Shown: in pieces, positions 1 through 64,000 of the stretch | How positions within the stretch are numbered: the first letter of the stretch is position 1 | Layout: every line of letters begins with the position of its first letter | DNA from: an uncultured Flavobacteriaceae bacterium | GTDB taxonomy: Bacteria > Bacteroidota > Bacteroidia > Flavobacteriales > Flavobacteriaceae | Direction of reading: 5' to 3' | NCBI GenBank assembly: GCA_943787295.1 | Contig: CALSLW010000002.1 | Span: forward strand, 338,189 to 402,188 | DNA length: 64,000 nt | The notes under the pieces: model-generated | The model's database searches: none | Told to the model about the DNA's origin: nothing | Seen by the model: only the letters and a program-made list of their open reading frames with translations | Program-made: the position numbers and the translations under genes

Positions 1-2
1 GC

Positions 3-488
3 ACAAAATATTTTTGTCAATCTGAAGCAGTGGCCTATTACCTTCAAAAATATGTTGTTTATCGCAAGCGTAAAATTTATGTAGGGGAAAGAAGCCTAAT
101 GGATCTTGAAGCCATGTTTAAAAAGTTTAAAGATGATCGTTTTCTTTTACCCTCTTCAGATATTTTAAAACCGGTTATTCCTAACTTTTTAGACAGTATA
201 GAAATCAGCTGGAAGCGCGCACAAATGTATAAGACAGTAGTGAGTGACCTTTCTGATTTAAGGGATGTTTATTACGACATTTTAGTGTTCTTTAGCCCTT
301 CTGGGATTGAATCATTATTCAAAAACTTTCCAGACTTTGAACAAAATGCCACGCGTATTGCGGTTTACGGAAACACTACCGTAAAAGCAGCCGATAATGC
401 GAATCTTCGCGTCGACATTAAAGCGCCTACTGAAGAAACCCCCTCTATGACCATGGCCATTGAGAAATACATCAAAGAGTTAGCTTAA
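3..488 (+). CDS. hemD: Uroporphyrinogen-III synthase, C-terminal part (cut by window edge)
   Basis: HemD cyclises hydroxymethylbilane to uroporphyrinogen III in haem biosynthesis. The window starts inside the gene: the frame is open from base 3, reading TKYFCQSEAVAYYLQKYVVYRKR, so the GTG at 30 is not a real start. The visible 161 residues match the C-terminal half of Bacteroidota HemD, with FFSPSGIESLF followed by the IAVYGNTT and APTEETPSM segments that sit near the active-site cleft. The stop codon overlaps that of the convergent DUF423 gene through the shared TTAA at 485-488. Assignment is from family resemblance; the N-terminal half is not visible. Confidence 0.85.
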   Translation, partial: TKYFCQSEAVAYYLQKYVVYRKRKIYVGERSLMDLEAMFKKFKDDRFLLPSSDILKPVIPNFLDSIEISWKRAQMYKTVVSDLSDLRDVYYDILVFFSPSGIESLFKNFPDFEQNATRIAVYGNTTVKAADNANLRVDIKAPTEETPSMTMAIEKYIKELA

Positions 489-877
489 GCTAGCATCATT
501 TTCCCGAGTAACACGCTTAAATAAGCCCACGCTCCTAAAAGGAGTAATCCACCTATGGGGGTAATTGGCCCTAAAAAGCTGACACTTAAACCGTGAATAG
601 CTCTAGTAGAAAGCAATAAAATACTTCCTGAAAATAAAAACACCCCTAAGACAAGTAAGAATGCGATGCGCTCTTTCTTTACTTCTTCAACAAAGGGCAA
701 TGCACTTAGAAACAATAAAGCAAGCCCGTGAAAAAGCATATAACGAATCGAAATCATATAGCTTTGTAAAGAGTCTTGAGTAATTTTACCTTCGAGGGCA
801 TGACTGCCCAAAGCTCCTAGAGCCACCCCTAAAAACATAAACACACTCCCAAATAAGGCTGCAGTAAATAATTTCAT
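485..877 (-). CDS. DUF423 family small membrane protein
   Basis: A 130-residue, very hydrophobic protein with about four transmembrane segments. It matches the DUF423 (YwdK-like) family: N-terminal FGSVFMFLGVALGALGSHAL, a central RYMLFHGLALL segment and the late PITPIGGLLLLGAWAYL. The biochemical function of this family is unknown. The start is taken as the ATG at 877; the upstream TTG at 895 would place the start inside the -7 box TATATTTG (893-900). The gene is convergent with hemD and divergent from the Lrp-type regulator, with a short shared control region. Confidence 0.8.
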   Translation of the reverse strand: MKLFTAALFGSVFMFLGVALGALGSHALEGKITQDSLQSYMISIRYMLFHGLALLFLSALPFVEEVKKERIAFLLVLGVFLFSGSILLLSTRAIHGLSVSFLGPITPIGGLLLLGAWAYLSVLLGKMMLA

Positions 878-892
878 TGAATCTATTTTATA

Positions 893-900
893 CAAATATA
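893..900 (-). promoter_or_regulatory. Bacteroidota -7 promoter box for the DUF423 gene
   Basis: TATATTTG on the minus strand fits the TAnnTTTG consensus and ends 15 bases before the ATG. A TTTT rather than TTTG stands at the expected -33 distance. Transcription would start only a few bases upstream of the start codon. Confidence 0.5.
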
Positions 901-910
901 GGGGAATAGA

Positions 911-962
911 TTACAGTATAAAAAAATTAATAAAATCAACTAATTTTATATTTTTGCTGTAA
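911..962. promoter_or_regulatory. Divergent control region with a spaced inverted repeat
   Basis: Between the DUF423 gene and the Lrp-type gene, TTACAG (911-916, preceded by GA) is mirrored by CTGTAA (957-962, followed by ATC). The intervening DNA is almost pure A/T. The plus-strand -7 box TATTTTTG (949-956) for the regulator lies inside the repeat, just before its right arm. This geometry suits autoregulation by the Lrp/AsnC protein encoded next door; that is inference. Confidence 0.4.
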
Positions 963-976
963 ATCATCAAGAATAA

Positions 977-1444
977 ATGAAAAATAACGAGATAATTCAA
1001 ATCGACGGAATTGACAAAATCTTACTCAACGAATTGATGAAAGACGCTAGAATATCGATCAACTTATTGTCAAAACAAGTAGGAATTTCTGGTGCTGCGG
1101 TCCATCAACGTTTAAAAAAGCTAGAGAAATCTGGATTGATTCAAGGTTCTCAAATCACCATCAACCCAAAAAGATTAGGCTACACCACTCTCGCTTTTGT
1201 TGGAATTTATCTCGATAAAGCCATGAGTAATACTTCCGCGGTAGCGCAATTAAAAAAAATCAATGAGGTCTTAGAATGCCATTACACTACAGGTGACTGG
1301 AGTGTTCTTGTCAAAATTTTATGTAAAGACAACGAGCACTTAATGAACCTCTTAAACAATCAAATTCAGAAGATAGAAGGCATTTCCAGAACCGAAACTT
1401 TTATCTCTTTGGATCAACAAATCGCTCGACAAATCAAAGTCTAA
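977..1444 (+). CDS. Lrp/AsnC family transcriptional regulator
   Basis: A 155-residue protein of the usual Lrp/AsnC size. Residues 10-60 form the N-terminal winged helix-turn-helix (DKILLNELMKDARIS, then the recognition region VGISGAAVHQRLKKLEKSGLI). The rest is the RAM/AsnC ligand-binding domain, with a GDWSVLVKI segment. Such proteins are octameric regulators that sense amino acids or related metabolites; the effector cannot be read from the sequence. The gene is divergent from DUF423 and convergent with the zinc peptidase gene, sharing CTAA at 1441-1444 so that the two stop codons overlap. Confidence 0.9.
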   Translation: MKNNEIIQIDGIDKILLNELMKDARISINLLSKQVGISGAAVHQRLKKLEKSGLIQGSQITINPKRLGYTTLAFVGIYLDKAMSNTSAVAQLKKINEVLECHYTTGDWSVLVKILCKDNEHLMNLLNNQIQKIEGISRTETFISLDQQIARQIKV

Positions 1445-2133
1445 TCGCGGCTGTTCCCCATCACACGCAACACAAAATACATTAGAGTCGCAAGCGATCC
1501 TAATGCAGCAACTACATAAGTTCTTGCCGCCCATTTTAAAGCGTCTTCTGCACCAGCTAATTCTTGCTGGCTAACCATATTTTTACGCTTTAGCCATGCA
1601 ATTGCTCGATTACTAGCATCGTATTCTACTGGCAGGGTAATAAAGCTAAACAAGGTTCCCATCCCAAATAGAACAACTCCTACCATGGCGATCGTCTGGC
1701 CAAAGGCGGTGCCCTGTGCCATAAAAAGCCCCACAAAAATCATATACATAGAAAAGTTTGATGCCACACTCACCATAGGAACTAAAGTAGAGCGCATTTG
1801 CAACCACTCATAGCCAATATTGTGCTGTACAGCATGTCCACATTCATGAGCGGCAACTGCAGCAGCAGATGCATTGCGCTGGGAATACACCCCCTCACTT
1901 AGATTAACGGTCTTCGTTTTTGGGTTGTAATGATCGGTTAACATCCCAGGCGTTGAAACAACTTTTACATCGCGTATCCCGTGGTCAGTCAGCATTTGCT
2001 CTGCAATCTCTTTCCCTGAAAGACCATTGCGCAATGCTACCTTTGAATATTTTTTAAATTTTCGTTTAAGCGTACTGCTAACAATAGAACTTACAATACC
2101 AAAAACAACTAAAACTAGATAATATCCTATCAT
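1441..2133 (-). CDS. Zinc-dependent membrane peptidase (YugP-like)
   Basis: A 230-residue membrane protein of the PF04298 (Zn_peptidase_2, YugP-like) family. The N-terminus is a membrane anchor, followed by a soluble stretch and the metal-binding helix AAVAAHECGHAVQH (an HExxH variant, HECGH, near residue 96). Further transmembrane segments and the EYDAS motif carrying a likely third zinc ligand follow. Family members are membrane metalloproteases whose substrates are largely unknown. It is the last gene of a minus-strand run leuS-SemiSWEET-peptidase with 11 bases to its upstream neighbour, so co-transcription is likely. Confidence 0.85.
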   Translation of the reverse strand: MIGYYLVLVVFGIVSSIVSSTLKRKFKKYSKVALRNGLSGKEIAEQMLTDHGIRDVKVVSTPGMLTDHYNPKTKTVNLSEGVYSQRNASAAAVAAHECGHAVQHNIGYEWLQMRSTLVPMVSVASNFSMYMIFVGLFMAQGTAFGQTIAMVGVVLFGMGTLFSFITLPVEYDASNRAIAWLKRKNMVSQQELAGAEDALKWAARTYVVAALGSLATLMYFVLRVMGNSRD

Positions 2134-2144
2134 GAATTAAAATT

Positions 2145-2396
2145 TTATTTGTGCTTTATTTTAAAGTATATAATCATTATCAAAAGTGATGCCGTGATAC
2201 AATTAGCTAAAATCATCGGCTTACTTTCAATAAAAAAGCCATAAATCCCCCATAAGGAAACCCCGGTAAACATAATTAAATACATCGTTAAAGAGACCCC
2301 GTCTGCCGATTTTGTCTTCCATATTTTATAGGCTTGCGGAACAAATGCCGCAGTTGTCAAAATGGCAGCCATATAACCTATCAACTCTACATACAT
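2145..2396 (-). CDS. SemiSWEET-type (PQ-loop) transporter
   Basis: An 83-residue protein with three transmembrane helices, the size of bacterial SemiSWEET half-transporters that dimerise to move sugars. The signature proline-glutamine pair is in TTAAFVPQAYKIWKT, followed by SADGVSL, a typical PQ-loop continuation. Its ATG overlaps the leuS stop codon by one base (TAATG at 2394-2398), suggesting translational coupling. The substrate cannot be deduced. Confidence 0.85.
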   Translation of the reverse strand: MYVELIGYMAAILTTAAFVPQAYKIWKTKSADGVSLTMYLIMFTGVSLWGIYGFFIESKPMILANCITASLLIMIIYFKIKHK

Positions 2397-5212
2397 TATC
2401 CTACAATATTGATGATTTTTCCTGGTACAACGATTACTTTTTTAGGCGTTCTCCCCTGTAATTGTTTTTGTGTTTGCTCATCTTCAAGGATGATTTGCTC
2501 AATCTCTTTTGGACTTAAGTCCAAAGATAGCTCACGTGTAAAGCGCATTTTTCCATTAAAGGAAACCGGATAGTTCTTCGTGCTTTCTACTAAATACTTT
2601 TCTTCAAAAACGGGGTATTCAACTTGTGAAATAGACTCTTTATGCCCTAGAAGCGCCCATAACTCTTCGGTGATATGTGATGCAAATGGCGATAATAAAA
2701 TCGTCAAAGGTTCTAAGACTGCCCTTTGGTTACATTTTTGTGCGGTGAGTTCATTGACACAAATCATAAATGCACTGATACAGGTATTGAAAGAGAATTG
2801 CTCGATGTCTTCGGTAACCTTTTTAATTGTTTGATGTAAACTCTTTAATGATTCTGCAGAAGGGGCATCATCACTCACATAAAAAGTTTCATCATTGTGA
2901 AACAAACGCCAGGTCTTTTTCAAAAACGAATGCACCCCAGAGATACCCGCAGTGTTCCATGGTTTAGCCTGTTCAATAGGACCTAGAAACATTTCGTACA
3001 TGCGTAAAGTATCCGCCCCATAATCCTCACAAATTTGATCTGGATTGACCACATTATATTTCGATTTTGACATCTTTTCTACCTCGCGACCTACTTTATA
3101 CACGCCCTCTTCTAACACAAAAGTAGCCTCAGCAAACTGAGGCTGCCATTGCTTTACCGCTTCGCAATCCAACTCGTCTGATAGATTTACTAAAGCAATG
3201 TCCACGCGAATCGGTTCTACTTCCTGCCCTTCAATCAAACCTTTAGAAAGGTATTCTTGTGATCCTTTCTTTCTGTACATAAAAGCAGAAGAGCCTAGAA
3301 TCATCCCTTGATTAATCAACTTTTTCGCATATTCATCTACTGGGAGATGGCCCAGATCAAATAAGAATTTTTGCCAAAAACGAGAATACAACAAATGTCC
3401 CGTTGCATGTTCACTTCCTCCTAAATAAAGATCCACATCTTGCCAGTAATTTGCCGCTTCTTTTGATACAAAAGCTGTGTCATTTTGCGCGTCCATATAC
3501 CGATAAAAATACCATGAACTTCCCGCCCAACCTGGCATCGTATTCATTTCTAAAGCAAAGATGGTTTTATTATCGATAAGGTCGTTTGCCACCACCTTTT
3601 CACTCTTTGTATCCCATGCCCAGTGAGTCGCATTCCCTAATGGCGGAGCCCCATCTGCTGTGGGTAAATAATTTTCTACCTTAGGAAGAACTAGGGGCAA
3701 ATGATCCTGGGACAAAGGCACTGGTAAGCCATTTTTATAATACACAGGAATAGGCTCTCCCCAATAACGTTGACGACTAAATATCGCATCGCGCAAACGG
3801 TAGTTTATGGTTCCTTCTCCCGAGCCAGTAGTTTCAAGATGAGCGATAATCGCCTTCATTGCGGCTTTGTATTCCAGACCATTTAGAAAGTCAGAATCTT
3901 GCAATTTTACGCCTCCACTTTTATCTGCATAGGCCTCTTCAGAAATATCTGTATCAGCAAAAATATTCTTAATCGGAATCTCAAAATGCTTCGCAAAGTC
4001 ATAATCTCTTTGGTCCCCACAAGGGACCGCCATAACTGCACCTGTTCCATAGCCTGCTAAAACATAGTCTCCTATCCAGATTGGAACTCGCTCTTGGGTA
4101 AGTGGATGTAAAGCATAGGCACCAGTGAACACTCCACTAATTGTTTTTACATCTGCCATGCGATCGCGTTCAGAACGCTGTGCAGATTTTTCAATATAAG
4201 CCTCAACCGCTTCTTTTTGTTCAGCAGTGGTGATGGTTTTAACCAATTCTAATTCTGGAGCAAGGGTCATAAAAGTCACCCCGTATAATGTATCAGGTCT
4301 AGTGGTAAAAACCTCTAACTGCGCGTCGTGGTTTTCTACTTGAAAACGCACTTTTGCCCCTACAGACTTCCCAATCCAGTTACGCTGCATCTCTTTTAAA
4401 GAATCTGGCCAGTCAATTTTATCTAAACCTTGAAGTAAACGCTCTGCATAAGCACCAATACGCATACTCCACTGTTTCATTTTCTTTTTTGTTACTGCAA
4501 AACCTCCTCTTTCTGAAACTCCGTTTATGATTTCATCATTGGCTAATACCGTGCCTAGCTCTGTACACCAATTCACTTCTGTTTCAGAAATGTAAGTCAA
4601 GCGATAATCTAAGAGAATGGCCTGCTTTTCTTCTTCAGAAAAAGCGCTCCACTGTTCTGCTGTAAATTTTGGCGAAGCTACATCACATTCAACCTGCACT
4701 GAAGTATTTCCCTCTTTTTCAAAAACCGCAATTAACGCTGAAATGGGCTTTGCTTTATCTTCTATTTTGTCGTAATAGGAATCAAATAATTGCAAGAAAA
4801 TCCACTGTGTCCAGCGATAAAAGTCGGGGTTAGACGTTCTCACTTCTCTACTCCAATCAAACGAAAACCCGATGCGATCTAATTGTTCTCTATAGCGATT
4901 AATATTGGTTTTAGTGGTTAATTCTGGGTGCTGCCCTGTTTGAATCGCATACTGTTCTGCAGGCAAGCCAAAGGAATCATAGCCCTGTGGATGTAATACA
5001 TTAAATCCTTTATGACGCTTGTATCGCGCATAGATATCACTGGCGATATACCCTAAAGGATGCCCAACATGCAATCCTGCCCCAGAGGGATAAGGAAACA
5101 TGTCTAACACATAATACTTTGGCTTATCAGAATTATTTTGAACTTGAAAAGTCTTTTTTTCGGCCCAATAAGCTTGCCGCTTTTTTTCGATTTCTAGGAA
5201 GTTGTACCCCAC
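2396..5212 (-). CDS. leuS: Leucyl-tRNA synthetase
   Basis: A class I aminoacyl-tRNA synthetase that attaches leucine to tRNA-Leu. It has 938 residues, typical of Bacteroidota LeuS. The HIGH-type motif is HVGH at residues 48-51 after FPYPSGAGL. The CP1 editing domain follows, with TTRPDTLYGVTFM and a later GYGTGAVMAVP. The KMSKS loop (EKMSKSKYNVV) lies near residue 711, and the anticodon-binding domain is C-terminal. The start is a GTG at 5212; no nearer ATG gives the conserved N-terminus GYNFLEIE. First gene of a minus-strand operon with the SemiSWEET and zinc-peptidase genes. Confidence 0.97.
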   Translation of the reverse strand: MGYNFLEIEKKRQAYWAEKKTFQVQNNSDKPKYYVLDMFPYPSGAGLHVGHPLGYIASDIYARYKRHKGFNVLHPQGYDSFGLPAEQYAIQTGQHPELTTKTNINRYREQLDRIGFSFDWSREVRTSNPDFYRWTQWIFLQLFDSYYDKIEDKAKPISALIAVFEKEGNTSVQVECDVASPKFTAEQWSAFSEEEKQAILLDYRLTYISETEVNWCTELGTVLANDEIINGVSERGGFAVTKKKMKQWSMRIGAYAERLLQGLDKIDWPDSLKEMQRNWIGKSVGAKVRFQVENHDAQLEVFTTRPDTLYGVTFMTLAPELELVKTITTAEQKEAVEAYIEKSAQRSERDRMADVKTISGVFTGAYALHPLTQERVPIWIGDYVLAGYGTGAVMAVPCGDQRDYDFAKHFEIPIKNIFADTDISEEAYADKSGGVKLQDSDFLNGLEYKAAMKAIIAHLETTGSGEGTINYRLRDAIFSRQRYWGEPIPVYYKNGLPVPLSQDHLPLVLPKVENYLPTADGAPPLGNATHWAWDTKSEKVVANDLIDNKTIFALEMNTMPGWAGSSWYFYRYMDAQNDTAFVSKEAANYWQDVDLYLGGSEHATGHLLYSRFWQKFLFDLGHLPVDEYAKKLINQGMILGSSAFMYRKKGSQEYLSKGLIEGQEVEPIRVDIALVNLSDELDCEAVKQWQPQFAEATFVLEEGVYKVGREVEKMSKSKYNVVNPDQICEDYGADTLRMYEMFLGPIEQAKPWNTAGISGVHSFLKKTWRLFHNDETFYVSDDAPSAESLKSLHQTIKKVTEDIEQFSFNTCISAFMICVNELTAQKCNQRAVLEPLTILLSPFASHITEELWALLGHKESISQVEYPVFEEKYLVESTKNYPVSFNGKMRFTRELSLDLSPKEIEQIILEDEQTQKQLQGRTPKKVIVVPGKIINIVG

Positions 5213-5235
5213 AATAATTTAATTTATTAACCCCA

Positions 5236-5243
5236 CAAAAGTA
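5236..5243 (-). promoter_or_regulatory. -7 promoter box for leuS
   Basis: TACTTTTG on the minus strand fits TAnnTTTG and lies 24 bases upstream of the leuS GTG. The -33 element is not clear. Confidence 0.45.
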
Positions 5244-5337
5244 GCGTTAATGCAGGAAAGGAAAAAGTTTATCCTAGGCTAGAATAAAATTTGATCCTTG
5301 TTTTGTAATTTTACCTTCAAACCCATCCATAGATTTG

Positions 5338-6210
5338 ATGAATTCTAAAGACAATTACCAAAAAAGACGTTTGATTTCCTCCTACTTTTCGGTGGTTGTG
5401 AGTATTAGTTTAGTCTTGTTTCTAGTGGGGGTTTTAGGGCTGTTATTACTCAATTCAAAAAAGGTGGCAGACCACTTTAAAGAGCAAATTGCTTTTACCA
5501 TTTATATCAACGATGGTGCAAAACCCATTGAAGTCAAGCAATTGCAAAAAAGTTTAAGTCTTCGAAAAGAAACTAAAACTGCCCATTTTGTCTCAAAAGA
5601 AGATGCTGCACAAAGTCATGCAGAAGCGATCGGGGAGGATTTTATGGAATTTCTAGGGTACAACCCCTTATTGAGTTCTATTGACGTTTATTTTAGATCT
5701 GATTATGTTTCGCCGGCATTTTTAGCCACCTTAAAACAAGACTTTGAAGCAAAACCATATGTTAACGAGGTCTTTTATGATCAACCATTGTTAGAAATTC
5801 TCGATGAAAACATCAAGAAAATTAGTCAGGGAATCATTGCCTTAAGTGGGCTTTTTATTATCATCGCTATTTTATTGATCAATAGTTCTATTCGCTTATC
5901 TGTTTATTCAAAAAGATTGATCATCAAAACTATGCAACTGGTAGGTGCGACAAAACGTTTTATTCGCCGTCCATTTATTTGGCAACATCTAAGACTGGGA
6001 CTATTGGGAGCGATAATTGCTTCTGCTGGCTTAGGTTACTTATTATACGAACTCAACCTTCGTTTTCCAGAGTTAGCGCTTTTAAACAATCCTAAAGAAC
6101 CCACTTTGATTTTTGGGGCTATTTTTAGCATGAGCATTTTGATTACTGGGGCAAGCACCTTTTTTGCCACTCAGCGTTTTCTCAATCTAACCACTGATGC
6201 CGTAAATTAA
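5338..6210 (+). CDS. ftsX: Cell division protein FtsX
   Basis: FtsX is the permease half of FtsEX, which activates peptidoglycan hydrolases at the septum. The 290-residue protein has the FtsX layout: cytoplasmic N-tail, TM1 near residues 18-40, a periplasmic domain (from about 45 to 165), then three C-terminal TM helices. The characteristic LIIKTMQLVGATKRFIRRPF segment lies between TM2 and TM3. The TTG at 5335 is ignored in favour of the ATG at 5338. ftsE is not adjacent, as is common in Flavobacteriaceae. It leads a tight plus-strand operon with DUF3098, uppP and truB. Confidence 0.92.
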   Translation: MNSKDNYQKRRLISSYFSVVVSISLVLFLVGVLGLLLLNSKKVADHFKEQIAFTIYINDGAKPIEVKQLQKSLSLRKETKTAHFVSKEDAAQSHAEAIGEDFMEFLGYNPLLSSIDVYFRSDYVSPAFLATLKQDFEAKPYVNEVFYDQPLLEILDENIKKISQGIIALSGLFIIIAILLINSSIRLSVYSKRLIIKTMQLVGATKRFIRRPFIWQHLRLGLLGAIIASAGLGYLLYELNLRFPELALLNNPKEPTLIFGAIFSMSILITGASTFFATQRFLNLTTDAVN

Positions 6211-6215
6211 TTCCT

Positions 6216-6461
6216 ATGAAAAAAGTTCCATCGACTAAAAAAGAGTTCCTTTTTAAAGAAAAAAATTACCGTATTTTATTGCTCGCCATAGGGGTGATTG
6301 CACTAGGCTTTTTTCTAATGACAGGAGGAGGCAGTGATGATCCTAATGTTTTTAATCCTGCCATTTTTAGCTTTCAACGCATTCGTCTAGCCCCTACGCT
6401 TGTCTTGATTGGATTTGGCATCGCCATGTATTCCATTCTTTTAAATGGGAATAAAAAATGA
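6216..6461 (+). CDS. DUF3098 family membrane protein
   Basis: An 81-residue protein with two transmembrane helices. The N-terminal FLFKEKNYRILLLAIGVIALGFFLM, the short GGGSDDPNVFNP connector and the RIRLAPTLVLIGF second helix identify DUF3098, a Bacteroidota-specific family of unknown function. It sits between ftsX and uppP in a conserved arrangement, which suggests a role in cell-envelope growth. Its stop overlaps the uppP start (ATGA at 6458-6461). Confidence 0.85.
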   Translation: MKKVPSTKKEFLFKEKNYRILLLAIGVIALGFFLMTGGGSDDPNVFNPAIFSFQRIRLAPTLVLIGFGIAMYSILLNGNKK

Positions 6462-7243
6462 GTGAACTTATCGCATTGCTCCTTGGTATTGTTCAAGGCT
6501 TAACAGAATTTTTACCGGTTTCTTCTAGTGGGCATCTAGAACTTGCAAAAGCCTTAACACAGACAGACTTTATGGCTAAAGAAAGCCTTCTTTTCACCAT
6601 TGTACTGCACGCTGCAACTGCATTAAGTACTGTAGTGTTTTTTAGAAAAGACATAGGGTTTATCTTAAAAGAGCTATTGACTTTTAAAGTAAATCCTTCG
6701 TTTTATTTTGCGCTTTATATTCTTCTTTCAATGATCCCTGCCGTTTTTGTTGGTTTGTTTTTAGAAGATTTTATCACCCAATTATTTGAACAAAACATTG
6801 TTTTGGTCGGGGCTATGCTATTATTCACAGGAGTATTATTGTTCTTAGCCGATAGAGCAAAATCCACCACAAAAGACATTAACGCTAGCAATGCAATAGT
6901 AATAGGAATATTACAGGCAATCGCTATTTTACCGGGGATTTCAAGAAGCGGAGCAACAATTGCCACCGCAGTCTTGCTAGGAATTGACAAAGAAAAAGCA
7001 GCTCGCTTTTCTTTTTTAATGGTGGTTCCGCTAATCCTGGGAAGCATGGCAAAAAGTCTTTTAAATGCCGAAACCATTGTGACAGACACTTCTTTACTTC
7101 CAATAATTATTGGCTTTATTGCTGCTTTCTTTACTGGACTTGCGGCCTGTAAATGGATGATTGCTATGGTAAAAAAAGCACAGCTTAAATACTTTAGCTG
7201 GTATTGTTTCACTGTAGGGCTACTCGCATTAATTCTTGCTTAA
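6458..7243 (+). CDS. uppP: Undecaprenyl-diphosphatase
   Basis: UppP (BacA) dephosphorylates undecaprenyl pyrophosphate to recycle the lipid carrier for peptidoglycan and other envelope polymers. The 261-residue integral membrane protein carries both family signatures: QGLTEFLPVSSSGHLEL at residues 14-30 with the catalytic glutamate, and PGISRSGATIATA near residue 158 with the catalytic arginine/serine. It is translationally coupled to the DUF3098 gene and followed after two bases by truB. Confidence 0.96.
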   Translation: MSELIALLLGIVQGLTEFLPVSSSGHLELAKALTQTDFMAKESLLFTIVLHAATALSTVVFFRKDIGFILKELLTFKVNPSFYFALYILLSMIPAVFVGLFLEDFITQLFEQNIVLVGAMLLFTGVLLFLADRAKSTTKDINASNAIVIGILQAIAILPGISRSGATIATAVLLGIDKEKAARFSFLMVVPLILGSMAKSLLNAETIVTDTSLLPIIIGFIAAFFTGLAACKWMIAMVKKAQLKYFSWYCFTVGLLALILA

Positions 7244-7245
7244 AA

Positions 7246-7977
7246 ATGATTTTCACCAAAGAAGCTTTTTTATCTGGTCAGGTTATTCTTATCGATAAAC
7301 CCTTAAACTGGACTTCGTTCCAAGTGGTCAATAAAGTACGCTGGTTAATTAAACAAAATATTGGGGTCAAAAAAATAAAAGTAGGTCATGCAGGGACTTT
7401 AGATCCCTTAGCCACCGGCTTACTCATTCTTTGCTGCGGTAAAATGACCAAAGAAATAGAACGTTTTCAAGGTCAAGAAAAAGAGTACAGCGGGACATTC
7501 TTATTGGGGTCGACTACTCCCTCTTATGATTTAGAGACCGAGATAGATCAAACTTTCTCCTTTGATCATATAGAGGCAGCTTTAATCGAGAAAACGAAAG
7601 CAAAATTTATCGGCGATATTGATCAATTTCCCCCTGTTTTTTCGGCTTTAAAAAAAGATGGAAAACGACTGTATGAATATGCCCGTCAAGGAGAGAAAGT
7701 CGACATTCCTAGCCGCAAAGTGAACATCAGTAACTTTTCTATAGATACTAGCGCATTCCCGGCATTAACATTTAATGTAAGTTGCAGTAAAGGGACTTAT
7801 ATTCGTTCTCTTGCGCATGATTTTGGGGCAGCCCTCAACAGCGGCGCTCACTTAACTTCTTTGTGCAGAGAACGCATAGGAGACTTTCACCTAAATCAAG
7901 CCATGAGTATCGAAACATTTGAAACTCAAATCGCCAAAGCCTTCCCAGACAAAAATCCATCAAGCGATTTACTCTAA
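7246..7977 (+). CDS. truB: tRNA pseudouridine-55 synthase
   Basis: TruB converts U55 in the T-loop of tRNAs to pseudouridine. The ATG at 7246 gives 243 residues and places the conserved ILIDKPLNWTSFQVVNKVR segment at the N-terminus; the longer frame opening at 7204 overlaps uppP. The catalytic aspartate is Asp53 in GHAGTLDPLATGLL. Later motifs include the QFPPVFSALKKDGKRLYEYAR segment and CSKGTYIRSLAHDFG. Last gene of the ftsX-DUF3098-uppP-truB run. Confidence 0.96.
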   Translation: MIFTKEAFLSGQVILIDKPLNWTSFQVVNKVRWLIKQNIGVKKIKVGHAGTLDPLATGLLILCCGKMTKEIERFQGQEKEYSGTFLLGSTTPSYDLETEIDQTFSFDHIEAALIEKTKAKFIGDIDQFPPVFSALKKDGKRLYEYARQGEKVDIPSRKVNISNFSIDTSAFPALTFNVSCSKGTYIRSLAHDFGAALNSGAHLTSLCRERIGDFHLNQAMSIETFETQIAKAFPDKNPSSDLL

Positions 7978-8003
7978 GGCTAGAACCTTCTGTGTTTATT
8001 GTT

Positions 8004-8011
8004 TATATTTG
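8004..8011 (+). promoter_or_regulatory. -7 promoter box for pyrH-frr
   Basis: TATATTTG matches TAnnTTTG 16 bases upstream of the pyrH ATG, in the 50-base gap after truB. A -33 TTTG is not evident. Confidence 0.45.
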
Positions 8012-8027
8012 TGGGAACTAATAGGCT

Positions 8028-8735
8028 ATGAAATACCAGCGAATACTACTCAAACTTAGCGGAGAAGCGCTTATGGGCGTAAATTCTTATGGAATTGATC
8101 CAAAAAGAATTAAAGAATACGCTCAAGAAATTAAACAACTACACCTAAAAGGGGTTGAAATCGCTATCGTTATAGGGGGAGGGAATATCTTCCGTGGGAT
8201 GGCAGGTTCAAACGACGGTGTAGACCGGGTTCAAGCAGATTATATGGGTATGCTTGCTACAGTAATGAACGGACTTGCTTTGCAAAGTGCGTTAGAAAAC
8301 GAAGAAGTTCCCACTAGACTTCAAACCGCCCTAAAGATTGAAGCAGTTGCTGAACCTTATATCAAAAGAAAAGCCGTTCGACATTTAGAAAAAAATAGAG
8401 TAGTCATTTTTAGCGCAGGAACTGGAAACCCTTTTTTCACCACAGATTCTGCTGCAGTATTACGTGCGATTGAAATCAACGCCGATGTCATTCTTAAAGG
8501 AACCCGTGTAGATGGTATTTACACAGAAGATCCAGAGAAAAACAAAGCAGCCATCAAATTTGACACCCTTTCTTTTGAAGAAGTGTTAAAACGCGGATTA
8601 AAGGTTATGGACACCACTGCCTTTACCCTAAGTCAAGAAAATAAATTACCCATTATTGTATTTGATATGAACACCCAGGGCAACCTTAGCAAGGTAGTTA
8701 ATGGAGAAAATATCGGTACACGTGTGGATCTCTAA
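8028..8735 (+). CDS. pyrH: Uridylate kinase (UMP kinase)
   Basis: PyrH phosphorylates UMP to UDP in pyrimidine nucleotide synthesis. The 235-residue protein shows the amino-acid-kinase fold signatures: [11 protein letters not shown] at the N-terminus, [27 protein letters not shown] and the [20 protein letters not shown] segment. It is followed by frr, the usual pyrH-frr pair. Confidence 0.97.
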
Positions 8736-8745
8736 TTGCAAGACA

Positions 8746-9300
8746 ATGAACGAAGAATTACAATTTATCTTAGATAGCGCCAAAGAAAGCATGCAAGGCG
8801 CTATAAGTCATTTAGAAAGTGAACTGCTTAACATTCGTGCAGGAAAAGCTAACCCTGTTATGCTTAAGAGTGTTATGATAGATTATTATGGGGCACCTAC
8901 CCCTTTATCACAAGTTGCCAATGTCAATACTCCAGACGGAAGAACACTTTCAATTCAACCGTGGGAAAAAAGTTTATTGACAGAAATTGAAAAAGGAATC
9001 ATGATTGCGAATTTGGGTTTTAACCCAATGAATAACGGAGAAAGCATTATTATCAACGTTCCACCGCTGACAGAAGAGCGCAGAAAAGAACTTGCAAAAA
9101 TGGCAAAAGCCGAAACAGAAAACGCCAAAGTAAGTGTTCGCAATGCTCGAAAAGATGCCAATCAAGAGATCAAAAAGTCTGAAGCATCAGAAGACATGCA
9201 AAAAAATATCGAAATCGACATTCAAACTGTGACAGATGGATTTATCCTAAAGATTGATGCTATCCTAGCTGCAAAGGAAAAAGAAATCATGACGGTCTAA
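8746..9300 (+). CDS. frr: Ribosome recycling factor
   Basis: Frr, with EF-G, splits the post-termination ribosome complex. The ATG at 8746 gives 184 residues, the usual length, beginning MNEELQFILDSAKESMQGAI; the frame opening at 8701 overlaps pyrH and lacks homology there. Typical motifs are the RAGKANP segment, VDYYG-like MIDYYGAPTPL, SIQPWEKSLL and the C-terminal helix with RKELAKMAKAETENAKVSVRNARKD. It begins 10 bases after the pyrH stop and is probably co-transcribed. Confidence 0.96.
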   Translation: MNEELQFILDSAKESMQGAISHLESELLNIRAGKANPVMLKSVMIDYYGAPTPLSQVANVNTPDGRTLSIQPWEKSLLTEIEKGIMIANLGFNPMNNGESIIINVPPLTEERRKELAKMAKAETENAKVSVRNARKDANQEIKKSEASEDMQKNIEIDIQTVTDGFILKIDAILAAKEKEIMTV

Positions 9301-9328
9301 GCTAAACCGTATCACGAGCAGCTTCGCT

Positions 9329-11737
9329 ATGAAAAGAAAAAATAAATGGAGTTTTTGGGAAGCGATTGCTCGCCTAATCTTACGCAATAGAATTGCATTA
9401 ATCATCGCGCTTTTTGCTGTAACTGCCTTCTGGGCCTCACAGTGGAAAAATATGCGCTTCACTTTTACCGAAGCGAATTTACTTCCAGATGATCATCCAG
9501 AAAATGTTAGCTACAATGAATTCCTTTCGCTCTTTGGTGAAGAAGGAAGTGTTATTCTAATTGCTATAAAAGACGCCAACCTCTTTACCCCAGAAAAACT
9601 TTCTGCCTGGAAAGGACTGAGTGAAAAGCTTCAATCCTTTAACGAGATTGATTTTGTCCTCTCTATCGACAACGTTAAAGAACTGGTCAAAAACAAGAAG
9701 AAAAATAAATTTGATTTGCAACCTTTGCTAGAGGATATCCCACAAGACAGCCTTGCATTTTCCCTCTTCAAACAAAAGTTGTTTTATGAACTCCCTTTCT
9801 ATGAAAACCTGTTATTGAATAAAACTTCTGGTACGGTTCGCATGGCCGTTTACATGAAACAAGAGGTGGTCAATAGCGCTGCGCGAAAAGATTTTATTTT
9901 CAAAACATTTATTCCTTTGATGGATGCGTTCGAGAAAGAACACGGGTTAAAAGTGCGTCGCTCTGGAATGCCCTATATCCGCACCTTGAATGCGCAAAAC
10001 ATTGTCGATGAAATTGGGATGTTTGTTTTTGCAGCAATGGGGGTAACTTCGCTTATCTTCTTTTTATTCTTTCGTTCGATTCGCGCTACGATTATCTCTA
10101 TGGTCGTTGTCCTATTTGGCGTAGCCTGGGCATTAGGAACATTGGGATTACTGGGCTATGAAATCACAGTGCTTACTGCTTTGATTCCTCCCCTAATCAT
10201 TGTGATAGGGATCCCTAATTGCATCTTCTTGATCAATAAATACCAGCACGAGGTAGCCAAACACGGGAATCAAATCAAATCTCTGCAACAGGTGATTGTC
10301 AAAATAGGGAACGCCACCTTGATGACAAACTTAACGACCGCATCTGGTTTCGCCACTTTTATCCTTACCAATAGTAAGTTGCTTAAAGAATTTGGGATTG
10401 TAGCTTCGATTAATGTTGCGGGGATTTTTGTGCTTTCATTACTGATTATCCCTATTGCGTATAGCTTTATGCCACTACCCAGTAAAAAGCATTTAAGTCA
10501 TTTAAACAATAAGTCGATTGATCGTTTTGTCAAATGGATGGAAAATAAAGTGCGACACAAACGCTTGAACACTTATATCTTTGCTTTAATCGCACTAGTA
10601 ACCAGTATTATAGGGATATATACCATTAATATTTCTGGGAGTATTTTAGAGGACATGCCAAAAAAACAATCCTTTTTTAAAGACATATTGTTTTTTGATA
10701 AAGAGTTTGATGGCATAGTTCCATTAGAGGTCTTGATCGATACCAAAAGAAAAGATGGTGTCTTAAAACTCTCTACGCTTAAACGTATGGAACGCTTAAA
10801 CAAGGTGATTGACGACATTCCAGAACTGTCGTCTCCTACCTCTGTGGTTAATGCCATTAAGTATGCTAAACAAGCGTATTATAACGGAAATCCTAACTAT
10901 TACACCCTACCCTCTGCGCAAGAGAATCGTTTTATTCTTTCTTATTTTGATCGCTCTGGAAATGGGGACAATGTCTTGAATAATTATTTAGATGATACTG
11001 GGCAATATGCACGACTCACCACCTTTATGACAGACATCGACACCGAAAGGATGGAGGAAATAGAGATAGAACTCAAACGCGAGATTGCAAAAATATTTCC
11101 TGAAGAGCGCTACAATGTCTCCTTAACAGGAAAAGCCTTGCTATTTTTAAAAGGAACCAAATACTTGATAAAAAACCTCGTTTTGTCTTTGGTCTTGGCC
11201 ATCTTTTTAATTGCGCTTTTTATGGCCTATTTGTTCCGGTCTTTTAAAATGATCATCATTTCACTTATTCCAAACTTATTGCCTTTATTGATTACCGCAG
11301 GAATGATGGGCTTTTTAGGGATTCCTTTAAAACCATCGACCATTTTGGTCTTTAGTATAGCCTTTGGGATTTCTGTGGATGATACCATTCATTTTTTAGC
11401 AAAATACCGCCAAGAGTTGATCGATTCAAAATGGAAAATACAACGCTCTGTCTATGCTGCCTTAAAAGAAACCGCCTTGAGTATGTTCTATACTTCGATT
11501 GTTTTATTTTTTGGTTTTTCTGTTTTTATGAGTTCAGAATTTGGTGGGACAGTCGCTTTAGGAGGGCTTATTTCAATGACCCTTCTTTTTGCCATGCTGG
11601 CAAATTTAATCCTACTCCCCTCTCTATTGATATCGTTAAAAGATACGGTAGCAAATGAGGAGGTACTAAAAGAACCAAAGATTCAAATCATCGAGCCCTC
11701 TGAAAATGAAAAGGGAATAGGAAAGAAAAATAAATAA
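9329..11737 (+). CDS. RND superfamily exporter (MMPL type)
   Basis: An 802-residue membrane protein with two repeats of one TM helix, a large extracytoplasmic domain, then five TM helices, the layout of the MMPL/Patched-like RND family. The first extracytoplasmic domain follows a TM at residues 20-38 and starts FTEANLLPDDHPE. The second half has FSIAFGISVDDTIHFLAKYRQEL, the typical TM10 region with the aspartates that carry protons. Such proteins export lipids or hydrophobic compounds by proton antiport; the substrate is unknown. The C-terminal tail is charged and cytoplasmic. It lies 28 bases after frr. Confidence 0.88.
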   Translation: MKRKNKWSFWEAIARLILRNRIALIIALFAVTAFWASQWKNMRFTFTEANLLPDDHPENVSYNEFLSLFGEEGSVILIAIKDANLFTPEKLSAWKGLSEKLQSFNEIDFVLSIDNVKELVKNKKKNKFDLQPLLEDIPQDSLAFSLFKQKLFYELPFYENLLLNKTSGTVRMAVYMKQEVVNSAARKDFIFKTFIPLMDAFEKEHGLKVRRSGMPYIRTLNAQNIVDEIGMFVFAAMGVTSLIFFLFFRSIRATIISMVVVLFGVAWALGTLGLLGYEITVLTALIPPLIIVIGIPNCIFLINKYQHEVAKHGNQIKSLQQVIVKIGNATLMTNLTTASGFATFILTNSKLLKEFGIVASINVAGIFVLSLLIIPIAYSFMPLPSKKHLSHLNNKSIDRFVKWMENKVRHKRLNTYIFALIALVTSIIGIYTINISGSILEDMPKKQSFFKDILFFDKEFDGIVPLEVLIDTKRKDGVLKLSTLKRMERLNKVIDDIPELSSPTSVVNAIKYAKQAYYNGNPNYYTLPSAQENRFILSYFDRSGNGDNVLNNYLDDTGQYARLTTFMTDIDTERMEEIEIELKREIAKIFPEERYNVSLTGKALLFLKGTKYLIKNLVLSLVLAIFLIALFMAYLFRSFKMIIISLIPNLLPLLITAGMMGFLGIPLKPSTILVFSIAFGISVDDTIHFLAKYRQELIDSKWKIQRSVYAALKETALSMFYTSIVLFFGFSVFMSSEFGGTVALGGLISMTLLFAMLANLILLPSLLISLKDTVANEEVLKEPKIQIIEPSENEKGIGKKNK

Positions 11738-11748
11738 ACGCTAAACAT

Positions 11749-11756
11749 TATCTTTG
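11749..11756 (+). promoter_or_regulatory. -7 promoter box for asnS
   Basis: TATCTTTG fits TAnnTTTG and ends 15 bases before the asnS ATG at 11772. It overlaps the spurious TTG start at 11754, which supports the downstream ATG as the true start. Confidence 0.45.
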
Positions 11757-11771
11757 CACAAAATTTTCAAT

Positions 11772-13202
11772 ATGTCAACTAAAATAAAAGCACTATTAGC
11801 CACATTACCACAAGGACAAACGGTAAGCGTTCAAGGGTGGGTAAGAACCTTTAGAGCGAATCGATTTATCGCATTAAATGATGGTTCTACCTTAGGTAAT
11901 TTGCAATGTGTAGTCGATTTTGAAAATTTTGACGAGACTCTCTTGAAAAACATTTCTACTGGTGCTGCTTTAAAAATTACTGGAAGCTATGTAGAAAGTC
12001 AAGGAAAAGGACAAAGCGCAGAAATCCAAGTAGAGGACATTCACGTCTATGGAACGGCAGATCCAGATACTTATCCAATCCAACCTAAAAAACACAGCTT
12101 TGAGTTTCTACGAGAAAAAGCGCACTTACGGGTTCGTACTGCTACCTTTAGCGCTGTGATGCGTGTTAGAGCAGCCTTGTCTTTTGGGGTACATAAATTC
12201 TTCCAGGAAGAAGGTTTTCATTATGTCAATACGCCTATCATCACAGGGAGTGATGCAGAGGGAGCAGGGGAAATGTTCCGTGTAAGTGGATTAGATTCTA
12301 AAAATCCGCCTTTAAACGAGGATGGAGAAGTAGATTTTCAAAAAGACTTTTTTGGGAAAGAAACGCACCTCACCGTTTCGGGTCAATTAGAAGCAGAGAC
12401 CTATGCGATGGGATTAGGAGAGGTTTATACCTTTGGTCCTACCTTTAGAGCAGAAAATTCGAACACCACTAGACACCTGGCAGAATTCTGGATGATCGAA
12501 CCAGAGATGGCCTTTTTTGACCTAGACGAGAATATGGATCTAGCCGAAAAATTCATCAAAAGTGTCTTGCAATATATACTTGAAAATTGCCATGAGGATT
12601 TAGCTTTTCTAGACGAACGCTTTGCTAAAGAAGAAAGTAGTAAACCTAAATTAGAACGCTCTGAAATGGGCTTACTAGAAAAAATCAACTTTGTCGTTAA
12701 GAACGATTTTAAACGTGTAAGTTATACAGAAGCCATTGACATTCTAAGAAATAGCAAACCTAATAAAAAGAAAAAATTCACTTATCCTATTGATGAATGG
12801 GGAGCTGATTTACAAAGTGAACACGAACGCTTCTTAGTAGAGAAACACTTTAAAACTCCGGTGATATTATTTGATTATCCCGCAAAAATCAAAGCCTTTT
12901 ACATGCGCTTAAACGAAGATGGTAAGACTGTTAGGGCTATGGATATTCTTTTCCCAGGAATTGGTGAGATAGTAGGTGGTTCTCAAAGAGAAGAGCGTTT
13001 AGATGTTTTAAAAGAACGTATACAAGCGATGGGAATCGAAGAAGAAGAATTGTGGTGGTACCTCGACTTACGCAAGTTTGGGACTGCACCACATAGTGGC
13101 TTTGGATTGGGCTTTGAGCGTCTTGTTTTATTTGCAACAGGTATGGGGAATATTAGAGATGTTATTCCTTTCCCACGAACACCTCAAAACGCTGCTTTTT
13201 AG
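11772..13202 (+). CDS. asnS: Asparaginyl-tRNA synthetase
   Basis: Class IIb aminoacyl-tRNA synthetase charging tRNA-Asn. From the ATG at 11772 it has 476 residues. The OB-fold anticodon-binding domain is N-terminal ([20 protein letters not shown]). The catalytic domain follows, with motif 2 ([22 protein letters not shown]) and motif 3 near the C-terminus ([12 protein letters not shown]). The [13 protein letters not shown] segment is characteristic of AsnRS rather than AspRS. rpoN follows after a 44-base gap. Confidence 0.96.
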
Positions 13203-13218
13203 CAAGTATTTAAGTTTT

Positions 13219-13234
13219 CTTATCTTTAGATAAG
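13219..13234. promoter_or_regulatory. Inverted repeat in front of rpoN
   Basis: CTTATC-TTTA-GATAAG, a perfect 6-bp inverted repeat, lies 13 bases before the rpoN ATG and overlaps a near-consensus -7 box (TATCTTTA). It could be a small operator or merely chance in AT-rich DNA. Confidence 0.3.
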
Positions 13235-13246
13235 ACCCAACTTATT

Positions 13247-14689
13247 ATGTTAAAACAACAACTTCAATTAAAGCTCGCACAAAAACTGTCTCCGCAGCAG
13301 ATTCAGTTAATGAAGTTAATTCAACTTCCTACCTTAGATTTTGAACAGCGACTTCAAAATGAACTGGAGGAAAATCCTGCGCTAGAGAGTGGTAAAGAAG
13401 AAAATCCAGAGGACACTTATGACCAAGAGTTTGAGGATAACAACGATGTAATTGACACCCAAGACATCGATATAGATGCCTATTTAAGTGACGATGAAAT
13501 ACCTTCTTATCGACTTAATACAAATAATTATAGCGCAGATGATGAAGATAAAAGCACCCCTATTTCTGGCGGCATCAGTTTTCATGAAACACTTCAACTG
13601 CAGATAGGATCGCTTATCCTTACAGAACAAGAAAGTACCATCGCAGAGTTTATTGTGGGGAGTATTGATGAAAGCGGATACTTGCGGCGTGCTATTGAGG
13701 ATTTAATTGACGATCTGGCTTTTACACAAGGAATCATCGTTGAAGTAGAGACCGTTGAAGCTGTACTTAAAAAGGTACAATCGATTGATCCAGCCGGAGT
13801 GGTGGCAAGAGATTTACAAGAATGTCTGGCACTTCAATTAGAACGAAAAGAAACAACTCTGTCGATCATTGTTGCCAGAAAAATCATCAACGAAACTTTT
13901 GAGCTATTTTCGAAAAAGCATTTTAAGAAGATGCAAGATAAGTTTGATGTAGACGAAGACTTACTCAAAGAGGGACTTGCAGAAATTGAAAAACTGAACC
14001 CTAAGCCAGGGGGAGCAATGTCTGGCATTTTTCAAAATACTCATATCGTTCCTGATTTTATTTTAACCATAGAAAATGGAAATGTACAAGTAAGTGTCAA
14101 CAGGAGGAATGCCCCAGAATTACATGTTTCTTCTGGCTATCAAGACATGCTCCGCGGCTATAAAGAAGCTTCTAAGAAATCAAAAGCTCAAAAAGAAGCC
14201 GTACAATTTATCAAGCAAAAACTCGACGCTGCGCAATGGTTTATCGATGCTATACAGCAGCGAATACAAACGCTTCAACTTACCATAGAGGCCATTGTAA
14301 ATCATCAATATGATTACTTCTTAACAGGAGATGAACGTTTCTTAAAACCCATGATATTAAAGGATATTGCAGATAAAATCAACATGGACATCTCGACTAT
14401 ATCTAGGGTAGCGAACAGTAAATATATCGATACTCCTTATGGAACAAAATTGCTAAAAACCTTTTTTTCAGAGTCGCTTACAAATGCAGAAGGAGAAGAA
14501 GTTTCAACCCTAGAAATAAAGAAAATCTTACGGACCCTTATAGAAGAGGAGGACAAGAAAAAACCCCTTGCAGATAACGCCTTGTCTAAGGGTTTACTCG
14601 AAAAAGGCTATAAGGTTGCTAGGCGAACAGTCGCCAAATACAGAGAGCAAATGAACTTTCCTGTAGCGCGATTGAGAAAAGAACTATAA
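13247..14689 (+). CDS. rpoN: RNA polymerase sigma-54 factor
   Basis: RpoN directs RNA polymerase to -24/-12 promoters that need enhancer-binding ATPases. The 480-residue protein has region I (QLQLKLAQKLSPQQIQLMKLIQLP at the N-terminus), an acidic region II, the core-binding domain (SIDPAGVVARDLQECL), the helix-turn-helix DNA-binding region with DISTISRVANSKYI, and the RpoN box ARRTVAKYRE near the C-terminus. It is convergent with the barrel-protein gene; the two stop codons overlap within CTATAA (14684-14689). Confidence 0.96.
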   Translation: MLKQQLQLKLAQKLSPQQIQLMKLIQLPTLDFEQRLQNELEENPALESGKEENPEDTYDQEFEDNNDVIDTQDIDIDAYLSDDEIPSYRLNTNNYSADDEDKSTPISGGISFHETLQLQIGSLILTEQESTIAEFIVGSIDESGYLRRAIEDLIDDLAFTQGIIVEVETVEAVLKKVQSIDPAGVVARDLQECLALQLERKETTLSIIVARKIINETFELFSKKHFKKMQDKFDVDEDLLKEGLAEIEKLNPKPGGAMSGIFQNTHIVPDFILTIENGNVQVSVNRRNAPELHVSSGYQDMLRGYKEASKKSKAQKEAVQFIKQKLDAAQWFIDAIQQRIQTLQLTIEAIVNHQYDYFLTGDERFLKPMILKDIADKINMDISTISRVANSKYIDTPYGTKLLKTFFSESLTNAEGEEVSTLEIKKILRTLIEEEDKKKPLADNALSKGLLEKGYKVARRTVAKYREQMNFPVARLRKEL

Positions 14690-15346
14690 GAGGTAAAAAA
14701 TCAAACCTACTTGAACAGGAAAAACTTTTAGTTGATTTTGAGCACTGGTAGCACCTTCTTTGAGCATAGGAGTGAAGCTATAATCAAATCTTAAATTCCA
14801 GGTGTTAAAACCCATAGCAATACCAATACTGTGCTGCAATACATTCAATTGATTATCTAAAGTGAACTTTCTACCAAAAAAAGGCTTATACTGAGCACCA
14901 AATTGATAACTCAAACGATAACCAAGATAGACTCGCCAAAAGGCATAGTCTTGCAGCGTAGAGGTTCTCCAGCGTAACTCAATAGGTAATTGTAATTGAT
15001 GATAAGTAAAGACATTCCGCAAGGCTCTTTGGGCTTCAGGGACGCTGTAGCGGTAGCCATTTTGGACTTGTTCAACATTGATGTTATTAACTAAGCGAAC
15101 AAAACCATAACCCAACCCAATTGCAACAGCTTTGTCTCCCTTATCAGTAATAGGAAAATCGCGTAATGCACCGATATGTATGCTTCGCGAAAAGCCATTC
15201 TGCTTAAAACCATTAATATCATTGAACTGTATTCCTAGATTGAGATTTACATACAGCTGATCTTCTCTATAACTAAGGCTGTCTTTTACCTGAGCTGAAA
15301 CAAAGTAGACACTTAATAAAAAAAAGAGAAAGAAGAACTTTTGCAT
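14684..15346 (-). CDS. Outer-membrane beta-barrel protein, PorT-like
   Basis: A 220-residue exported protein: the ATG at 15346 starts a signal peptide (MQKFFFLFFLLSVYFVSA, cleaved before Q). The rest is a run of alternating polar/hydrophobic strands typical of an 8-10-stranded outer-membrane barrel, ending in the aromatic-hydrophobic VGLIFYLL. It resembles the PorT/outer-membrane-protein barrel family of Bacteroidota. The frame opens further upstream at a TTG (15361) that lacks support. It lies downstream of the exbD genes but behind a strong terminator (15384-15414), so it is probably transcribed separately. Specific function unknown. Confidence 0.75.
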   Translation of the reverse strand: MQKFFFLFFLLSVYFVSAQVKDSLSYREDQLYVNLNLGIQFNDINGFKQNGFSRSIHIGALRDFPITDKGDKAVAIGLGYGFVRLVNNINVEQVQNGYRYSVPEAQRALRNVFTYHQLQLPIELRWRTSTLQDYAFWRVYLGYRLSYQFGAQYKPFFGRKFTLDNQLNVLQHSIGIAMGFNTWNLRFDYSFTPMLKEGATSAQNQLKVFPVQVGLIFYLL

Positions 15347-15383
15347 AAAGCGAAGGTACAATTTTACTTAAATTAGGGTAAAA

Positions 15384-15414
15384 AAAAAGCACCCGCCTAA
15401 AGACGGATGCTTTT
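15384..15414 (-). terminator. Rho-independent terminator of the exbB-exbD operon
   Basis: On the minus strand a stem of AAAAGCA/TGCTTTT continued by CCG/CGG pairs (one mismatch) closes an 8-base loop and is followed by a long T tract, directly after the last exbD gene. It separates that operon from the barrel-protein gene. Confidence 0.8.
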
Positions 15415-15432
15415 AACTTTTCATCAAATGAG

Positions 15433-15915
15433 CTAATTCATATTCTGCGTATAATCTCCCACACGAGTTGTGTAGTTGATTTTTAAGGCATTTACTTTAC
15501 GTAATTCCTGCTTGATATCTGTAATTAATCCCATGTTTGTTTCTCCGTCCACTTTAAGGGCGGTAGTCAAAACATTTTGTAATTCTTGACGTTTAGATGC
15601 TCTTTCTGCCAAAACAAAAGCAGCAACATCTCCTACATCAGCAAACTTATCATTTAACTGGATACGCGCTTGAGTTCCGTATTTGTCTGCATATCGGCTA
15701 GAAGGTTTCCCCGCATAGATATACATCACACGATCTTTCTTATCCAATTTTTGAATTTGATCTGCTGCAGGAAGCGAGTTTTGAATCATTAAGGTACTGT
15801 CCCGCATAACGGTCGCTACCATAAAGAAAAACAAAAGCATAAAAACGATATCTGGGAGAGATGCAGTTGAAATCGCAGGTAATTCTCCTCCCTTTTTCTT
15901 TTTAAACTTAGACAT
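15433..15915 (-). CDS. exbD: ExbD/TolR family biopolymer transport protein (second copy)
   Basis: ExbD works with ExbB and TonB to transmit proton-motive force to outer-membrane receptors. The 160-residue protein has a short cytoplasmic tail, one TM helix with the key aspartate in STASLPDIVFMLLFFFMVATVM, and a periplasmic domain ending in a VNALKINYTTRVGDY segment. Last gene of a minus-strand operon exbB, 149-aa membrane protein, exbD, exbD; the two exbD copies probably assemble together. Confidence 0.88.
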   Translation of the reverse strand: MSKFKKKKGGELPAISTASLPDIVFMLLFFFMVATVMRDSTLMIQNSLPAADQIQKLDKKDRVMYIYAGKPSSRYADKYGTQARIQLNDKFADVGDVAAFVLAERASKRQELQNVLTTALKVDGETNMGLITDIKQELRKVNALKINYTTRVGDYTQNMN

Positions 15916-15926
15916 ACGTTGTGTTT

Positions 15927-16550
15927 TTAGTTGGTTTTACTCGGTTCAGCTTCAGATAACTTTTGTGGATACATCGCCTTCACTTCATCTAACTTAGGCT
16001 TTAAATTAGCCTTCTCTGTAGAAGCTGTTCTAGGATCATTGTATCGCTTTTGTGCTTCTGTATAAGACAATCCCGCCATAGGGTTTAGCCTTGCAAACTC
16101 GCGATCACGAAGATCGTTATAGGCGGCAACTAACTCATTTTGAACAGCGATATAAACTTTATAAGAAGTTTCTCTATCGTTTTTCAAAGAGATAATCGCT
16201 TTTTCTGGGTTGTCTGAAGAACTTGGATCTTTTTTTCCTTGGCAGTAGTTACATGCTTCTTCGTCTGTACCACCACCGTTGTCTAGAAAGTCCATCGCTG
16301 CTTGACGCAGTTCGCTAAGTTCCATTATATCTTCCTCAACTAAGAGGCGATTGTCTTTGTTCACTACTACCGTAAAGATATTACGCTCTTTAATGATTGG
16401 AGGATCTACAATTTCGTCTGTAGGAGGCAACTTACGATTGATCCCAGAGTCGGTTTCAATGGTTGTAGTAACCAAGAAAAAGATTAATAGCAAGAAAGCG
16501 ATGTCTGCCATCGAACCAGCATTCACCTCAGGTGCAGCTCTTTTTGCCAT
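15927..16550 (-). CDS. exbD: ExbD/TolR family biopolymer transport protein (first copy)
   Basis: A longer ExbD (207 residues) with the TM helix and its aspartate in GSMADIAFLLLIFFLVTTTI near residues 12-31. It has an insert in the periplasmic part containing a cysteine pair (EEACNYCQGKK) and a long C-terminal extension rich in charged residues. Flavobacterial exb operons commonly hold two diverged ExbDs like this. It lies 11 bases before the second exbD and 3 bases after the 149-aa membrane-protein gene. Confidence 0.87.
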   Translation of the reverse strand: MAKRAAPEVNAGSMADIAFLLLIFFLVTTTIETDSGINRKLPPTDEIVDPPIIKERNIFTVVVNKDNRLLVEEDIMELSELRQAAMDFLDNGGGTDEEACNYCQGKKDPSSSDNPEKAIISLKNDRETSYKVYIAVQNELVAAYNDLRDREFARLNPMAGLSYTEAQKRYNDPRTASTEKANLKPKLDEVKAMYPQKLSEAEPSKTN

Positions 16551-16553
16551 AAT

Positions 16554-17003
16554 TTATCTATTAGTTAAACTTTTTACGCCAGAATATCCCATTGCTCCAA
16601 TTGCAATTACAGCAAGATAATAAAAGACACGGATGCCTGTTTCAACCCATCTTGCTCCAGAGGCAGAAAGAACTTCTCCATCTTTAAGCGGGGTTTCAAC
16701 TCCAGAAGAAAGTGCGAAAGCTAAGCCTACCACTACCACTAGGAATCCAATAGAAATTAACGCCTTTTTTAATTTTTGGCTATCTGCAAATAAATTGAGA
16801 AGCGAAAAAATTACTGTGGCTGCGATAGAAATCACAAGGATAATCTGTGCAATAGAAATTAATGGTGATACCGTACCGAAATCACCCATGGCAGCAGCCA
16901 TTTTAATCTCTTCGTCACCAGTTCCAATGATTCTCAAGAGGAATACTACCCCAAGAACCCCTAGGAGACCGGCTACTATTTTTACTATTTTTTGAAAATT
17001 CAT
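16554..17003 (-). CDS. Membrane protein of the exb operon, unknown function
   Basis: A 149-residue protein with four predicted transmembrane helices: residues 8-26, a long one around 50-70, 80-100 and near 125-142. I do not recognise a named domain. It is lodged between exbB and exbD with 3-25-base gaps, an arrangement I associate with Flavobacteriaceae, so it may be an accessory part of the TonB energising complex. That role is inferred from position only. Confidence 0.7.
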   Translation of the reverse strand: MNFQKIVKIVAGLLGVLGVVFLLRIIGTGDEEIKMAAAMGDFGTVSPLISIAQIILVISIAATVIFSLLNLFADSQKLKKALISIGFLVVVVGLAFALSSGVETPLKDGEVLSASGARWVETGIRVFYYLAVIAIGAMGYSGVKSLTNR

Positions 17004-17028
17004 AATCTACAGTGTTTAATGAGGGTTC

Positions 17029-17799
17029 TTACTTCTTGTGAGCCACAAGGATGTCAACTAGCGTGATGGAAGCGTCTTCCATATCGTTAACAATACCGTC
17101 GATTTTTGCAACAATGTAGTTATAAAAAATTTGAAGAATGATCGCTACAACAAGACCAAATACTGTAGTTAAAAGGGCAACTTTAATCCCTCCTGCTACT
17201 AAAGATGGCTGCATGTCTCCAGCTGCTTCAATTTTATCAAAGGCTTGAATCATCCCGATTACAGTACCCATGAAACCAAGCATCGGTGCAAGGGCGATAA
17301 ATAATGAGATCCAAGAAACGTTTTTCTCTAATTGACCCATTTGAACACCACCGTAAGCAACAACAGCTTTTTCAGCACTTTCTACTCCTTCATCAACACG
17401 GTCTAAACCTTGATAGAAGATAGAAGCTACAGGCCCTTTAGTGTTACGACATAATTCTTTTGCCGCTTCAACACCACCACTTGATAATGCTTCTTCTACA
17501 CCATCGGTTAATTTTTTAGTGTTTGTTGAGGCTAAGTTTAAGAAGATGATTCTTTCGATAGCAATCGCTAAACCTAAAATCAAACAGATTAATACGATCC
17601 CCATGAATCCTGGTCCACCTTCGATGAAACGCTTTTTTAATTCTTGGGTAAAAGAGGCAGACTCTGCAGGTGCATCAGCTTGCTCTTCTTCTTGTACAAT
17701 AGAAGAGATAGTAGGATTGTTTAAGTTAGTTGTATTGGCATTAGCGGTAAAACTTACCATAAACATGCTCATTACAAGGGTAACGAATAATTTTTTCAT
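17029..17799 (-). CDS. exbB: ExbB/TolQ/MotA family proton channel protein
   Basis: ExbB forms the pentameric proton channel that drives TonB. The 256-residue protein begins with a cleavable-looking signal peptide (MKKLFVTLVMSMFMVSFTANA), as in Flavobacteriaceae homologues. An acidic linker, TM1 (PGFMGIVLICLILGLAIAIERI), a cytoplasmic helical region and the conserved TM2-TM3 core (SLFIALAPMLGFMGTVIGMIQAF then VALLTTVFGLVVAI) follow. First gene of the operon; it serves the TonB receptors in this window and elsewhere. Confidence 0.92.
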   Translation of the reverse strand: MKKLFVTLVMSMFMVSFTANANTTNLNNPTISSIVQEEEQADAPAESASFTQELKKRFIEGGPGFMGIVLICLILGLAIAIERIIFLNLASTNTKKLTDGVEEALSSGGVEAAKELCRNTKGPVASIFYQGLDRVDEGVESAEKAVVAYGGVQMGQLEKNVSWISLFIALAPMLGFMGTVIGMIQAFDKIEAAGDMQPSLVAGGIKVALLTTVFGLVVAIILQIFYNYIVAKIDGIVNDMEDASITLVDILVAHKK

Positions 17800-17980
17800 T
17801 TTGATGAATTTTGTGTTCTGTTTATTTAAGGATTAAAGATAGAAAAAAATATGGTTCAACATAATTTTTAATGCAGAGGCAACAATAGTTTGTTTTGTTC
17901 TATATCTTTTAAACGTCGAGGGCTTAATATCTTAAGTGTTTTAAGGAGATAAAAATAGTTTATTTTTAACGAGTCAACAG

Positions 17981-18138
17981 TTATAATGCTAATAGCACGG
18001 CATTTGTCCAGCCAAAACCGTCTTGATTAGGGTATTCTCCTTCTCCATCAGCTAAACTCAAATCCATGATATTATACTTTTCTATTATTTTTCCTGATCC
18101 TTCTCTTCTTCGAAAGTAGTTGATCGCTTGAATGACCT
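17981..18138 (-). pseudogene. Trehalase C-terminal remnant (A)
   Basis: The 340-base gap between exbB and the fibre gene is not empty. On the minus strand it reads [11 protein letters not shown] followed by [21 protein letters not shown] and a stop (17981-17983). This is the C-terminal signature of GH37 trehalases (GGGGEYP-Q-GFGWTN). Just upstream, QVIQAINYF continues the homology in another frame, so there is at least one frameshift. Only about 50 codons survive. The homology begins immediately after the stop of the fibre gene at 18141, so that cassette's end lies at or inside the old trehalase gene. Confidence 0.75.
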
Positions 18139-18140
18139 GA

Positions 18141-20801
18141 CTAATAATTGGATTTAAATTTCAAATATTGTTCTCTATAAACTTTTTTAACCCTCTCAAA
18201 AACCTTCTCTTTAAAAATCTTGTCATTCATTAATTTTTCTAGACCAGTACTCTTCATTGTAGAGGCATTATAGATGTTTTGGAGAATTTTATCTGTCTCA
18301 AGTATCATCTCGTCTGTAAAGAAAGGAGGAATACTATTGAGTATATCAGCCTCATTTTGGCTAGTATTATTAGATTTAACCCTTGGTGATATAGCCGTAT
18401 TGTCTTTTTTAGATTCGCCATTTTTTTCTTGAAGTATAATTGCTTCTAGGGTTGCCAATCTTTTTTCAATTGATCGTATTTTTATTTGTTGTGAATCCAC
18501 AAGATCTGCCATATCATTTGCATTCAATCCAATTGCCATTTTTACATAGCCATAGGTGTTTTCAAGTGAACTTGTCCAAGCCACGCCGACTATTTTTTTG
18601 TAGTCCCTAGCTTTAAGATCAGACTTAGCTACACCAATTCCTACACCGTTATTTTCTCCCGAAGGAAGTATATAGTCTCCCGGGAATACATTTCCTTTAA
18701 CTTTTACGGGTACTTGACCCAAAAAAGCTACTCTTTCATAAAATTCTTTATTTTTTTCTAGTGGCATGTTTCCTAAAACAGCTGGACTGGTTGAAATCAC
18801 TAATATTCGCTGTACATCCTCTGAAATAAATTTAGAGATTTTTCCATTATATACACCGACAATGTCACCTTCGAGAATAGTTTCATTTGAATTTAATCTT
18901 TCTAACCATTCAGCATAATCTCCTGATCCCGATTGATAGGTTACTCCAATATCTGCCTCTGCAAAAGTATTGTAGGTTATCAGATTAGCAGTCACCATTG
19001 CCAATTCTGCGGCGGCGGCGGCTATACAGCCTCCACATGGCCCAGCAGAAGCTCCTATACCAGCAACTACAATTGGAATCGCGGCTGAGACAACATTTAC
19101 TCCAGCTAAAGCAAGTTCTGCAGCATAAATTGTAGTGTCATAAATGTAGTCTCTACTCTGTTGTTTATTTTCCCAGGTCTCACCTTCTATTCTACCAACA
19201 ACCGTTCCTGAAGAATTAAAAAAGGTCATGAAATTATGATCATTATTGGGGGTTCCTGCAGTTGTTTTCACAGCGATCCCATTTGCAGATCCTTGCACTC
19301 TCAAGGGATAATTATTATAGTTTGAACTTCCACTGTCCAATCCAGCATTAATTGTTACACGATCACTAAAATCTGCTGTATTTGCAACTGCAAGAGTACC
19401 TGAAAGTGCAGTGTTATTACTTACATTTAGTGTACTATTTAGTTGGGTAGCTCCTGCAACTGTTAATAAATTCCCTAGAACTGTATTTCCTGTAGCGTTA
19501 AGTGTATTGTTTATTTGTGTCGCTCCCGCCACAGTTAGTGTATTATTTAATAAAGCACTTCCGGTGAGTTGAAGTGAACTATTCAAAGTTGCTGTACCGT
19601 CTAATACTAAGTTGCTGTTGAGATCTGTAACCCCATCTACATTTAGTGAACCCGTCAAATCAACTGGACTATTTCCTGTTACAGTTAATGAATTATTTAA
19701 AGTTGAAACACCATCTATATTTACGGTATTATTAAAATCTGTGGCTCCATCAACATTTAATATTCCTGTTAAATAAGTTGGACTTCCATTATTTACTCTA
19801 AGTGTGCTAGATAAAGTTGTGGTCCCTACTACTGCTAAATCACTTTCAATTTCGGCATCTCCTCTAACATTTATTTCTGAATTAAGATCTACATCCCCCA
19901 ATACACTCATTCCTGATTGAAAATTTGAAAAACCATAAACAGTCATGGCACTCATAAATCTTGAATTTCCACGAACAAAAAGCTTTTCATTTAAATCTGC
20001 AGGAGCATTAATTTCTACAAGAGAATTAAACGTTGATGTATCAGAAACTGTTAATGAATTTTCAAGCAAGGTATCGCCTTCAACAAATAATTCACTGTTT
20101 AATTCAGTTACACCCACAACAGATAGAGTTCCCTGTAATGCTGTTGCGCCATTAACCGTTAATGCATCTGATAAATCATTTTTGTTTGAAGCTGAATTTA
20201 AATTCAAAATCGTCCCTCCATCTACCGTTAGTAGTCCAGAAATAGCTGTATCTCCATCAATCGAAATGTTTTCTGTAAGAATCGCGTCTCCACGCACCAC
20301 CAAGCTCCCTGCCACATCTACTTGTTGTTCAAAACTCGAAGAACCTGAAATATTTAAATCCCCAGAAGCAGTAATATTTCTATGCGCAGCAAATGGAATA
20401 TACAATAAATCTTGCGTGGCTAATGGAGCAAAACTACTCCCACCAGTTAGATCTATTTTAACCTCTAAGCCCCTTCTATTTCCATTCCACTCGATTTCGT
20501 TAAAGTTACCAATTATTGGTACACCTTGTCCAATTATAAGGTTAACTAAACCATTTCCATCTGTATTAGTTAATTGGGTTTCTTGATAAATTATATTGTT
20601 GTTTACTCCAGTGATTGTAAATTCAAAAGCTACTACTGCGTTTACTAGGAGGTCGTTTTGAGAATTATACCCTGGTAACTCAATTGCTTCATTACTCAGG
20701 ATTACCGCTTGATAACTTATTCCATCGGTTTGTGCATATGCCCTTATTGATAAAACCATGAATATCGCGACTGCTATTCTATTGATGAAAAGCTTATTCA
20801 T
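18141..20801 (-). CDS. Secreted fibre-like repeat protein with C-terminal chaperone-like domain
   Basis: An 886-residue protein from the ATG at 20801, with signal peptide [23 protein letters not shown]. Residues up to about 145 form a domain opening [12 protein letters not shown], a start seen in many Bacteroidota surface proteins. Then come about 26 repeats of 12 residues with the pattern L-x-V-x-G-x-T-x-L-x-x-x, predicting a beta-solenoid or trimeric beta-helix shaft. An Ala-rich hydrophobic stretch with GPCGGC follows. The next domain ([46 protein letters not shown]) resembles the intramolecular-chaperone (Peptidase_G2-like) region of phage tail spikes. A coiled coil ([16 protein letters not shown]) and a charged tail end it. 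Function inferred: surface fibre or adhesin. Confidence 0.7.
19355..20370 (-). repeat. Twelve-residue (36-bp) tandem repeats within the fibre gene
   Basis: About 26 consecutive units, mostly exactly 12 codons, for example [36 protein letters not shown] and [12 protein letters not shown]. Three or four units carry short insertions (YLTGI and VDLTGS types). The DNA copies are diverged, so this is an old array rather than a recent slippage product. Confidence 0.85.
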
Positions 20802-21543
20802 TTGTTGAAAAAAGTAAAGAAATTCCAATGTTCTTTGATTTAAGTTTTATATTCTCAATACCCTCTTCTGGATAGGGCCCAAATGCATTTTTTGCATTAG
20901 TTAAAATGGATCCATTAACCCCTAACATAATCTTCTCTGATAATTGAAAATAAAATGTAAATCCATGTTTATAAAACCAATGGTCTCCACTAAAATCGTC
21001 TTGATTAGCTAAATCAAACGTTTGTCTATTATTTTGTTGCTCTCCTGCGAGTAAAGTTGAATAACCAACTTTCGTGTTTAAATGAAGTTGTAATTTTCCT
21101 AATGAAATAAACTTCCAATTAAAACCTGTTCCTATACCTGTATAAGTAGTTTTCCAGCTATAAAAGTTGCCATTTTGTATATCTTCTGCAGTTGTGTTAA
21201 ATCTCATTAGATTAAGGCCAGAGCGCAGATAGAAGTTTCTAAATAATTTAATATTGTAATTAAAATCAATAAAGTTCGCCTGTCCACTTATAAAGTCAAA
21301 GGGAGAAAACCCCATTGAATTAACATAGTCAAATGTGGTTATTGAATTTCCAATTTCAAGGTCAACAAATTGATCGCCTATAAGTATATCTGCACGCTGA
21401 TTTGCATTGTCTACTGTATCGAGAACAATGGTGTTTATGGGGGAGTGTGTTTTATTGTGAATGAGTACTTTAAATCTAGTATCAATATTAGCAAAGCCAA
21501 AAAAAGAATAAAAACACAACAATATTAATAGTGAATTTTTCAT
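20794..21543 (-). CDS. Outer-membrane beta-barrel protein of the fibre cassette
   Basis: A 249-residue exported protein with signal peptide MKNSLLILLCFYSFFGFA. The mature part alternates hydrophobic and polar residues in strand-length blocks (FRNFYLRSGLNLMRF, TGIGTGFNWKFISLGKLQLHLNTKVGYSTL, FYFQLSEKIMLGVNGSIL) and ends [12 protein letters not shown], suggesting an outer-membrane barrel. I do not recognise a named family. Its start overlaps the stop of the T9SS-protein gene by four bases and its end overlaps the fibre-gene start by eight, so the three genes form one operon. It may anchor or export the fibre; that is inference. Confidence 0.65.
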   Translation of the reverse strand: MKNSLLILLCFYSFFGFANIDTRFKVLIHNKTHSPINTIVLDTVDNANQRADILIGDQFVDLEIGNSITTFDYVNSMGFSPFDFISGQANFIDFNYNIKLFRNFYLRSGLNLMRFNTTAEDIQNGNFYSWKTTYTGIGTGFNWKFISLGKLQLHLNTKVGYSTLLAGEQQNNRQTFDLANQDDFSGDHWFYKHGFTFYFQLSEKIMLGVNGSILTNAKNAFGPYPEEGIENIKLKSKNIGISLLFSTNE

Positions 21544-22046
21544 GGATTTTGTTTGATTAAAACAGTACTGAACTTTTGACTATTGGTTTGTAATTGGATA
21601 AAATATTTTGATTGGCTCAAATGCTTTAGGTCGATGTTGTTATCCTCTCTCTTACTAATTGTCTTTTCGAGGATTAATCTTCCTAGGACATCAAAAATAT
21701 GAATTTCAATAGGGAGTTGCGCCTTTTGAACTTCTACACTAATAAAATTGATAAATGGATTAGGAGTAATTATAAATTGAAGTGGCTCCTTATTAATTTC
21801 AGTTGGAAGAATATCTTTTGCGCTTTTTGAAATCATAAACTCAAAACCCTGTATGATTTTTGCATTATCAATTGCACTAGTCCCTGCTGTAACCGCTTGT
21901 CCTATTGTGTGCGAGACATAGAATTGAGCATTAGCAACAGCACCACCTTGCATGGCTATTGTTGATTTTAGTTCTTGCTGAGCATAAATACCTGACAAAT
22001 TAAACGAAAGGAGTGAGATTAAGAAGAGTGTTTTTCTTCCACACAT
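21540..22046 (-). CDS. Small secreted protein with T9SS type A sorting domain
   Basis: A 168-residue protein with signal peptide MCGRKTLFLISLLSFNLSGIYA. The N-terminal portion has TIAMQGGAVANAQFYVSHTIGQAV and IIQGFEFMI, an arrangement often seen just before T9SS sorting domains in Bacteroidota. The C-terminal 80 residues are the sorting domain itself: ITPNPFINFISVEV, IHIFDVLGRLILEKTI, then a short strand with FIQLQTNSQKFSTVLIKQ. It should be exported by the type IX secretion system to the surface. It is the first gene of the three-gene cassette. Confidence 0.8.
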   Translation of the reverse strand: MCGRKTLFLISLLSFNLSGIYAQQELKSTIAMQGGAVANAQFYVSHTIGQAVTAGTSAIDNAKIIQGFEFMISKSAKDILPTEINKEPLQFIITPNPFINFISVEVQKAQLPIEIHIFDVLGRLILEKTISKREDNNIDLKHLSQSKYFIQLQTNSQKFSTVLIKQNP

Positions 22047-22189
22047 TTTATTATTAGTTTATGGCACTTTTAAATTACAACTAAAAAAATGAATGAAAAA
22101 TATTTTTTAAAAAAATCACATAAATAAATTTATAATTCAACTCTTGTTCTTTTGATGTGAGGAAAAATTCATTTTGGTTCAATCTCAAA

Positions 22190-22655
22190 CTATTTATCCA
22201 TCCAAAACTATCTTGATTAGGGAATTCTCCCTTTTCAAAAATCTTTCAATTTTTTTAAACTTTTTCTGTAGAAGCAATAGACAAGGTTAGTAAAAAACCT
22301 CCTATAAGCTTTCTTTTTTCAGTAGGGTTAAAGATGATATTTTGATAATCATCAAAAAAATGAGTGGCTTGATTTTAGAACACCGCTTGAATTATTATTT
22401 CTCTTTTTTAAGATTTTTGTTTATACTGTTCCCCTTTGGCGATATTGCCATATAGATAATGATTAGGAGAAAGACTTTTCTCTAAATTGTATGATAAGCC
22501 GTTAAGATCAACGAAGGGTACATCCACCGCCTTAACGCTTACAGGGTTTTGATTAATAAGAAAGGGCTCTCTATAATCCAATCGATTCATTACTCCTGTT
22601 CTGAGGTAGCTGTATAAAGCTTCCTTTTCCTCTTCTTAAGTTGAAAAGTTTTTAG
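22190..22655 (-). pseudogene. Trehalase remnant (B), multiply frameshifted
   Basis: The 625-base gap between the T9SS-protein gene and the next gene holds a decayed GH37 trehalase on the minus strand. In order it reads EALYSYLRTGVMNRLDY, then VPFVDLNGLSYNLEKSL with IAKGEQYKQKS and a stop (22408), then FFDDYQNIIFNPTEKRKLIGG with LTLSIAST, then GEFPNQDSFGWINSL. These follow the order of trehalase blocks ([43 protein letters not shown]), with stops, frameshifts and missing stretches between them. The N-terminal half is gone. With remnant A at 17981, the region once held two trehalase C-termini. Confidence 0.75.
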
Positions 22656-22672
22656 CGAGTTAACAATCTTCA

Positions 22673-23398
22673 CTATGGCTTTATTGACGTGGTGTTGAGC
22701 CTCGTGATTTCAAGATCTAAAAACAATACTTTGTGTAATCTAGGCAAATAAGCTCCATTAGTTGTTTTTTCCCATTTTTCCCATGAGGCCTCTAATCCTC
22801 CAATAGGAAAAATACTTACCCACATTTGAAAAGCTTTTGGCTTGTAATCTTCCTCTAAGAACCAGAGATAAGAATCCCCTGGAGTATTCCCGCCGCTGGT
22901 ATAGGTCACTAACAAAGCCTCTGAACCATCTCGTTGATTAACGAGACGGCGTTCCACGCCTTTGTCGAATAATTTATAGGGAGCAACTAACCAGAAGGTA
23001 TCATTGTTGAACTTAGCTTCGGCAGCGCGAATAAAATCATCTTTCATTTTACCGATATAAGCTAAGTTATTGACTTGAACCGAGGACTTCTTTACAGCCT
23101 TTATATTTAAATCAACAGAGATACTATCCCATACCACAGTACAACGGCCTTGTGTTTTTTGCCACTTATAACTGCGCTTTCTTCCACGGCTAGAAAAAGT
23201 CCATTCGATATAATCAAGTTCTTTATAAGCCTTGTAATCGAGAGCCATTAACATTTTTTGTGCTAAACGATCTGCTTCAACCCCTTGCTCTCCATCAGGG
23301 AGTTCTTGGTCATAATAATGATATAGACTTATAAGGGATAAACCCAAAAAAAGAAGTAAGACAAGGAGACTTTTAAGGGCAATTTTTAAATACTTCAT
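22673..23398 (-). CDS. Conserved membrane-anchored protein of unknown function
   Basis: A 241-residue protein with one N-terminal TM helix (LKSLLVLLLFLGLSLISLYHYY) that would anchor it to the inner membrane with the remainder outside the cytoplasm. The globular part has IEWTFSSRGRKRSYKW, FWLVAPYKLFDKGVERR, DSYLWFLEEDYKPKAFQMWVSIFPIGG and LPRLHKVLFLDLEI. This pattern suits a lipoprotein-carrier-like beta-rich fold, but I cannot name the family. It lies between trehalase remnant B and the TonB receptor, separated from the latter by a terminator. Confidence 0.6.
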   Translation of the reverse strand: MKYLKIALKSLLVLLLFLGLSLISLYHYYDQELPDGEQGVEADRLAQKMLMALDYKAYKELDYIEWTFSSRGRKRSYKWQKTQGRCTVVWDSISVDLNIKAVKKSSVQVNNLAYIGKMKDDFIRAAEAKFNNDTFWLVAPYKLFDKGVERRLVNQRDGSEALLVTYTSGGNTPGDSYLWFLEEDYKPKAFQMWVSIFPIGGLEASWEKWEKTTNGAYLPRLHKVLFLDLEITRLNTTSIKP

Positions 23399-23480
23399 AA
23401 AGGGATGAATTATTATTCGGTTATAATTCAGGGGTTGAAAGTATAAAAAAGCTTGAATACAAGGGTTAAATAGAGCAAAA

Positions 23481-23507
23481 AAAAGCCACCCGAATGGGTG
23501 GCTTTTT
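23481..23507. terminator. Bidirectional Rho-independent terminator
   Basis: AAAAGCCACCC - GAAT - GGGTGGCTTTTT forms a strong stem with A tract on one side and T tract on the other, 23 bases after the TonB receptor stop on the minus strand. Confidence 0.85.
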
Positions 23508-23529
23508 GAAGCAATAAAAATTTAAATTT

Positions 23530-26112
23530 TTAGAATCTATATTTCAATGCTAGGGTATAATTACGTCCCAACTGACCATGTTGTGACACTTGGCTTGAAT
23601 ATAAGAAACGTCCATTAGAAGTTGTTCCAGTATTTTGGTTAGTAACGTCTGGATAAACATCAAATGCGTTGTTCATAATACCTGTTAAACTTAAGTTAGT
23701 TGTAAAATTATAAGTTACACGCATATCAGTAACAAGCTTAGAAGATAATTCTTGGTCTAAAGAAGCATCATTCCCATCATGTGCGATAGTTACAGCACCA
23801 AAATTGGTGTTGTATAATCCAAAATCAAATTTGTTTGCAGTATAATCTAGTGTTAAAGAAACTTTAGATCGTGGACGAGAATTTGTAATTAAACTTCTTT
23901 CCTTGTGTGAAAAAATGTCAACAGAACCTAATTCAGATGGTGTATCAACACTATCAATGGTCGTTTTATTTAAGTTTCCATTGAATCCAAGGTTAAGGTT
24001 ATCTTTTCTCCAATTTAAAACAAAATCAAGACCAGTAGTATTTGTATTACCAGCATTAATCCATGCTTGAACAGCAACAACACCAGCATTAAGAAGGTCA
24101 CTCTCGAGTTGAGAACCTGCCTCGCCCTCAATTTGAGAGGTAAATAAAACGCGGTCATTTACTTTAATGTTGTAGAAATCTAAACTACCAGAAAATCCAT
24201 TTTTATTACCAAAAGTGATCCCTGCAGACATGTTTTGCGAAGTTTCATTTGTAAGGTCATTGATTCCCAATGATCTAGCAGCAGTAGAACCATTTTGAAT
24301 TGTTCCTTGTAATAATGGCTCAGACGATCCAGAAACGATAATGTACTGGGTATTGGAAATCTTTTGCTGGTGTAGCGTTGGCGCTCTAAATCCAGTCGAA
24401 ACACTTGCACGTAAAGCTGTAGTTCCACTTACTTTATAACGTGAAGCTACTTTCCAGCTAAAGTTATCTCCAGCATCAGAGTAATCTTCATAACGAGCTG
24501 CAATAGAGACTAATAATTTGTCTGTAAAATCAATATCAGCTCCAGAGTAAGCTGCGAAGTTGGTACGTGACCACTCTCCTTCTTGTTCTTCAGCTATCCC
24601 AGCGAAAGAGTCAGATCCACCGCCATAACGAGAAAAAGGATCCCCCTTGAAAGCTTCAAAAGTTTCTTCTTTATATTCTAAACCAGCAGAGAAAGATACT
24701 TTGTCACTAAATGTTTTAGTGAAGTCAGCATTTTGAATCACGTTAGAAAAAGCGTATCCACCAGGGTTAAAGCTGGTAGGACTCCATCCTTCTGTTGCTA
24801 AATAATCACGGTTTACAGATCTATTTACGGTGTAATCAATACTGTTTTTACCATGGGTTACAGATAGGTCTAAACGCCAGTCATTTCCAAGGTCTAAATC
24901 TACTCCAATTACATTAAAGTGATCTTGGATAGATCCTTCAAATGTTGGGTGATACCCCATGAAATCTTCTGGAGTTGTTGTTAAAAACCCAGCATCTGCA
25001 ACATCACGTCTCCATCCCGGGAAACGGTAGTATGCAAAAGAACGGTTCCAACGATCAGAGAAACTATGAGTGGTATAGAACTCTGAGTTTTCTCCAATAG
25101 GGTGAGAAATGTTTACTAAAACATTTTTTTGCTTTAAATCAGGACGACCTACAATCATTCCTAAAGTAGGATCATTATTCGCAAATTCTATCTCATTAGC
25201 ACGAGCTGTTGAATTGTCAAATGCACTAGTCCCAGGTGAGCCAGCACGATTCGTTAAGGCTTGATCTAAATATCCTAAGGTAAGGTTGATACGACCACCG
25301 TCTCCAAAAGGCAAGGTAGTGTTATAGTCAAGATTAAATTGGAATCCATCTCCAGCAGAAGTAACTCCTGTACCTGCATTAATGGTAGAGAAAGCAGAAT
25401 CTTTTCTTAAGATAAAGTTCATTACCCCAGCCATGGCATCAGAACCATATTGAGAAGATGCTCCATCTCGAAGTACTTCTACGCGTTCTACTGCAGCCAT
25501 AGGAATAGCAGCAAGGTTAACCCCTACTTCTCCTTTTCCTGGAGTTCTATTTAAATACGCTTGTGCTTGTTGATTAACACGTTTCCCATTGATTAAAACT
25601 AAGGTACGTGATGGACCTAAACCACGGATATCAGCAGGAGCAAATCCAGCTGTCGCATCAGAGATTGCTTGATCTTGTGCGTTAAACGATGGAATTGCAA
25701 AAGTTAAAGCTCTTTGAAGAGAAGCTTCTCCTGCATTCTGAATGTCAGACATACGAATATTGTCGATTGGCACCGCAGAATCAATAGCTGTTCTTGGTTT
25801 ATTACGGTTACCCGTTACCAATACTTCGTCTAAAGAAACTCCTTCTTGCATAACAACACTTAATTCGCTACCGTCATAAGTGACTTCTTGTGTTTCAAAT
25901 CCTACAAAAGAGATAACGAGAACGTCTCCCTGGTTAGCATCAATATTAAATGCTCCATCAAAGTCAGTTGTCGCTCCAGTGGTTGTTCCTTTAACAACTA
26001 CAGTTGCTCCAGGAAGTGGATTGTTCTCTGTGTCACTAATTGTACCACCCACTTGCGCGAAAGCAATTGATGTCACTAATAGTGCAACAAAAGAAAAAAT
26101 TGTTTTTTTCAT
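23530..26112 (-). CDS. TonB-dependent outer-membrane receptor
   Basis: An 860-residue receptor from the ATG at 26112 (signal peptide MKKTIFSFVALLVTSIAFA). The N-terminal carboxypeptidase-regulatory-like domain is GGTISDTENNPLPGATVVVKGT to about residue 95. The plug domain follows (IQNAGEASLQRAL, IRGLGPSRTLVLINGKRVN, VERVEVLRDGASSQYGSDAMAGVMNFI), then a 22-strand barrel ending LALKYRF. It lacks a SusD partner next door and resembles siderophore/metal-type receptors more than SusC proteins; the ligand is unknown. The longer frame to 26166 adds only an unlikely leader. Energised by the ExbBD complex. Confidence 0.9.
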   Translation of the reverse strand: MKKTIFSFVALLVTSIAFAQVGGTISDTENNPLPGATVVVKGTTTGATTDFDGAFNIDANQGDVLVISFVGFETQEVTYDGSELSVVMQEGVSLDEVLVTGNRNKPRTAIDSAVPIDNIRMSDIQNAGEASLQRALTFAIPSFNAQDQAISDATAGFAPADIRGLGPSRTLVLINGKRVNQQAQAYLNRTPGKGEVGVNLAAIPMAAVERVEVLRDGASSQYGSDAMAGVMNFILRKDSAFSTINAGTGVTSAGDGFQFNLDYNTTLPFGDGGRINLTLGYLDQALTNRAGSPGTSAFDNSTARANEIEFANNDPTLGMIVGRPDLKQKNVLVNISHPIGENSEFYTTHSFSDRWNRSFAYYRFPGWRRDVADAGFLTTTPEDFMGYHPTFEGSIQDHFNVIGVDLDLGNDWRLDLSVTHGKNSIDYTVNRSVNRDYLATEGWSPTSFNPGGYAFSNVIQNADFTKTFSDKVSFSAGLEYKEETFEAFKGDPFSRYGGGSDSFAGIAEEQEGEWSRTNFAAYSGADIDFTDKLLVSIAARYEDYSDAGDNFSWKVASRYKVSGTTALRASVSTGFRAPTLHQQKISNTQYIIVSGSSEPLLQGTIQNGSTAARSLGINDLTNETSQNMSAGITFGNKNGFSGSLDFYNIKVNDRVLFTSQIEGEAGSQLESDLLNAGVVAVQAWINAGNTNTTGLDFVLNWRKDNLNLGFNGNLNKTTIDSVDTPSELGSVDIFSHKERSLITNSRPRSKVSLTLDYTANKFDFGLYNTNFGAVTIAHDGNDASLDQELSSKLVTDMRVTYNFTTNLSLTGIMNNAFDVYPDVTNQNTGTTSNGRFLYSSQVSQHGQLGRNYTLALKYRF

Positions 26113-26540
26113 CCTTATAAATTTAGTTAATAAATTAAATCTCATCTTAATTAATGAGAACATCAAAACTAATTGAATGATTTAGTTAAAACAAGAAATA
26201 TTAATAAAATGTTAAAATTTGTTAAAAAACTTTGTGAAACTGCAAAAACTAGTTTTTTTCATTACTTTTTCTGCAATCGAAAAGAAAACGATAGGCTTTT
26301 GTTTAACAAATTGAACAATCGATACTAAGAAAGTTCGAACATCTTAAGTGCAACACCCTAGAAAATTAAACCCTGAAGAAAGAGTCTCTCAGAGTGTAAT
26401 TGGACATACTCATTCTTTAATGTATAATAGAGAACTTACTATAACATTAGTTTATAAGTATAAAGTAAAAAATAGTAGGGTATTAATTAAGGTGTTTTTG
26501 AAATAACTTATGAAGATCTCATTGTATTTTCTTAAATGTA
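26113..26540. other. Gene-free AT-rich stretch upstream of the TonB receptor
   Basis: About 430 bases without a credible gene. It must contain the receptor promoter, but I find no clean TAnnTTTG box. It contains several direct A/T-rich runs and nothing I can identify as an operator or RNA. Confidence 0.3.
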
Positions 26541-26942
26541 TCAAAAAAAAACATATCCAAAAAATAATGTAAAAAGAAAGTAAATTATAGTGTGAGGCAT
26601 TATTAGCTTAAGATTATTCTCAAATTTGAAAATTAATTTTATCATTGCCATTGAAGCAGTTAAGAAATGAAGTGTATTTCCTATAAGTAGAGGTTTGTTA
26701 TATATTCCACCTATTAAACTATTTTTTGACATCCAATTTATATAGCTAAAACCCAAATATAGAGCTCCTAAAATCTGTAGAATTAATATAAAAATATGAT
26801 TATCATCGTTATTTAGTAAAAGAGAGATTTCATTAGGAAAAAAAAGTCCAAATCCATTGACAGCTAAAAATATAGCGCTTATTATCATTAAAGTTTTTGT
26901 GTAATTTCTTTGAAAAGAATTCTCTTCATCATATTTCGTCAT
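26541..26942 (-). CDS. Small integral membrane protein, unknown
   Basis: A 133-residue protein with four predicted TM helices (about residues 17-36, 49-68, 81-101 and 113-132). Features are NGFGLFFPNEI, a GALYLGFSYINW segment, GGIYNKPLLIGN and FFGYVFF at the end. I recognise no named family with certainty; the helix spacing resembles small DoxX/DUF4345-like membrane proteins. It is the last gene before the left boundary of the tRNA-Ser element, so it belongs to the ancestral chromosome there. Confidence 0.55.
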   Translation of the reverse strand: MTKYDEENSFQRNYTKTLMIISAIFLAVNGFGLFFPNEISLLLNNDDNHIFILILQILGALYLGFSYINWMSKNSLIGGIYNKPLLIGNTLHFLTASMAMIKLIFKFENNLKLIMPHTIIYFLFTLFFGYVFF

Positions 26943-26988
26943 AAGCCTATTATAGTATAATTAAATTTATAAATTAAAATTCAACTTA

Positions 26989-27010
26989 GCAGAGAGGAAG
27001 GGATTCGAAC
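26989..27010 (+). repeat. Left attachment-site-like repeat (copy of tRNA-Ser 3' end)
   Basis: Twenty-two bases beginning GCAGAGAGGAAGGGATTC, identical to 32418-32439. They cover the acceptor-strand 3' half and T-loop of tRNA-Ser. The match stops exactly at 27011, where the tRNA has C and this copy T. Confidence 0.8.
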
Positions 27011-27095
27011 TTTTATCGGAAATATTGTCATATATAGGGAAATTCATTGTTGATGGGAACAATATACCAATATTTACTTATATTTACTCAATATA

Positions 27096-27118
27096 AACCA
27101 CCCACCTGACCACCCACC
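27096..27118 (+). repeat. Internal 23-bp repeat near left end of the element
   Basis: Begins AACCACCCACCTG and is itself made of two CCACCCACC units. It is repeated at 32351-32373 with a single A/G difference. Symmetric placement suggests recombinase arm-type binding sites. Confidence 0.6.
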
Positions 27119-27119
27119 G

Positions 27120-27239
27120 ATGAGATTTGCACTATCAAAACCGAAAATCAATGAAGCATGGAAAAATGCTTCAAAGAAAACACAAATGTCCAATCATTTC
27201 ACAACCTACTTCCAATACCTCAGAGAGAACGAAACTTAA
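27120..27239 (+). pseudogene. 39-codon ORF, possible integrase leftover
   Basis: Starts ATG right after the 23-bp repeat and reads MRFALSKPKINEAWKNASKK and ends YFQYLRENET. The first nine residues resemble the N-terminus of Bacteroidota tyrosine integrases (MKFxLxxPK-like), and the position just inside an attachment site is where an integrase gene would be expected. The rest does not match an integrase core, so this would be an internally deleted relic. Weak inference; it may also be a chance ORF. Confidence 0.3.
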
Positions 27240-27303
27240 ACTCAAAGTTGACACAAAATACGGGATACTAGGCCTTATTTAATAAAATTAAGCATAAGTA
27301 TAT

Positions 27304-29046
27304 ATGAGTTTTAATAAATATCCGACCATAAAAATAAGTCCGGAGCAGGATAACTGCGTCCTAGGTTGGAAAGAAATAAATAATCAAATATCAACTTCTA
27401 TAAATGATATTGGTACTCAAAATAATCGCATCGTCATTGAATGCTATCAAGGATGTCATTTGTCAGAAATAAAACAAGAAATTGAATCTCGTTTTAATCA
27501 GGCAATTATAATTGACTCATCAGATTATATGAAATCTGAAGACGAAATTAGAAGAATGACCCAGTCAGATGTAACTGATGATCGCGTTTTTGGAATGATT
27601 ACAAAACTGCGAATGAATGATTTCTTTGTCAGTTCTAAAATTGAAAAAATTAAGAGAGCACCTTTATCTAATAAATTAACATTTTATATTGGAATCGGAG
27701 CTTCTTTATTAGTTGACAATCCAGATTTAATGATTTATGTTGATATGGCTCGTTGGGAAATCCAAAAGCGCATGCGTAAAAACCTCGTCGATAATATTGG
27801 ATTAAATGACAGGAATGAAACTATAGAAAAACAATACAAGAGAGCTTATTTTGTTGACTGGAGAGTATGTGATGAACTAAAAAAAGATCTTTTATCTAAG
27901 GTTAATTTTGTCCTTGATACTAACAATCCTTCGGAACCAAAATTAGCAACGGGAACTGCTATTAGAAGTGCATTAATAAAGGCAACCAATCAACCTTTTA
28001 GTGTTGTTCCTTATTTTGATGCAGGCCCTTGGGGCGGGCAATGGATGAAAGAAAAATTTGATTTAGATAAAAACTCTGACAACTTCGCTTGGAGTTTTAA
28101 TTGTGTACCAGAAGAAAACAGCTTACTTATAGAATTTTCAAATGCTAATTTTGAAATCCCTTCTATTAATGTTGTTTTTTACAAACCTGTTGAATTATTA
28201 GGACCTACTATTTATAATGAATTTGGAGCTGAGTTTCCAATTAGGTTCGACTTTTTAGATACAATTGGAGGTGGTAATTTAAGTTTACAAGTACATCCTT
28301 TAAAAGAGTATATCAAAGAACAATTTGGTATGACATATACCCAAGACGAAAGTTATTATATGCTAGATGCTGGCGATGATGCTTTTGTATATTTAGGAAC
28401 AAATGACAATATTGAACCTAAAGAAATGATTGATGAATTGAAACGTTCACAATCCAATGGTCATATTTTTGATGCTGAAAAATATTCTACTAAATGGGAA
28501 GCTAAAAAACACGATCACTTTCTAATTCCTGCCGGTACAGTTCACTGTTCTGGTAAAGATTGTATGATCTTAGAAATTAGTGCTACTCCTTACATTTTTA
28601 CATTTAAATTATGGGATTGGGGCAGACTTGGTATGGACGGAAGACCTAGACCAATTTCTATTGAACACGGACAAAAAGTAATTCAATGGGATAGAACACC
28701 AGAGTGGACTCAAAACAATCTAATCAATCAATTTGAAGAAATTGCTTCTGGTGATGGTTGGGTTGAAGAAAAAACCGGTTTACATGAATTAGAATTCATA
28801 GAAACTAGGCGACAATGGTTTAACTGTAAAGTATCACACAATACAGAAAACACACTAAACGTATTAATGATAATTGATGGTGAGCAAGCAGTTATCGAAA
28901 GCCCGACAATGGCATTCGAACCATTTATTGTAAATTATGCGGAGGCATTCATCGTACCTGCCCAATTAGGAGAATACACAGTTGCTCCAATTGGAAACAG
29001 TATTGGAAAAAAAATATTATTAATAAAAGCATTCGTTAAAAACTAA
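27304..29046 (+). CDS. Class I mannose-6-phosphate isomerase with extra N-terminal domain
   Basis: A 580-residue protein. The C-terminal 350 residues are a type I phosphomannose isomerase, interconverting mannose-6-P and fructose-6-P: it has the zinc-ligand segment GGGNLSLQVHP, FLIPAGTVHCSGKDCMILEIS and FKLWDWGRLG. Residues 1-220 are additional and contain RIVIECYQGCHLSEIKQEIES and IDSSDYMKS. This looks like the start of a P-loop kinase (GYxGxGKT followed by a short aspartate-bearing strand) in which the lysine/threonine of the Walker A motif is missing. It may be a degenerate kinase or regulatory domain. It leads a plus-strand cassette with an MFS transporter (6-base gap) and a ROK kinase. 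Confidence 0.8.
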   Translation: MSFNKYPTIKISPEQDNCVLGWKEINNQISTSINDIGTQNNRIVIECYQGCHLSEIKQEIESRFNQAIIIDSSDYMKSEDEIRRMTQSDVTDDRVFGMITKLRMNDFFVSSKIEKIKRAPLSNKLTFYIGIGASLLVDNPDLMIYVDMARWEIQKRMRKNLVDNIGLNDRNETIEKQYKRAYFVDWRVCDELKKDLLSKVNFVLDTNNPSEPKLATGTAIRSALIKATNQPFSVVPYFDAGPWGGQWMKEKFDLDKNSDNFAWSFNCVPEENSLLIEFSNANFEIPSINVVFYKPVELLGPTIYNEFGAEFPIRFDFLDTIGGGNLSLQVHPLKEYIKEQFGMTYTQDESYYMLDAGDDAFVYLGTNDNIEPKEMIDELKRSQSNGHIFDAEKYSTKWEAKKHDHFLIPAGTVHCSGKDCMILEISATPYIFTFKLWDWGRLGMDGRPRPISIEHGQKVIQWDRTPEWTQNNLINQFEEIASGDGWVEEKTGLHELEFIETRRQWFNCKVSHNTENTLNVLMIIDGEQAVIESPTMAFEPFIVNYAEAFIVPAQLGEYTVAPIGNSIGKKILLIKAFVKN

Positions 29047-29052
29047 AAAAAC

Positions 29053-30414
29053 ATGAGCAATAGCAAATCACATTCTCCAAAGAAATATGTAATAATGATC
29101 TCTGTAGTTGCGGCTATTGGCGGTTTGTTATTTGGTTATGATACGGCAGTAATTGCTGGCGCAATAGGGTCTATTCAAACAAAGTTCGACCTTACTCCTG
29201 CACTTACGGGATGGGCTGCATCGAGTGCTATTTGGGGCTGTATTGTTGGGGTAATTATTGCCGGTGTTTTAAGTGATCGATTCGGGCGAAAGAAAGTATT
29301 AATTCTTGCAGCAATTTTGTTTGCAATTTCGGCTGTTGGTTCATCAATCCCTAATAACTTAACTCAATTTGTTTTAGCTAGGCTAGTTGGTGGTGTTGGT
29401 GTAGGAATCGCTTCTATGTTATCGCCGATGTATATATCCGAAATAGCGCCTGCAAAAATAAGAGGAACTCTAGTAACATTATACCAATTAGCAATTGTAT
29501 TAGGGATCAATCTTATTTATTTTATAAATTTAAAAATTGCAGCCAATGGAGATGCGCAATGGAATTTAGAAACTGGATGGCGCATAATGCTAGGATCAGA
29601 AGTTATACCTGCCGTTCTCTTTTTTATTTTGCTACTGTTTATTCCTGAGAGCCCACGTTGGTTGGCTAGTAAAGGTAAAATTAAAGAAGCAACAATCATT
29701 TTAGAACGATTAAATGGACAAGAAAAAGCAGCAACCCTATTAAAAGAAATACAAAATTCTTTTAATGAAGGAAAAGGAACAATTAAAGAATTATTTGCCC
29801 CTGGATTAAAAACGGCAATGATTGTAGGAATGTTTTTAGCTCTCTTTTCTCAGATAACAGGAATCAACGCTATTATTTATTATGCCCCTGAAATTTTTAA
29901 AAGTGTAGGGTTCGGTACTGACTCAGCAATGTTTCAAACAGTAATTATAGGAATTGTAAATACTATTTTCACCTTTGTTGCGATTGCCTATATTGATAAA
30001 TATGGAAGACGTAAATTATTACTTTGGGGAATCACAGGTATGATAATTTGCTTAGGAGGGATCGGTTTAATGTTTCACTTTGAATTGAGTTCAGGTCCAT
30101 GGTTATTACTATTTATACTTGGGTTTATTGCTTCGTTTGCAATGTCATTAGGGCCAATTCCATGGGTGCTGATTTCAGAAATATTTCCAACAAGAATTAG
30201 AGGAATTGCTATGTCAATTTCTATTTTAATGGTTTGGATTGGAGTTGTACTCATAACACAGCTTACCCCAATGTTATTAGACAGTGTTGGTGGTGCATTT
30301 ACTTTTTGGATATTCATGTTCAACGCTATCGTACTTATTATATTTACTTATAAAATGATTCCTGAAACGAAAGGAAAGACTTTAGAAGAAATTGGTAAAA
30401 TGTGGAAAAATTAA
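29053..30414 (+). CDS. Sugar porter family MFS transporter
   Basis: A 453-residue, 12-helix permease of the sugar-porter MFS family (XylE/GalP type), which imports monosaccharides by proton or sodium symport. Signatures are GGLLFGYDTAVIAG in TM1, DRFGRKK between TM2 and TM3, PESPRWLASKGK after TM6, DKYGRRKLL in the repeat loop and PETKGKTLEEIG after TM12. It lies between the isomerase and ROK kinase genes with gaps of 6 and 13 bases, so uptake, phosphorylation and isomerisation of a hexose such as mannose or fructose is a natural reading. Confidence 0.92.
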   Translation: MSNSKSHSPKKYVIMISVVAAIGGLLFGYDTAVIAGAIGSIQTKFDLTPALTGWAASSAIWGCIVGVIIAGVLSDRFGRKKVLILAAILFAISAVGSSIPNNLTQFVLARLVGGVGVGIASMLSPMYISEIAPAKIRGTLVTLYQLAIVLGINLIYFINLKIAANGDAQWNLETGWRIMLGSEVIPAVLFFILLLFIPESPRWLASKGKIKEATIILERLNGQEKAATLLKEIQNSFNEGKGTIKELFAPGLKTAMIVGMFLALFSQITGINAIIYYAPEIFKSVGFGTDSAMFQTVIIGIVNTIFTFVAIAYIDKYGRRKLLLWGITGMIICLGGIGLMFHFELSSGPWLLLFILGFIASFAMSLGPIPWVLISEIFPTRIRGIAMSISILMVWIGVVLITQLTPMLLDSVGGAFTFWIFMFNAIVLIIFTYKMIPETKGKTLEEIGKMWKN

Positions 30415-30427
30415 TCACAATATTATT

Positions 30428-31522
30428 ATGATTAAAAATAATTCTATAATTCTTACACTCGATGCAGGTGGTACAAACTTTGTGTTTTCCGCATTGCAAC
30501 ACGGAAAAATTATTTCGGATACAGTGCAATTACCTGCTTCAACTAAAACAGAAGTATCTTGTACAGAAACAATTATTAAAGGGTTTGAACTATTAAAAAA
30601 TAATTTGCATTCTCCAATTTCAGCAATCAGTTTTGCATTTCCTGGTCCTGCAGATTATAGTAACGGAATCATTGGTGATTTACCCAACTTTCCTGGAATT
30701 AATGGTGACTATCCTTTAAAATTACTATTAAAAAAACATTTTAATTGCCCAGTTTTTATTAATAACGATGGAAACCTTTTTGCTTATGGTGAAGCTTTAA
30801 GTGGTGCACTACTAGAAATTAATGAAACCTTAAATAATAATGGGAACCCAAAAAGATTCTCAAATATTATAGGAATTACTTTAGGAACTGGAATTGGTAG
30901 CGGTATTGTAATTAATGGAACTCTTTTAAAAGGTGATAATTCTTCTGAAGCTGAAATTCACAACATGTCTAATCTCAATAACCCAAATTGGAATATTGAA
31001 GAAAGTGTAAGTACTAGAGCAATTCAACGTGTTTATTCTGAGGTTGCAAAAATTGAACTTGACTCCATTTTAATGCCTAAAGATATCTTTGAAATTGCAC
31101 AAGGAAACACTGAAGGAAACCAAGAAGCTGCTATCTCTTCTTTTAATGAATATGGTAAAGCTCTAGGATATGTAATTTCAGACATCATAACTTTAATAGA
31201 TGGTTTGGTTGTAATTGGTGGTGGTATTACAGCAGCATGGAAATTCTTTGCTCCTGCCCTTTTCGAAGCTATGCAATCGCAACACCAAAATTCAACTGGT
31301 AAGTTTTCTAAAAGAACAACTATAAAAGTATTTAACTTAGAAAGTGACACCGACAGACAAACCTTTTTAAAAGGCAATGTAAAAAATATTCAAATTTCAC
31401 GAAACAGTTCTGTGATTTACGACACAATGTCAAGAACCGCAATAATGCGCTCTAAAAATGGAGCCAGTGTTTCCACTTCGTTAGGTGCTTACTATTATGC
31501 TCTTTCACAACTTAACAGCTAA
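30428..31522 (+). CDS. ROK family sugar kinase
   Basis: A 364-residue ROK protein from the ATG at 30428 (the frame opening at 30392 overlaps the transporter). The phosphate-binding loop is LTLDAGGTNFVFSAL, followed by ISFAFPGPADY, VFINNDGNLFAYGEA, GITLGTGIGSGIVINGTL and VVIGGGITAAW. The zinc-binding CxCGxxGCxE motif of many ROK kinases is absent; the corresponding region reads EAEIHNMSNLNNPNWNIEES. It probably phosphorylates the hexose brought in by the adjacent transporter (fructo-, manno- or glucokinase); specificity cannot be set from sequence. Confidence 0.87.
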   Translation: MIKNNSIILTLDAGGTNFVFSALQHGKIISDTVQLPASTKTEVSCTETIIKGFELLKNNLHSPISAISFAFPGPADYSNGIIGDLPNFPGINGDYPLKLLLKKHFNCPVFINNDGNLFAYGEALSGALLEINETLNNNGNPKRFSNIIGITLGTGIGSGIVINGTLLKGDNSSEAEIHNMSNLNNPNWNIEESVSTRAIQRVYSEVAKIELDSILMPKDIFEIAQGNTEGNQEAAISSFNEYGKALGYVISDIITLIDGLVVIGGGITAAWKFFAPALFEAMQSQHQNSTGKFSKRTTIKVFNLESDTDRQTFLKGNVKNIQISRNSSVIYDTMSRTAIMRSKNGASVSTSLGAYYYALSQLNS

Positions 31523-31526
31523 ATAA

Positions 31527-31612
31527 ATGATAAAACAAGGATTTCTAGCAATTAGCTTATGCATATTATTGACCGCTTGTGCCATTGATAAAACTGCAAA
31601 ACCGATTTCCCA
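31527..31612 (+). pseudogene. Truncated lipoprotein gene, fourth member of the sugar cassette
   Basis: Four bases after the ROK stop, an ATG opens MIKQGFLAISLCILLTACAI, a textbook lipoprotein signal with lipobox LTAC, followed by DKTAKPIS. From about 31612 the sequence instead belongs, on the other strand, to a phage-type gene, so only some 28 codons of the lipoprotein remain. The continuing plus-strand frame (to 31802) is antisense of that phage gene. A periplasmic glycosidase such as a trehalase would fit the context, but that is speculation. Confidence 0.5.
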
Positions 31613-31786
31613 ACTCGTACCAACTTTAAATGAATTATCTGGCAAATGGGTTTCTACAGTTTTAACCTCAGTTCCGTTGCTTAGTTTTTCAACAGCAAAA
31701 TCAACAGAAACGTCATTTTTGGTTTCCTCGCTGAGTTCAATTCCAAGAGCTGTTTTAATCTCGGAAAGTATTTCGGTTGCTTTCAT
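31612..31786 (-). pseudogene. 5' fragment of a phage-type structural gene
   Basis: The minus-strand ATG at 31786 starts MKATEILSEIKTALGIELSE and continues to VEKLSNGTEVKTVE and NSFKVG. This start resembles small prohead/scaffold-region proteins that I associate with flavobacterial prophages and gene-transfer-like elements (MKATEIL-x-xIK-x-xLG-like). The homology stops near 31612, where the lipoprotein fragment begins, so the 3' part is deleted. Family assignment is tentative. Confidence 0.4.
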
Positions 31787-31789
31787 ATA

Positions 31790-32335
31790 TTGGTGTTTAT
31801 AGCTAAACGACAAAAATCCAAAGTGTTATTTTTCAGGCTTCTAACAGCAAAGGATGTGATTGTTGAGGTTTTGGAGAAACTGATCACAGTTGCTGATGTG
31901 CATTATATCCATTGCCCATCAAATCATGACTATGTCTCAGGATTCTTTTTGTCGGATGTGATCAAAACCTGGTTTCATAAGAATGAGAACATCACCTTTG
32001 ATTGTTCCATTGCACATCGAAAATATTTCCGTTATGGGACAAACCTCATAGGGGCCACACATGGGGACGGGGCAAAGCAAAATGACCTTCCATTGCTAAT
32101 GGCCGAGGAATCACCAGAAGATTGGGCCAAAACAAAGCATCGACACATATACACTCACCACGTACACCATAAGACATCCAAAGACATTGGAAAGGTGAAC
32201 ATTGAATCGCTGAGGTCTCCATCTGGGACAGATTCCTGGCATGATCGAAATGGCTATCGATCGATAAAAGCAATCGAGGGATTTTTGCATCATCCAGAGC
32301 ATGGTCAAATCGCTCGGATCAGTCACATCTTTTAA
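31790..32335 (+). pseudogene. Phage-type calcineurin-like phosphoesterase, N-terminus missing
   Basis: An open frame ending at 32335 with LLTAKDVIVEVLEKL, then VHYIHCPSNHDYVSGFFL, LIGATHGDGAKQNDLPLLMA, HRHIYTHHVHHKT and SPSGTDSWHDRNGY. The (G/S)NHD, THGD and TxHxHH motifs are metal-binding elements of metallophosphoesterases like those in phages. The usual N-terminal GDxH block with the first metal ligands is absent and the frame begins abruptly near 31823, so it is judged a 5'-truncated relic. It abuts the right-hand 23-bp repeat. Confidence 0.5.
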
Positions 32336-32350
32336 GGCTAAAAAGGACCG

Positions 32351-32373
32351 AACCACCCACCTGGCCACCCACC
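32351..32373 (+). repeat. Internal 23-bp repeat near right end of the element
   Basis: Partner of 27096-27118 in the same orientation; differs only by G for A at its fourteenth base (32364). Confidence 0.6.
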
Positions 32374-32382
32374 AAAAAAACA

Positions 32383-32412
32383 AAACCCCGAAAACATTGA
32401 GCTTTCGGGGTG
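32383..32412 (-). terminator. Terminator of tRNA-Ser
   Basis: Stem CCCCGAAA/TTTCGGGG (32386-32393 with 32403-32410) around a 9-base loop. On the minus strand it is followed by a T-rich tract, just downstream of the tRNA 3' end. Confidence 0.7.
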
Positions 32413-32417
32413 TATAT

Positions 32418-32439
32418 GCAGAGAGGAAGGGATTCGAAC
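32418..32439 (+). repeat. Right attachment-site-like repeat (tRNA-Ser 3' end)
   Basis: The tRNA-proximal copy of the 22-bp direct repeat; identical to 26989-27010. Confidence 0.8.
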
Positions 32440-32506
32440 CCTCGATACGCTTTTGGCGTATACACACTTTCCAGGCGTGCGCCTTCGACCACTCGGCCAC
32501 CTCTCT
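32419..32506 (-). tRNA. tRNA-Ser (anticodon GGA)
   Basis: An 88-base class II tRNA on the minus strand. The acceptor AGAGAGG pairs with CCTCTCT, followed by discriminator G. The D-arm begins GGCCGAGTGGTC, the anticodon loop is CTGGAAA (GGA, serine UCC/UCU), there is a long variable arm (ATACGC/GCGTAT-type stem) and the T-loop is TTCGAAT. CCA is not encoded. The 3' 20 or so bases are shared with the attachment-like repeat. Confidence 0.95.
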
Positions 32507-32568
32507 AATTTGCTTCGAAATAACGAAAAAAATAGGTCTCTTTGAAATAATTCAAGAGAAAAAAAGAT

Positions 32569-33342
32569 TTAAGTCTTTAGCCTAAACACTTCTTTTGCTG
32601 CTTTTGTGGTTGCCGCTATAATCCGCTCTTCTGGCAATGTATAAATATTACTTAATCGACTTACCACCAAAGACAAATAAGCGCTTTCATTTCTTTTACC
32701 TCTAAAAGGAACTGGAGCTAAATAGGGCGCATCTGTCTCCACAACTAAAGAAGTAAGTGGCAACTGCGCTAAAAACTGATCTATTTTCCCGTTTTTAAAA
32801 GTAGCCACACCGCCTATTCCTAACTTTAAATTATAAGAAATGGCGCGTTGAGCATCCTTTATGGTTCCTGTAAAACAGTGAAAAATCCCAAAAAGATCGT
32901 CCCCTTTATTGTCCTCTAACACCTCAAAAACTTCTTCAAATGCATCGCGACAATGAATGACTATGGGGAGCTTTCTTTCTTTGGCCCATTTAATTTGTTG
33001 ATCAAATGCCTTTTGCTGGGCAGCTAAAGTGCTTTTATCCCAGTAGAGATCAATCCCAATTTCGCCCACAGCGACATAAGCGTGCTGATCAAGCATTTCA
33101 TTTACATGCTGAAGTTCTTCGGTTACATTTTCTTTTACATGGGTAGGATGCAAGCCCATCATCAAACGAATATGATCTGGATAAGCCTTCTCAAGATCCA
33201 GCATGCGCTGAGTGTAAGTGCTGTCTATTGCCGGTAAGTAAAATTCACCAACGCCTTCTGCAATAGCGCGTTGAATTACTTCATCGCGATCCTCGTCAAA
33301 AGCTTCAACATATAAATGGGTATGGGTATCAATCATTTTCAT
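32569..33342 (-). CDS. tatD: TatD family metal-dependent hydrolase
   Basis: TatD proteins are TIM-barrel metal-dependent DNases/hydrolases. The ATG at 33342 gives 257 residues starting MKMIDTHTHLY, where HxH binds metal; the longer frame to 33414 overlaps the divergent aspartic-protease gene. Other motifs are VAVGEIGIDLYWDKS, PIVIHCRDAFEE, GIFHCFTGT and VVETDAPYLAPVPFRGKRNE, all in TatD order. Downstream on the same strand lies tRNA-Ser. Confidence 0.93.
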   Translation of the reverse strand: MKMIDTHTHLYVEAFDEDRDEVIQRAIAEGVGEFYLPAIDSTYTQRMLDLEKAYPDHIRLMMGLHPTHVKENVTEELQHVNEMLDQHAYVAVGEIGIDLYWDKSTLAAQQKAFDQQIKWAKERKLPIVIHCRDAFEEVFEVLEDNKGDDLFGIFHCFTGTIKDAQRAISYNLKLGIGGVATFKNGKIDQFLAQLPLTSLVVETDAPYLAPVPFRGKRNESAYLSLVVSRLSNIYTLPEERIIAATTKAAKEVFRLKT

Positions 33343-33397
33343 GGGGCAAAAATACAGCTTTCGTTTTTTCCTTCTCAAATAAGTATCTTTATTTCCC

Positions 33398-33844
33398 ATG
33401 AAAAATCCTTTCAATACTTCTACTGCTCAAATAAAAATTCCTTTAAGATTTTCTAAAAGTCAACACTTAATCGGAGAATTTACACTAAATGGAAAAACAG
33501 CTGTATTTTTAATTGACACTGGAGCGTCGAATAGCTGTGTAGACAAAACACGTGCAGATTATTTTAATTTGGAAGCAGAAGGCGACAACCTACCCCTACA
33601 AGGTGCAGGTCAAGAAAAACTATTTGCCCAATCAAGTCATAAAAGTAGTTTGTACTATTTAGACAAAGAGGTTCATCACCTCAGCTTTATGCTAATTGAC
33701 ATGGACACTATAAATGCTGCCCTAGCAAAACAAGAAGAAGAGAAAATCGACGGGATTATAGGAGCAGATATTTTACACAAAAAAAAGGCAATCATCGATT
33801 ATCATCAATGTTGCCTTTATTTGAATGAGAGCAGTTGGTTTTAA
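33398..33844 (+). CDS. Retropepsin-like aspartic protease
   Basis: A 148-residue protein with the single-domain aspartic-protease pattern: hydrophobic strand then [13 protein letters not shown] (catalytic Asp40) and, near the C-terminus, [19 protein letters not shown], the matching hydrophobic-hydrophobic-G motif. Such proteins act as homodimers. No signal peptide is visible, so it may be cytoplasmic. It is divergent from tatD and convergent with odhB, sharing TTAA (33841-33844) so that the stop codons overlap. Substrate unknown. Confidence 0.8.
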
Positions 33845-35046
33845 AGCTCTAAAGCTTTTTTGAGATCATTGTCCATTAATAACTCAACTGGATTTTCTAA
33901 CGCTTCTTTTACTGCGACTAAGAAACCTACCGACTCACGACCATCGACAATTCTGTGATCATAAGAAAGAGCGAGGTACATCATAGGGTGAATCTCTACT
34001 TTCCCTTCAACAGCAATTGGACGCTCAATAATATTGTGCATTCCTAGAATTCCTGATTGTGGAGGATTGATAATAGGGGTAGATAACATGGAACCAAATA
34101 CGCCACCGTTTGAAATGGTAAAGGTTCCGCCAGTCATTTCGTCAACAGTAATTTCTCCATCACGAGCACGAATGGCTAAACGCTTAATCTCTGCTTCTAC
34201 TCCTCTAAAAGAAAGTCCTTCTGCATTTCTTACTACTGGTACCATAAGGCCTTTTGGTCCAGATACTGCAACACTTATATCACAGTAATCAAACTTGATT
34301 TGATGATCTCCATCAATCATAGAGTTAACATCTGGGAATTCTTGTAAGGCGCGAACAACTGCTTTTGTAAAGAAGCTCATAAAGCCAAGGCCTACACCGT
34401 GTTTCTCTTTGAACTCTTCTTTGTATTGATTGCGCAAGTTGAAAATAGGGGTCATGTTCGCCTCGTTAAAGGTCGTTAACATGGCTGTTTCGTTTTTAGC
34501 GTTTACTAAACGTTCTGCCACCTTGCGACGCAATAAAGACATTTTCTTTGTTCCGGTTTCTCTTGAACCGTGAGCAGGAGGTGTTCCCATAGATGGAACT
34601 GCATCAATTGCATCTTGTTTTGTTACACGGCCATCTCTTCCTGTGCCTTTTACGGCAGCAGCTTCGATTCCTTTTTCATTGAGGATCTTTTTAGCAGCGG
34701 GTGAGGCTGTTCCAGAAGCATAAGTTGGTGCCGGTGCTGGTTCTGCCTTTGGCGCTTCTTCAACAGGCGCTGCTTCATCAGCGGGAGCAGTTGCGCCTTC
34801 GGCGGGTTGTCCTTCTGTATCAATTAAACACACCACTTGGCCTACTTCGACAGCGTCTCCTTCTTCTGCTTTAAGGGTAATGGTTCCGCTAACTTCTGCA
34901 GGGAGTTCAAGGGTTGCTTTGTCAGAATCGACCTCTGCAATTGCTTGATCTTTTTCGACATAATCCCCGTCGGCAACAAGCCATTGTGCAATTTCTACTT
35001 CAGTAATTGATTCTCCTGGAGATGGGACTTTCATTTCTAAAATCAT
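33841..35046 (-). CDS. odhB: 2-oxoglutarate dehydrogenase E2 (dihydrolipoamide succinyltransferase)
   Basis: E2 of the 2-oxoglutarate dehydrogenase complex in the TCA cycle. The 401-residue protein has one lipoyl domain with the modified lysine at residue 43 ([11 protein letters not shown]), an Ala/Pro/Glu-rich linker, the E1/E3-binding domain (about residues 110-147, [14 protein letters not shown] then [12 protein letters not shown]) and the acyltransferase domain with active-site His364 and Asp368 in [12 protein letters not shown]. It follows sucA on the minus strand after 20 bases. Confidence 0.96.
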
Positions 35047-35066
35047 CGGGAGTGTGTTTAAGTGAA

Positions 35067-37832
35067 TTATTTTGTTTTACGAATAAAATTATCTTTTGTT
35101 TCGTCAAAGACATAGTCAATGACTTCTTTGTGTCGTTTTGCTGATCTAGTAGCACTACCTGCAGCAGGTGCTCCATAAAAACGACGTGTGGCTGGTCTAA
35201 TGCTTGCAGCTTCAGGCATATGTAATAATATATGAGACCATGCCCCCATATTACGGGGTTCTTCTTGTGCCCAGACCACATCGGTCACGGCGGTGTATTT
35301 TTCTATCTGCGCATTGATTTCATCAACCGGTAAAGGGAATAGTTGTTCAAGGCGAATAAGAGCAACATCTTTGATTCCGCGTTCTTCGCGTTCTTTTAAT
35401 AGGTCGTAATAGAATTTCCCTGCACAGAAAACAAGTTTCTTCGCTTTTTTAGCATCAACTGTTGCATCCTCAATTAAGGTTTGGAAATGCCCAGTAGTGA
35501 AGTCTTTTAATGGCGACAGCACTTGTGGGTGACGCAAAAGACTTTTTGGTGTGAATACGACTAAAGGTTTGCGATAATTTGATTTTACTTGACGACGTAA
35601 AAGATGAAATAAATTTGCTGGCGTAGTACAATTTGCAACAAACATATTGTCTTTTGCACATAATTGTAAATAGCGTTCCATGCGTGCAGAAGAATGTTCT
35701 GCACCTTGACCTTCATAGCCATGTGGCAAAAGAAGGACAATTCCGTTTTGAAGTTTCCATTTATCTTCGGCAGCAGAGATATATTGATCGATCATGATTT
35801 GCGCCCCGTTAGAAAAGTCTCCAAACTGCGCTTCCCAGATGGTTAAAGCATTTGGGCTTGCCATCGCATAACCATAATCAAAACCTAAAACACCATATTC
35901 AGATAGTAGAGAGTTATAAATTCTTAAACGACCTTGATCTTCTTGTACATGGTTGAGTAAAATGTTTTCTTCTTCAGACTCTTCTGCCTTAACAATGGCG
36001 TGTCTGTGAGAGAAGGTTCCGCGTTCTACATCTTGTCCAGATATACGAACATCATGGCCTTCTACAAGCAAACTTCCGTAAGCCAACAATTCTCCCATGG
36101 CCCAGTCCATTGCATCATCTTCAAAGAACATGCGCTTGCGATCACCGATTAATTTTTCAATCTTTCGCAAGAATTTTTTATCGGCAGGCAGTTCTGTGAT
36201 TGCCTTAGCTACCTTGGTTAAGGTTTTTTTATCAACGGCTGTTTTTACAGGCTGCATCATCTTAGACTCGTCTACTCGAACAAAACCCTTCCATTCGTCT
36301 TGCATGAAGGGAGTGATTTCGGTTTTTTCAATTTTGCGAGAGTCAGCTAAATCAATTTCTAAAGAGTCTTTGTACTCTTTTTCCATTTGCTTGATGTCAG
36401 CTTGAGAGATAATCCCTTGTTCAATAAGTTGAGCTGCATAAATATCTCTAGGATTTTTATGCTTTGAAATTGCTTTGTACAATTTGGGCTGCGTAAAACG
36501 AGGTTCATCCCCTTCGTTGTGTCCATATTTACGATAGCCTAATAAATCGATGAAGACATCACGACCAAACTTCATGCGATAATCTAAGGCAAATAAAGTC
36601 GCGTGTACGACTGCTTCGGCATCATCTGCATTGACGTGTAATACGGGTGAAAGGGTAACTTTGGCAACATCTGTACAATAAGTAGAAGATCTTGCGTCAA
36701 GGTAATTTGTGGTGAATCCAATTTGATTGTTTACTACAATATGGACTGTTCCGCCAGTTCCATATCCTTTCAAACGGGCCATTTGAACAATTTCATAGGG
36801 TAAGCCTTGTCCTGCTATTGCTGCATCACCATGCACAATAATCGGCAGTACTTTATTCGTATCAAAGTCGTATTTATTTTCAAGCTTAGCACGTGTGATT
36901 CCTTCAACAACCGCTCCTACTGTCTCAAGGTGAGAAGGGTTTGGAGCAATATTCATATTGATTTTTTTACCGTTATCTGTACTGCGCTTAGAGGTCCACC
37001 CAAGGTGATACTTAACATCCCCATCAAAGACGACTTCTTCATAGTCTTTCCCGTCAAACTCTGAAAAGATATCACGGCTTGATTTGCCAAAGATATTGGT
37101 CAGTGTATTTAAACGACCCCTATGTGCCATTCCCATCACAAACTCTTCCACTCCTTGATCTGCTGCTGCTTCTACAACTGCGTCTAGGGCTGGGATCAAT
37201 GATTCTCCTCCTTCTAAAGAAAAACGCTTTTGCCCTACATATTTAGTATGCAAAAAGTTTTCAAAAGAAACGGCTTGATTGAGTTTTTTAAGGATATGTT
37301 TTTTCTGTTCTGTAGAAAAAACAGGGTGATTATTATTAATATTTAAGCGCTGCTGAATCCAGTTGACTTTTTCAGGATCTCGAATATACATATACTCTAC
37401 CCCGATTGAGTCACAATAAATTTGCTCGAGGTGATCAATGATTTTAGCCAAAGTAGATGGCCCTATTCCCATGGTCTCCCCTGCATTAAATGTCTCGTTG
37501 ATATCTGCCTGGGTTAAGCCAAAGTTTTCAAGGGCTAAATTGGGCTGATAAGTACGTCGATCCCGCACTGGATTGGTTTTAGTAAACAAATGCCCTCTTT
37601 TACGGTAAGCATCAATCAACTGAACCACTTTAAATTCTCGTTGCAAATGTTCTGGCACTTCTGGAGCAACTTCTCCAGCAGTTCCGTGATCACTGTTTTC
37701 AATTCCAAAATCAAAGCCTTGAAAAAATGCACGCCAACTAGGCTCTACACTATCGGGATGTTGTAAGTACTGATCGTACAATTGCGCAAAATGTGCTGTA
37801 TGCGCCGCGTTCAAAAAAGAATATTTATCCAT
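35067..37832 (-). CDS. sucA: 2-oxoglutarate dehydrogenase E1
   Basis: Thiamine-diphosphate-dependent E1 that decarboxylates 2-oxoglutarate and transfers the succinyl group to lipoyl-E2. The ATG at 37832 gives 921 residues starting [15 protein letters not shown], as in flavobacterial SucA; the frame opening at 37886 has no homology there. Motifs include [64 protein letters not shown] and the C-terminal [12 protein letters not shown]. First gene of the sucA-odhB pair. Confidence 0.96.
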
Positions 37833-38030
37833 TATTATTGGATCTATCAAATCTAAAATCAAAATTACAACATTTAATTCAAGCAAATACCTCCCCTGCT
37901 TTACTTTTTACAAGCATTTTTTTAGTGTTATAATTATAATAAAGCTAAGTTTTTACTCACTAAGAGAAACAAGGGGAAGAAATCGAAAAATTAAGCCCTT
38001 ATATCAGACCTTTTTAGCACGATAAATATG

Positions 38031-38038
38031 TATTTTTG
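38031..38038 (+). promoter_or_regulatory. -7 promoter box for umuC-umuD
   Basis: TATTTTTG fits TAnnTTTG and ends only 4 bases before the umuC ATG, so the transcript may start at or next to the start codon (leaderless). No LexA-type operator was recognised. Confidence 0.45.
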
Positions 38039-38042
38039 ACTC

Positions 38043-39314
38043 ATGTTCGCACTGGTAGATTGTAATAATTTTTATGCTTCTTGTGAGCGGGTTTTTCAAC
38101 CACAATGGGAGGGGAAACCCGTGGTTATTCTATCGAATAATGACGGTTGTGTTATCGCACGAAGTAATGAAGCTAAAGCATTAGGCATTCCTATGGGTGC
38201 TCCTGCCTTTCAATACAAAGACATCTTTAGCCGCCAGAACATCAAGGTGTTTTCTTCGAATTACCCGCTTTATGGCGACATGAGTAGTCGCGTGATGAAA
38301 ATCCTAGAAACCTATACTCCAGACATTGAAATTTACAGCATAGACGAAGCCTTTCTACAATTTAAAGGCTTTGAACATTTTGATCTTGATGCACAGGGTC
38401 GTGCTATGAAAAAACAAGTGCAACAATGGACGGGTATTCCTGTTTCAGTAGGGATTGCGCCTACCAAAGGACTTGCTAAAATTGCGAATAAGATCGCTAA
38501 AAAATACAACGATAAGACAGGTGGAGTTTATCTAATGGCAACCGATGAACAACGAATCAAAGCCTTAAAATGGACTGCCGTAAAAGATATTTGGGGGATT
38601 GGGCGACAACACGCTAAACGCTTAGAACAACAAGGTGTCAAAACAGCCTATGACTTTTCTAACCTCCCAGATAGCTGGATTCGCAAACACATGAGCGTAC
38701 TCGAGCTAAGACTAAAAAAAGATCTCTTGGGGCTCTCCTACATTCAATTAGAAGATACCCAACCCGCTAAAAAGTCCATCGCCACTACCCGTAGTTTTCG
38801 ATCTACTTTATCGCATTTTTGGGAAGTCGAAGAGCGCATTGCCACTTATGCCACTAGCTGTGCCGAAAAATTACGCCAACAAAAAAGCAGCTGCTCTGCT
38901 TTAATGGTTTTTGTACGCAGTAATCCCCACAAAGAGGGGAGTGAACAATACCGCAACAGTTGTGTAGTTACCCTTCCCTATGCTACAGATTCTAGTATTA
39001 TCCTATCGCAGTATGCTACTTTTGGATTAAAAAATATTTTTAAAACAGGGATTGATTACAAAAAAGCAGGCGTTATTTTAATGGGCTTAAGCCCTTCTAA
39101 TGAACGACAACTCAACCTTTTTCACGCCGACCAAAACAAGCACGACCCCCTTATGCAAACCATCGATCGTTTGCATCGTCGTTTTGGTCCTCATCGCATT
39201 AAACTAGGCAATCAAGATCTCAATAAAACATGGAAGATGAGACAAGAACACCTCTCGCCGCGTTTCACCACCGAACTAAGCGATGTAATTCGCGTCTATT
39301 CCCACAATAAATAA
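38043..39314 (+). CDS. umuC: Y-family DNA polymerase UmuC (error-prone, pol V type)
   Basis: Catalytic subunit of a translesion polymerase. The 423-residue protein opens MFALVDCNNFYASCERVF (metal ligand Asp6 and the FYAS steric-gate region), has IEIYSIDEAFL with the catalytic DE pair near residues 100-101, then PVSVGIAPTKGLAKIANKIAKK, a helix-hairpin-helix (VKDIWGIGRQHAKRL) and the little-finger domain with KSIATTRSF. The C-terminal GPHRIKLG segment is UmuC-type. Its stop shares one base with the umuD start (TAATG). Confidence 0.95.
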   Translation: MFALVDCNNFYASCERVFQPQWEGKPVVILSNNDGCVIARSNEAKALGIPMGAPAFQYKDIFSRQNIKVFSSNYPLYGDMSSRVMKILETYTPDIEIYSIDEAFLQFKGFEHFDLDAQGRAMKKQVQQWTGIPVSVGIAPTKGLAKIANKIAKKYNDKTGGVYLMATDEQRIKALKWTAVKDIWGIGRQHAKRLEQQGVKTAYDFSNLPDSWIRKHMSVLELRLKKDLLGLSYIQLEDTQPAKKSIATTRSFRSTLSHFWEVEERIATYATSCAEKLRQQKSSCSALMVFVRSNPHKEGSEQYRNSCVVTLPYATDSSIILSQYATFGLKNIFKTGIDYKKAGVILMGLSPSNERQLNLFHADQNKHDPLMQTIDRLHRRFGPHRIKLGNQDLNKTWKMRQEHLSPRFTTELSDVIRVYSHNK

Positions 39315-39751
39315 TGAAAGAAGCCCAAAACAACCTTGTTTTTTTTAAACCAAATGACCAGAGCTATAAAGACATGCCATTAGCCCACACTGGGGTTTCA
39401 GCGGGGTTTCCATCGCCAGCAGATGATTTTAAGGAATTGCGCATTAGTATCGATCAAGAAGTGGTTAAAAACGAAGAAGCTACTTTTTATGCAAGGGTAG
39501 ATGGACAATCCATGCAGGGGGCGGGATTAGATGATGGAGATTTACTGGTCATTGATCGCAGTAAAGAACCTGAAGACAACGCCATTGCTGTTTGCTTTAT
39601 CGACGGAGAGTTTACCGTAAAACGGCTTAAAGTTGAAGCAGAATGCATTTATCTAATGCCTGAAAACCCCAACTATAAACCCATTAGAGTTACCGAAGAC
39701 AATCAACTTATCATTTGGGGAGTCGTCACTTATGTAGTGAAAAAAGTATAA
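39314..39751 (+). CDS. umuD: UmuD-like S24 self-cleaving protein
   Basis: UmuD is cleaved under RecA stimulation to UmuD', the partner of UmuC. The 145-residue protein has the cleavage site Ala30-Gly31 (THTGVSAGFPSPADD-like segment), nucleophile Ser66 in RVDGQSMQGAG and general base Lys103 in GEFTVKRLK. The gene follows umuC, the reverse of the enterobacterial umuDC order. It has no helix-turn-helix domain, so it is not a LexA repressor. Confidence 0.93.
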   Translation: MKEAQNNLVFFKPNDQSYKDMPLAHTGVSAGFPSPADDFKELRISIDQEVVKNEEATFYARVDGQSMQGAGLDDGDLLVIDRSKEPEDNAIAVCFIDGEFTVKRLKVEAECIYLMPENPNYKPIRVTEDNQLIIWGVVTYVVKKV

Positions 39752-39760
39752 CTTAGAAGG

Positions 39761-40420
39761 GTGCAAAGTAAAACCCTCTTTCTTTTGTTTTTTCTTGTCA
39801 CTGGGATATCAAATCTTAGTGGTCAAGTCTTACAAATCGGCCTACTTGCTCACGCAAGTAAAGCGCTGATCATTCCATCCTTGATGGGATATGTATGGAG
39901 TTGTTATTCTCCCTCTCGCCTGTATTTAATTGCGCTCTTTTTCTCTTGGCTAGGAGATCTTTTTTTAATCCCAGAAGGAAGCCAATTCTTCGTAACAGGA
40001 ATTGCTGCATTCTGGTTAACTCAAATTATTTACTGCCGTTTAATGCTAAAGCATTTAGGCGAGGGTTTATTAAGGCAACTTAAAAAGAAAAAAGCCTTAC
40101 TTCCACTGTTATTATTGGGAGGCTATTTATGCTTTATGCTCCTTTTAATGTCACCCCAATTGGGTCCACTTCAAGTCCCAGTAAGTTTATATGCGGCCAC
40201 CTTAACTGTTACAGGATTTCTAGGCGTTTTAATCGCTCTAGAAAAAGAAACAAAAACAGCCCTTTACCTCGCTTCAGGCTGTTTGTTATTTGTTATTTCA
40301 GATAGTATGATTGCGTTTGATGCGTTTTATTTTAAGCAAAAGGTGTTTGGACCGTGGGTGATGGCAACCTATATTCCTGCACAATTTTTGATCGCTACTT
40401 TTTTAGCAAAAAAATATTAG
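39761..40420 (+). CDS. YhhN/lysoplasmalogenase family membrane protein (copy 1)
   Basis: A 219-residue protein with about seven to eight TM helices, starting at a GTG 9 bases after umuD. Motifs of the YhhN/TMEM86 family are visible: ASKALIIPSLMGY, LFFSWLGDLFLI and CLLFVISDSMIAFDAFYF. Family members hydrolyse lysoplasmalogens in animals; the role in anaerobe-unrelated bacteria is unsettled. It is followed 117 bases later by a second, diverged family member, implying duplication. Confidence 0.8.
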   Translation: MQSKTLFLLFFLVTGISNLSGQVLQIGLLAHASKALIIPSLMGYVWSCYSPSRLYLIALFFSWLGDLFLIPEGSQFFVTGIAAFWLTQIIYCRLMLKHLGEGLLRQLKKKKALLPLLLLGGYLCFMLLLMSPQLGPLQVPVSLYAATLTVTGFLGVLIALEKETKTALYLASGCLLFVISDSMIAFDAFYFKQKVFGPWVMATYIPAQFLIATFLAKKY

Positions 40421-40537
40421 TATATTTTTTTATGTATTTCTTTTTATTGTAAAAATAATATCATTATTTTGATAAGCAGGTGTTAATTTATATGTCTCTA
40501 TTTTATGTTTAATCAATCACCCAAAAAAGCTTAACCC

Positions 40538-41146
40538 GTGTTGAAATCCCATCTTTCTCCTTATGTCAGAGCGTTATTTGTATCGGCTACAATTATCATC
40601 ATTACTATGAGGGCGCTAGGGTTAGAACAAATTGCTTTAATCTTTATTCCTTTGCTTACCTTATCGCTCCTCTATGACTACCACATTAAGGCAGGAAAAG
40701 ATCAAGCGATTTACTTTATCTTAACCTTTTGTTTGATAGGTGATGTAATTGTAATAAGTGACGACTTTTACTATTTCGTCTCGGCATTAATGGCATATTG
40801 GGGGGCTTCGATTCTTTTCTGTATTACCTTGAACAGAGAATTGGACAAATCATTAGGAGAATCATTAAGAAAATGGAAATACGCCCTCCCACTAGTGATA
40901 TATGGGATTTACTTTGTTATACTTATGACTTTTATTAAACCTTACTTAAAAGAGTTGTTTATTCCCATTATCATTTACTCAGCAACATTAAGCTTTGCTG
41001 CTGCCTTGAGTATTATTGTCTACCTTCAACGCAGATCGAGATCTGTGGGTTATTTTACCACTGGGCTTGTAATGTTAAGCATTACTGCATCTCTTATAGG
41101 GGGTAAATCGATTTTATTTAAAAAGCGATCTCTTACACGGTATTGA
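40538..41146 (+). CDS. YhhN-like membrane protein (copy 2, diverged)
   Basis: A 202-residue multi-helix membrane protein beginning at GTG 40538 (or the adjacent TTG at 40541). It aligns with copy 1 in layout: FIPLLTLSLLYDYHI for the first conserved block, FCLIGDVIVISDDFYYFVSALMAYWG for the GD-motif block, then IIIYSATLSF. The late S-D-x-x-x-A motif has become LSITASLIGGKSILF, lacking the aspartate, so it may be catalytically different or inactive. The end overlaps the following upstream frame only, not the next signal peptide. Confidence 0.65.
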   Translation: MLKSHLSPYVRALFVSATIIIITMRALGLEQIALIFIPLLTLSLLYDYHIKAGKDQAIYFILTFCLIGDVIVISDDFYYFVSALMAYWGASILFCITLNRELDKSLGESLRKWKYALPLVIYGIYFVILMTFIKPYLKELFIPIIIYSATLSFAAALSIIVYLQRRSRSVGYFTTGLVMLSITASLIGGKSILFKKRSLTRY

Positions 41147-41208
41147 AACCTTGCTTTATGCTCCAACTTTGTTCTTTATTTTTTTGTACTTTAAAACAAA
41201 ATCAAATA

Positions 41209-41754
41209 ATGAACTTTAAATTTTTGTTCGCACTATTAATCTTGTTTGGAGAAACAATTGTTGCACAATCAACGGATTTAGATCAGACTGAAGATGATTC
41301 TTTTCAAGGCCCTATTAATGACAAAACTACGCTTGGTCAAAAATATTTCGTCAATGACCTAATGTCTCTTGCTGGCTATACAGTTGACGAAATTGAAGTC
41401 TATCAAACCCTACCAAATAATGCCAAAATTTTTAGGGTAATTTATGACGAGGAATCACAAAGTGGATTCATTTTTATTCGCTGGGATAAAAAGAAAAAAG
41501 AAAACTATGTCGCCAATAAAATGATCGACCCAAAGGTATATTACAACCTTAAGACAGCAAAAGAAATTATGCGGCAGCAAACCGATAAAAAAGAGTTTAA
41601 TATCGAAGATGGGGCGCTTCAAGCACCTGACCAAGAAACCATCTCTTCAGAGGACTTAGAGGGGCTAAGACTAGAATATGAATTACAGCAGGAAGAAAAG
41701 AAACTTAGAGAACTAGAAAAAGCAAGTAAAAAGAAGAAACGAAAAAAGAATTAA
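41209..41754 (+). CDS. Secreted protein of unknown function with basic C-terminal helix
   Basis: A 181-residue protein from the ATG at 41209, with signal peptide MNFKFLFALLILFGETIVAQ. The mature part has GPINDKTTLGQKYFVNDLMSLAGY, FRVIYDEESQSGFIFIRWDKKKKENY and a long, highly charged C-terminal helix ending in a lysine-rich tail. I do not recognise a family. The ATG at 41143 overlaps the previous gene and gives no export signal, so it was not used. It lies just upstream of a TonB receptor gene and may be transcribed with it. Confidence 0.6.
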   Translation: MNFKFLFALLILFGETIVAQSTDLDQTEDDSFQGPINDKTTLGQKYFVNDLMSLAGYTVDEIEVYQTLPNNAKIFRVIYDEESQSGFIFIRWDKKKKENYVANKMIDPKVYYNLKTAKEIMRQQTDKKEFNIEDGALQAPDQETISSEDLEGLRLEYELQQEEKKLRELEKASKKKKRKKN

Positions 41755-41838
41755 TAATTTTGTTTAACTAAAATATAAATATTGTTAAACATTTTTTTGG
41801 GGCTTAACTTTATCAAGCTTACTTTTACCAAAAAAAAG

Positions 41839-44196
41839 ATGATCAATCGTTTTCTTACAATACTCTTGCTCCTTGGCTTATTTTCTCTTAATGCACAAAA
41901 TAACGGAAGTTTATTGGGTCAAGTAATTGACGACAAAAGTCTTCTTCCACTAGAAGGCGCAACAGTAATCATTGAAGGAACTTCCATTGGTGTGATCACA
42001 GATGCAGAAGGATATTTTACCCTCAATGATATCCCTCCTCAAACCTATAATATCACCGCTAGTTTCTTAGGCTTTGCCTCGCAAACAAAATTCAATGTGA
42101 TCGTAAAATCGGTCGGAACAGCAGACTTGCTTTTTAAACTGGAAGAACTTTCTGAAACATTGGACGAAGTCGTGGTCGCAAAAAGCCCTTTCCGCACCAG
42201 CACAGAAACTCCACTTTCAACACAATCTTTGTCTGCAGTAGAAATTGAAACCTACCCCGGTGGAAACAATGATATTGCAAAGGTTGCCCAAAGTTTACCA
42301 GGTATTTCTCCTTCCATAGGAGGGTTTAGAAACGACTTTATCATTCGAGGAGGGGCACCAAATGAAAGTGTTTATTACCTCGACGGAGTTGAAATTCCTA
42401 ATATCAATCACTTTAGCACTCAAGGAAGTGCAGGAGGTCCTGTAGGGATGCTCAATGTTGATTTTGTAAGAGAAGTAACCTTATCTAGTTCGGCTTTTGG
42501 TGCAGAATATGACAATCCCCTTTCGGGGGTGTTAGCATTTGAACAGCGTGATGGAAATGCAACAAAGATGGCGACTAAAGTTCGCATAGGAGCAAGTGAA
42601 GCTGGTTTTACCTTAAACACTCCTTTATTTAAAGGAGATAAGGAACGTTCAAATACCACTTTAATGCTCTCTGCTAGACGCAGCTATTTACAGTTTATCT
42701 TTGAATTAGTAGGACTTCCTATTCGCCCAGACTACTGGGATTATCAATGGAAAATCAATCACACCATTGATGCTTTTAACAGTATTAGCTTTATTGGTCT
42801 AGGGTCTATTGACGACTTTTCTGTTGTTGCCCCAGATGAATTTGATGCAGAACAACAATCGACCATAGAACAGGTTCCTATCATCCAACAAAAAACCTCC
42901 ACTGTGGGGCTTTCGTGGAAACGAAAATTCAAGAGCGGGAATGGACGCATGCAAACAACCCTAAGTACAAATCGCCTTCAAAATGTATTTAGCCGTTTTT
43001 CTGACAATGAAAATCAAACAGGTCTACTCTTTGAAAATGATGCTGTAGAACACGAAACAAAACTTCGAACGCAGGTAACCCAGTTCTCTACTGACTGGAA
43101 ATTTAGCTATGGGGCAAATGTGCAATTGTCGAACTATTCTAATGCGACCCTCGGGCTACTAGAAAACTTCAATTATGCCACCTCGATCGACTTTATGAAA
43201 TATGGCTTTTTTGGAAAAGCGAGTCGTTCTTATTATGACGATAAACTTTCGCTCTCTTTTGGATTAAGGCTTGATGCAGATAGTTTTACAACGGGATCTT
43301 CTTTAATCGATAATCTTTCTCCCAGAATAGCGGCCAGCTATCAACTTTCTTCAGATCAACGATGGAAGCTTAACGCTTCTGTGGGGCGTTACTATAAAAT
43401 GCCAACCTATACCATGTTAGGCTTTCAAGACTTACAAGGAAATTTTATCAATAAAAACAACCGTTATACCCAGAGTGACCATTATGTCTTTGGGGTAGAA
43501 TACAACTGGTCCCCAACTGCTCGTATCACAGTAGAAGGTTTTATCAAAGACTACAGTCAATATCCTGTTTCTGTTTTTGACCAAGTTTCACTCGCCAATA
43601 AAGGAGGGGGGTTTGAAGTCTTAGGAAATGAACCCGTAGTCGATACCGGAGAGGGAAAAAGTACGGGTGTCGAAGTTTTATTCCAACAAAAGCTAACCAA
43701 AAACTTTTACGGAGTACTCGCCTACACTCACTTCTTTAGCGAGTTTAGTCGCGCGAACGGACCTTTACTCCCCACTGTATGGGACAGCAGAAATTTGCTC
43801 TCATTTACTGGTGGATATAAATTTAAACGCAACTGGGAAGTGTCTTTGCGTTATCGCTATGCCGGGGCAACACCATATGTTCCCACAGATGTAGCCGCGA
43901 GTCTTGCCGCTTATCCACGCATTGTATTGGATTATAACCGTTTAGGAGAGGTAACGCTTGATGCCTTTAGTCAAGGAGATATTCGTATTGACAAGAAATG
44001 GAATTTCAAACGGCTTTCTTTTAACTTCTATCTCGAAGTTCAAAACTTCCTAGCAAATGCAGTTCCACGCCCACAAGAATACGGGCTAGCCCGAAATGAA
44101 GATGGCTCGGAAGTCGTCCCTAGGAGTTTAGTCCTTATCGACACTGACCGCACAGAAACTCCCCTACCCTCGTTTGGTTTTGTCTTTGACTTTTAA
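41839..44196 (+). CDS. TonB-dependent receptor with carboxypeptidase-regulatory-like domain
   Basis: A 785-residue receptor from the ATG at 41839 (signal MINRFLTILLLLGLFSLNA). An N-terminal CarboxypepD_reg-like domain (GQVIDDKSLLPLEGATVIIEGT) precedes the plug (IAKVAQSLPGISPSIGGFRNDFIIRGG, VYYLDGVEIPNINHF, VREVTLSSSAFGAEYDNPLSGVLAF). The barrel ends PSFGFVFDF. In organisation it resembles the Bacteroidota receptors that begin with a short beta-sandwich and lack a SusD partner. Ligand unknown. Its stop overlaps that of the convergent trmN6 (TTAA at 44193-44196). Confidence 0.88.
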   Translation: MINRFLTILLLLGLFSLNAQNNGSLLGQVIDDKSLLPLEGATVIIEGTSIGVITDAEGYFTLNDIPPQTYNITASFLGFASQTKFNVIVKSVGTADLLFKLEELSETLDEVVVAKSPFRTSTETPLSTQSLSAVEIETYPGGNNDIAKVAQSLPGISPSIGGFRNDFIIRGGAPNESVYYLDGVEIPNINHFSTQGSAGGPVGMLNVDFVREVTLSSSAFGAEYDNPLSGVLAFEQRDGNATKMATKVRIGASEAGFTLNTPLFKGDKERSNTTLMLSARRSYLQFIFELVGLPIRPDYWDYQWKINHTIDAFNSISFIGLGSIDDFSVVAPDEFDAEQQSTIEQVPIIQQKTSTVGLSWKRKFKSGNGRMQTTLSTNRLQNVFSRFSDNENQTGLLFENDAVEHETKLRTQVTQFSTDWKFSYGANVQLSNYSNATLGLLENFNYATSIDFMKYGFFGKASRSYYDDKLSLSFGLRLDADSFTTGSSLIDNLSPRIAASYQLSSDQRWKLNASVGRYYKMPTYTMLGFQDLQGNFINKNNRYTQSDHYVFGVEYNWSPTARITVEGFIKDYSQYPVSVFDQVSLANKGGGFEVLGNEPVVDTGEGKSTGVEVLFQQKLTKNFYGVLAYTHFFSEFSRANGPLLPTVWDSRNLLSFTGGYKFKRNWEVSLRYRYAGATPYVPTDVAASLAAYPRIVLDYNRLGEVTLDAFSQGDIRIDKKWNFKRLSFNFYLEVQNFLANAVPRPQEYGLARNEDGSEVVPRSLVLIDTDRTETPLPSFGFVFDF

Positions 44197-44912
44197 GGTT
44201 TAGGTAAATAGAAATCAGCCACTAATTCTTGATGTGTTTTAGTGCGTTGATGACGAGCTATTTCAAGAGTTAGCACCGTGGATTCACAGCTGTTAGCTAA
44301 ACGAGAATAGGACAGTAATGCACGCTTAACTGGCGCAGTCTCATTTCCTTTTACCGCAGTAAAACGGCTTAAGTAAAGCCCGTTTTTTTCGGCTTCATGT
44401 GTCGCCATTTTTTTATGCTCAATCGGTAAAATTACACTACAACTCCCTTGTGAGGACAGCAATTGACCTATCCCAGCAAAAAGCTCTATTAAAGGCAAAA
44501 ACGCATGGTTACGGGCTTGGTCTCTTCCGACATCCTTGATGGCATAGGTTCCTTGATAAAAAGGCGGATTACAAATAACATGGTCATAAATGACCAAAGA
44601 AACTTCGCGAAAATCTTGTAAAGACTTGGCGGTGCAGTTTAATCGCTTCGCCCATGGACTTTGCGCAAAATTAAAAGTGGCTTCGCCCGCCGCAGCTTGA
44701 TCTAATTCAATGGCATCTATGGTGATCTCTGGGTAACGCTGGGCGAGCATTAGGCTTATTAAACCTGTTCCTGTTCCTATATCTAAAACCTTTTTAGCAC
44801 TGGAATCTATTTCACTCCAGGCGCCAAGAAGCACCCCATCTGTGCCAATCTTCATCGCGCTATCCCGCTGACGAACAGCAAATTGTTGAAACTGAAAAAA
44901 AGAAGCATCCAT
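44193..44912 (-). CDS. trmN6: tRNA1(Val) (adenine-37-N6)-methyltransferase
   Basis: A 239-residue class I SAM methyltransferase: glycine-rich motif VLDIGTGTGLISLMLAQRYP, acidic motif IDAIELDQAAAGEA and catalytic NPPF motif in HVICNPPFYQG, the hallmark of N6-adenine methylation. N-terminal FQFQQFAVRQRDSAMKIGTDGVLLGAW is typical of YfiC/TrmN6, which methylates A37 of tRNA-Val. It starts one base before the rimM stop region on the minus strand (44912/44913) and so is probably in one operon with rimM and rpsP. Confidence 0.9.
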   Translation of the reverse strand: MDASFFQFQQFAVRQRDSAMKIGTDGVLLGAWSEIDSSAKKVLDIGTGTGLISLMLAQRYPEITIDAIELDQAAAGEATFNFAQSPWAKRLNCTAKSLQDFREVSLVIYDHVICNPPFYQGTYAIKDVGRDQARNHAFLPLIELFAGIGQLLSSQGSCSVILPIEHKKMATHEAEKNGLYLSRFTAVKGNETAPVKRALLSYSRLANSCESTVLTLEIARHQRTKTHQELVADFYLPKP

Positions 44913-45434
44913 TTATTGGTAAAGGGAAATAAAACCTTCGGGAAGCTGTACTGTGATGTGTTTATTCGCTCTATCGACCTTTACTAAAAAATCGTCGTGA
45001 ATGGGAATCAGGATTTCTTTTTCAGCTTTTATCTGAAAGAGTGCTTGTGCAGTTTGATCAATCACCCCTGTAATTTCTCCTAGTGGATTTTGTTCTTCTT
45101 CGCCTATGGTAAAACCAATGACTTCGTGATAATAAAACTTATTGCCTTCTAGGATGGGTAAAGCGGCTAAGGGAAGATAGAGGTCTTTTTTGAGCAAGTG
45201 ATCTGCTTCTTCTTCTGTCGCTATGTCCTCAAATTTAATGCGCAAGAGTTGCGACTTTTGCAATTGAGCACGTTCAATAAAAAAAGGAACCAATCTTTGC
45301 TTTTCTTCGACAAAAATTGATTCCAATTCAGTAAAGTCCTTGGGATTGTCTGTATCTAGCTTAGCTAGCACTTCTCCCTTAAAACTAAATTTTGATACGA
45401 TGGTTCCTAGATAGAAGCATTCTTCTTTCTTCAT
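44913..45434 (-). CDS. rimM: Ribosome maturation factor RimM
   Basis: RimM assists 30S head assembly and binds S19. The 173-residue protein has the N-terminal RimM beta-barrel ([20 protein letters not shown]), the conserved [19 protein letters not shown], then the PRC-barrel ([41 protein letters not shown]). It follows rpsP with an 11-base gap, the standard arrangement. Confidence 0.95.
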
Positions 45435-45445
45435 CGTAAGATAAT

Positions 45446-46096
45446 TTATTCTGCAGCAGGAGCGTCTTCAGCAGCTTCCTCTGATGCTTCTTCAGCAGCA
45501 GGAGCTTCTTCAGCAGCAGCTTCGGCAGCAGGAACTTCTTCTGTAGCTTCGGCAGCAGGAGCGTCTTCAGCAGGAGCTTCTTCAGCAGCAGCTTCGGCTT
45601 CGGCCTCTGCTTTTGCAGCAGCTTCTGCAGCGATCGCTTCTTCTTCGATTGCTTTGGCATCAGCAACACGTTTTTCGTTCACTTCTTTTTCGGCAGCGAG
45701 TGCTTTTGCACGTTCATCAGCTTCAGCTTTCGTTAAACCTTCAACTTTCGCTTGAATTTTAGCTTCTTTTTCAGTTACCCATGCTTCGAATTTAGCATCT
45801 GCTTCTTCTTGCGTATGAGCTCCTTTAGCCACACCACCATTTAAGTGATGCTTCAACATTACACCTCTATAAGACAATAATGTTCTTGCAGTATCTGTAG
45901 GTTGTGCACCGTTTTCTAACCATTTAACAGCAGAGTCAACATCGATGTTAACTGTTGCAGGATTAGCATTAGGATTGTACGTTCCAATTTTTTCTAGGTA
46001 ACGCCCATCACGCTTTGCGCGTGCATCTGCAGCTACTACCCAATAAAATGGTTTTCCTTTCTTTCCGTGTCTTTGTAATCTAATTTTTACTGGCAT
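45446..46096 (-). CDS. rpsP: 30S ribosomal protein S16 with long Ala/Glu-rich tail
   Basis: bS16 is a small-subunit assembly protein. Residues 1-80 are a normal S16 ([57 protein letters not shown]). The protein then continues to 216 residues, more than double the length of most bacterial S16. First comes a charged helical stretch rich in Lys, Glu and Ala, then a low-complexity tail of repeated A-A-E-E-A-P-A units. Extended S16 tails occur in other Bacteroidota. The tail's function is unknown. First gene of rpsP-rimM-trmN6. Confidence 0.95.
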
Positions 46097-46110
46097 ATCA
46101 TATTAATTTT

Positions 46111-46155
46111 GAGCGTGCCCGACGCTCGGGGTTATTAATTCAGGCTGCAAATGTA
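46111..46155 (-). promoter_or_regulatory. rpsP promoter box and leader hairpin
   Basis: On the minus strand a -7 box TACATTTG (46148-46155) precedes a roughly 40-base leader. The leader holds a GC-rich stem GAGCGT/ACGCTC (46111-46116 with 46122-46127, loop of 5), notable in such AT-rich DNA, 15 bases before the rpsP ATG. It could be an autoregulatory ribosomal-protein leader; that is inference. Confidence 0.4.
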
Positions 46156-46228
46156 ACATTTTATTTTGGAAGTTACCACCCAATTTTTAGGCGAAGCCAA
46201 AAAAGCATGAAATCTCCTTGAATTCAGG

Positions 46229-46259
46229 TTTGTAGAACCATTTTAATGCCTTATTTTTG
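46229..46259 (+). promoter_or_regulatory. Full-consensus Bacteroidota promoter for tig
   Basis: TTTG (46229-46232), a 19-base spacer and TATTTTTG (46252-46259) match the -33/-7 consensus TTTG-N19-TAnnTTTG exactly. The tig ATG is 26 bases downstream. This is the best promoter in the window. Confidence 0.7.
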
Positions 46260-46285
46260 CGCCCTAATTTATTGAGAAAAAATTC

Positions 46286-47617
46286 ATGCAAATTACTAGA
46301 ACAGACGTCGATGCCCTGAACGCAAAAGTAGCTATTTCAATCGAACAAAATGATTTCGCCCAAAAGGTAGATGACATTTTAAAAGATTACCGTAAAAACG
46401 CTAATATCCCTGGATTTAGAAAAGGTCATGTCCCTATGGGAATGATTAAAAAACAATACGAAACTGCCGTTACAGCAGACGAGGTGAACAAACTCTTGCA
46501 AGAAAACCTCAATAAATACATTCAAGACGAAAAGCTTGAATTATTAGGTAACCCACTTCCTGTAATGCAGGATGAAATCAATTGGAAGGCAAAGAACCTC
46601 TCTTTTGAATTTGAATTAGGACTTGCCCCTAGCTTTGAGGTTAAAATCAAAGGCAAAAAAGCCGTTACTCAATTTCAAATCGAAGCAGACAAGAAAATGA
46701 TTGATGAGCAGCTACAATACTTGCAAAAACAATACGGGAAAATCGAAGCCCAAACCGCGGTAGAAGAAGGCCTTGAGCTTAGTCTTAAAGTAACTAACGA
46801 AGAAGCTGAAATCGACGCAACCACAACTGTTGAGTGGGACCAATTAAAAGGAAAGAAAAACTTAGACGCTTTAAAAGCTGCAGGATTAAATAACACGATC
46901 ACTTTAAAGACCAAAGGTTTGTTTAAAGAAGATCAGATTTTAGCTCGTGCACTAGGCATTACAGTAGACAAACTAGAAGAGGCGCCTAAAGAAGTTACGG
47001 TGAGCGTTACAGAAGCAAACAAACGCACCCTTGCTGACCTTGACCAAGAATTATTTGACAAATTGTATGAGCCGGGAACAATAAAAAATGTGACTGAGCT
47101 GAAAGACAAAATCAAAGAAGGTATTGAAAAACAATTCGAACAACAAACTGAGCAAAAGTTACTCAATGACGTAACCGAAAGTTTAATCGACCAAACCAAG
47201 TTTGATTTACCAAAAGAATTCTTAGTTCGCTGGTTGCAAAACACCGGAGAACAGCCTTTAACAGAAGAAGAGGCAGCAGAGGAATACGAAAAATCAGAAA
47301 AAGGTATTCGCTATCAATTAATCGAAGGTGCATTGATCAAAGAGCACGACTTACAAATTCAGTTTGAAGAATTACAAGAATTTGCTAAAGGAATGATCAA
47401 GCAACAAATGGCACAATATGGTCAACTTGACCCTTCTGATAAAGACTTAGAAGATATCACTGCACGTATCTTTAGTAATCAAGAAGAAACAAAGCGTTTG
47501 TCTGATCAATTGATGAGTAAGAAATTATTAGACTTCTATAAAGAGAACGCAAACCTTAAGGTGAAAAAAGTTAACTATGACGCCTTTGTAAAAGAGGCTT
47601 ATGGGGCAGCACAATAA
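46286..47617 (+). CDS. tig: Trigger factor (ribosome-associated chaperone/prolyl isomerase)
   Basis: A 443-residue trigger factor. The N-terminal ribosome-binding domain carries NIPGFRKGHVPMGMIKKQYE, matching the GFRxGxxP signature at the ribosome contact. The middle is divergent and the FKBP-type isomerase domain is poorly conserved (as in other Bacteroidota). The C-terminal chaperone arms include the FDLPKEFLVRWL segment and a long helical stretch. It is followed by clpP and clpX, the common tig-clpP-clpX order that links folding and degradation. Confidence 0.92.
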   Translation: MQITRTDVDALNAKVAISIEQNDFAQKVDDILKDYRKNANIPGFRKGHVPMGMIKKQYETAVTADEVNKLLQENLNKYIQDEKLELLGNPLPVMQDEINWKAKNLSFEFELGLAPSFEVKIKGKKAVTQFQIEADKKMIDEQLQYLQKQYGKIEAQTAVEEGLELSLKVTNEEAEIDATTTVEWDQLKGKKNLDALKAAGLNNTITLKTKGLFKEDQILARALGITVDKLEEAPKEVTVSVTEANKRTLADLDQELFDKLYEPGTIKNVTELKDKIKEGIEKQFEQQTEQKLLNDVTESLIDQTKFDLPKEFLVRWLQNTGEQPLTEEEAAEEYEKSEKGIRYQLIEGALIKEHDLQIQFEELQEFAKGMIKQQMAQYGQLDPSDKDLEDITARIFSNQEETKRLSDQLMSKKLLDFYKENANLKVKKVNYDAFVKEAYGAAQ

Positions 47618-47654
47618 ATTTATGTACCTTTAGTTATATAAAAAAATATTGCAA

Positions 47655-48311
47655 ATGAATTACGGAAAAGAATTTAAGAAGTACGCCACAAAACACCATG
47701 GTATTAGCGCCATGCATTTTGATAAAATCACAAGTAGCATGACCCCTTATATTATTGAGGAGCGTCAAATGAATGTTGCTCAAATGGACGTCTTCTCAAG
47801 ATTGATGATGGATCGTGTTATGTTCTTAGGAACTGGGATTGATGATCAAGTCGCTAATGTAATTCAAGCACAATTATTGTTTTTACAAAGTGTTGACCCT
47901 AAACGCGACATTCAAATGTATATCAACTCTCCTGGAGGAAGCGTTTATGCTGGACTGGGAATCTATGACACCATGCAGTATATCACGCCAGATGTGGCAA
48001 CAATTTGTACAGGAATGGCCGCTTCTATGGGAGCTGTATTACTTTGTGCAGGGCAAGAAGGAAAGCGCACAGCGCTACCCCATTCTCGTGTGATGATCCA
48101 CCAACCTTTAGGAGGAGCTCAAGGACAAGCATCTGACATTGAAATCACAGCACGAGAGATCTTAAAACTCAAAGATGAGTTATACCAAATTATCGCAAAG
48201 CACTCTGGACAAACCTTTGAAAAGGTGAACCAAGACAGTGATCGCGATTACTGGATGAAAGCTGAAGAGGCCAAAGCTTATGGCATGGTCGACGAGGTGT
48301 TATCAAAATAA
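47655..48311 (+). CDS. clpP: ATP-dependent Clp protease proteolytic subunit
   Basis: Serine protease barrel subunit that degrades proteins unfolded by ClpX/ClpA. From the ATG at 47655 it has 218 residues; the TTG six bases upstream is not needed. Catalytic Ser124 sits in CTGMAASMGAVLL and His149 in SRVMIHQPLGG; the DRDYWM region supplies the aspartate neighbourhood. MYINSPGGSVYAGLGIYDTM forms the oxyanion/strand region. It is 37 bases after tig and 12 before clpX. Confidence 0.96.
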   Translation: MNYGKEFKKYATKHHGISAMHFDKITSSMTPYIIEERQMNVAQMDVFSRLMMDRVMFLGTGIDDQVANVIQAQLLFLQSVDPKRDIQMYINSPGGSVYAGLGIYDTMQYITPDVATICTGMAASMGAVLLCAGQEGKRTALPHSRVMIHQPLGGAQGQASDIEITAREILKLKDELYQIIAKHSGQTFEKVNQDSDRDYWMKAEEAKAYGMVDEVLSK

Positions 48312-48323
48312 AAACACAGCTCA

Positions 48324-49547
48324 ATGAGTGAAGAATTAAGTTGTTCCTTTTGCGGTCGCGCTAAACCACAAACAGACCTTTTAATCGCTGGTTTAGATGC
48401 ACATATTTGTGATCGTTGTATCGAACAAGCGCACGGAATTGTTTCTGAAGAAGGTACAGACGAAGATCAGTCCTCATCGAGTTTTGAACTCAAGCCGCCT
48501 AAAGAAATCAAAACCTTTTTAGATCAATTTGTCATTGGACAAACAGACGCTAAAAAAGTCCTTTCTGTGGCGGTATACAATCACTACAAAAGAATCCTAA
48601 ACCCAAAGGTGGAGGAGGAAATTGAAATTCAAAAGAGTAACCTTCTCCTTGTTGGACAAACTGGAACAGGAAAAACCCTTTTAGCACAAACCATCGCTAA
48701 AATGCTTCAACTTCCATTAGCGATTGTGGATGCCACTATTTTAACAGAAGCAGGATATGTGGGTGAAGATGTTGAAAGTATCTTAACCCGTCTCTTACAA
48801 GCCGCAGACTATGACGTAGAAAACGCTCAAAGAGGAATTGTATTTATCGATGAGATTGACAAGATTGCCCGTAAAGGGGATAACCCTTCCATCACCCGTG
48901 ATGTTTCTGGAGAAGGGGTGCAACAAGCTTTATTAAAGTTATTAGAAGGCACAGTTGTCAATGTGCCTCCAAAGGGGGGGCGCAAACACCCTGATCAAAA
49001 ATTTATTGAAGTAGATACTTCTAATATATTATTTATTGCTGGGGGTGCTTTTGACGGGATAGAAAGAGAAATAAATAAACGTCTCAACCTTCAAGCCATA
49101 GGCTATAAAACAGCTTCTTCTACCGAAGAAATTGACAAGGATAATCTACTGCAATACATTAACCCTAAGGATGTAAAATCTTTTGGATTAATCCCAGAAA
49201 TCATTGGGCGCTTACCTGTACTAACCTTTATGCATCCTTTAGATGGTAAAACCTTGCGTTCTATTTTAACTGAACCCAAAAACGCCTTGACTAAGCAGTA
49301 CGAAAAACTGTTTGAACTCGATGGGATTAAATTAGAGTTTACTGCAGGAGCCTTAGACTATATCGTCGAAAAAGCACTAGAATACAATCTGGGAGCGCGT
49401 GGACTGCGTTCTTTATGTGAAGCTATTCTCAATCACGCCATGTTCGAAATGCCTGGGGGTGAATTGACAGAACTTAAGGTCACTAAGACTTATGCCGAAC
49501 AACAGTTAAAGAAAGCGAATACCTCTAAGCTAAAAGCTGTTTCTTAA
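48324..49547 (+). CDS. clpX: Clp protease ATPase subunit ClpX
   Basis: AAA+ unfoldase feeding ClpP. The 407-residue protein has the N-terminal zinc finger with Cys7, Cys10, Cys29 and Cys32, Walker A GQTGTGKT near residue 112, Walker [14 protein letters not shown] and the [14 protein letters not shown] pore-loop region. The [11 protein letters not shown] sensor-2 helix closes the ATPase. Its stop overlaps that of the convergent GH3-family gene (TTAA at 49544-49547). Confidence 0.97.
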
Positions 49548-51049
49548 GTATTCATTTTTAGTAAAATATCCATTAATTTACGGTCGTTAGATAGGCGAGG
49601 AACCTTATGCTGTCCCCCTAGTTTCTTCTTTTGTTCTAGCCAACGATAAAAAAGACCTTGCTTCGCCACGGTTACTTTTGGTGAAACCATGGTCATGTCC
49701 TTATATCTTTTGGCCTCATAATCAGAATTGAGTTTTTTCAATTCTTTGTCTAAAGTCGCCTGAAATAGATCGAGCTCTCTAGGTGGGGATTTAAATTCGA
49801 TGATCCATTGATGACAGCCTTTTTGTTTTCCTTCCATAAAAATAGGAGCAGCAGTATAATCAACCACCTCAACGGCACATTGTTGCGCCGCAACTTCAAT
49901 AGCACGATCTGCATTTTCAACCACTAATTCTTCGCCAAAAGCATTGATATAGTGCTTGGTTCTTCCGGCAATTTGAATGCGGTAGGGAGACAAAGAAGTA
50001 AACTTGACAACATCTCCGATTTTATAACGCCATAGCCCCCCATTTGTCGTGATGACGATGGTATAGCGTTTCCCTAACTCCACTTGAGCTAAAGAGATAA
50101 TGGCAGAATCGTCTTCTCCTAAAGGAATAAATTCATAAAAAATACCATAGTCTAACATCAACAACAACTCGTCTGAATCATTGCGATCTTGTATGGCAAA
50201 AAAGCCTTCAGAAGCGTTGTAAATTTCATAAAATTGCAGCGAATGATCCTTTAACAGGGTCTCAAATTGACAGCGGTAAGGGCGAAAACTAACTCCGCCA
50301 TGAAAATAAACTTCAATATTAGGCCAGATATCTTTGAGGCTTTTACCTCGATTTTGCGCTATCAATTTATGCAATAAGACCAGCATCCAAGAGGGGACGC
50401 CCATCAATCCAGTCACATTTTCTTGTGAACTCTCTTCTAAAATAGCTTGCATTTTAGCTTCCCATTCTGACATCAAAGACACTTTTAAACTGGGGGTACA
50501 GTTGAGTTCTGCCCAAAAAGGAAGGTTGTCTGTCATGATGGCTGAAAGGTCCCCAAAGGCACTTTTCTCATTGTGATATAATTCCTGACTACCACCTAGT
50601 CTAAGGGTCTTACCGGTAAATAACTGCGCCTCTGGATTGTTGTTGATATAGAGCGAAAGCATATCTTTCCCGGCTTTGTAATGACAGTCTTCTAGCGCTT
50701 GCACACTCACGGGGATAAACTTGCTTTTTGCATTAGTGGTTCCGCTGGATTTAGCATACCATTTAATGGGAGTAGGCCAAAGGATATTGTCCTCTCCTTG
50801 ACGCCCAGCGGTAATTTCTTCTGCAAGGTCTTCATAAGTGACAATAGGAATACGACGGGCAAATTCTGCATATTGATTGATGGAACTAAAGTCGTGCTGG
50901 TAGCCAATCTTTGTTTTTTTGGCGAAGCCTAATAAGTCTTGTAACACTTCTTGCTGCACTTCATTGGGGTATTTGATGAACAACTCAATTTGATGAATAC
51001 GTTTCTTAAGAAACCAAGAAGCAATGGAATTGAATAAGGGGATCGCCAT
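49544..51049 (-). CDS. GH3 auxin-responsive promoter family protein (acyl-adenylating enzyme)
   Basis: A 501-residue member of the GH3 branch of the adenylate-forming (ANL) superfamily. The nucleotide-binding motif is [19 protein letters not shown]. Others are [15 protein letters not shown] (motif A5-like), [21 protein letters not shown] and [24 protein letters not shown]. Plant GH3s conjugate acyl hormones to amino acids; the substrate in bacteria is unknown. It is convergent with clpX and divergent from the DUF2797 gene. Confidence 0.88.
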
Positions 51050-51091
51050 AGAATCTTTATCTTTAGCATAAATTTAATTCTTTCCGTCGAT

Positions 51092-51925
51092 ATGTTCTCA
51101 GGTGTCCTTAAAAAAATGCAAACTGAAATTGAGCAAGAAATTCAATACTACCTCGATCTTCCGCAGCATGTACTCAACATGAATCAATGTGTCAATAAAA
51201 GTCTATGCTTAAGCTTAAAAGGTTATGAGTGTTTGAATTGTCAAAAGACGGAGCCCATTTTTCGACAAGGTTTTTGTAAAAAGTGTTTTTTTGAAAGTCC
51301 GCAAGCGGGAGATTGGATCATGCGTCCAGAATTAAGCAAGGCGCATTTAGACATCGAAGACAGAGATTTGGCCTATGAAAAAAAGGTGCAATTACAACCC
51401 CATATTGTCTATCTCGCCCTCTCTAGTCACCTTAAAGTGGGGATTACCCGTAAGAGCCAAGTCCCCACAAGATGGATAGATCAAGGAGCCCATCAAGCGA
51501 TGGCTTTATTAGAAGTCCCAAACCGCTATCTTGCAGGGGTGGGAGAAGTTGCCCTAAAAGCACATTTTTCTGATAAGACTAACTGGCGAAAGATGTTACA
51601 GTTTAATGAAGTCCCAGAAATTGACTGGACCTTAGAGCGCAACAAAGCGATTGATGCTTTACCGAATGAGTTGAAACCTTATATTATTCAAGACGAAGGT
51701 TTGACGACTCTCCCCTTCCCGGTAGAACGCTACCCAGAAAAAGTAAAAAGTCTCAACCTTGTTAAGGAGGAGCAATACACTGGGGTTTTAAAAGGCATCA
51801 AAGGACAATACCTCATCTTTGAAGACAACACTGTTTTTAATGTGAGAAGCAATGAAGGTTTAGTCGTTGAGTTTAAGCTGAGTAACCCTCGAAGGTCTTT
51901 GCAGAATCGGCGACCAGTCGATTGA
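51092..51925 (+). CDS. DUF2797 domain protein
   Basis: A 277-residue protein with an N-terminal zinc-finger-like set of cysteines (CVNKSLCLSLKGYECLNCQ then CKKCFF) and a conserved core VYLALSSHLKVGITRKSQVPTRWIDQGAH. That core resembles a GIY-YIG/T5orf172-type fold in which a tyrosine of the first strand precedes KVGIT and a downstream arginine. Family function is not established. The 3' end overlaps the convergent rluF gene by 53 bases, so the last 17 codons are coding on both strands. Confidence 0.8.
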   Translation: MFSGVLKKMQTEIEQEIQYYLDLPQHVLNMNQCVNKSLCLSLKGYECLNCQKTEPIFRQGFCKKCFFESPQAGDWIMRPELSKAHLDIEDRDLAYEKKVQLQPHIVYLALSSHLKVGITRKSQVPTRWIDQGAHQAMALLEVPNRYLAGVGEVALKAHFSDKTNWRKMLQFNEVPEIDWTLERNKAIDALPNELKPYIIQDEGLTTLPFPVERYPEKVKSLNLVKEEQYTGVLKGIKGQYLIFEDNTVFNVRSNEGLVVEFKLSNPRRSLQNRRPVD

Positions 51926-52616
51926 TCTCTGCCATTTCTTTTTTTGTAAGATGACGCCATTTGCCTTTACCAACATCCAAGGAGACATTCATAATGCGCA
52001 CCCGTTTAAGGGTAACCACGCGATAATCGAGGTATTCACACATACGGCGAATTTGACGATTTAGGCCTTGGGTCAAAATAATACGGAACTCTTTTTTATG
52101 GGTCTGTTTTACTTCACAAGGACGTGTTACCGTATCTAAAATAGGAACCCCAGCACCCATTTTTTGGATAAACTCTTCTGTGATGGGGCGGTTCACTGTA
52201 ACCACATATTCTTTTTCGTGATGATTGCGGGAACGTAATATTTTATTGACAATGTCTCCATCATTGGTCAAAAAGATTAATCCTTCTGAGGGTTTGTCTA
52301 ATCGACCGATGGGAAATATACGGGTTGGAAAATTGATATAGTCAATGATGTTGTCTTTCTCTACTCGAGTATCTGTTGTACAAACAATCCCCACGGGTTT
52401 GTTAAAAGCGATATAAACAGGCTTATCTCCTGCTTGATCCACCACGACACCATCTACCGCAATCTGGTCTGCTGGGGTAACTTTTAAGCCCATTTCTACG
52501 GGCTTTCCGTTTACCGTGATGCGTTCTTCGTCAATTAACTTGTCTGCAGCACGTCTGGAGCAATACCCTATTTCGCTGAGATACTTATTAATGCGTACAG
52601 GTTGATTTTCATCCAT
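51873..52616 (-). CDS. rluF: 23S rRNA pseudouridine synthase RluF/RluB family
   Basis: A 247-residue RsuA-type pseudouridine synthase. The N-terminal S4 RNA-binding domain is VRINKYLSEIGYCSRRAADKLI. The catalytic aspartate is Asp107 in FPIGRLDKPSEGLIFLTNDGD. C-terminal QGLNRQIRRMCEYLDYRVVTLKRVRI is the motif III/RluF-type ending. It starts two bases before the queuosine-transporter stop on the minus strand and belongs to that run. RluF versus RluB specificity is from overall resemblance. Confidence 0.9.
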   Translation of the reverse strand: MDENQPVRINKYLSEIGYCSRRAADKLIDEERITVNGKPVEMGLKVTPADQIAVDGVVVDQAGDKPVYIAFNKPVGIVCTTDTRVEKDNIIDYINFPTRIFPIGRLDKPSEGLIFLTNDGDIVNKILRSRNHHEKEYVVTVNRPITEEFIQKMGAGVPILDTVTRPCEVKQTHKKEFRIILTQGLNRQIRRMCEYLDYRVVTLKRVRIMNVSLDVGKGKWRHLTKKEMAEINRLVADSAKTFEGYSA

Positions 52617-52618
52617 GA

Positions 52619-53323
52619 CTAATCTAAATTGATTTCTTGTCCAATTTTTAAATTAAATCTTCGTCTAAAAAGATGGACGAACAAATATAAGAAAGGGGTA
52701 TCGATTGCCGCGACTAAAACCTTAAAGACTATACTCGAAAGGGTTAAGCCCCAAAACAAATTCCAGGGCAATACCCCAAAGAGACACAAGAGCAAAATCA
52801 CTGTACCAGAATCAATAATTTGTGACGCAAAAGTCGAAAAATTATTACGGAGCCAAAGGTGTTTTCCTTCGGTTAATTTTTTCCAGAAGTGGTAAATTCT
52901 AATGTCGATAAACTGGGCAAAGAGGTAGGCAATCATGGAGGCTAAAACAGCCAAAGGCGAAAGGGAAAACACCTTTGTAAAAGTCGCATTGTCTATGGGA
53001 GAAGTAGTAATAGCGGGAGCAGTTCCAGCGACTAATAAAATCCCAATAGAAAAAAAGGAAGCAAATATTCCTGCAATCACCACTTGGTTCGCCCGCTTTT
53101 GTCCGTAAATCTCAGAGATAAGGTCGGTGATTAAAAAGGTGATGGGATAAGGTAAGATCCCAACAGAAAGTTCAAACAAGGGCACCCCCATAATACTTGT
53201 GTCAAAAGGATACCAAAAAAAGAACTTTTGGAAAATAAGATTCGACACCACCAAAGAGGTGATAAACAACGCCGCTAGATAGAGATAAATCTTTTGGGCT
53301 AAGGCCTTGTCGTTTTTATCCAT
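52619..53323 (-). CDS. yhhQ: Queuosine precursor transporter (YhhQ/VUT family)
   Basis: A 234-residue six-helix integral membrane protein of the YhhQ/COG1738 family, which imports preQ precursors for queuosine modification of tRNA. Recognisable segments are LVVSNLIFQKFFFWYPF, PYPITFLITDLISEIYGQKRANQVV, AQFIDIRIYHFWKKLT and NNFSTFASQIIDSGTVILL. It lies 3 bases before rluF and 3 bases after sppA. Confidence 0.9.
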   Translation of the reverse strand: MDKNDKALAQKIYLYLAALFITSLVVSNLIFQKFFFWYPFDTSIMGVPLFELSVGILPYPITFLITDLISEIYGQKRANQVVIAGIFASFFSIGILLVAGTAPAITTSPIDNATFTKVFSLSPLAVLASMIAYLFAQFIDIRIYHFWKKLTEGKHLWLRNNFSTFASQIIDSGTVILLLCLFGVLPWNLFWGLTLSSIVFKVLVAAIDTPFLYLFVHLFRRRFNLKIGQEINLD

Positions 53324-53326
53324 TTA

Positions 53327-55096
53327 CTACTTAATTTCTACCGTATAAGGCAAACGAATTTCCATTTTAGGGCGATCGTCTTGTGTTTTTAAACCAGTTA
53401 AAAATGCACTGATTTCACTAGGATAGTTGGCCAATATTTTTTCTTCGATTTTACTAAATGGCCCCATGGCAGAAAAGATGTCTTCTAGCTCTGGTTCAAT
53501 CTTAGGGTAAGAAATCAGATTATACTCTTCTATTTCGGCGAGTCTAGCAGCGGCGGCTAGGGCTTGATCCATCCCGCCTAAACCGTCGACTAAGCCATTT
53601 TCAAGGGCTTGTTTCCCGGTCCAGACGCGGCCTTGAGCAATGGCTTCAACTTCGTCAAGACTCAAGCCTCTTCCATCTGCAACACGTTGTTTAAAGGTAG
53701 CATAAACATGTTCAATTCCTTCTTTAATACTGGCGCGAAAATCCCCAGAAGGTGCTTCAAAAACGCTATAGCCTAAGGCGTTTTTATGGGTTTCAACATG
53801 TTGTACATTAATCCCTACATCGTCTGTAAATCCTCTGATATTAGGAACCGTAGCAAACACCCCGATTGAACCAGTAATAGTCATGTCATTTGCATAGATT
53901 TCATCTCCTGCAACTGCTAAATAATATCCACCAGAGGCAGCTACATTCCCCATAGAAACAACTAGGGGTTTTTCTTTTTTGGCTTTGACTAAAGCCTTCC
54001 AAATAATATCAGAACTCAATGCACTTCCGCCAGGAGAATCTACCCTTAAAACAATGGCTTTTACTCGGCGACTTTTCACTGCTTGATCAATGGCTTTTAA
54101 AAAAACCTCTTGCCCAATGATGTTTTCACTTCCTTCTCCATACAAGACTGGACCTTGTGCATAAATCACGGCGATACGTTCACGCACCCCTTTTTTTGCT
54201 AAACCATTTCCAGAAATAAGTTGTCCTATACTTACAGTTTTAAGACGGCTATCTGACTCTATCCCTAAGGCATTCTTGAGTTTGTCGTCATAATCACTTT
54301 CATAGGCTAATGCATCAATCAAACCATTTGCTTGAGCGTGTTCTGGTTGTGTCGCTTTTAAGCCATTCGCAATTTCGTCTAACTGGGTTAGCGTTAAATT
54401 CCTACCCATAGCGATGGCTTCACTTATACTTTCCCAAACACTGTTTAATAAAGAAGAAATCTGAGTGCGATTTGCTTCACTCATTTCACTTTCAAGGTAA
54501 GGTTCTACAGCACTTTTGTATTTTCCGTGACGCACGACTTCCATCTTAAAGCCATACTCCTCTTGAAAATCTTTGTAGTAGAGCACTTCGGCCGCAAGGC
54601 CTTTAAATTCCATCCCACCCATAGGGTGTAGAAAAATAGAATCTGAGACAGAGGCGATGTAGTATCCTTTCTGAGAAAAATAATCCCCATAAGCATAGAT
54701 AAATTTCCCTTCTGCTTTAAAATCTTGAAGGGCTTTGTGAATCCCCTGAGCTTGAGACCAGCCCATAGAAGGAAATTGGGCTTGTAAATCAATTCCTTTA
54801 ATGCGATCGTCTTTTGCCGCTTTGCGGATGGCGCGAATAACATCGTAATATTTTAATACATCTTCTCCCAGCCCTAAAGCTTGTTCAATATCTTGGGTTG
54901 CGCCAACATTATCAAACATGGGGATATCTAGATCGAGCTCTAGCAAACTATTCTCACTAATATCAACTGAAATGCTGTCCTCTGAAGAAATAGCGGTAGC
55001 GATGCCTGCAATACTCATCATCAACAAAAGTCCGATAAATATAAAAGCGACTACTGTTCCTAAAACTGAGGCTAAAAAACTCTTGAAAAAATTCAT
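53327..55096 (-). CDS. sppA: Signal peptide peptidase SppA (67K type)
   Basis: Membrane-anchored serine protease that cleaves released signal peptides. From the ATG at 55096 it has 589 residues: an N-terminal TM helix (LASVLGTVVAFIFIGLLLMMSIAGIA) and two tandem protease-like domains. The general-base lysine is in RHGKYKSAVEPY of the first domain, the nucleophile serine in VDSPGGSALSSD and the GNVAASGGYYLAVAGDEIYAN segment in the second. It is the first gene of the sppA-yhhQ-rluF run. Confidence 0.95.
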   Translation of the reverse strand: MNFFKSFLASVLGTVVAFIFIGLLLMMSIAGIATAISSEDSISVDISENSLLELDLDIPMFDNVGATQDIEQALGLGEDVLKYYDVIRAIRKAAKDDRIKGIDLQAQFPSMGWSQAQGIHKALQDFKAEGKFIYAYGDYFSQKGYYIASVSDSIFLHPMGGMEFKGLAAEVLYYKDFQEEYGFKMEVVRHGKYKSAVEPYLESEMSEANRTQISSLLNSVWESISEAIAMGRNLTLTQLDEIANGLKATQPEHAQANGLIDALAYESDYDDKLKNALGIESDSRLKTVSIGQLISGNGLAKKGVRERIAVIYAQGPVLYGEGSENIIGQEVFLKAIDQAVKSRRVKAIVLRVDSPGGSALSSDIIWKALVKAKKEKPLVVSMGNVAASGGYYLAVAGDEIYANDMTITGSIGVFATVPNIRGFTDDVGINVQHVETHKNALGYSVFEAPSGDFRASIKEGIEHVYATFKQRVADGRGLSLDEVEAIAQGRVWTGKQALENGLVDGLGGMDQALAAAARLAEIEEYNLISYPKIEPELEDIFSAMGPFSKIEEKILANYPSEISAFLTGLKTQDDRPKMEIRLPYTVEIK

Positions 55097-55210
55097 CTTC
55101 TTACAAATTTTAATTGTGTACACATTAGGCGCAAATTTCCACTTTTTGTTACAGAGTTGCTTCTTTTTTAGTTAAATAAGTTACCTTTATTTCAACCCAA
55201 ATCAAATCTT

Positions 55211-56014
55211 CTGAAAAAATTAAGCCTGCTTACTTTTTTACTATGCTGTTGTTTTGCCTGTAAAGTTAATCAATACACGGGTAAAAAAACACTCAATTTT
55301 TTTAGCAATGAAAAAGTGTTCCCTATTGCTTTTAAAGAGTATTCTTCTTTTATTTCAAAAAATCCTCCTGTCAAAAACACAGCAGAAAGCCGTCAAATCA
55401 AGGTCATTGGTCAAAAAATAACTGCTGCGGCGCAAGCATATTTTGAACATAAAGGACAAGCCAAATTTTTAAAAGACTATGCCTGGGAGTACAATTTGAT
55501 TCAAAATGATCAAAAAAATGCCTGGTGTATGCCGGGGGGTAAAATAGTCTTCTACACCGGAATTCTCCCCATTGCAAAAAACCCAGACGGGATTGCAGCG
55601 ATAATGGGTCACGAGGTTGCTCATGCCCTTGCAGACCATGGGGCACAACGCATGAGTGCAAATGCGATCAAAACAGGTTTAGACTTTATCGCCGCAAAAA
55701 GCACAGAAAAACAACCCGAAGAGAAACGCAAGAAAATCCTTGCAGCTTATGGTTATGGGAGTCAACTTGGAGCCATTCTTCCCTTTAGCCGCAAGCATGA
55801 AATTGAAGCTGATAAAATAGGCTTAGAGCTCATGACCATTGCCGGGTATGATCCTAAAGAAGCCGCAGACGTATGGCGAAGAATGCAGGCCGATAGCGGC
55901 GGAAAAGCACCCCCAGAAATTTTAAGTACTCACCCATCGAGTAAAAGACGAATCAAAACCCTTGAGGCACATATCCCCTATGCAGATTCTCTGGCGAAGG
56001 TGATAAAAAAATAG
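55211..56014 (+). CDS. M48 family metalloprotease lipoprotein, apparent CTG start
   Basis: An M48 (BepA/LoiP-like) periplasmic metallopeptidase involved in envelope quality control. The zinc motif is IMGHEVAHALADHG (HExxH) and the third ligand glutamate lies in FSRKHEIEADKIGLELM. The annotatable start at GTG 55316 cuts off a conserved N-terminus: in the same frame upstream, 55211 onward reads LKKLSLLTFLLCCCFACKVN, a lipoprotein signal with cysteine lipobox, then YTGKKTLNFFSNEKVFPI as in flavobacterial homologues. Between the stop at 55169 and 55316 there is no ATG, GTG or TTG before this signal. CTG at 55211 is the only plausible initiator (268 residues), unless the ATG has been lost by mutation or misread. 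Confidence 0.85.
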   Translation: MKKLSLLTFLLCCCFACKVNQYTGKKTLNFFSNEKVFPIAFKEYSSFISKNPPVKNTAESRQIKVIGQKITAAAQAYFEHKGQAKFLKDYAWEYNLIQNDQKNAWCMPGGKIVFYTGILPIAKNPDGIAAIMGHEVAHALADHGAQRMSANAIKTGLDFIAAKSTEKQPEEKRKKILAAYGYGSQLGAILPFSRKHEIEADKIGLELMTIAGYDPKEAADVWRRMQADSGGKAPPEILSTHPSSKRRIKTLEAHIPYADSLAKVIKK

Positions 56015-56072
56015 TTTCTTCGACCTTTATTGCTGCTGGAGTATTCCGTACTTTTAACCCTCAATTACAGGT

Positions 56073-57161
56073 ATGGTTTATCTTTCTTTAGGAAGCAATA
56101 TGGGCGACCGCCAAATGTTTTTACAATTGGCGATTGGATTAATAACATATAGAATCGGACGGGTAAAACAACTCTCGAGTGTGGTTGAAACCCCCGCATG
56201 GGGCTTTGAAGGGGATGCGTTTTACAACGCTTGTGTCGGAGTAGAAACAGCATTAAATCCTCAAGACGTTTTAAACGAATTGCTCGCCATTGAATCTTTA
56301 TTGGGACGTGAAAGAAAAAAAGCAGAAGGCTATCAAGCCAGAACCATTGACTTAGATATCTTATTTTATGAAGACAAAGTCATTAACACCGAACACCTCA
56401 ATATCCCCCATCCCCGCATGGAAAAGAGAAATTTTGTGCTCGCTCCACTCGCTGAAATTGCGCCAGACTTTAAGCATCCTGTCTTAAAGCAAAGCATTCG
56501 ACAACTCGTAGCAGATTCTCAAGACAAGGCTAATGTTACATCTCTAAAAGACGAATTAATGCTTCCAAAAAGACAGCAGTTCGTCGCCATAGAAGGAAAT
56601 ATTGCCGTGGGGAAAACCTCTTTTACACAGCTTCTACAAGCAGCTGTTGGGGGTACATTATTACACGAGAATTTTTTCGACAACCCCTACCTCGCCGATT
56701 TTTATCAAGATCCAGAAACCTATGCACTCAAAGTCGAAACAGCTTTTTTAGAAGAACGCATTCATCAGCTCACTACATTTTTTAGTCAAAAAAATACACG
56801 TCCAGTGATTGCAGATTTTAGTTTGGAAAAATCTTTACTCTTTGCGCGGCAAAACCTGTCTGCAAGGGATTTTGACGCCTATAAAAAACAGTACTTGAAG
56901 GTGAATGAAGGTCTCCCTCAACCAGACCTAGTCCTTTTTCTATTACAAAGCGTACCCCAGCTTCAAAAAAACATTGAAAAACGCGGAAGAGACTTTGAAC
57001 AGGACATCAGCGATGACTACCTACAAAAGATTGAAACTGGCTATCTACAATGGAAAGAAAACAGCACATTAAATATTTGTGAGCTCAATACAAAAGGAAT
57101 TGACTTTATCGAAGATCCAGAGGATTTCTTCCCGTTATTGTACGCCTTTTTTTGCGCCTAA
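56073..57161 (+). CDS. folK: HPPK (FolK) fused to a deoxynucleoside kinase
   Basis: A 362-residue bifunctional protein. Residues 1-150 are 6-hydroxymethyl-7,8-dihydropterin pyrophosphokinase of folate synthesis: MVYLSLGSNMGDR, QARTIDLDILFYED, IPHPRMEKRNFVLAPLAEI. After a short linker, residues 168-362 are a deoxynucleoside/deoxyadenosine-kinase-like P-loop domain: VAIEGNIAVGKTSF near residue 174, then HENFFDNPYLADFYQDP, RPVIADFSLEKSLLFAR and LFLLQSVPQLQKNIEKRGRDFEQ. The fusion occurs in other Bacteroidota. Its 3' end overlaps the convergent methyltransferase gene by 27 bases. Confidence 0.9.
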   Translation: MVYLSLGSNMGDRQMFLQLAIGLITYRIGRVKQLSSVVETPAWGFEGDAFYNACVGVETALNPQDVLNELLAIESLLGRERKKAEGYQARTIDLDILFYEDKVINTEHLNIPHPRMEKRNFVLAPLAEIAPDFKHPVLKQSIRQLVADSQDKANVTSLKDELMLPKRQQFVAIEGNIAVGKTSFTQLLQAAVGGTLLHENFFDNPYLADFYQDPETYALKVETAFLEERIHQLTTFFSQKNTRPVIADFSLEKSLLFARQNLSARDFDAYKKQYLKVNEGLPQPDLVLFLLQSVPQLQKNIEKRGRDFEQDISDDYLQKIETGYLQWKENSTLNICELNTKGIDFIEDPEDFFPLLYAFFCA

Positions 57162-57686
57162 CTTTTGATAAAAATCCCAACATACCACTCCGGTCGTTAC
57201 TGCGATATTTAAAGAGTGTTTTGCTCCCTCTTGAGGGATTTCAAGCACCTTTGTGGCTTGATCGATTACCGCTTGTTGTACTCCTTTAACTTCGTTCCCT
57301 AGAACAAATGCAGTTTTGCCTTCATAACTAGGCTGGTAATCATTTAAAAAGGTGGCATTTTCTGTTTGTTCGATGGCCCAGACTTCTACCCCCTCTTGTT
57401 GTAATGCAGCAACAACAGCAACGGTATCTTCTTTGTATTCCCACACGACAGAATCTGTCGCACCTAAGGCTGTTTTTTGAATGTCCTTGTGTGGCGGAGT
57501 GGCCGTGATCCCACAGAGGTAAATCTTTTCAATCAAAAAAGCATCTGCTGTGCGAAAAACCGAACCAATATTATTCAAACTGCGAATGTTATCTAATATA
57601 AGAATCAAAGGAGTTTTCTGCGCTGTTTTAGCATCTACAACACTTTTTCGATTCAACTCACTATTTTTTAATTTCCGGTTTTGCAT
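57135..57686 (-). CDS. TrmH/SpoU family RNA methyltransferase
   Basis: A 183-residue SPOUT methyltransferase for 2'-O-methylation of RNA. Motif 1 is LILDNIRSLNNIGSVFRTADAF, motif 2 is AFVLGNEVKGVQQAVIDQA and motif 3 is LEIPQEGAKHSLNIAVTTGVVCWDF. It lacks an N-terminal RNA-binding domain of the RlmB type. The RNA target is unknown. Convergent with folK, with a 27-base overlap; mutS is divergent. Confidence 0.88.
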   Translation of the reverse strand: MQNRKLKNSELNRKSVVDAKTAQKTPLILILDNIRSLNNIGSVFRTADAFLIEKIYLCGITATPPHKDIQKTALGATDSVVWEYKEDTVAVVAALQQEGVEVWAIEQTENATFLNDYQPSYEGKTAFVLGNEVKGVQQAVIDQATKVLEIPQEGAKHSLNIAVTTGVVCWDFYQKLGAKKGVQ

Positions 57687-57771
57687 AGGGCAAAAATAAG
57701 GAAGTATTCGGTAGCATTTTTTAAAAATGAAATAAGGGTTATATTCGCAATATCAGCAAATAAATTTCCCC

Positions 57772-60381
57772 TTGGCTAAGAAAGCAAAAGAAACCCCCTT
57801 AATGAAACAATACAACCAGATCAAGGCAAAATACCCTGATGCCTTGCTTTTGTTTCGCGTGGGTGATTTTTATGAAACCTTTGGCGCAGACGCAGTCAAA
57901 GCCTCAAAAATATTAGGAATTATTCAAACCAAACGCGGGGCTGGAAGTACCAGTGAAACGGAACTCGCCGGTTTTCCGCATCACTCTTTGAATACGTATT
58001 TGCCTAAGTTGGTCAAAGCGGGATGTCGTGTCGCTATTTGTGATCAATTAGAAGATCCTAAAATGACCAAGACCATCGTCAAGCGCGGGGTGACAGAACT
58101 AGTCACGCCGGGGGTCGCTCTAAACGACGATGTTTTAGAACAAAAGAAAAACAATTATCTAGCAGCAATCACCCAAGGAAAAAAAGTTTGGGGAATTGCA
58201 TTTTTAGATATTTCTACTGGAGATTTTTTAGTGAGTGAAGGGAATATGAATCACCTCAACCAACTCATTCAAAAGTTTTCTCCCGCAGAAATTCTAGTCC
58301 CTAAACCCCTTAAATCTACTTTTGGGGCTTTATTTGGCACAGAACTCAACCCCTTTTTTCAAGAGGATTGGGTTTTCCAGGATACTTTTGCGAATGAGTT
58401 ATTACAACAACATTTTAAGACCAAGAGTTTAAAAGGTTTTGGTTTAGAAAACTTTAGTACTGGGATTATCAGTGCTGGAGCGGTTTTGCATTACCTCTCT
58501 GAAACCCAGCACAACAAACTGCAACACATTACCAGCCTGCAAAAAATTGCCAGTGATGATTTTGTGGGGATTGACCGTTTTACCGCGCGGAATCTTGAAT
58601 TGTTGTATTCTACCTCTATTGGGGGAGTCGCCTTGATTGATGTAATCGATTATACCGCTACTGCAATGGGGGGGCGTTTATTGCGTAAGTGGGTGAGTTT
58701 TCCGTTAAAATCTGTCGAGAAAATTCAAGAAAGACATGCGGTTGTCAAAGCCTATATCGCAGCAGATGATTCTACTGTTCAACTGCGCCACCACCTAAAG
58801 AAGATTGGTGATATTGAACGCCTAATGGCAAAGATTTCGACGCAAAAGATTAGTCCACGTGAACTCAATATCCTACAGCAATCCATTCTTGAAAGTAATC
58901 ATATTAAGCAAACCCTTTCAGAGAGCGGACAAAAAGAACTGGTCGCACGTGCGGCTCAACTTCCGCCCTGTCAAAAACTCAATGAAACCATCGCCAACAC
59001 CCTAAAAGAAGATGCGCCAGTAGCCACTTCAAAAGGGAACTTTATTGCAGATGGATTTTCGGCTGAGTTAGACGAATTGCGAGCCCTCTTACATTCTGGG
59101 AAAGGACATTTAGACGCAATGCTGGAACGCGAAACCGAAGCAACTGGAATACCTTCCTTGAAAATTGCTTTTAACAATGTCTTTGGCTACTATATTGAAG
59201 TACGTAATACCCACCGCGATAAAGTTCCAGAACGATGGACCCGTAAGCAAACCCTAGTCAACGCAGAGCGTTATATCACCGAAGAACTCAAGGAATATGA
59301 AAGTAAAATCTTAGGGGCTGAAGATAAGATTCAACAGCTCGAATTGCACTTTTACCAGGACCTACTCGAGCAATTGCAAAATGACTTAAGCGAACTGAAA
59401 CAAGCCGCTGTCTCCCTAGCACAAATCGATTGCTTACAAAGTTTTGCACTATTGGCCACAAAACACCATTATTGTTGTCCAGAAATTGAGGCAGGTACTG
59501 ATCTTGAAATTAGCGAAGGGCGTCATCCTGTGATCGAGCAACAACTGCCCGCCGGAGAGGCTTATATTGCTAATGACCTTGTACTCAATCGCGAGGAACA
59601 ACAAATCATTATGATTACTGGGCCCAATATGTCGGGGAAATCTGCCCTTTTACGACAGACTGCCTTGATAGTTTTACTCGCACAAATGGGAAGTTTTGTC
59701 CCCGCAAAAGCAGTTAAAATGGGGGTTGTCGATCATGTCTTTACCCGTGTGGGTGCAAGTGATAATATCTCTTTAGGAGAGTCCACTTTTATGGTCGAGA
59801 TGAACGAATCTGCCGCCATTCTCAATAATATTACCGCAAGTAGTTTAGTCTTATTAGACGAAATAGGACGAGGGACTTCTACCTATGATGGAATTTCCAT
59901 TGCCTGGGCCATTGCAGAATACTTGCACCAACACCCCAGCCAACCCAAAACATTATTCGCCACCCACTACCACGAACTCAACGAGATGGAAGGGCGCTTT
60001 GATCGCATCAAAAATTACAATGTCGCGGTAAAAGAGTTAAAAGACAGTGTACTGTTTTTAAGAAAACTGACCAAAGGAGGAAGCGCGCACAGCTTTGGGA
60101 TACATGTAGCCAAAATGGCCGGCATGCCCATCCAAGTTGTCTCTACGGCAGAACGCAAGCTAAAAGTGCTTGAAAAAAGCCATCAAGAAGACGATCGAAA
60201 AGAAGCCTTAAAAAAAGATAACAGTGAAATGCAACTGAGTTTTATCAATCTTGACGACCCACTTTTAGAAGAATTAAAAGATGAAATCATTGATCTTGAC
60301 ATCGATACGCTTACCCCAGTAGAAGCCTTGATGAAACTCAATAGTATCAAACGTCGCCTAGGCGGAAAAAGTCCTGCTTAA
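57772..60381 (+). CDS. mutS: DNA mismatch repair protein MutS
   Basis: MutS recognises mismatches and recruits MutL. The 869-residue protein starts at TTG 57772 (MAKKAKETPLMKQYNQIK), in line with homologues; no ATG precedes the conserved mismatch-binding motif FRVGDFYETFG. Domains in order are mismatch binding, connector, core with NVFGYYIEVRN, and the ATPase with Walker A GPNMSGKSALLRQ near residue 617, then ESTFMVEMNESAAIL and LDEIGRGTSTYDG. A C-terminal dimerisation segment with DDPLLEELKDEIIDLDIDTLTPVEAL is present. Confidence 0.97.
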   Translation: MAKKAKETPLMKQYNQIKAKYPDALLLFRVGDFYETFGADAVKASKILGIIQTKRGAGSTSETELAGFPHHSLNTYLPKLVKAGCRVAICDQLEDPKMTKTIVKRGVTELVTPGVALNDDVLEQKKNNYLAAITQGKKVWGIAFLDISTGDFLVSEGNMNHLNQLIQKFSPAEILVPKPLKSTFGALFGTELNPFFQEDWVFQDTFANELLQQHFKTKSLKGFGLENFSTGIISAGAVLHYLSETQHNKLQHITSLQKIASDDFVGIDRFTARNLELLYSTSIGGVALIDVIDYTATAMGGRLLRKWVSFPLKSVEKIQERHAVVKAYIAADDSTVQLRHHLKKIGDIERLMAKISTQKISPRELNILQQSILESNHIKQTLSESGQKELVARAAQLPPCQKLNETIANTLKEDAPVATSKGNFIADGFSAELDELRALLHSGKGHLDAMLERETEATGIPSLKIAFNNVFGYYIEVRNTHRDKVPERWTRKQTLVNAERYITEELKEYESKILGAEDKIQQLELHFYQDLLEQLQNDLSELKQAAVSLAQIDCLQSFALLATKHHYCCPEIEAGTDLEISEGRHPVIEQQLPAGEAYIANDLVLNREEQQIIMITGPNMSGKSALLRQTALIVLLAQMGSFVPAKAVKMGVVDHVFTRVGASDNISLGESTFMVEMNESAAILNNITASSLVLLDEIGRGTSTYDGISIAWAIAEYLHQHPSQPKTLFATHYHELNEMEGRFDRIKNYNVAVKELKDSVLFLRKLTKGGSAHSFGIHVAKMAGMPIQVVSTAERKLKVLEKSHQEDDRKEALKKDNSEMQLSFINLDDPLLEELKDEIIDLDIDTLTPVEALMKLNSIKRRLGGKSPA

Positions 60382-60418
60382 AATCTTAAAAAAAGGTTTT
60401 AAAATTTAAAAATTATTT

Positions 60419-60426
60419 TACCTTTG
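60419..60426 (+). promoter_or_regulatory. -7 promoter box for the tRNA-Gly/tRNA-Leu pair
   Basis: TACCTTTG fits TAnnTTTG 9 bases before tRNA-Gly; a TTTT at 60397-60400 stands near the -33 position. Confidence 0.5.
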
Positions 60427-60435
60427 CCATCCCAT

Positions 60436-60510
60436 GCGAAAGTAGCTCAGGGGTAGAGCATCACCTTGCCAAGGTGAGGGTCGCGGGTTCAAATCCCGTC
60501 TTTCGCTCCA
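60436..60510 (+). tRNA. tRNA-Gly (anticodon GCC)
   Basis: 75 bases including an encoded CCA (60508-60510). The acceptor GCGAAAG pairs with CTTTCGC, the anticodon stem-loop CACCTTGCCAAGGTG carries GCC and the T-loop is TTCAAAT. It lies 11 bases upstream of tRNA-Leu and is presumably co-transcribed with it. Confidence 0.96.
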
Positions 60511-60521
60511 CAAAAAGCTTT

Positions 60522-60606
60522 GCTCGAGTGGTGGAATTGGTAGACACGTTGGACTTAAAATCCAATGACCATTGCGGTCGTGCGGGTTCAAGTCCCGCCT
60601 CGAGTA
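60522..60606 (+). tRNA. tRNA-Leu (anticodon UAA)
   Basis: An 85-base class II tRNA. The 5' acceptor GCTCGAG pairs with 3' CTCGAGT, leaving a G-T wobble at the first pair. The anticodon loop CTTAAAA carries UAA, there is a variable arm, the T-loop is TTCAAGT and the discriminator is A; CCA is not encoded. The last 24 bases before the wobble base are duplicated at 63317-63340, marking it as an integration target. Confidence 0.95.
60581..60604 (+). repeat. tRNA-proximal copy of the 24-bp repeat
   Basis: Begins TGCGGGTTCAAGTCCCGC and lies within the T-arm and acceptor of tRNA-Leu; identical to 63317-63340. Confidence 0.8.
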
Positions 60607-60608
60607 CT

Positions 60609-60636
60609 AAACCCTCCTTTTTAGGAGGGTTTTTTT
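60609..60636 (+). terminator. Terminator of the tRNA pair
   Basis: AAACCCTCC - TTTTTA - GGAGGGTTT plus T tract, two bases after tRNA-Leu. Confidence 0.85.
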
Positions 60637-60686
60637 ATGCAAAGAATTTTAGATTATTAAATCAAATAAAACGGATGTACCTAAAT

Positions 60687-60712
60687 AAAAAAGCCACTTT
60701 ATAAAGTGGCTT
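60687..60712 (-). terminator. Terminator of the S9 peptidase gene
   Basis: Stem AAGCCACTTT/AAAGTGGCTT (60691-60700 with 60703-60712); on the minus strand it is followed by a T tract, about 45 bases after the peptidase stop. Confidence 0.8.
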
Positions 60713-60754
60713 CCTTATAATATAAATATAATCTCTTTGATGGATAATGAAATT

Positions 60755-63211
60755 TTAACCCTTAGGCTTGATTTCCTGTTTTATGAGGTCTTTTTTCTTG
60801 TTTTTAACATGTCTTTCAAGCCACTGATCTTGTTCCCAGATTAAATGGAGAATTGTTTCTTTTGCTCTGTAGCCGTGGCTCTCCTTTGGAAACATTACTA
60901 ATCGTGTTGTTGCTCCTAACCCCTTAAGTGCATTATAATATCTCTCACTCTGAAGCGGATATGTACCAGAGTTATTATCTGCTTTTCCATGAACAAGTAA
61001 TAATGGAGTTTTCATCTTCTCAGCATGCATAAAAGGAGACATTGTGTAATAAACTTCTGGAGCTTCCCAATATGACCTAGACTCACTTTGAAAACCAAAG
61101 GGTGTTAGGGTCCTGTTATAGGCTCCGCTTCGAGCGATACCCGCAGCAAATAAATTGGAATGACTTAATAAGTTAGCAACCATAAAAGCACCGTAACTAT
61201 GTCCACCAACAGCAACTCGCTCCCTATCCGCAAGACCTTTATCAACTACTGCATCAATTGCTGCTTCAGCATTTGCAATCAATTGTGTTCTAAAGCTATC
61301 ATTTGGTTCTTTATCTCCCTCACCAATAATAGGGAAAGCCGCACGATCTAAAACTACATATCCTTGATTTACCCAATAAATTGGTGAACCCCAATTCGGT
61401 GATACAAAACGATTTGGATTATTGGTTTTTTGCGAGGCACTAGACTTATCTTTAAACTCTCTAGGGTAGGCCCACAATATCATGGGTAAGGGCTCTGATT
61501 GGTTAGGCTTATACCCACCAGGAACATAAAGTATTCCGCTTAATTCTATACCATCATTTCGCTTATAAGTAATCAGCTCCTTTTTGACACTTTCTAGGGA
61601 TTTAAAAGGGTTCTCAAAGAAAGTCAGTTGTTCTAATGAGTCTTTGCTAAACAAATCTCTAACAAAATAATTAGGATACTCGCTTTTTGATTCAATACGA
61701 ACCCGCAACTTATTTTTTTGATAATCAAAATCATTAATCTGCTCGTACTTATCAGTGTATATTGATTGATAAATTCTATTAGTGCTTTTTTCTACTAAAT
61801 TAATTTCATCTAGAAAAGGGAATTGACCTAATTTTGAAAAGCCTGCTCCGATAAGAAAAGCTGAATTGTTTTTTAAGGCCAAAACCCGCTCACCATACTT
61901 TCCTTTTTTAGTAACAAATCTACCAGGATCACTGTACCGGTCTTGATAGTTACGGTCATATAATAGTTGTGCGCTTTTTTGGGGGTTAGAAGGATTAAAG
62001 ACATATGTTTTGGTATTTCTATTATTCCACCATCTGTCAAGGACAATAGCCAAAGAATCATCTCCCCAGATTACCTGAGAAAATCTATTTTTTATTTGGG
62101 TTAATTGTTCTGGTTCATTTTTAAATGGTGCTTCCCATTGGTATAATGCGTCTCTGTAAACTACCTCAACTTCAGGGTCTCCATTATCAAGGGCTTTTAC
62201 ATAGAAAATTGTTGAGGGTTGATCGTTTCGCCAGGAGATTCGTCTTTTTTCTGTGCTTGCAGACATAAATCCTTTTGGTAATACTTCCTGAAGAGGGCTA
62301 TCTGAAATTACTTTAATCCTTTTAGCATTCAAGTCATAAACATGTGTTTCAGTAGGAAAACGATTATAAGGGACTATATATGAAAAAGGGGGTTTAACAA
62401 AAGAGATCAAAACATAGGCTCCATTAGGGGAAACTTGAACGTCACGATACATTTTAGCGGATAAAAATGGTGTTCTATTCCCTTTTAAGTCTACGAGGTC
62501 AATTTCAGACCGACTTAACTGTTCAAAGTTCTTTACATCTACTGGATTTTTAATAAGGTCTTGATAGGTTCTATTCTGAGCTTTTTCACCATTATTTTCG
62601 GTAACCTTTGGCCCTGTTGGAATAATTTCAGCTTGGTCTAGAATGGGCTTCCGGTCTTTCGGAAGAAACTTAACTAACATTCTCTTACTGTCCTTTAGCC
62701 AATTTATGCTTTTTCCCATGCTCGCATTTAATGGTGAGGAAACTAATCTTTTTGCCAATTTAGTCTCTATATCTAAGACCCAAAGTTCAACTCCATTCTC
62801 AGAAGTATGGGTCATCGCAATTTTTTTCTCATCTGGTGACCAAGTAAAATTACTAAGTTTGGGGTTTTCTGGGAGTCCTTCTACTAGGACCCTCTCTTTC
62901 CCCTGATTTAGGGATACAATTTCAACCTTATTATAATAAGTTGTTCGACTACCTATATAACGCTTGGGATCAACCCTTAGACCTGCAAGACGTAATTCCT
63001 TTCTTGATAAATCTGCAATGTTTTTATAGGTCGGGCGAGAAACTAGAACTAATACTGTATTTTTTGAATTGCTTAGAACTGCTGGTGCTAAGTTTACATC
63101 AATCAATTCAAGTAATTCTTTCTTTGGAGTTTGATACCCTAGTTCTTCTTGTGCAAAAACATGGGTCGTAAAGATAAGGCTAGCGAGTGATACAAACTTT
63201 TTTATGCTCAT
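60755..63211 (-). CDS. Exported S9 family (prolyl oligopeptidase-like) serine peptidase
   Basis: An 818-residue exported peptidase from the ATG at 63211 (signal MSIKKFVSLASLIFTTHVFA). The N-terminal two thirds form a beta-propeller with WD-like blades (KLSNFTWSPDEKKIAMTH, VQVSPNGAYVLISFV). The C-terminal alpha/beta-hydrolase domain starts around GIELSGILYVPGGY. Catalytic Ser is in AVGGHSYGAFMVANLL near residue 672, Asp in VHGKADNN near 742, His in PKESHGYRAKE near 778. It resembles glutamyl-endopeptidase-like S9 enzymes. The frame opening at 63343 runs into the tRNA remnant and is not coding there. It is the only gene in the tRNA-Leu-bounded insert. Confidence 0.9.
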   Translation of the reverse strand: MSIKKFVSLASLIFTTHVFAQEELGYQTPKKELLELIDVNLAPAVLSNSKNTVLVLVSRPTYKNIADLSRKELRLAGLRVDPKRYIGSRTTYYNKVEIVSLNQGKERVLVEGLPENPKLSNFTWSPDEKKIAMTHTSENGVELWVLDIETKLAKRLVSSPLNASMGKSINWLKDSKRMLVKFLPKDRKPILDQAEIIPTGPKVTENNGEKAQNRTYQDLIKNPVDVKNFEQLSRSEIDLVDLKGNRTPFLSAKMYRDVQVSPNGAYVLISFVKPPFSYIVPYNRFPTETHVYDLNAKRIKVISDSPLQEVLPKGFMSASTEKRRISWRNDQPSTIFYVKALDNGDPEVEVVYRDALYQWEAPFKNEPEQLTQIKNRFSQVIWGDDSLAIVLDRWWNNRNTKTYVFNPSNPQKSAQLLYDRNYQDRYSDPGRFVTKKGKYGERVLALKNNSAFLIGAGFSKLGQFPFLDEINLVEKSTNRIYQSIYTDKYEQINDFDYQKNKLRVRIESKSEYPNYFVRDLFSKDSLEQLTFFENPFKSLESVKKELITYKRNDGIELSGILYVPGGYKPNQSEPLPMILWAYPREFKDKSSASQKTNNPNRFVSPNWGSPIYWVNQGYVVLDRAAFPIIGEGDKEPNDSFRTQLIANAEAAIDAVVDKGLADRERVAVGGHSYGAFMVANLLSHSNLFAAGIARSGAYNRTLTPFGFQSESRSYWEAPEVYYTMSPFMHAEKMKTPLLLVHGKADNNSGTYPLQSERYYNALKGLGATTRLVMFPKESHGYRAKETILHLIWEQDQWLERHVKNKKKDLIKQEIKPKG

Positions 63212-63316
63212 TGGATAATTTTTATTCAAATTATAACTTTTTTCTGGATCAATTGATAAAACAAAGTTTACTCTAAATGTATAATAATGAATTCCACATC
63301 GCTTTCTCACTCCACT

Positions 63317-63340
63317 TGCGGGTTCAAGTCCCGCCTCGAG
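63317..63340 (+). repeat. Distal copy of the tRNA-Leu 3' end
   Basis: Identical to 60581-60604; followed by CA, then CTTTAGAACCCG. The rest of a tRNA is not present upstream of it, so it is not a second tRNA gene. Confidence 0.8.
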
Positions 63341-63474
63341 CACTTTAGAACCCGTAATAGATTGTTTTACATGATGTTGCGGATTTTTTTATTGAAGCAT
63401 AGGAATAGGGTTTGATATGTAATCTATTTTTTTTGTATACATTGGTTTTATTATTAACCATAAATCAATTCTAT

Positions 63475-64000
63475 ATGAAGACTAATTCAATATTAATAAG
63501 TGAAAAAAGAAAAGTTTTTAAATTAAACACAGCATCACAAAAAATAGAATGGGATGTTTCTTTTGAACATAAAATAGCTGGAATCTCAAGAGTCAATGAA
63601 TATGTGTTTATTTCCACTGTTAGTAATTGGGGGAAATACCATACCAGTTTATTAAAATTTAATAGTGGAAAACTGCTCTGGACAATAAATAAGATACTTT
63701 ATCATGTTCATGTCTTTGAAGAAACTATTATATATATTGATAAAACCAAAGAGGTAGTTTGTTTATTACTAAATAGTGGTGAAGAAAAGTTCAGAGTCAA
63801 GATGGATTTCAAATGGTATGAATCTCCAAAAATGGCACTGATTGAAAATAATATATACCTATTTTCGACAAAGAGGACTAAAGTTTTAAATCTTAATACT
63901 GGAAGCTTATCAGAAGCTAAATTACCGGCAAACATAAATCCTAAGGAATTAACTTTTATAGTAGATGAGTTTCAAATCGAAATAAACACCTTACCCTCTG
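63475..64000 (+). CDS. Beta-propeller-like protein, 5' part (cut by window edge)
   Basis: An ATG at 63475 opens a frame that runs 175 codons to the window end without a stop. It begins MKTNSILISEKRKVFKLNTA. It has repeated short blades resembling PQQ-type propellers, such as KLNTASQKIEWDVS, LLKFNSGKLLWTI and VLNLNTGSL, each a strand with the LNTG/FNSG turn. No signal peptide is visible. The region is AT-rich and lies just past the distal tRNA-Leu repeat. Function unknown. Confidence 0.6.
   Translation, partial: MKTNSILISEKRKVFKLNTASQKIEWDVSFEHKIAGISRVNEYVFISTVSNWGKYHTSLLKFNSGKLLWTINKILYHVHVFEETIIYIDKTKEVVCLLLNSGEEKFRVKMDFKWYESPKMALIENNIYLFSTKRTKVLNLNTGSLSEAKLPANINPKELTFIVDEFQIEINTLPS

Follow-up and report, generated by a model that had tools for sequence, protein, structure and literature searches.

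A one-gene peptidase segment as a probable new layer of an additive genomic island at tRNA-Leu(UAA) in a flavobacterium

The peptidase segment lying directly behind tRNA-Leu(UAA) in the genome of an uncultured Flavobacteriaceae bacterium is, in our judgement, likely to belong to an additive genomic island located at the 3' end of this tRNA gene, as its tRNA-proximal and probably its newest layer; in this reading the tRNA with its T72 was left intact and an att-like scar remains further downstream. The stretch analysed, called the window here, comprises 64,000 nucleotides of contig C2 of this genome (G000). G-numbers designate genomes and g-numbers genera, G010 is the sister species, and relative coordinates (rel) take the end of tRNA-Leu(UAA) as zero. 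The region is laid out as follows.

57772-60381, plus strand: ORF, presumably mutS, forming the left flank and used as yardstick for species divergence
60436-60510, plus strand: tRNA-Gly(GCC), found by ARAGORN
60522-60607, plus strand: tRNA-Leu(UAA), found by ARAGORN, very probably the insertion target; its T72, at 60605, forms a G-U pair with G1
60609-60637, plus strand: terminator behind tRNA-Leu, a hairpin (-15.8 kcal/mol, z -4.6) with a T run after it
60686-60722, minus strand: terminator of the peptidase gene, a hairpin of -16.0 kcal/mol (z -5.2)
60755-63211, minus strand: S9D-type peptidase of 818 aa, probably secreted, the single cargo gene (ORF, Pfam, match to chloroplast glutamyl endopeptidase, CGEP)
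about 63250, no strand: approximate right end of the segment common to G000 and G010, where the alignment stops
63317-63340, plus strand: exact 24-bp copy of the tRNA-Leu 3' end, an att-like remnant, followed by C at 63341
63347-63387, plus strand: weak terminator-like hairpin behind the 24-bp copy (-10.7 kcal/mol, z -2.5; 4 of 200 shuffles are at least as stable)
63475-64000, plus strand: start of a weakly propeller-like ORF of 211 aa that continues to about 64110, past the window (Pfam match far below cut-off)

Between the tRNA end and the 24-bp copy the peptidase gene is the only long ORF; the remaining frames are shorter and overlapping, and no recombinase gene was found among them. The cargo had been described in advance as one exported peptidase with its own terminator, which agrees with the ORF and with the hairpin on the minus strand; export is probable, judged by eye from an N-terminus that resembles a signal peptide. 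The start at 63211 was our choice; in the mechanical ORF list the frame opens with a GTG at 63343, next to the copy of the tRNA end. The hairpin at 63347-63387 is possibly a decayed former tRNA terminator, and the ORF at 63475 reached 20.6 bits in Pfam against a cut-off of 133 bits. On the left side, tRNA-Gly adjoins tRNA-Leu(UAA) in all 12 other genus loci examined.

The sequence TGCGGGTTCAAGTCCCGCCTCGAG at 60581-60604, which is the tRNA 3' end up to position 71, is repeated exactly at 63317-63340. The perfect 24-bp copy 2.7 kb downstream, reported in the preliminary description, was thereby confirmed, as were the bases that follow it, T in the tRNA (60605, giving G-U) and C behind the distal copy (63341). 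The match is beyond chance: in a local alignment the tRNA end plus terminator scored 54 at the copy, whereas 100 first-order Markov resamplings reached at most 35 and the reverse strand 23. Among three tRNA matches in its own genome, that at 63317-63340 is the only short 3'-end copy (E 3.8e-6). It begins at the T-arm, and no further part of a tRNA lies upstream of it. An exact-copy search found no 24-bp copy in G010, although the peptidase segment is present there. About 70 nt separate the end of the common segment from the copy in G000, and the 70-75 nt or so at the right junctions of G000 and G010 match neither each other nor the other fetched loci, chance stretches of 14-15 nt aside. Because G010 lacks the copy and these roughly 70 nt in G000 are unmatched, the copy may belong to an older insertion than the peptidase segment. 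G085, a genome of another genus, has 21 bp of the tRNA-Leu 3' end repeated exactly at a site away from the tRNA (contig C8, 11438-11458), possibly an island end.

An insertion of DNA at the tRNA-Leu 3' end is very probable, and the comparison with the sister species points to a recent common source of the segment, recency being judged by dS: one genome would have received it from the other, or both would have drawn on one pool. From the tRNA end onward the common segment shows 96.8% identity over 2642 bp, and it stops about 40 nt upstream of the peptidase start codon; past it, G010 has about 75 unrelated nucleotides and then a truncated next gene, of which only the 3' end is present. G010 is the nearest genome to G000 by mutS among those measured, with 84.8% identity at the DNA level and 93% in the protein, against 84% for G013 and 66% for G210 and G171. 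For the peptidase gene of G000 and G010, dS was 0.085 and dN 0.011, whereas dS of six other genes was 0.78, 0.87, 1.03 (mutS), 1.15, 1.27 and 2.86, the last value belonging to a short gene near saturation. At fourfold-degenerate sites the peptidase genes differ at 15 of 310 positions (4.8%) and the six other genes at 45-59%. The low divergence of the peptidase is not accounted for by purifying selection on its protein.

Strong peptidase matches (E 0) occur in four of the 19 genus genomes, G000, G010, G003 and G013, and beside tRNA-Leu only in the first two; the homologues of G003 and G013 (66%) lie at other places in the genome. In a tree of 18 peptidases, the proteins of G000 and G010 group with those of genera g154 and g193 (100/99) and those of G013 and G003 with g68 (100/100). 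In a mutS tree of 11 proteins the four genus members stand together, with modest values of 80/89, and g81 beside them, while g154, g193 and g68 lie across a 100/100 branch; the comparison of the two trees assumes orthology across genera. Third-position GC is 0.278 in the peptidase gene versus 0.395 in mutS. A general location of this peptidase near tRNAs was not supported, with any tRNA or tmRNA in the examined DNA of only 12 of the 80 peptidase loci retained, and tRNA-Leu(UAA) only in that of G010. A phage as carrier was not supported either, as a scan of viral contigs with six peptide patterns found no relative. In G003 (locus L065, 2717-12008), the peptidase homologue and another S9-type match were found within 10 kb of a tmRNA gene, which is a known insertion site.

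An alternative route, which we consider unlikely but worth serious thought, is that the peptidase entered an existing island by homologous recombination through the shared flank of mutS, tRNA-Gly and tRNA-Leu, and that an earlier and unrelated insertion left the 24-bp copy behind as its scar. It would agree with a segment that in G010 is present without the copy and that in G000 ends some 70 nt before it, and with the absence of a recombinase. It would also agree with the identity of G000 and G010 in both tRNA genes and in the 54-nt spacer between mutS and tRNA-Gly. However, this spacer is identical in the pair G008 and G013 too, and was rejected as the mark of a recombination tract. The right junctions, matching nothing in each other or elsewhere among the fetched loci, likewise give no sign of right-hand homology.

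For the layered island that we favour, the DNA behind the same tRNA in other members of the genus was compared, and the site looks, by its sequences, to have been reused for insertions. Nine different first ORFs of at least 100 aa were found behind the tRNA in ten of the 13 genus genomes compared. The first ORF is the peptidase in G000 and G010, a different S9 peptidase in G017 (Pfam S9 and S9_N), an FMN oxidoreductase in G007, a PorP/SprF protein in G008 and an alpha/beta hydrolase, 1 kb away, in G018; those of G009, G011, G012 and G013 had no Pfam match at 0.001. G003 and G015 have no ORF of this length within 600 nt, and G001 is absent from the list, its contig ending 242 nt behind the tRNA. 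In G003 a block of the shared backbone lies 309 nt behind the tRNA. The S9 peptidase of G017, with an S9_N propeller domain, occupies 17015-19159 of locus L059 on the minus strand, directly behind tRNA-Leu.

The closest approach to an empty site was G009, where the gene that follows 63340 in the window starts 205 nt behind the tRNA (85.5% over 635 bp), further modules come in the same order as in the window, and the best peptidase match has an E value of only 9.5e-11, so that no close homologue is present. DNA from beyond 63340 had been expected beside the tRNA of insert-free relatives, and in G009 it is indeed found there, with an inexact junction: about 105 nt after the window's copy and the first 180 nt behind the G009 tRNA gave no convincing alignment. 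A precise empty site for the peptidase insert was not found among the genus loci compared. A filled and an empty site were apparently met elsewhere in the genus. G013 carries a tyrosine recombinase gene of 442 aa at rel 1719-3047 (locus L055, 13982-15310, with tRNA-Leu at 17027-17113; Phage_integrase 1.4e-8), followed at rel 3238 by a copy of the tRNA end with four mismatches in 23, and the DNA from this copy onward is 98.5% identical over 197 bp to the DNA directly behind the tRNA of G001. The two genomes look like a filled and empty pair for a 3.2-kb element.

G010 at rel 3129-3333 and G013 at rel 6670-6872 have 205 bp in common (84%), which end in a look-alike of the tRNA end plus terminator and then diverge. 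This shared element end was noted in two different contexts, near 8880 of L049 in G010 and near 9800 on the minus strand of L055 in G013. The tRNA-end copy of G010 scored 70 against a null maximum of 34. The G013 copies at rel 3238 and 6828 scored 30 each, with a 95% point of 29 and a maximum of 37 in the null, neither being significant alone. The other ten of 12 genomes scanned gave no plus-strand match above the null maximum, which G007 equalled; a reverse-strand match in G007 scored 44 against a null maximum of 39, and terminator hairpins alone can therefore beat this null. Since the other matches stay within the null, or can be raised above it by hairpins, weight was placed on the exact copy of G000, the copy of G010 and the G013-G001 pair. 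As to recombinases, G000 has six PF00589 matches on contig C1, the window being on C2, and relatives of the G013 recombinase at E 1e-20 were found neither in G000 nor in G010 (genomes 89% and 91% complete).

Some further features of the locus were recorded. An outer-membrane receptor gene of G000 is split into two ORFs (L046, 13399-14940 and 12573-12908, minus strand), the receptor being one ORF of about 790 aa in G007, G008, G009, G013 and G018; this is either a broken gene or an assembly error. A small frame with GRQKGTPNKLTK lies at about 12325-12590 of L046 on the minus strand. Behind tRNA-Leu in G010 there is a degenerate relative, and perhaps one in G015 as well; the frame could be part of a mobile unit.

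In the mechanism we propose, short foreign DNA consisting of one S9D peptidase gene, some upstream DNA and a terminator was placed directly behind the tRNA. The host tRNA would have been kept intact with its ancestral T72, and the 24-bp copy would be an att-like scar, marking where the older DNA beside the tRNA was displaced. The insertion was most likely the work of a tyrosine recombinase targeting the tRNA end, either lost since then or supplied in trans; between G000 and G010 the route may have been site-specific or homologous through the shared tRNA flank. The C of the scar would come from the att site of the element or from later mutation. Because the mismatches of the G013 copy fall in its tRNA-like part and host-like DNA follows right after, that case points to the element as the source of the tRNA-like half in scars of this kind, and by analogy with G013 the C at 63341 could be element-borne. 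A bolder reading, which appears doubtful to us, is that the peptidase is a recombinase-free one-gene cassette, which tRNA-Leu-specific tyrosine recombinases belonging to other elements carry in trans from species to species, in the way of integron cassettes with a distant integrase; the other single genes behind the tRNA in relatives would then be more such cassettes.

It is very improbable that 63317 was once occupied by a complete second tRNA-Leu gene, of which duplication or rearrangement spared only the 3' end. Elsewhere in the family a full-length gene with C72 and an identical 27-nt end does exist, but the homology begins at the T-arm with no rest of a tRNA upstream, and a pair of tRNA-Leu(UAA) genes was seen here in none of the 13 genus loci fetched. 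In G001 a second tRNA match of 88% lies on another contig.

The preliminary description had further supposed that the integration replaced the tRNA end with an element-borne version bringing in the wobble T, and relatives without the insert contradict this. G1-T72 was found in 36 of the 38 tRNA-Leu(UAA) genes read (37 genomes), including those of G010, with the insert, and G009, without it. The 14 genus genomes read, of 19, all have T72, with and without the insert, and the 86-nt tRNA is identical in ten genus genomes, G000 included. Only G055 and G283, both genomes read from genus g38 (L203, L204), have C72, the other 35 genomes having T72; the tRNA of G055 agrees with the distal copy over 27 nt, and a search for the C form in 397 family genomes gave matches in two, the window's own copy and G055. 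The sample came from a relatives search over 40 genomes, with loci from 30 of them, G036 giving two genes. Eight further loci were added from genomes picked for the peptidase or the C variant, G055 having been found by the search for the C form and G283 being its genus mate. G006 was dropped, its gene being cut off at position 55 with the other half on another contig, and G002, G005, G014, G016, G022, G025, G029, G030, G032 and G033 are outside the sample. Ten viral contigs with a tRNA-Leu end, obtained with a pattern open to T or C, all have T72 in whole tRNA-Leu(UAA) genes and look by sequence like two phage types.

Since T occurs in 36 of 38 genes and C72 is confined to two genomes of g38, T72 is judged ancestral and the host tRNA unaltered; C72 as the ancestral state is rejected. 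Of what had been predicted for insert-free relatives, the DNA after 63340 was found close behind the tRNA of G009 and the C was not. We regard it as barely conceivable that the host originally had C72 and that a T72 end of the element replaced it, making the wobble pair. Integration at a tRNA end does place the original host end at the far side of the element, and real C72 genes exist in G055, with the same 27 nt, and in G283. Yet T72 in nearly all genes read, throughout the genus and in the viral contigs speaks against this history, which would require that a single lineage changed to C on its own and then changed back. The C at 63341 is either a decayed base, changed by later mutation, or an element-borne one. 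Escherichia coli tRNA-Leu(UAA) also has G1-U72, and no paper on G1-U72 in connection with tRNA-Leu was found among openly licensed papers. An odd tRNA base pair next to an insertion should be looked up in relatives first, before the insertion is held responsible for it. An assembly artefact in this metagenome-assembled genome is hardly credible. In its favour, no genome other than G000 shows the right junction with the copy; against it, the tRNA-peptidase junction is present also in G010 and the gene order after the copy also in G009.

The cargo protein is, by its sequence, an S9D family (CGEP-type) homologue, with the catalytic triad and a near full-length match. Pfam gave Peptidase_S9 at 1.2e-25, NCBIfam only matches below cut-offs, and residues 24-803 of 818 match the CGEP structures 10eo-10eu at E 6e-180. 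The Ser, Asp and His motifs GGHSYGAF (670), HGKADNN (742) and KESHGY (777) align with CGEP, as do W and Y of ILWAYP (579) with those of FWSYP, which are presumably W689 and Y691 of CGEP. In a preprint on the enzyme, the CGEP triad is given as S781, D855 and H889, a hinge loop is said to favour glutamate, and bacterial homologues are described as having no plant C-terminal prosequence (PMC12871690). The window peptidase resembles CGEP in the near full-length match and in the three catalytic motifs, and differs in an N-terminus that looks, by eye, like a Sec signal peptide and in a match that stops at residue 803. The cargo would probably digest proteins or peptides outside the cytoplasm, and a preference for cutting after glutamate is possible, going by the family. 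The S9D family has a match at E 1e-100 or better in 132 of 397 family genomes, and the cargo is therefore an ordinary one for Flavobacteriaceae.

No paper on this tRNA-Leu site was found in the openly licensed literature. The site gives a one-gene example, with the recency of transfer measured, of presumably marine flavobacteria with small genomes gaining degradative enzymes at a tRNA gene. Its type is already known: in fGI-2 of Ca. Methylopumilus (Methylophilaceae), which is presented as an additive flexible genomic island, the final 20 bp of a tRNA turn up repeatedly as copies (PMC10872708). As in fGI-2, DNA was apparently added beside a tRNA gene, tRNA-end copies may recur and the contents vary between relatives (PMC10872708); in contrast to fGI-2, the copies at the window site are few and mostly degenerate, and the probably newest unit is one gene. 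Tycheposons, as portrayed in the same paper, are similarly bounded by tRNAs and carry cargo in aquatic bacteria, but measure 4-200 kbp and have a tyrosine recombinase (PMC10872708), whereas the window insert is 2.7 kb and has none. The recombinase gene inside the element that characterises integrative elements such as tycheposons and IMEs is thus missing from the insert, and the trait of additive islands, a tRNA as repeated insertion point with differing contents, is found at the site. The locus resembles a further case of such an island, here in a flavobacterium, whose unit is unusually small and has no recombinase and for which a recent transfer was measured.
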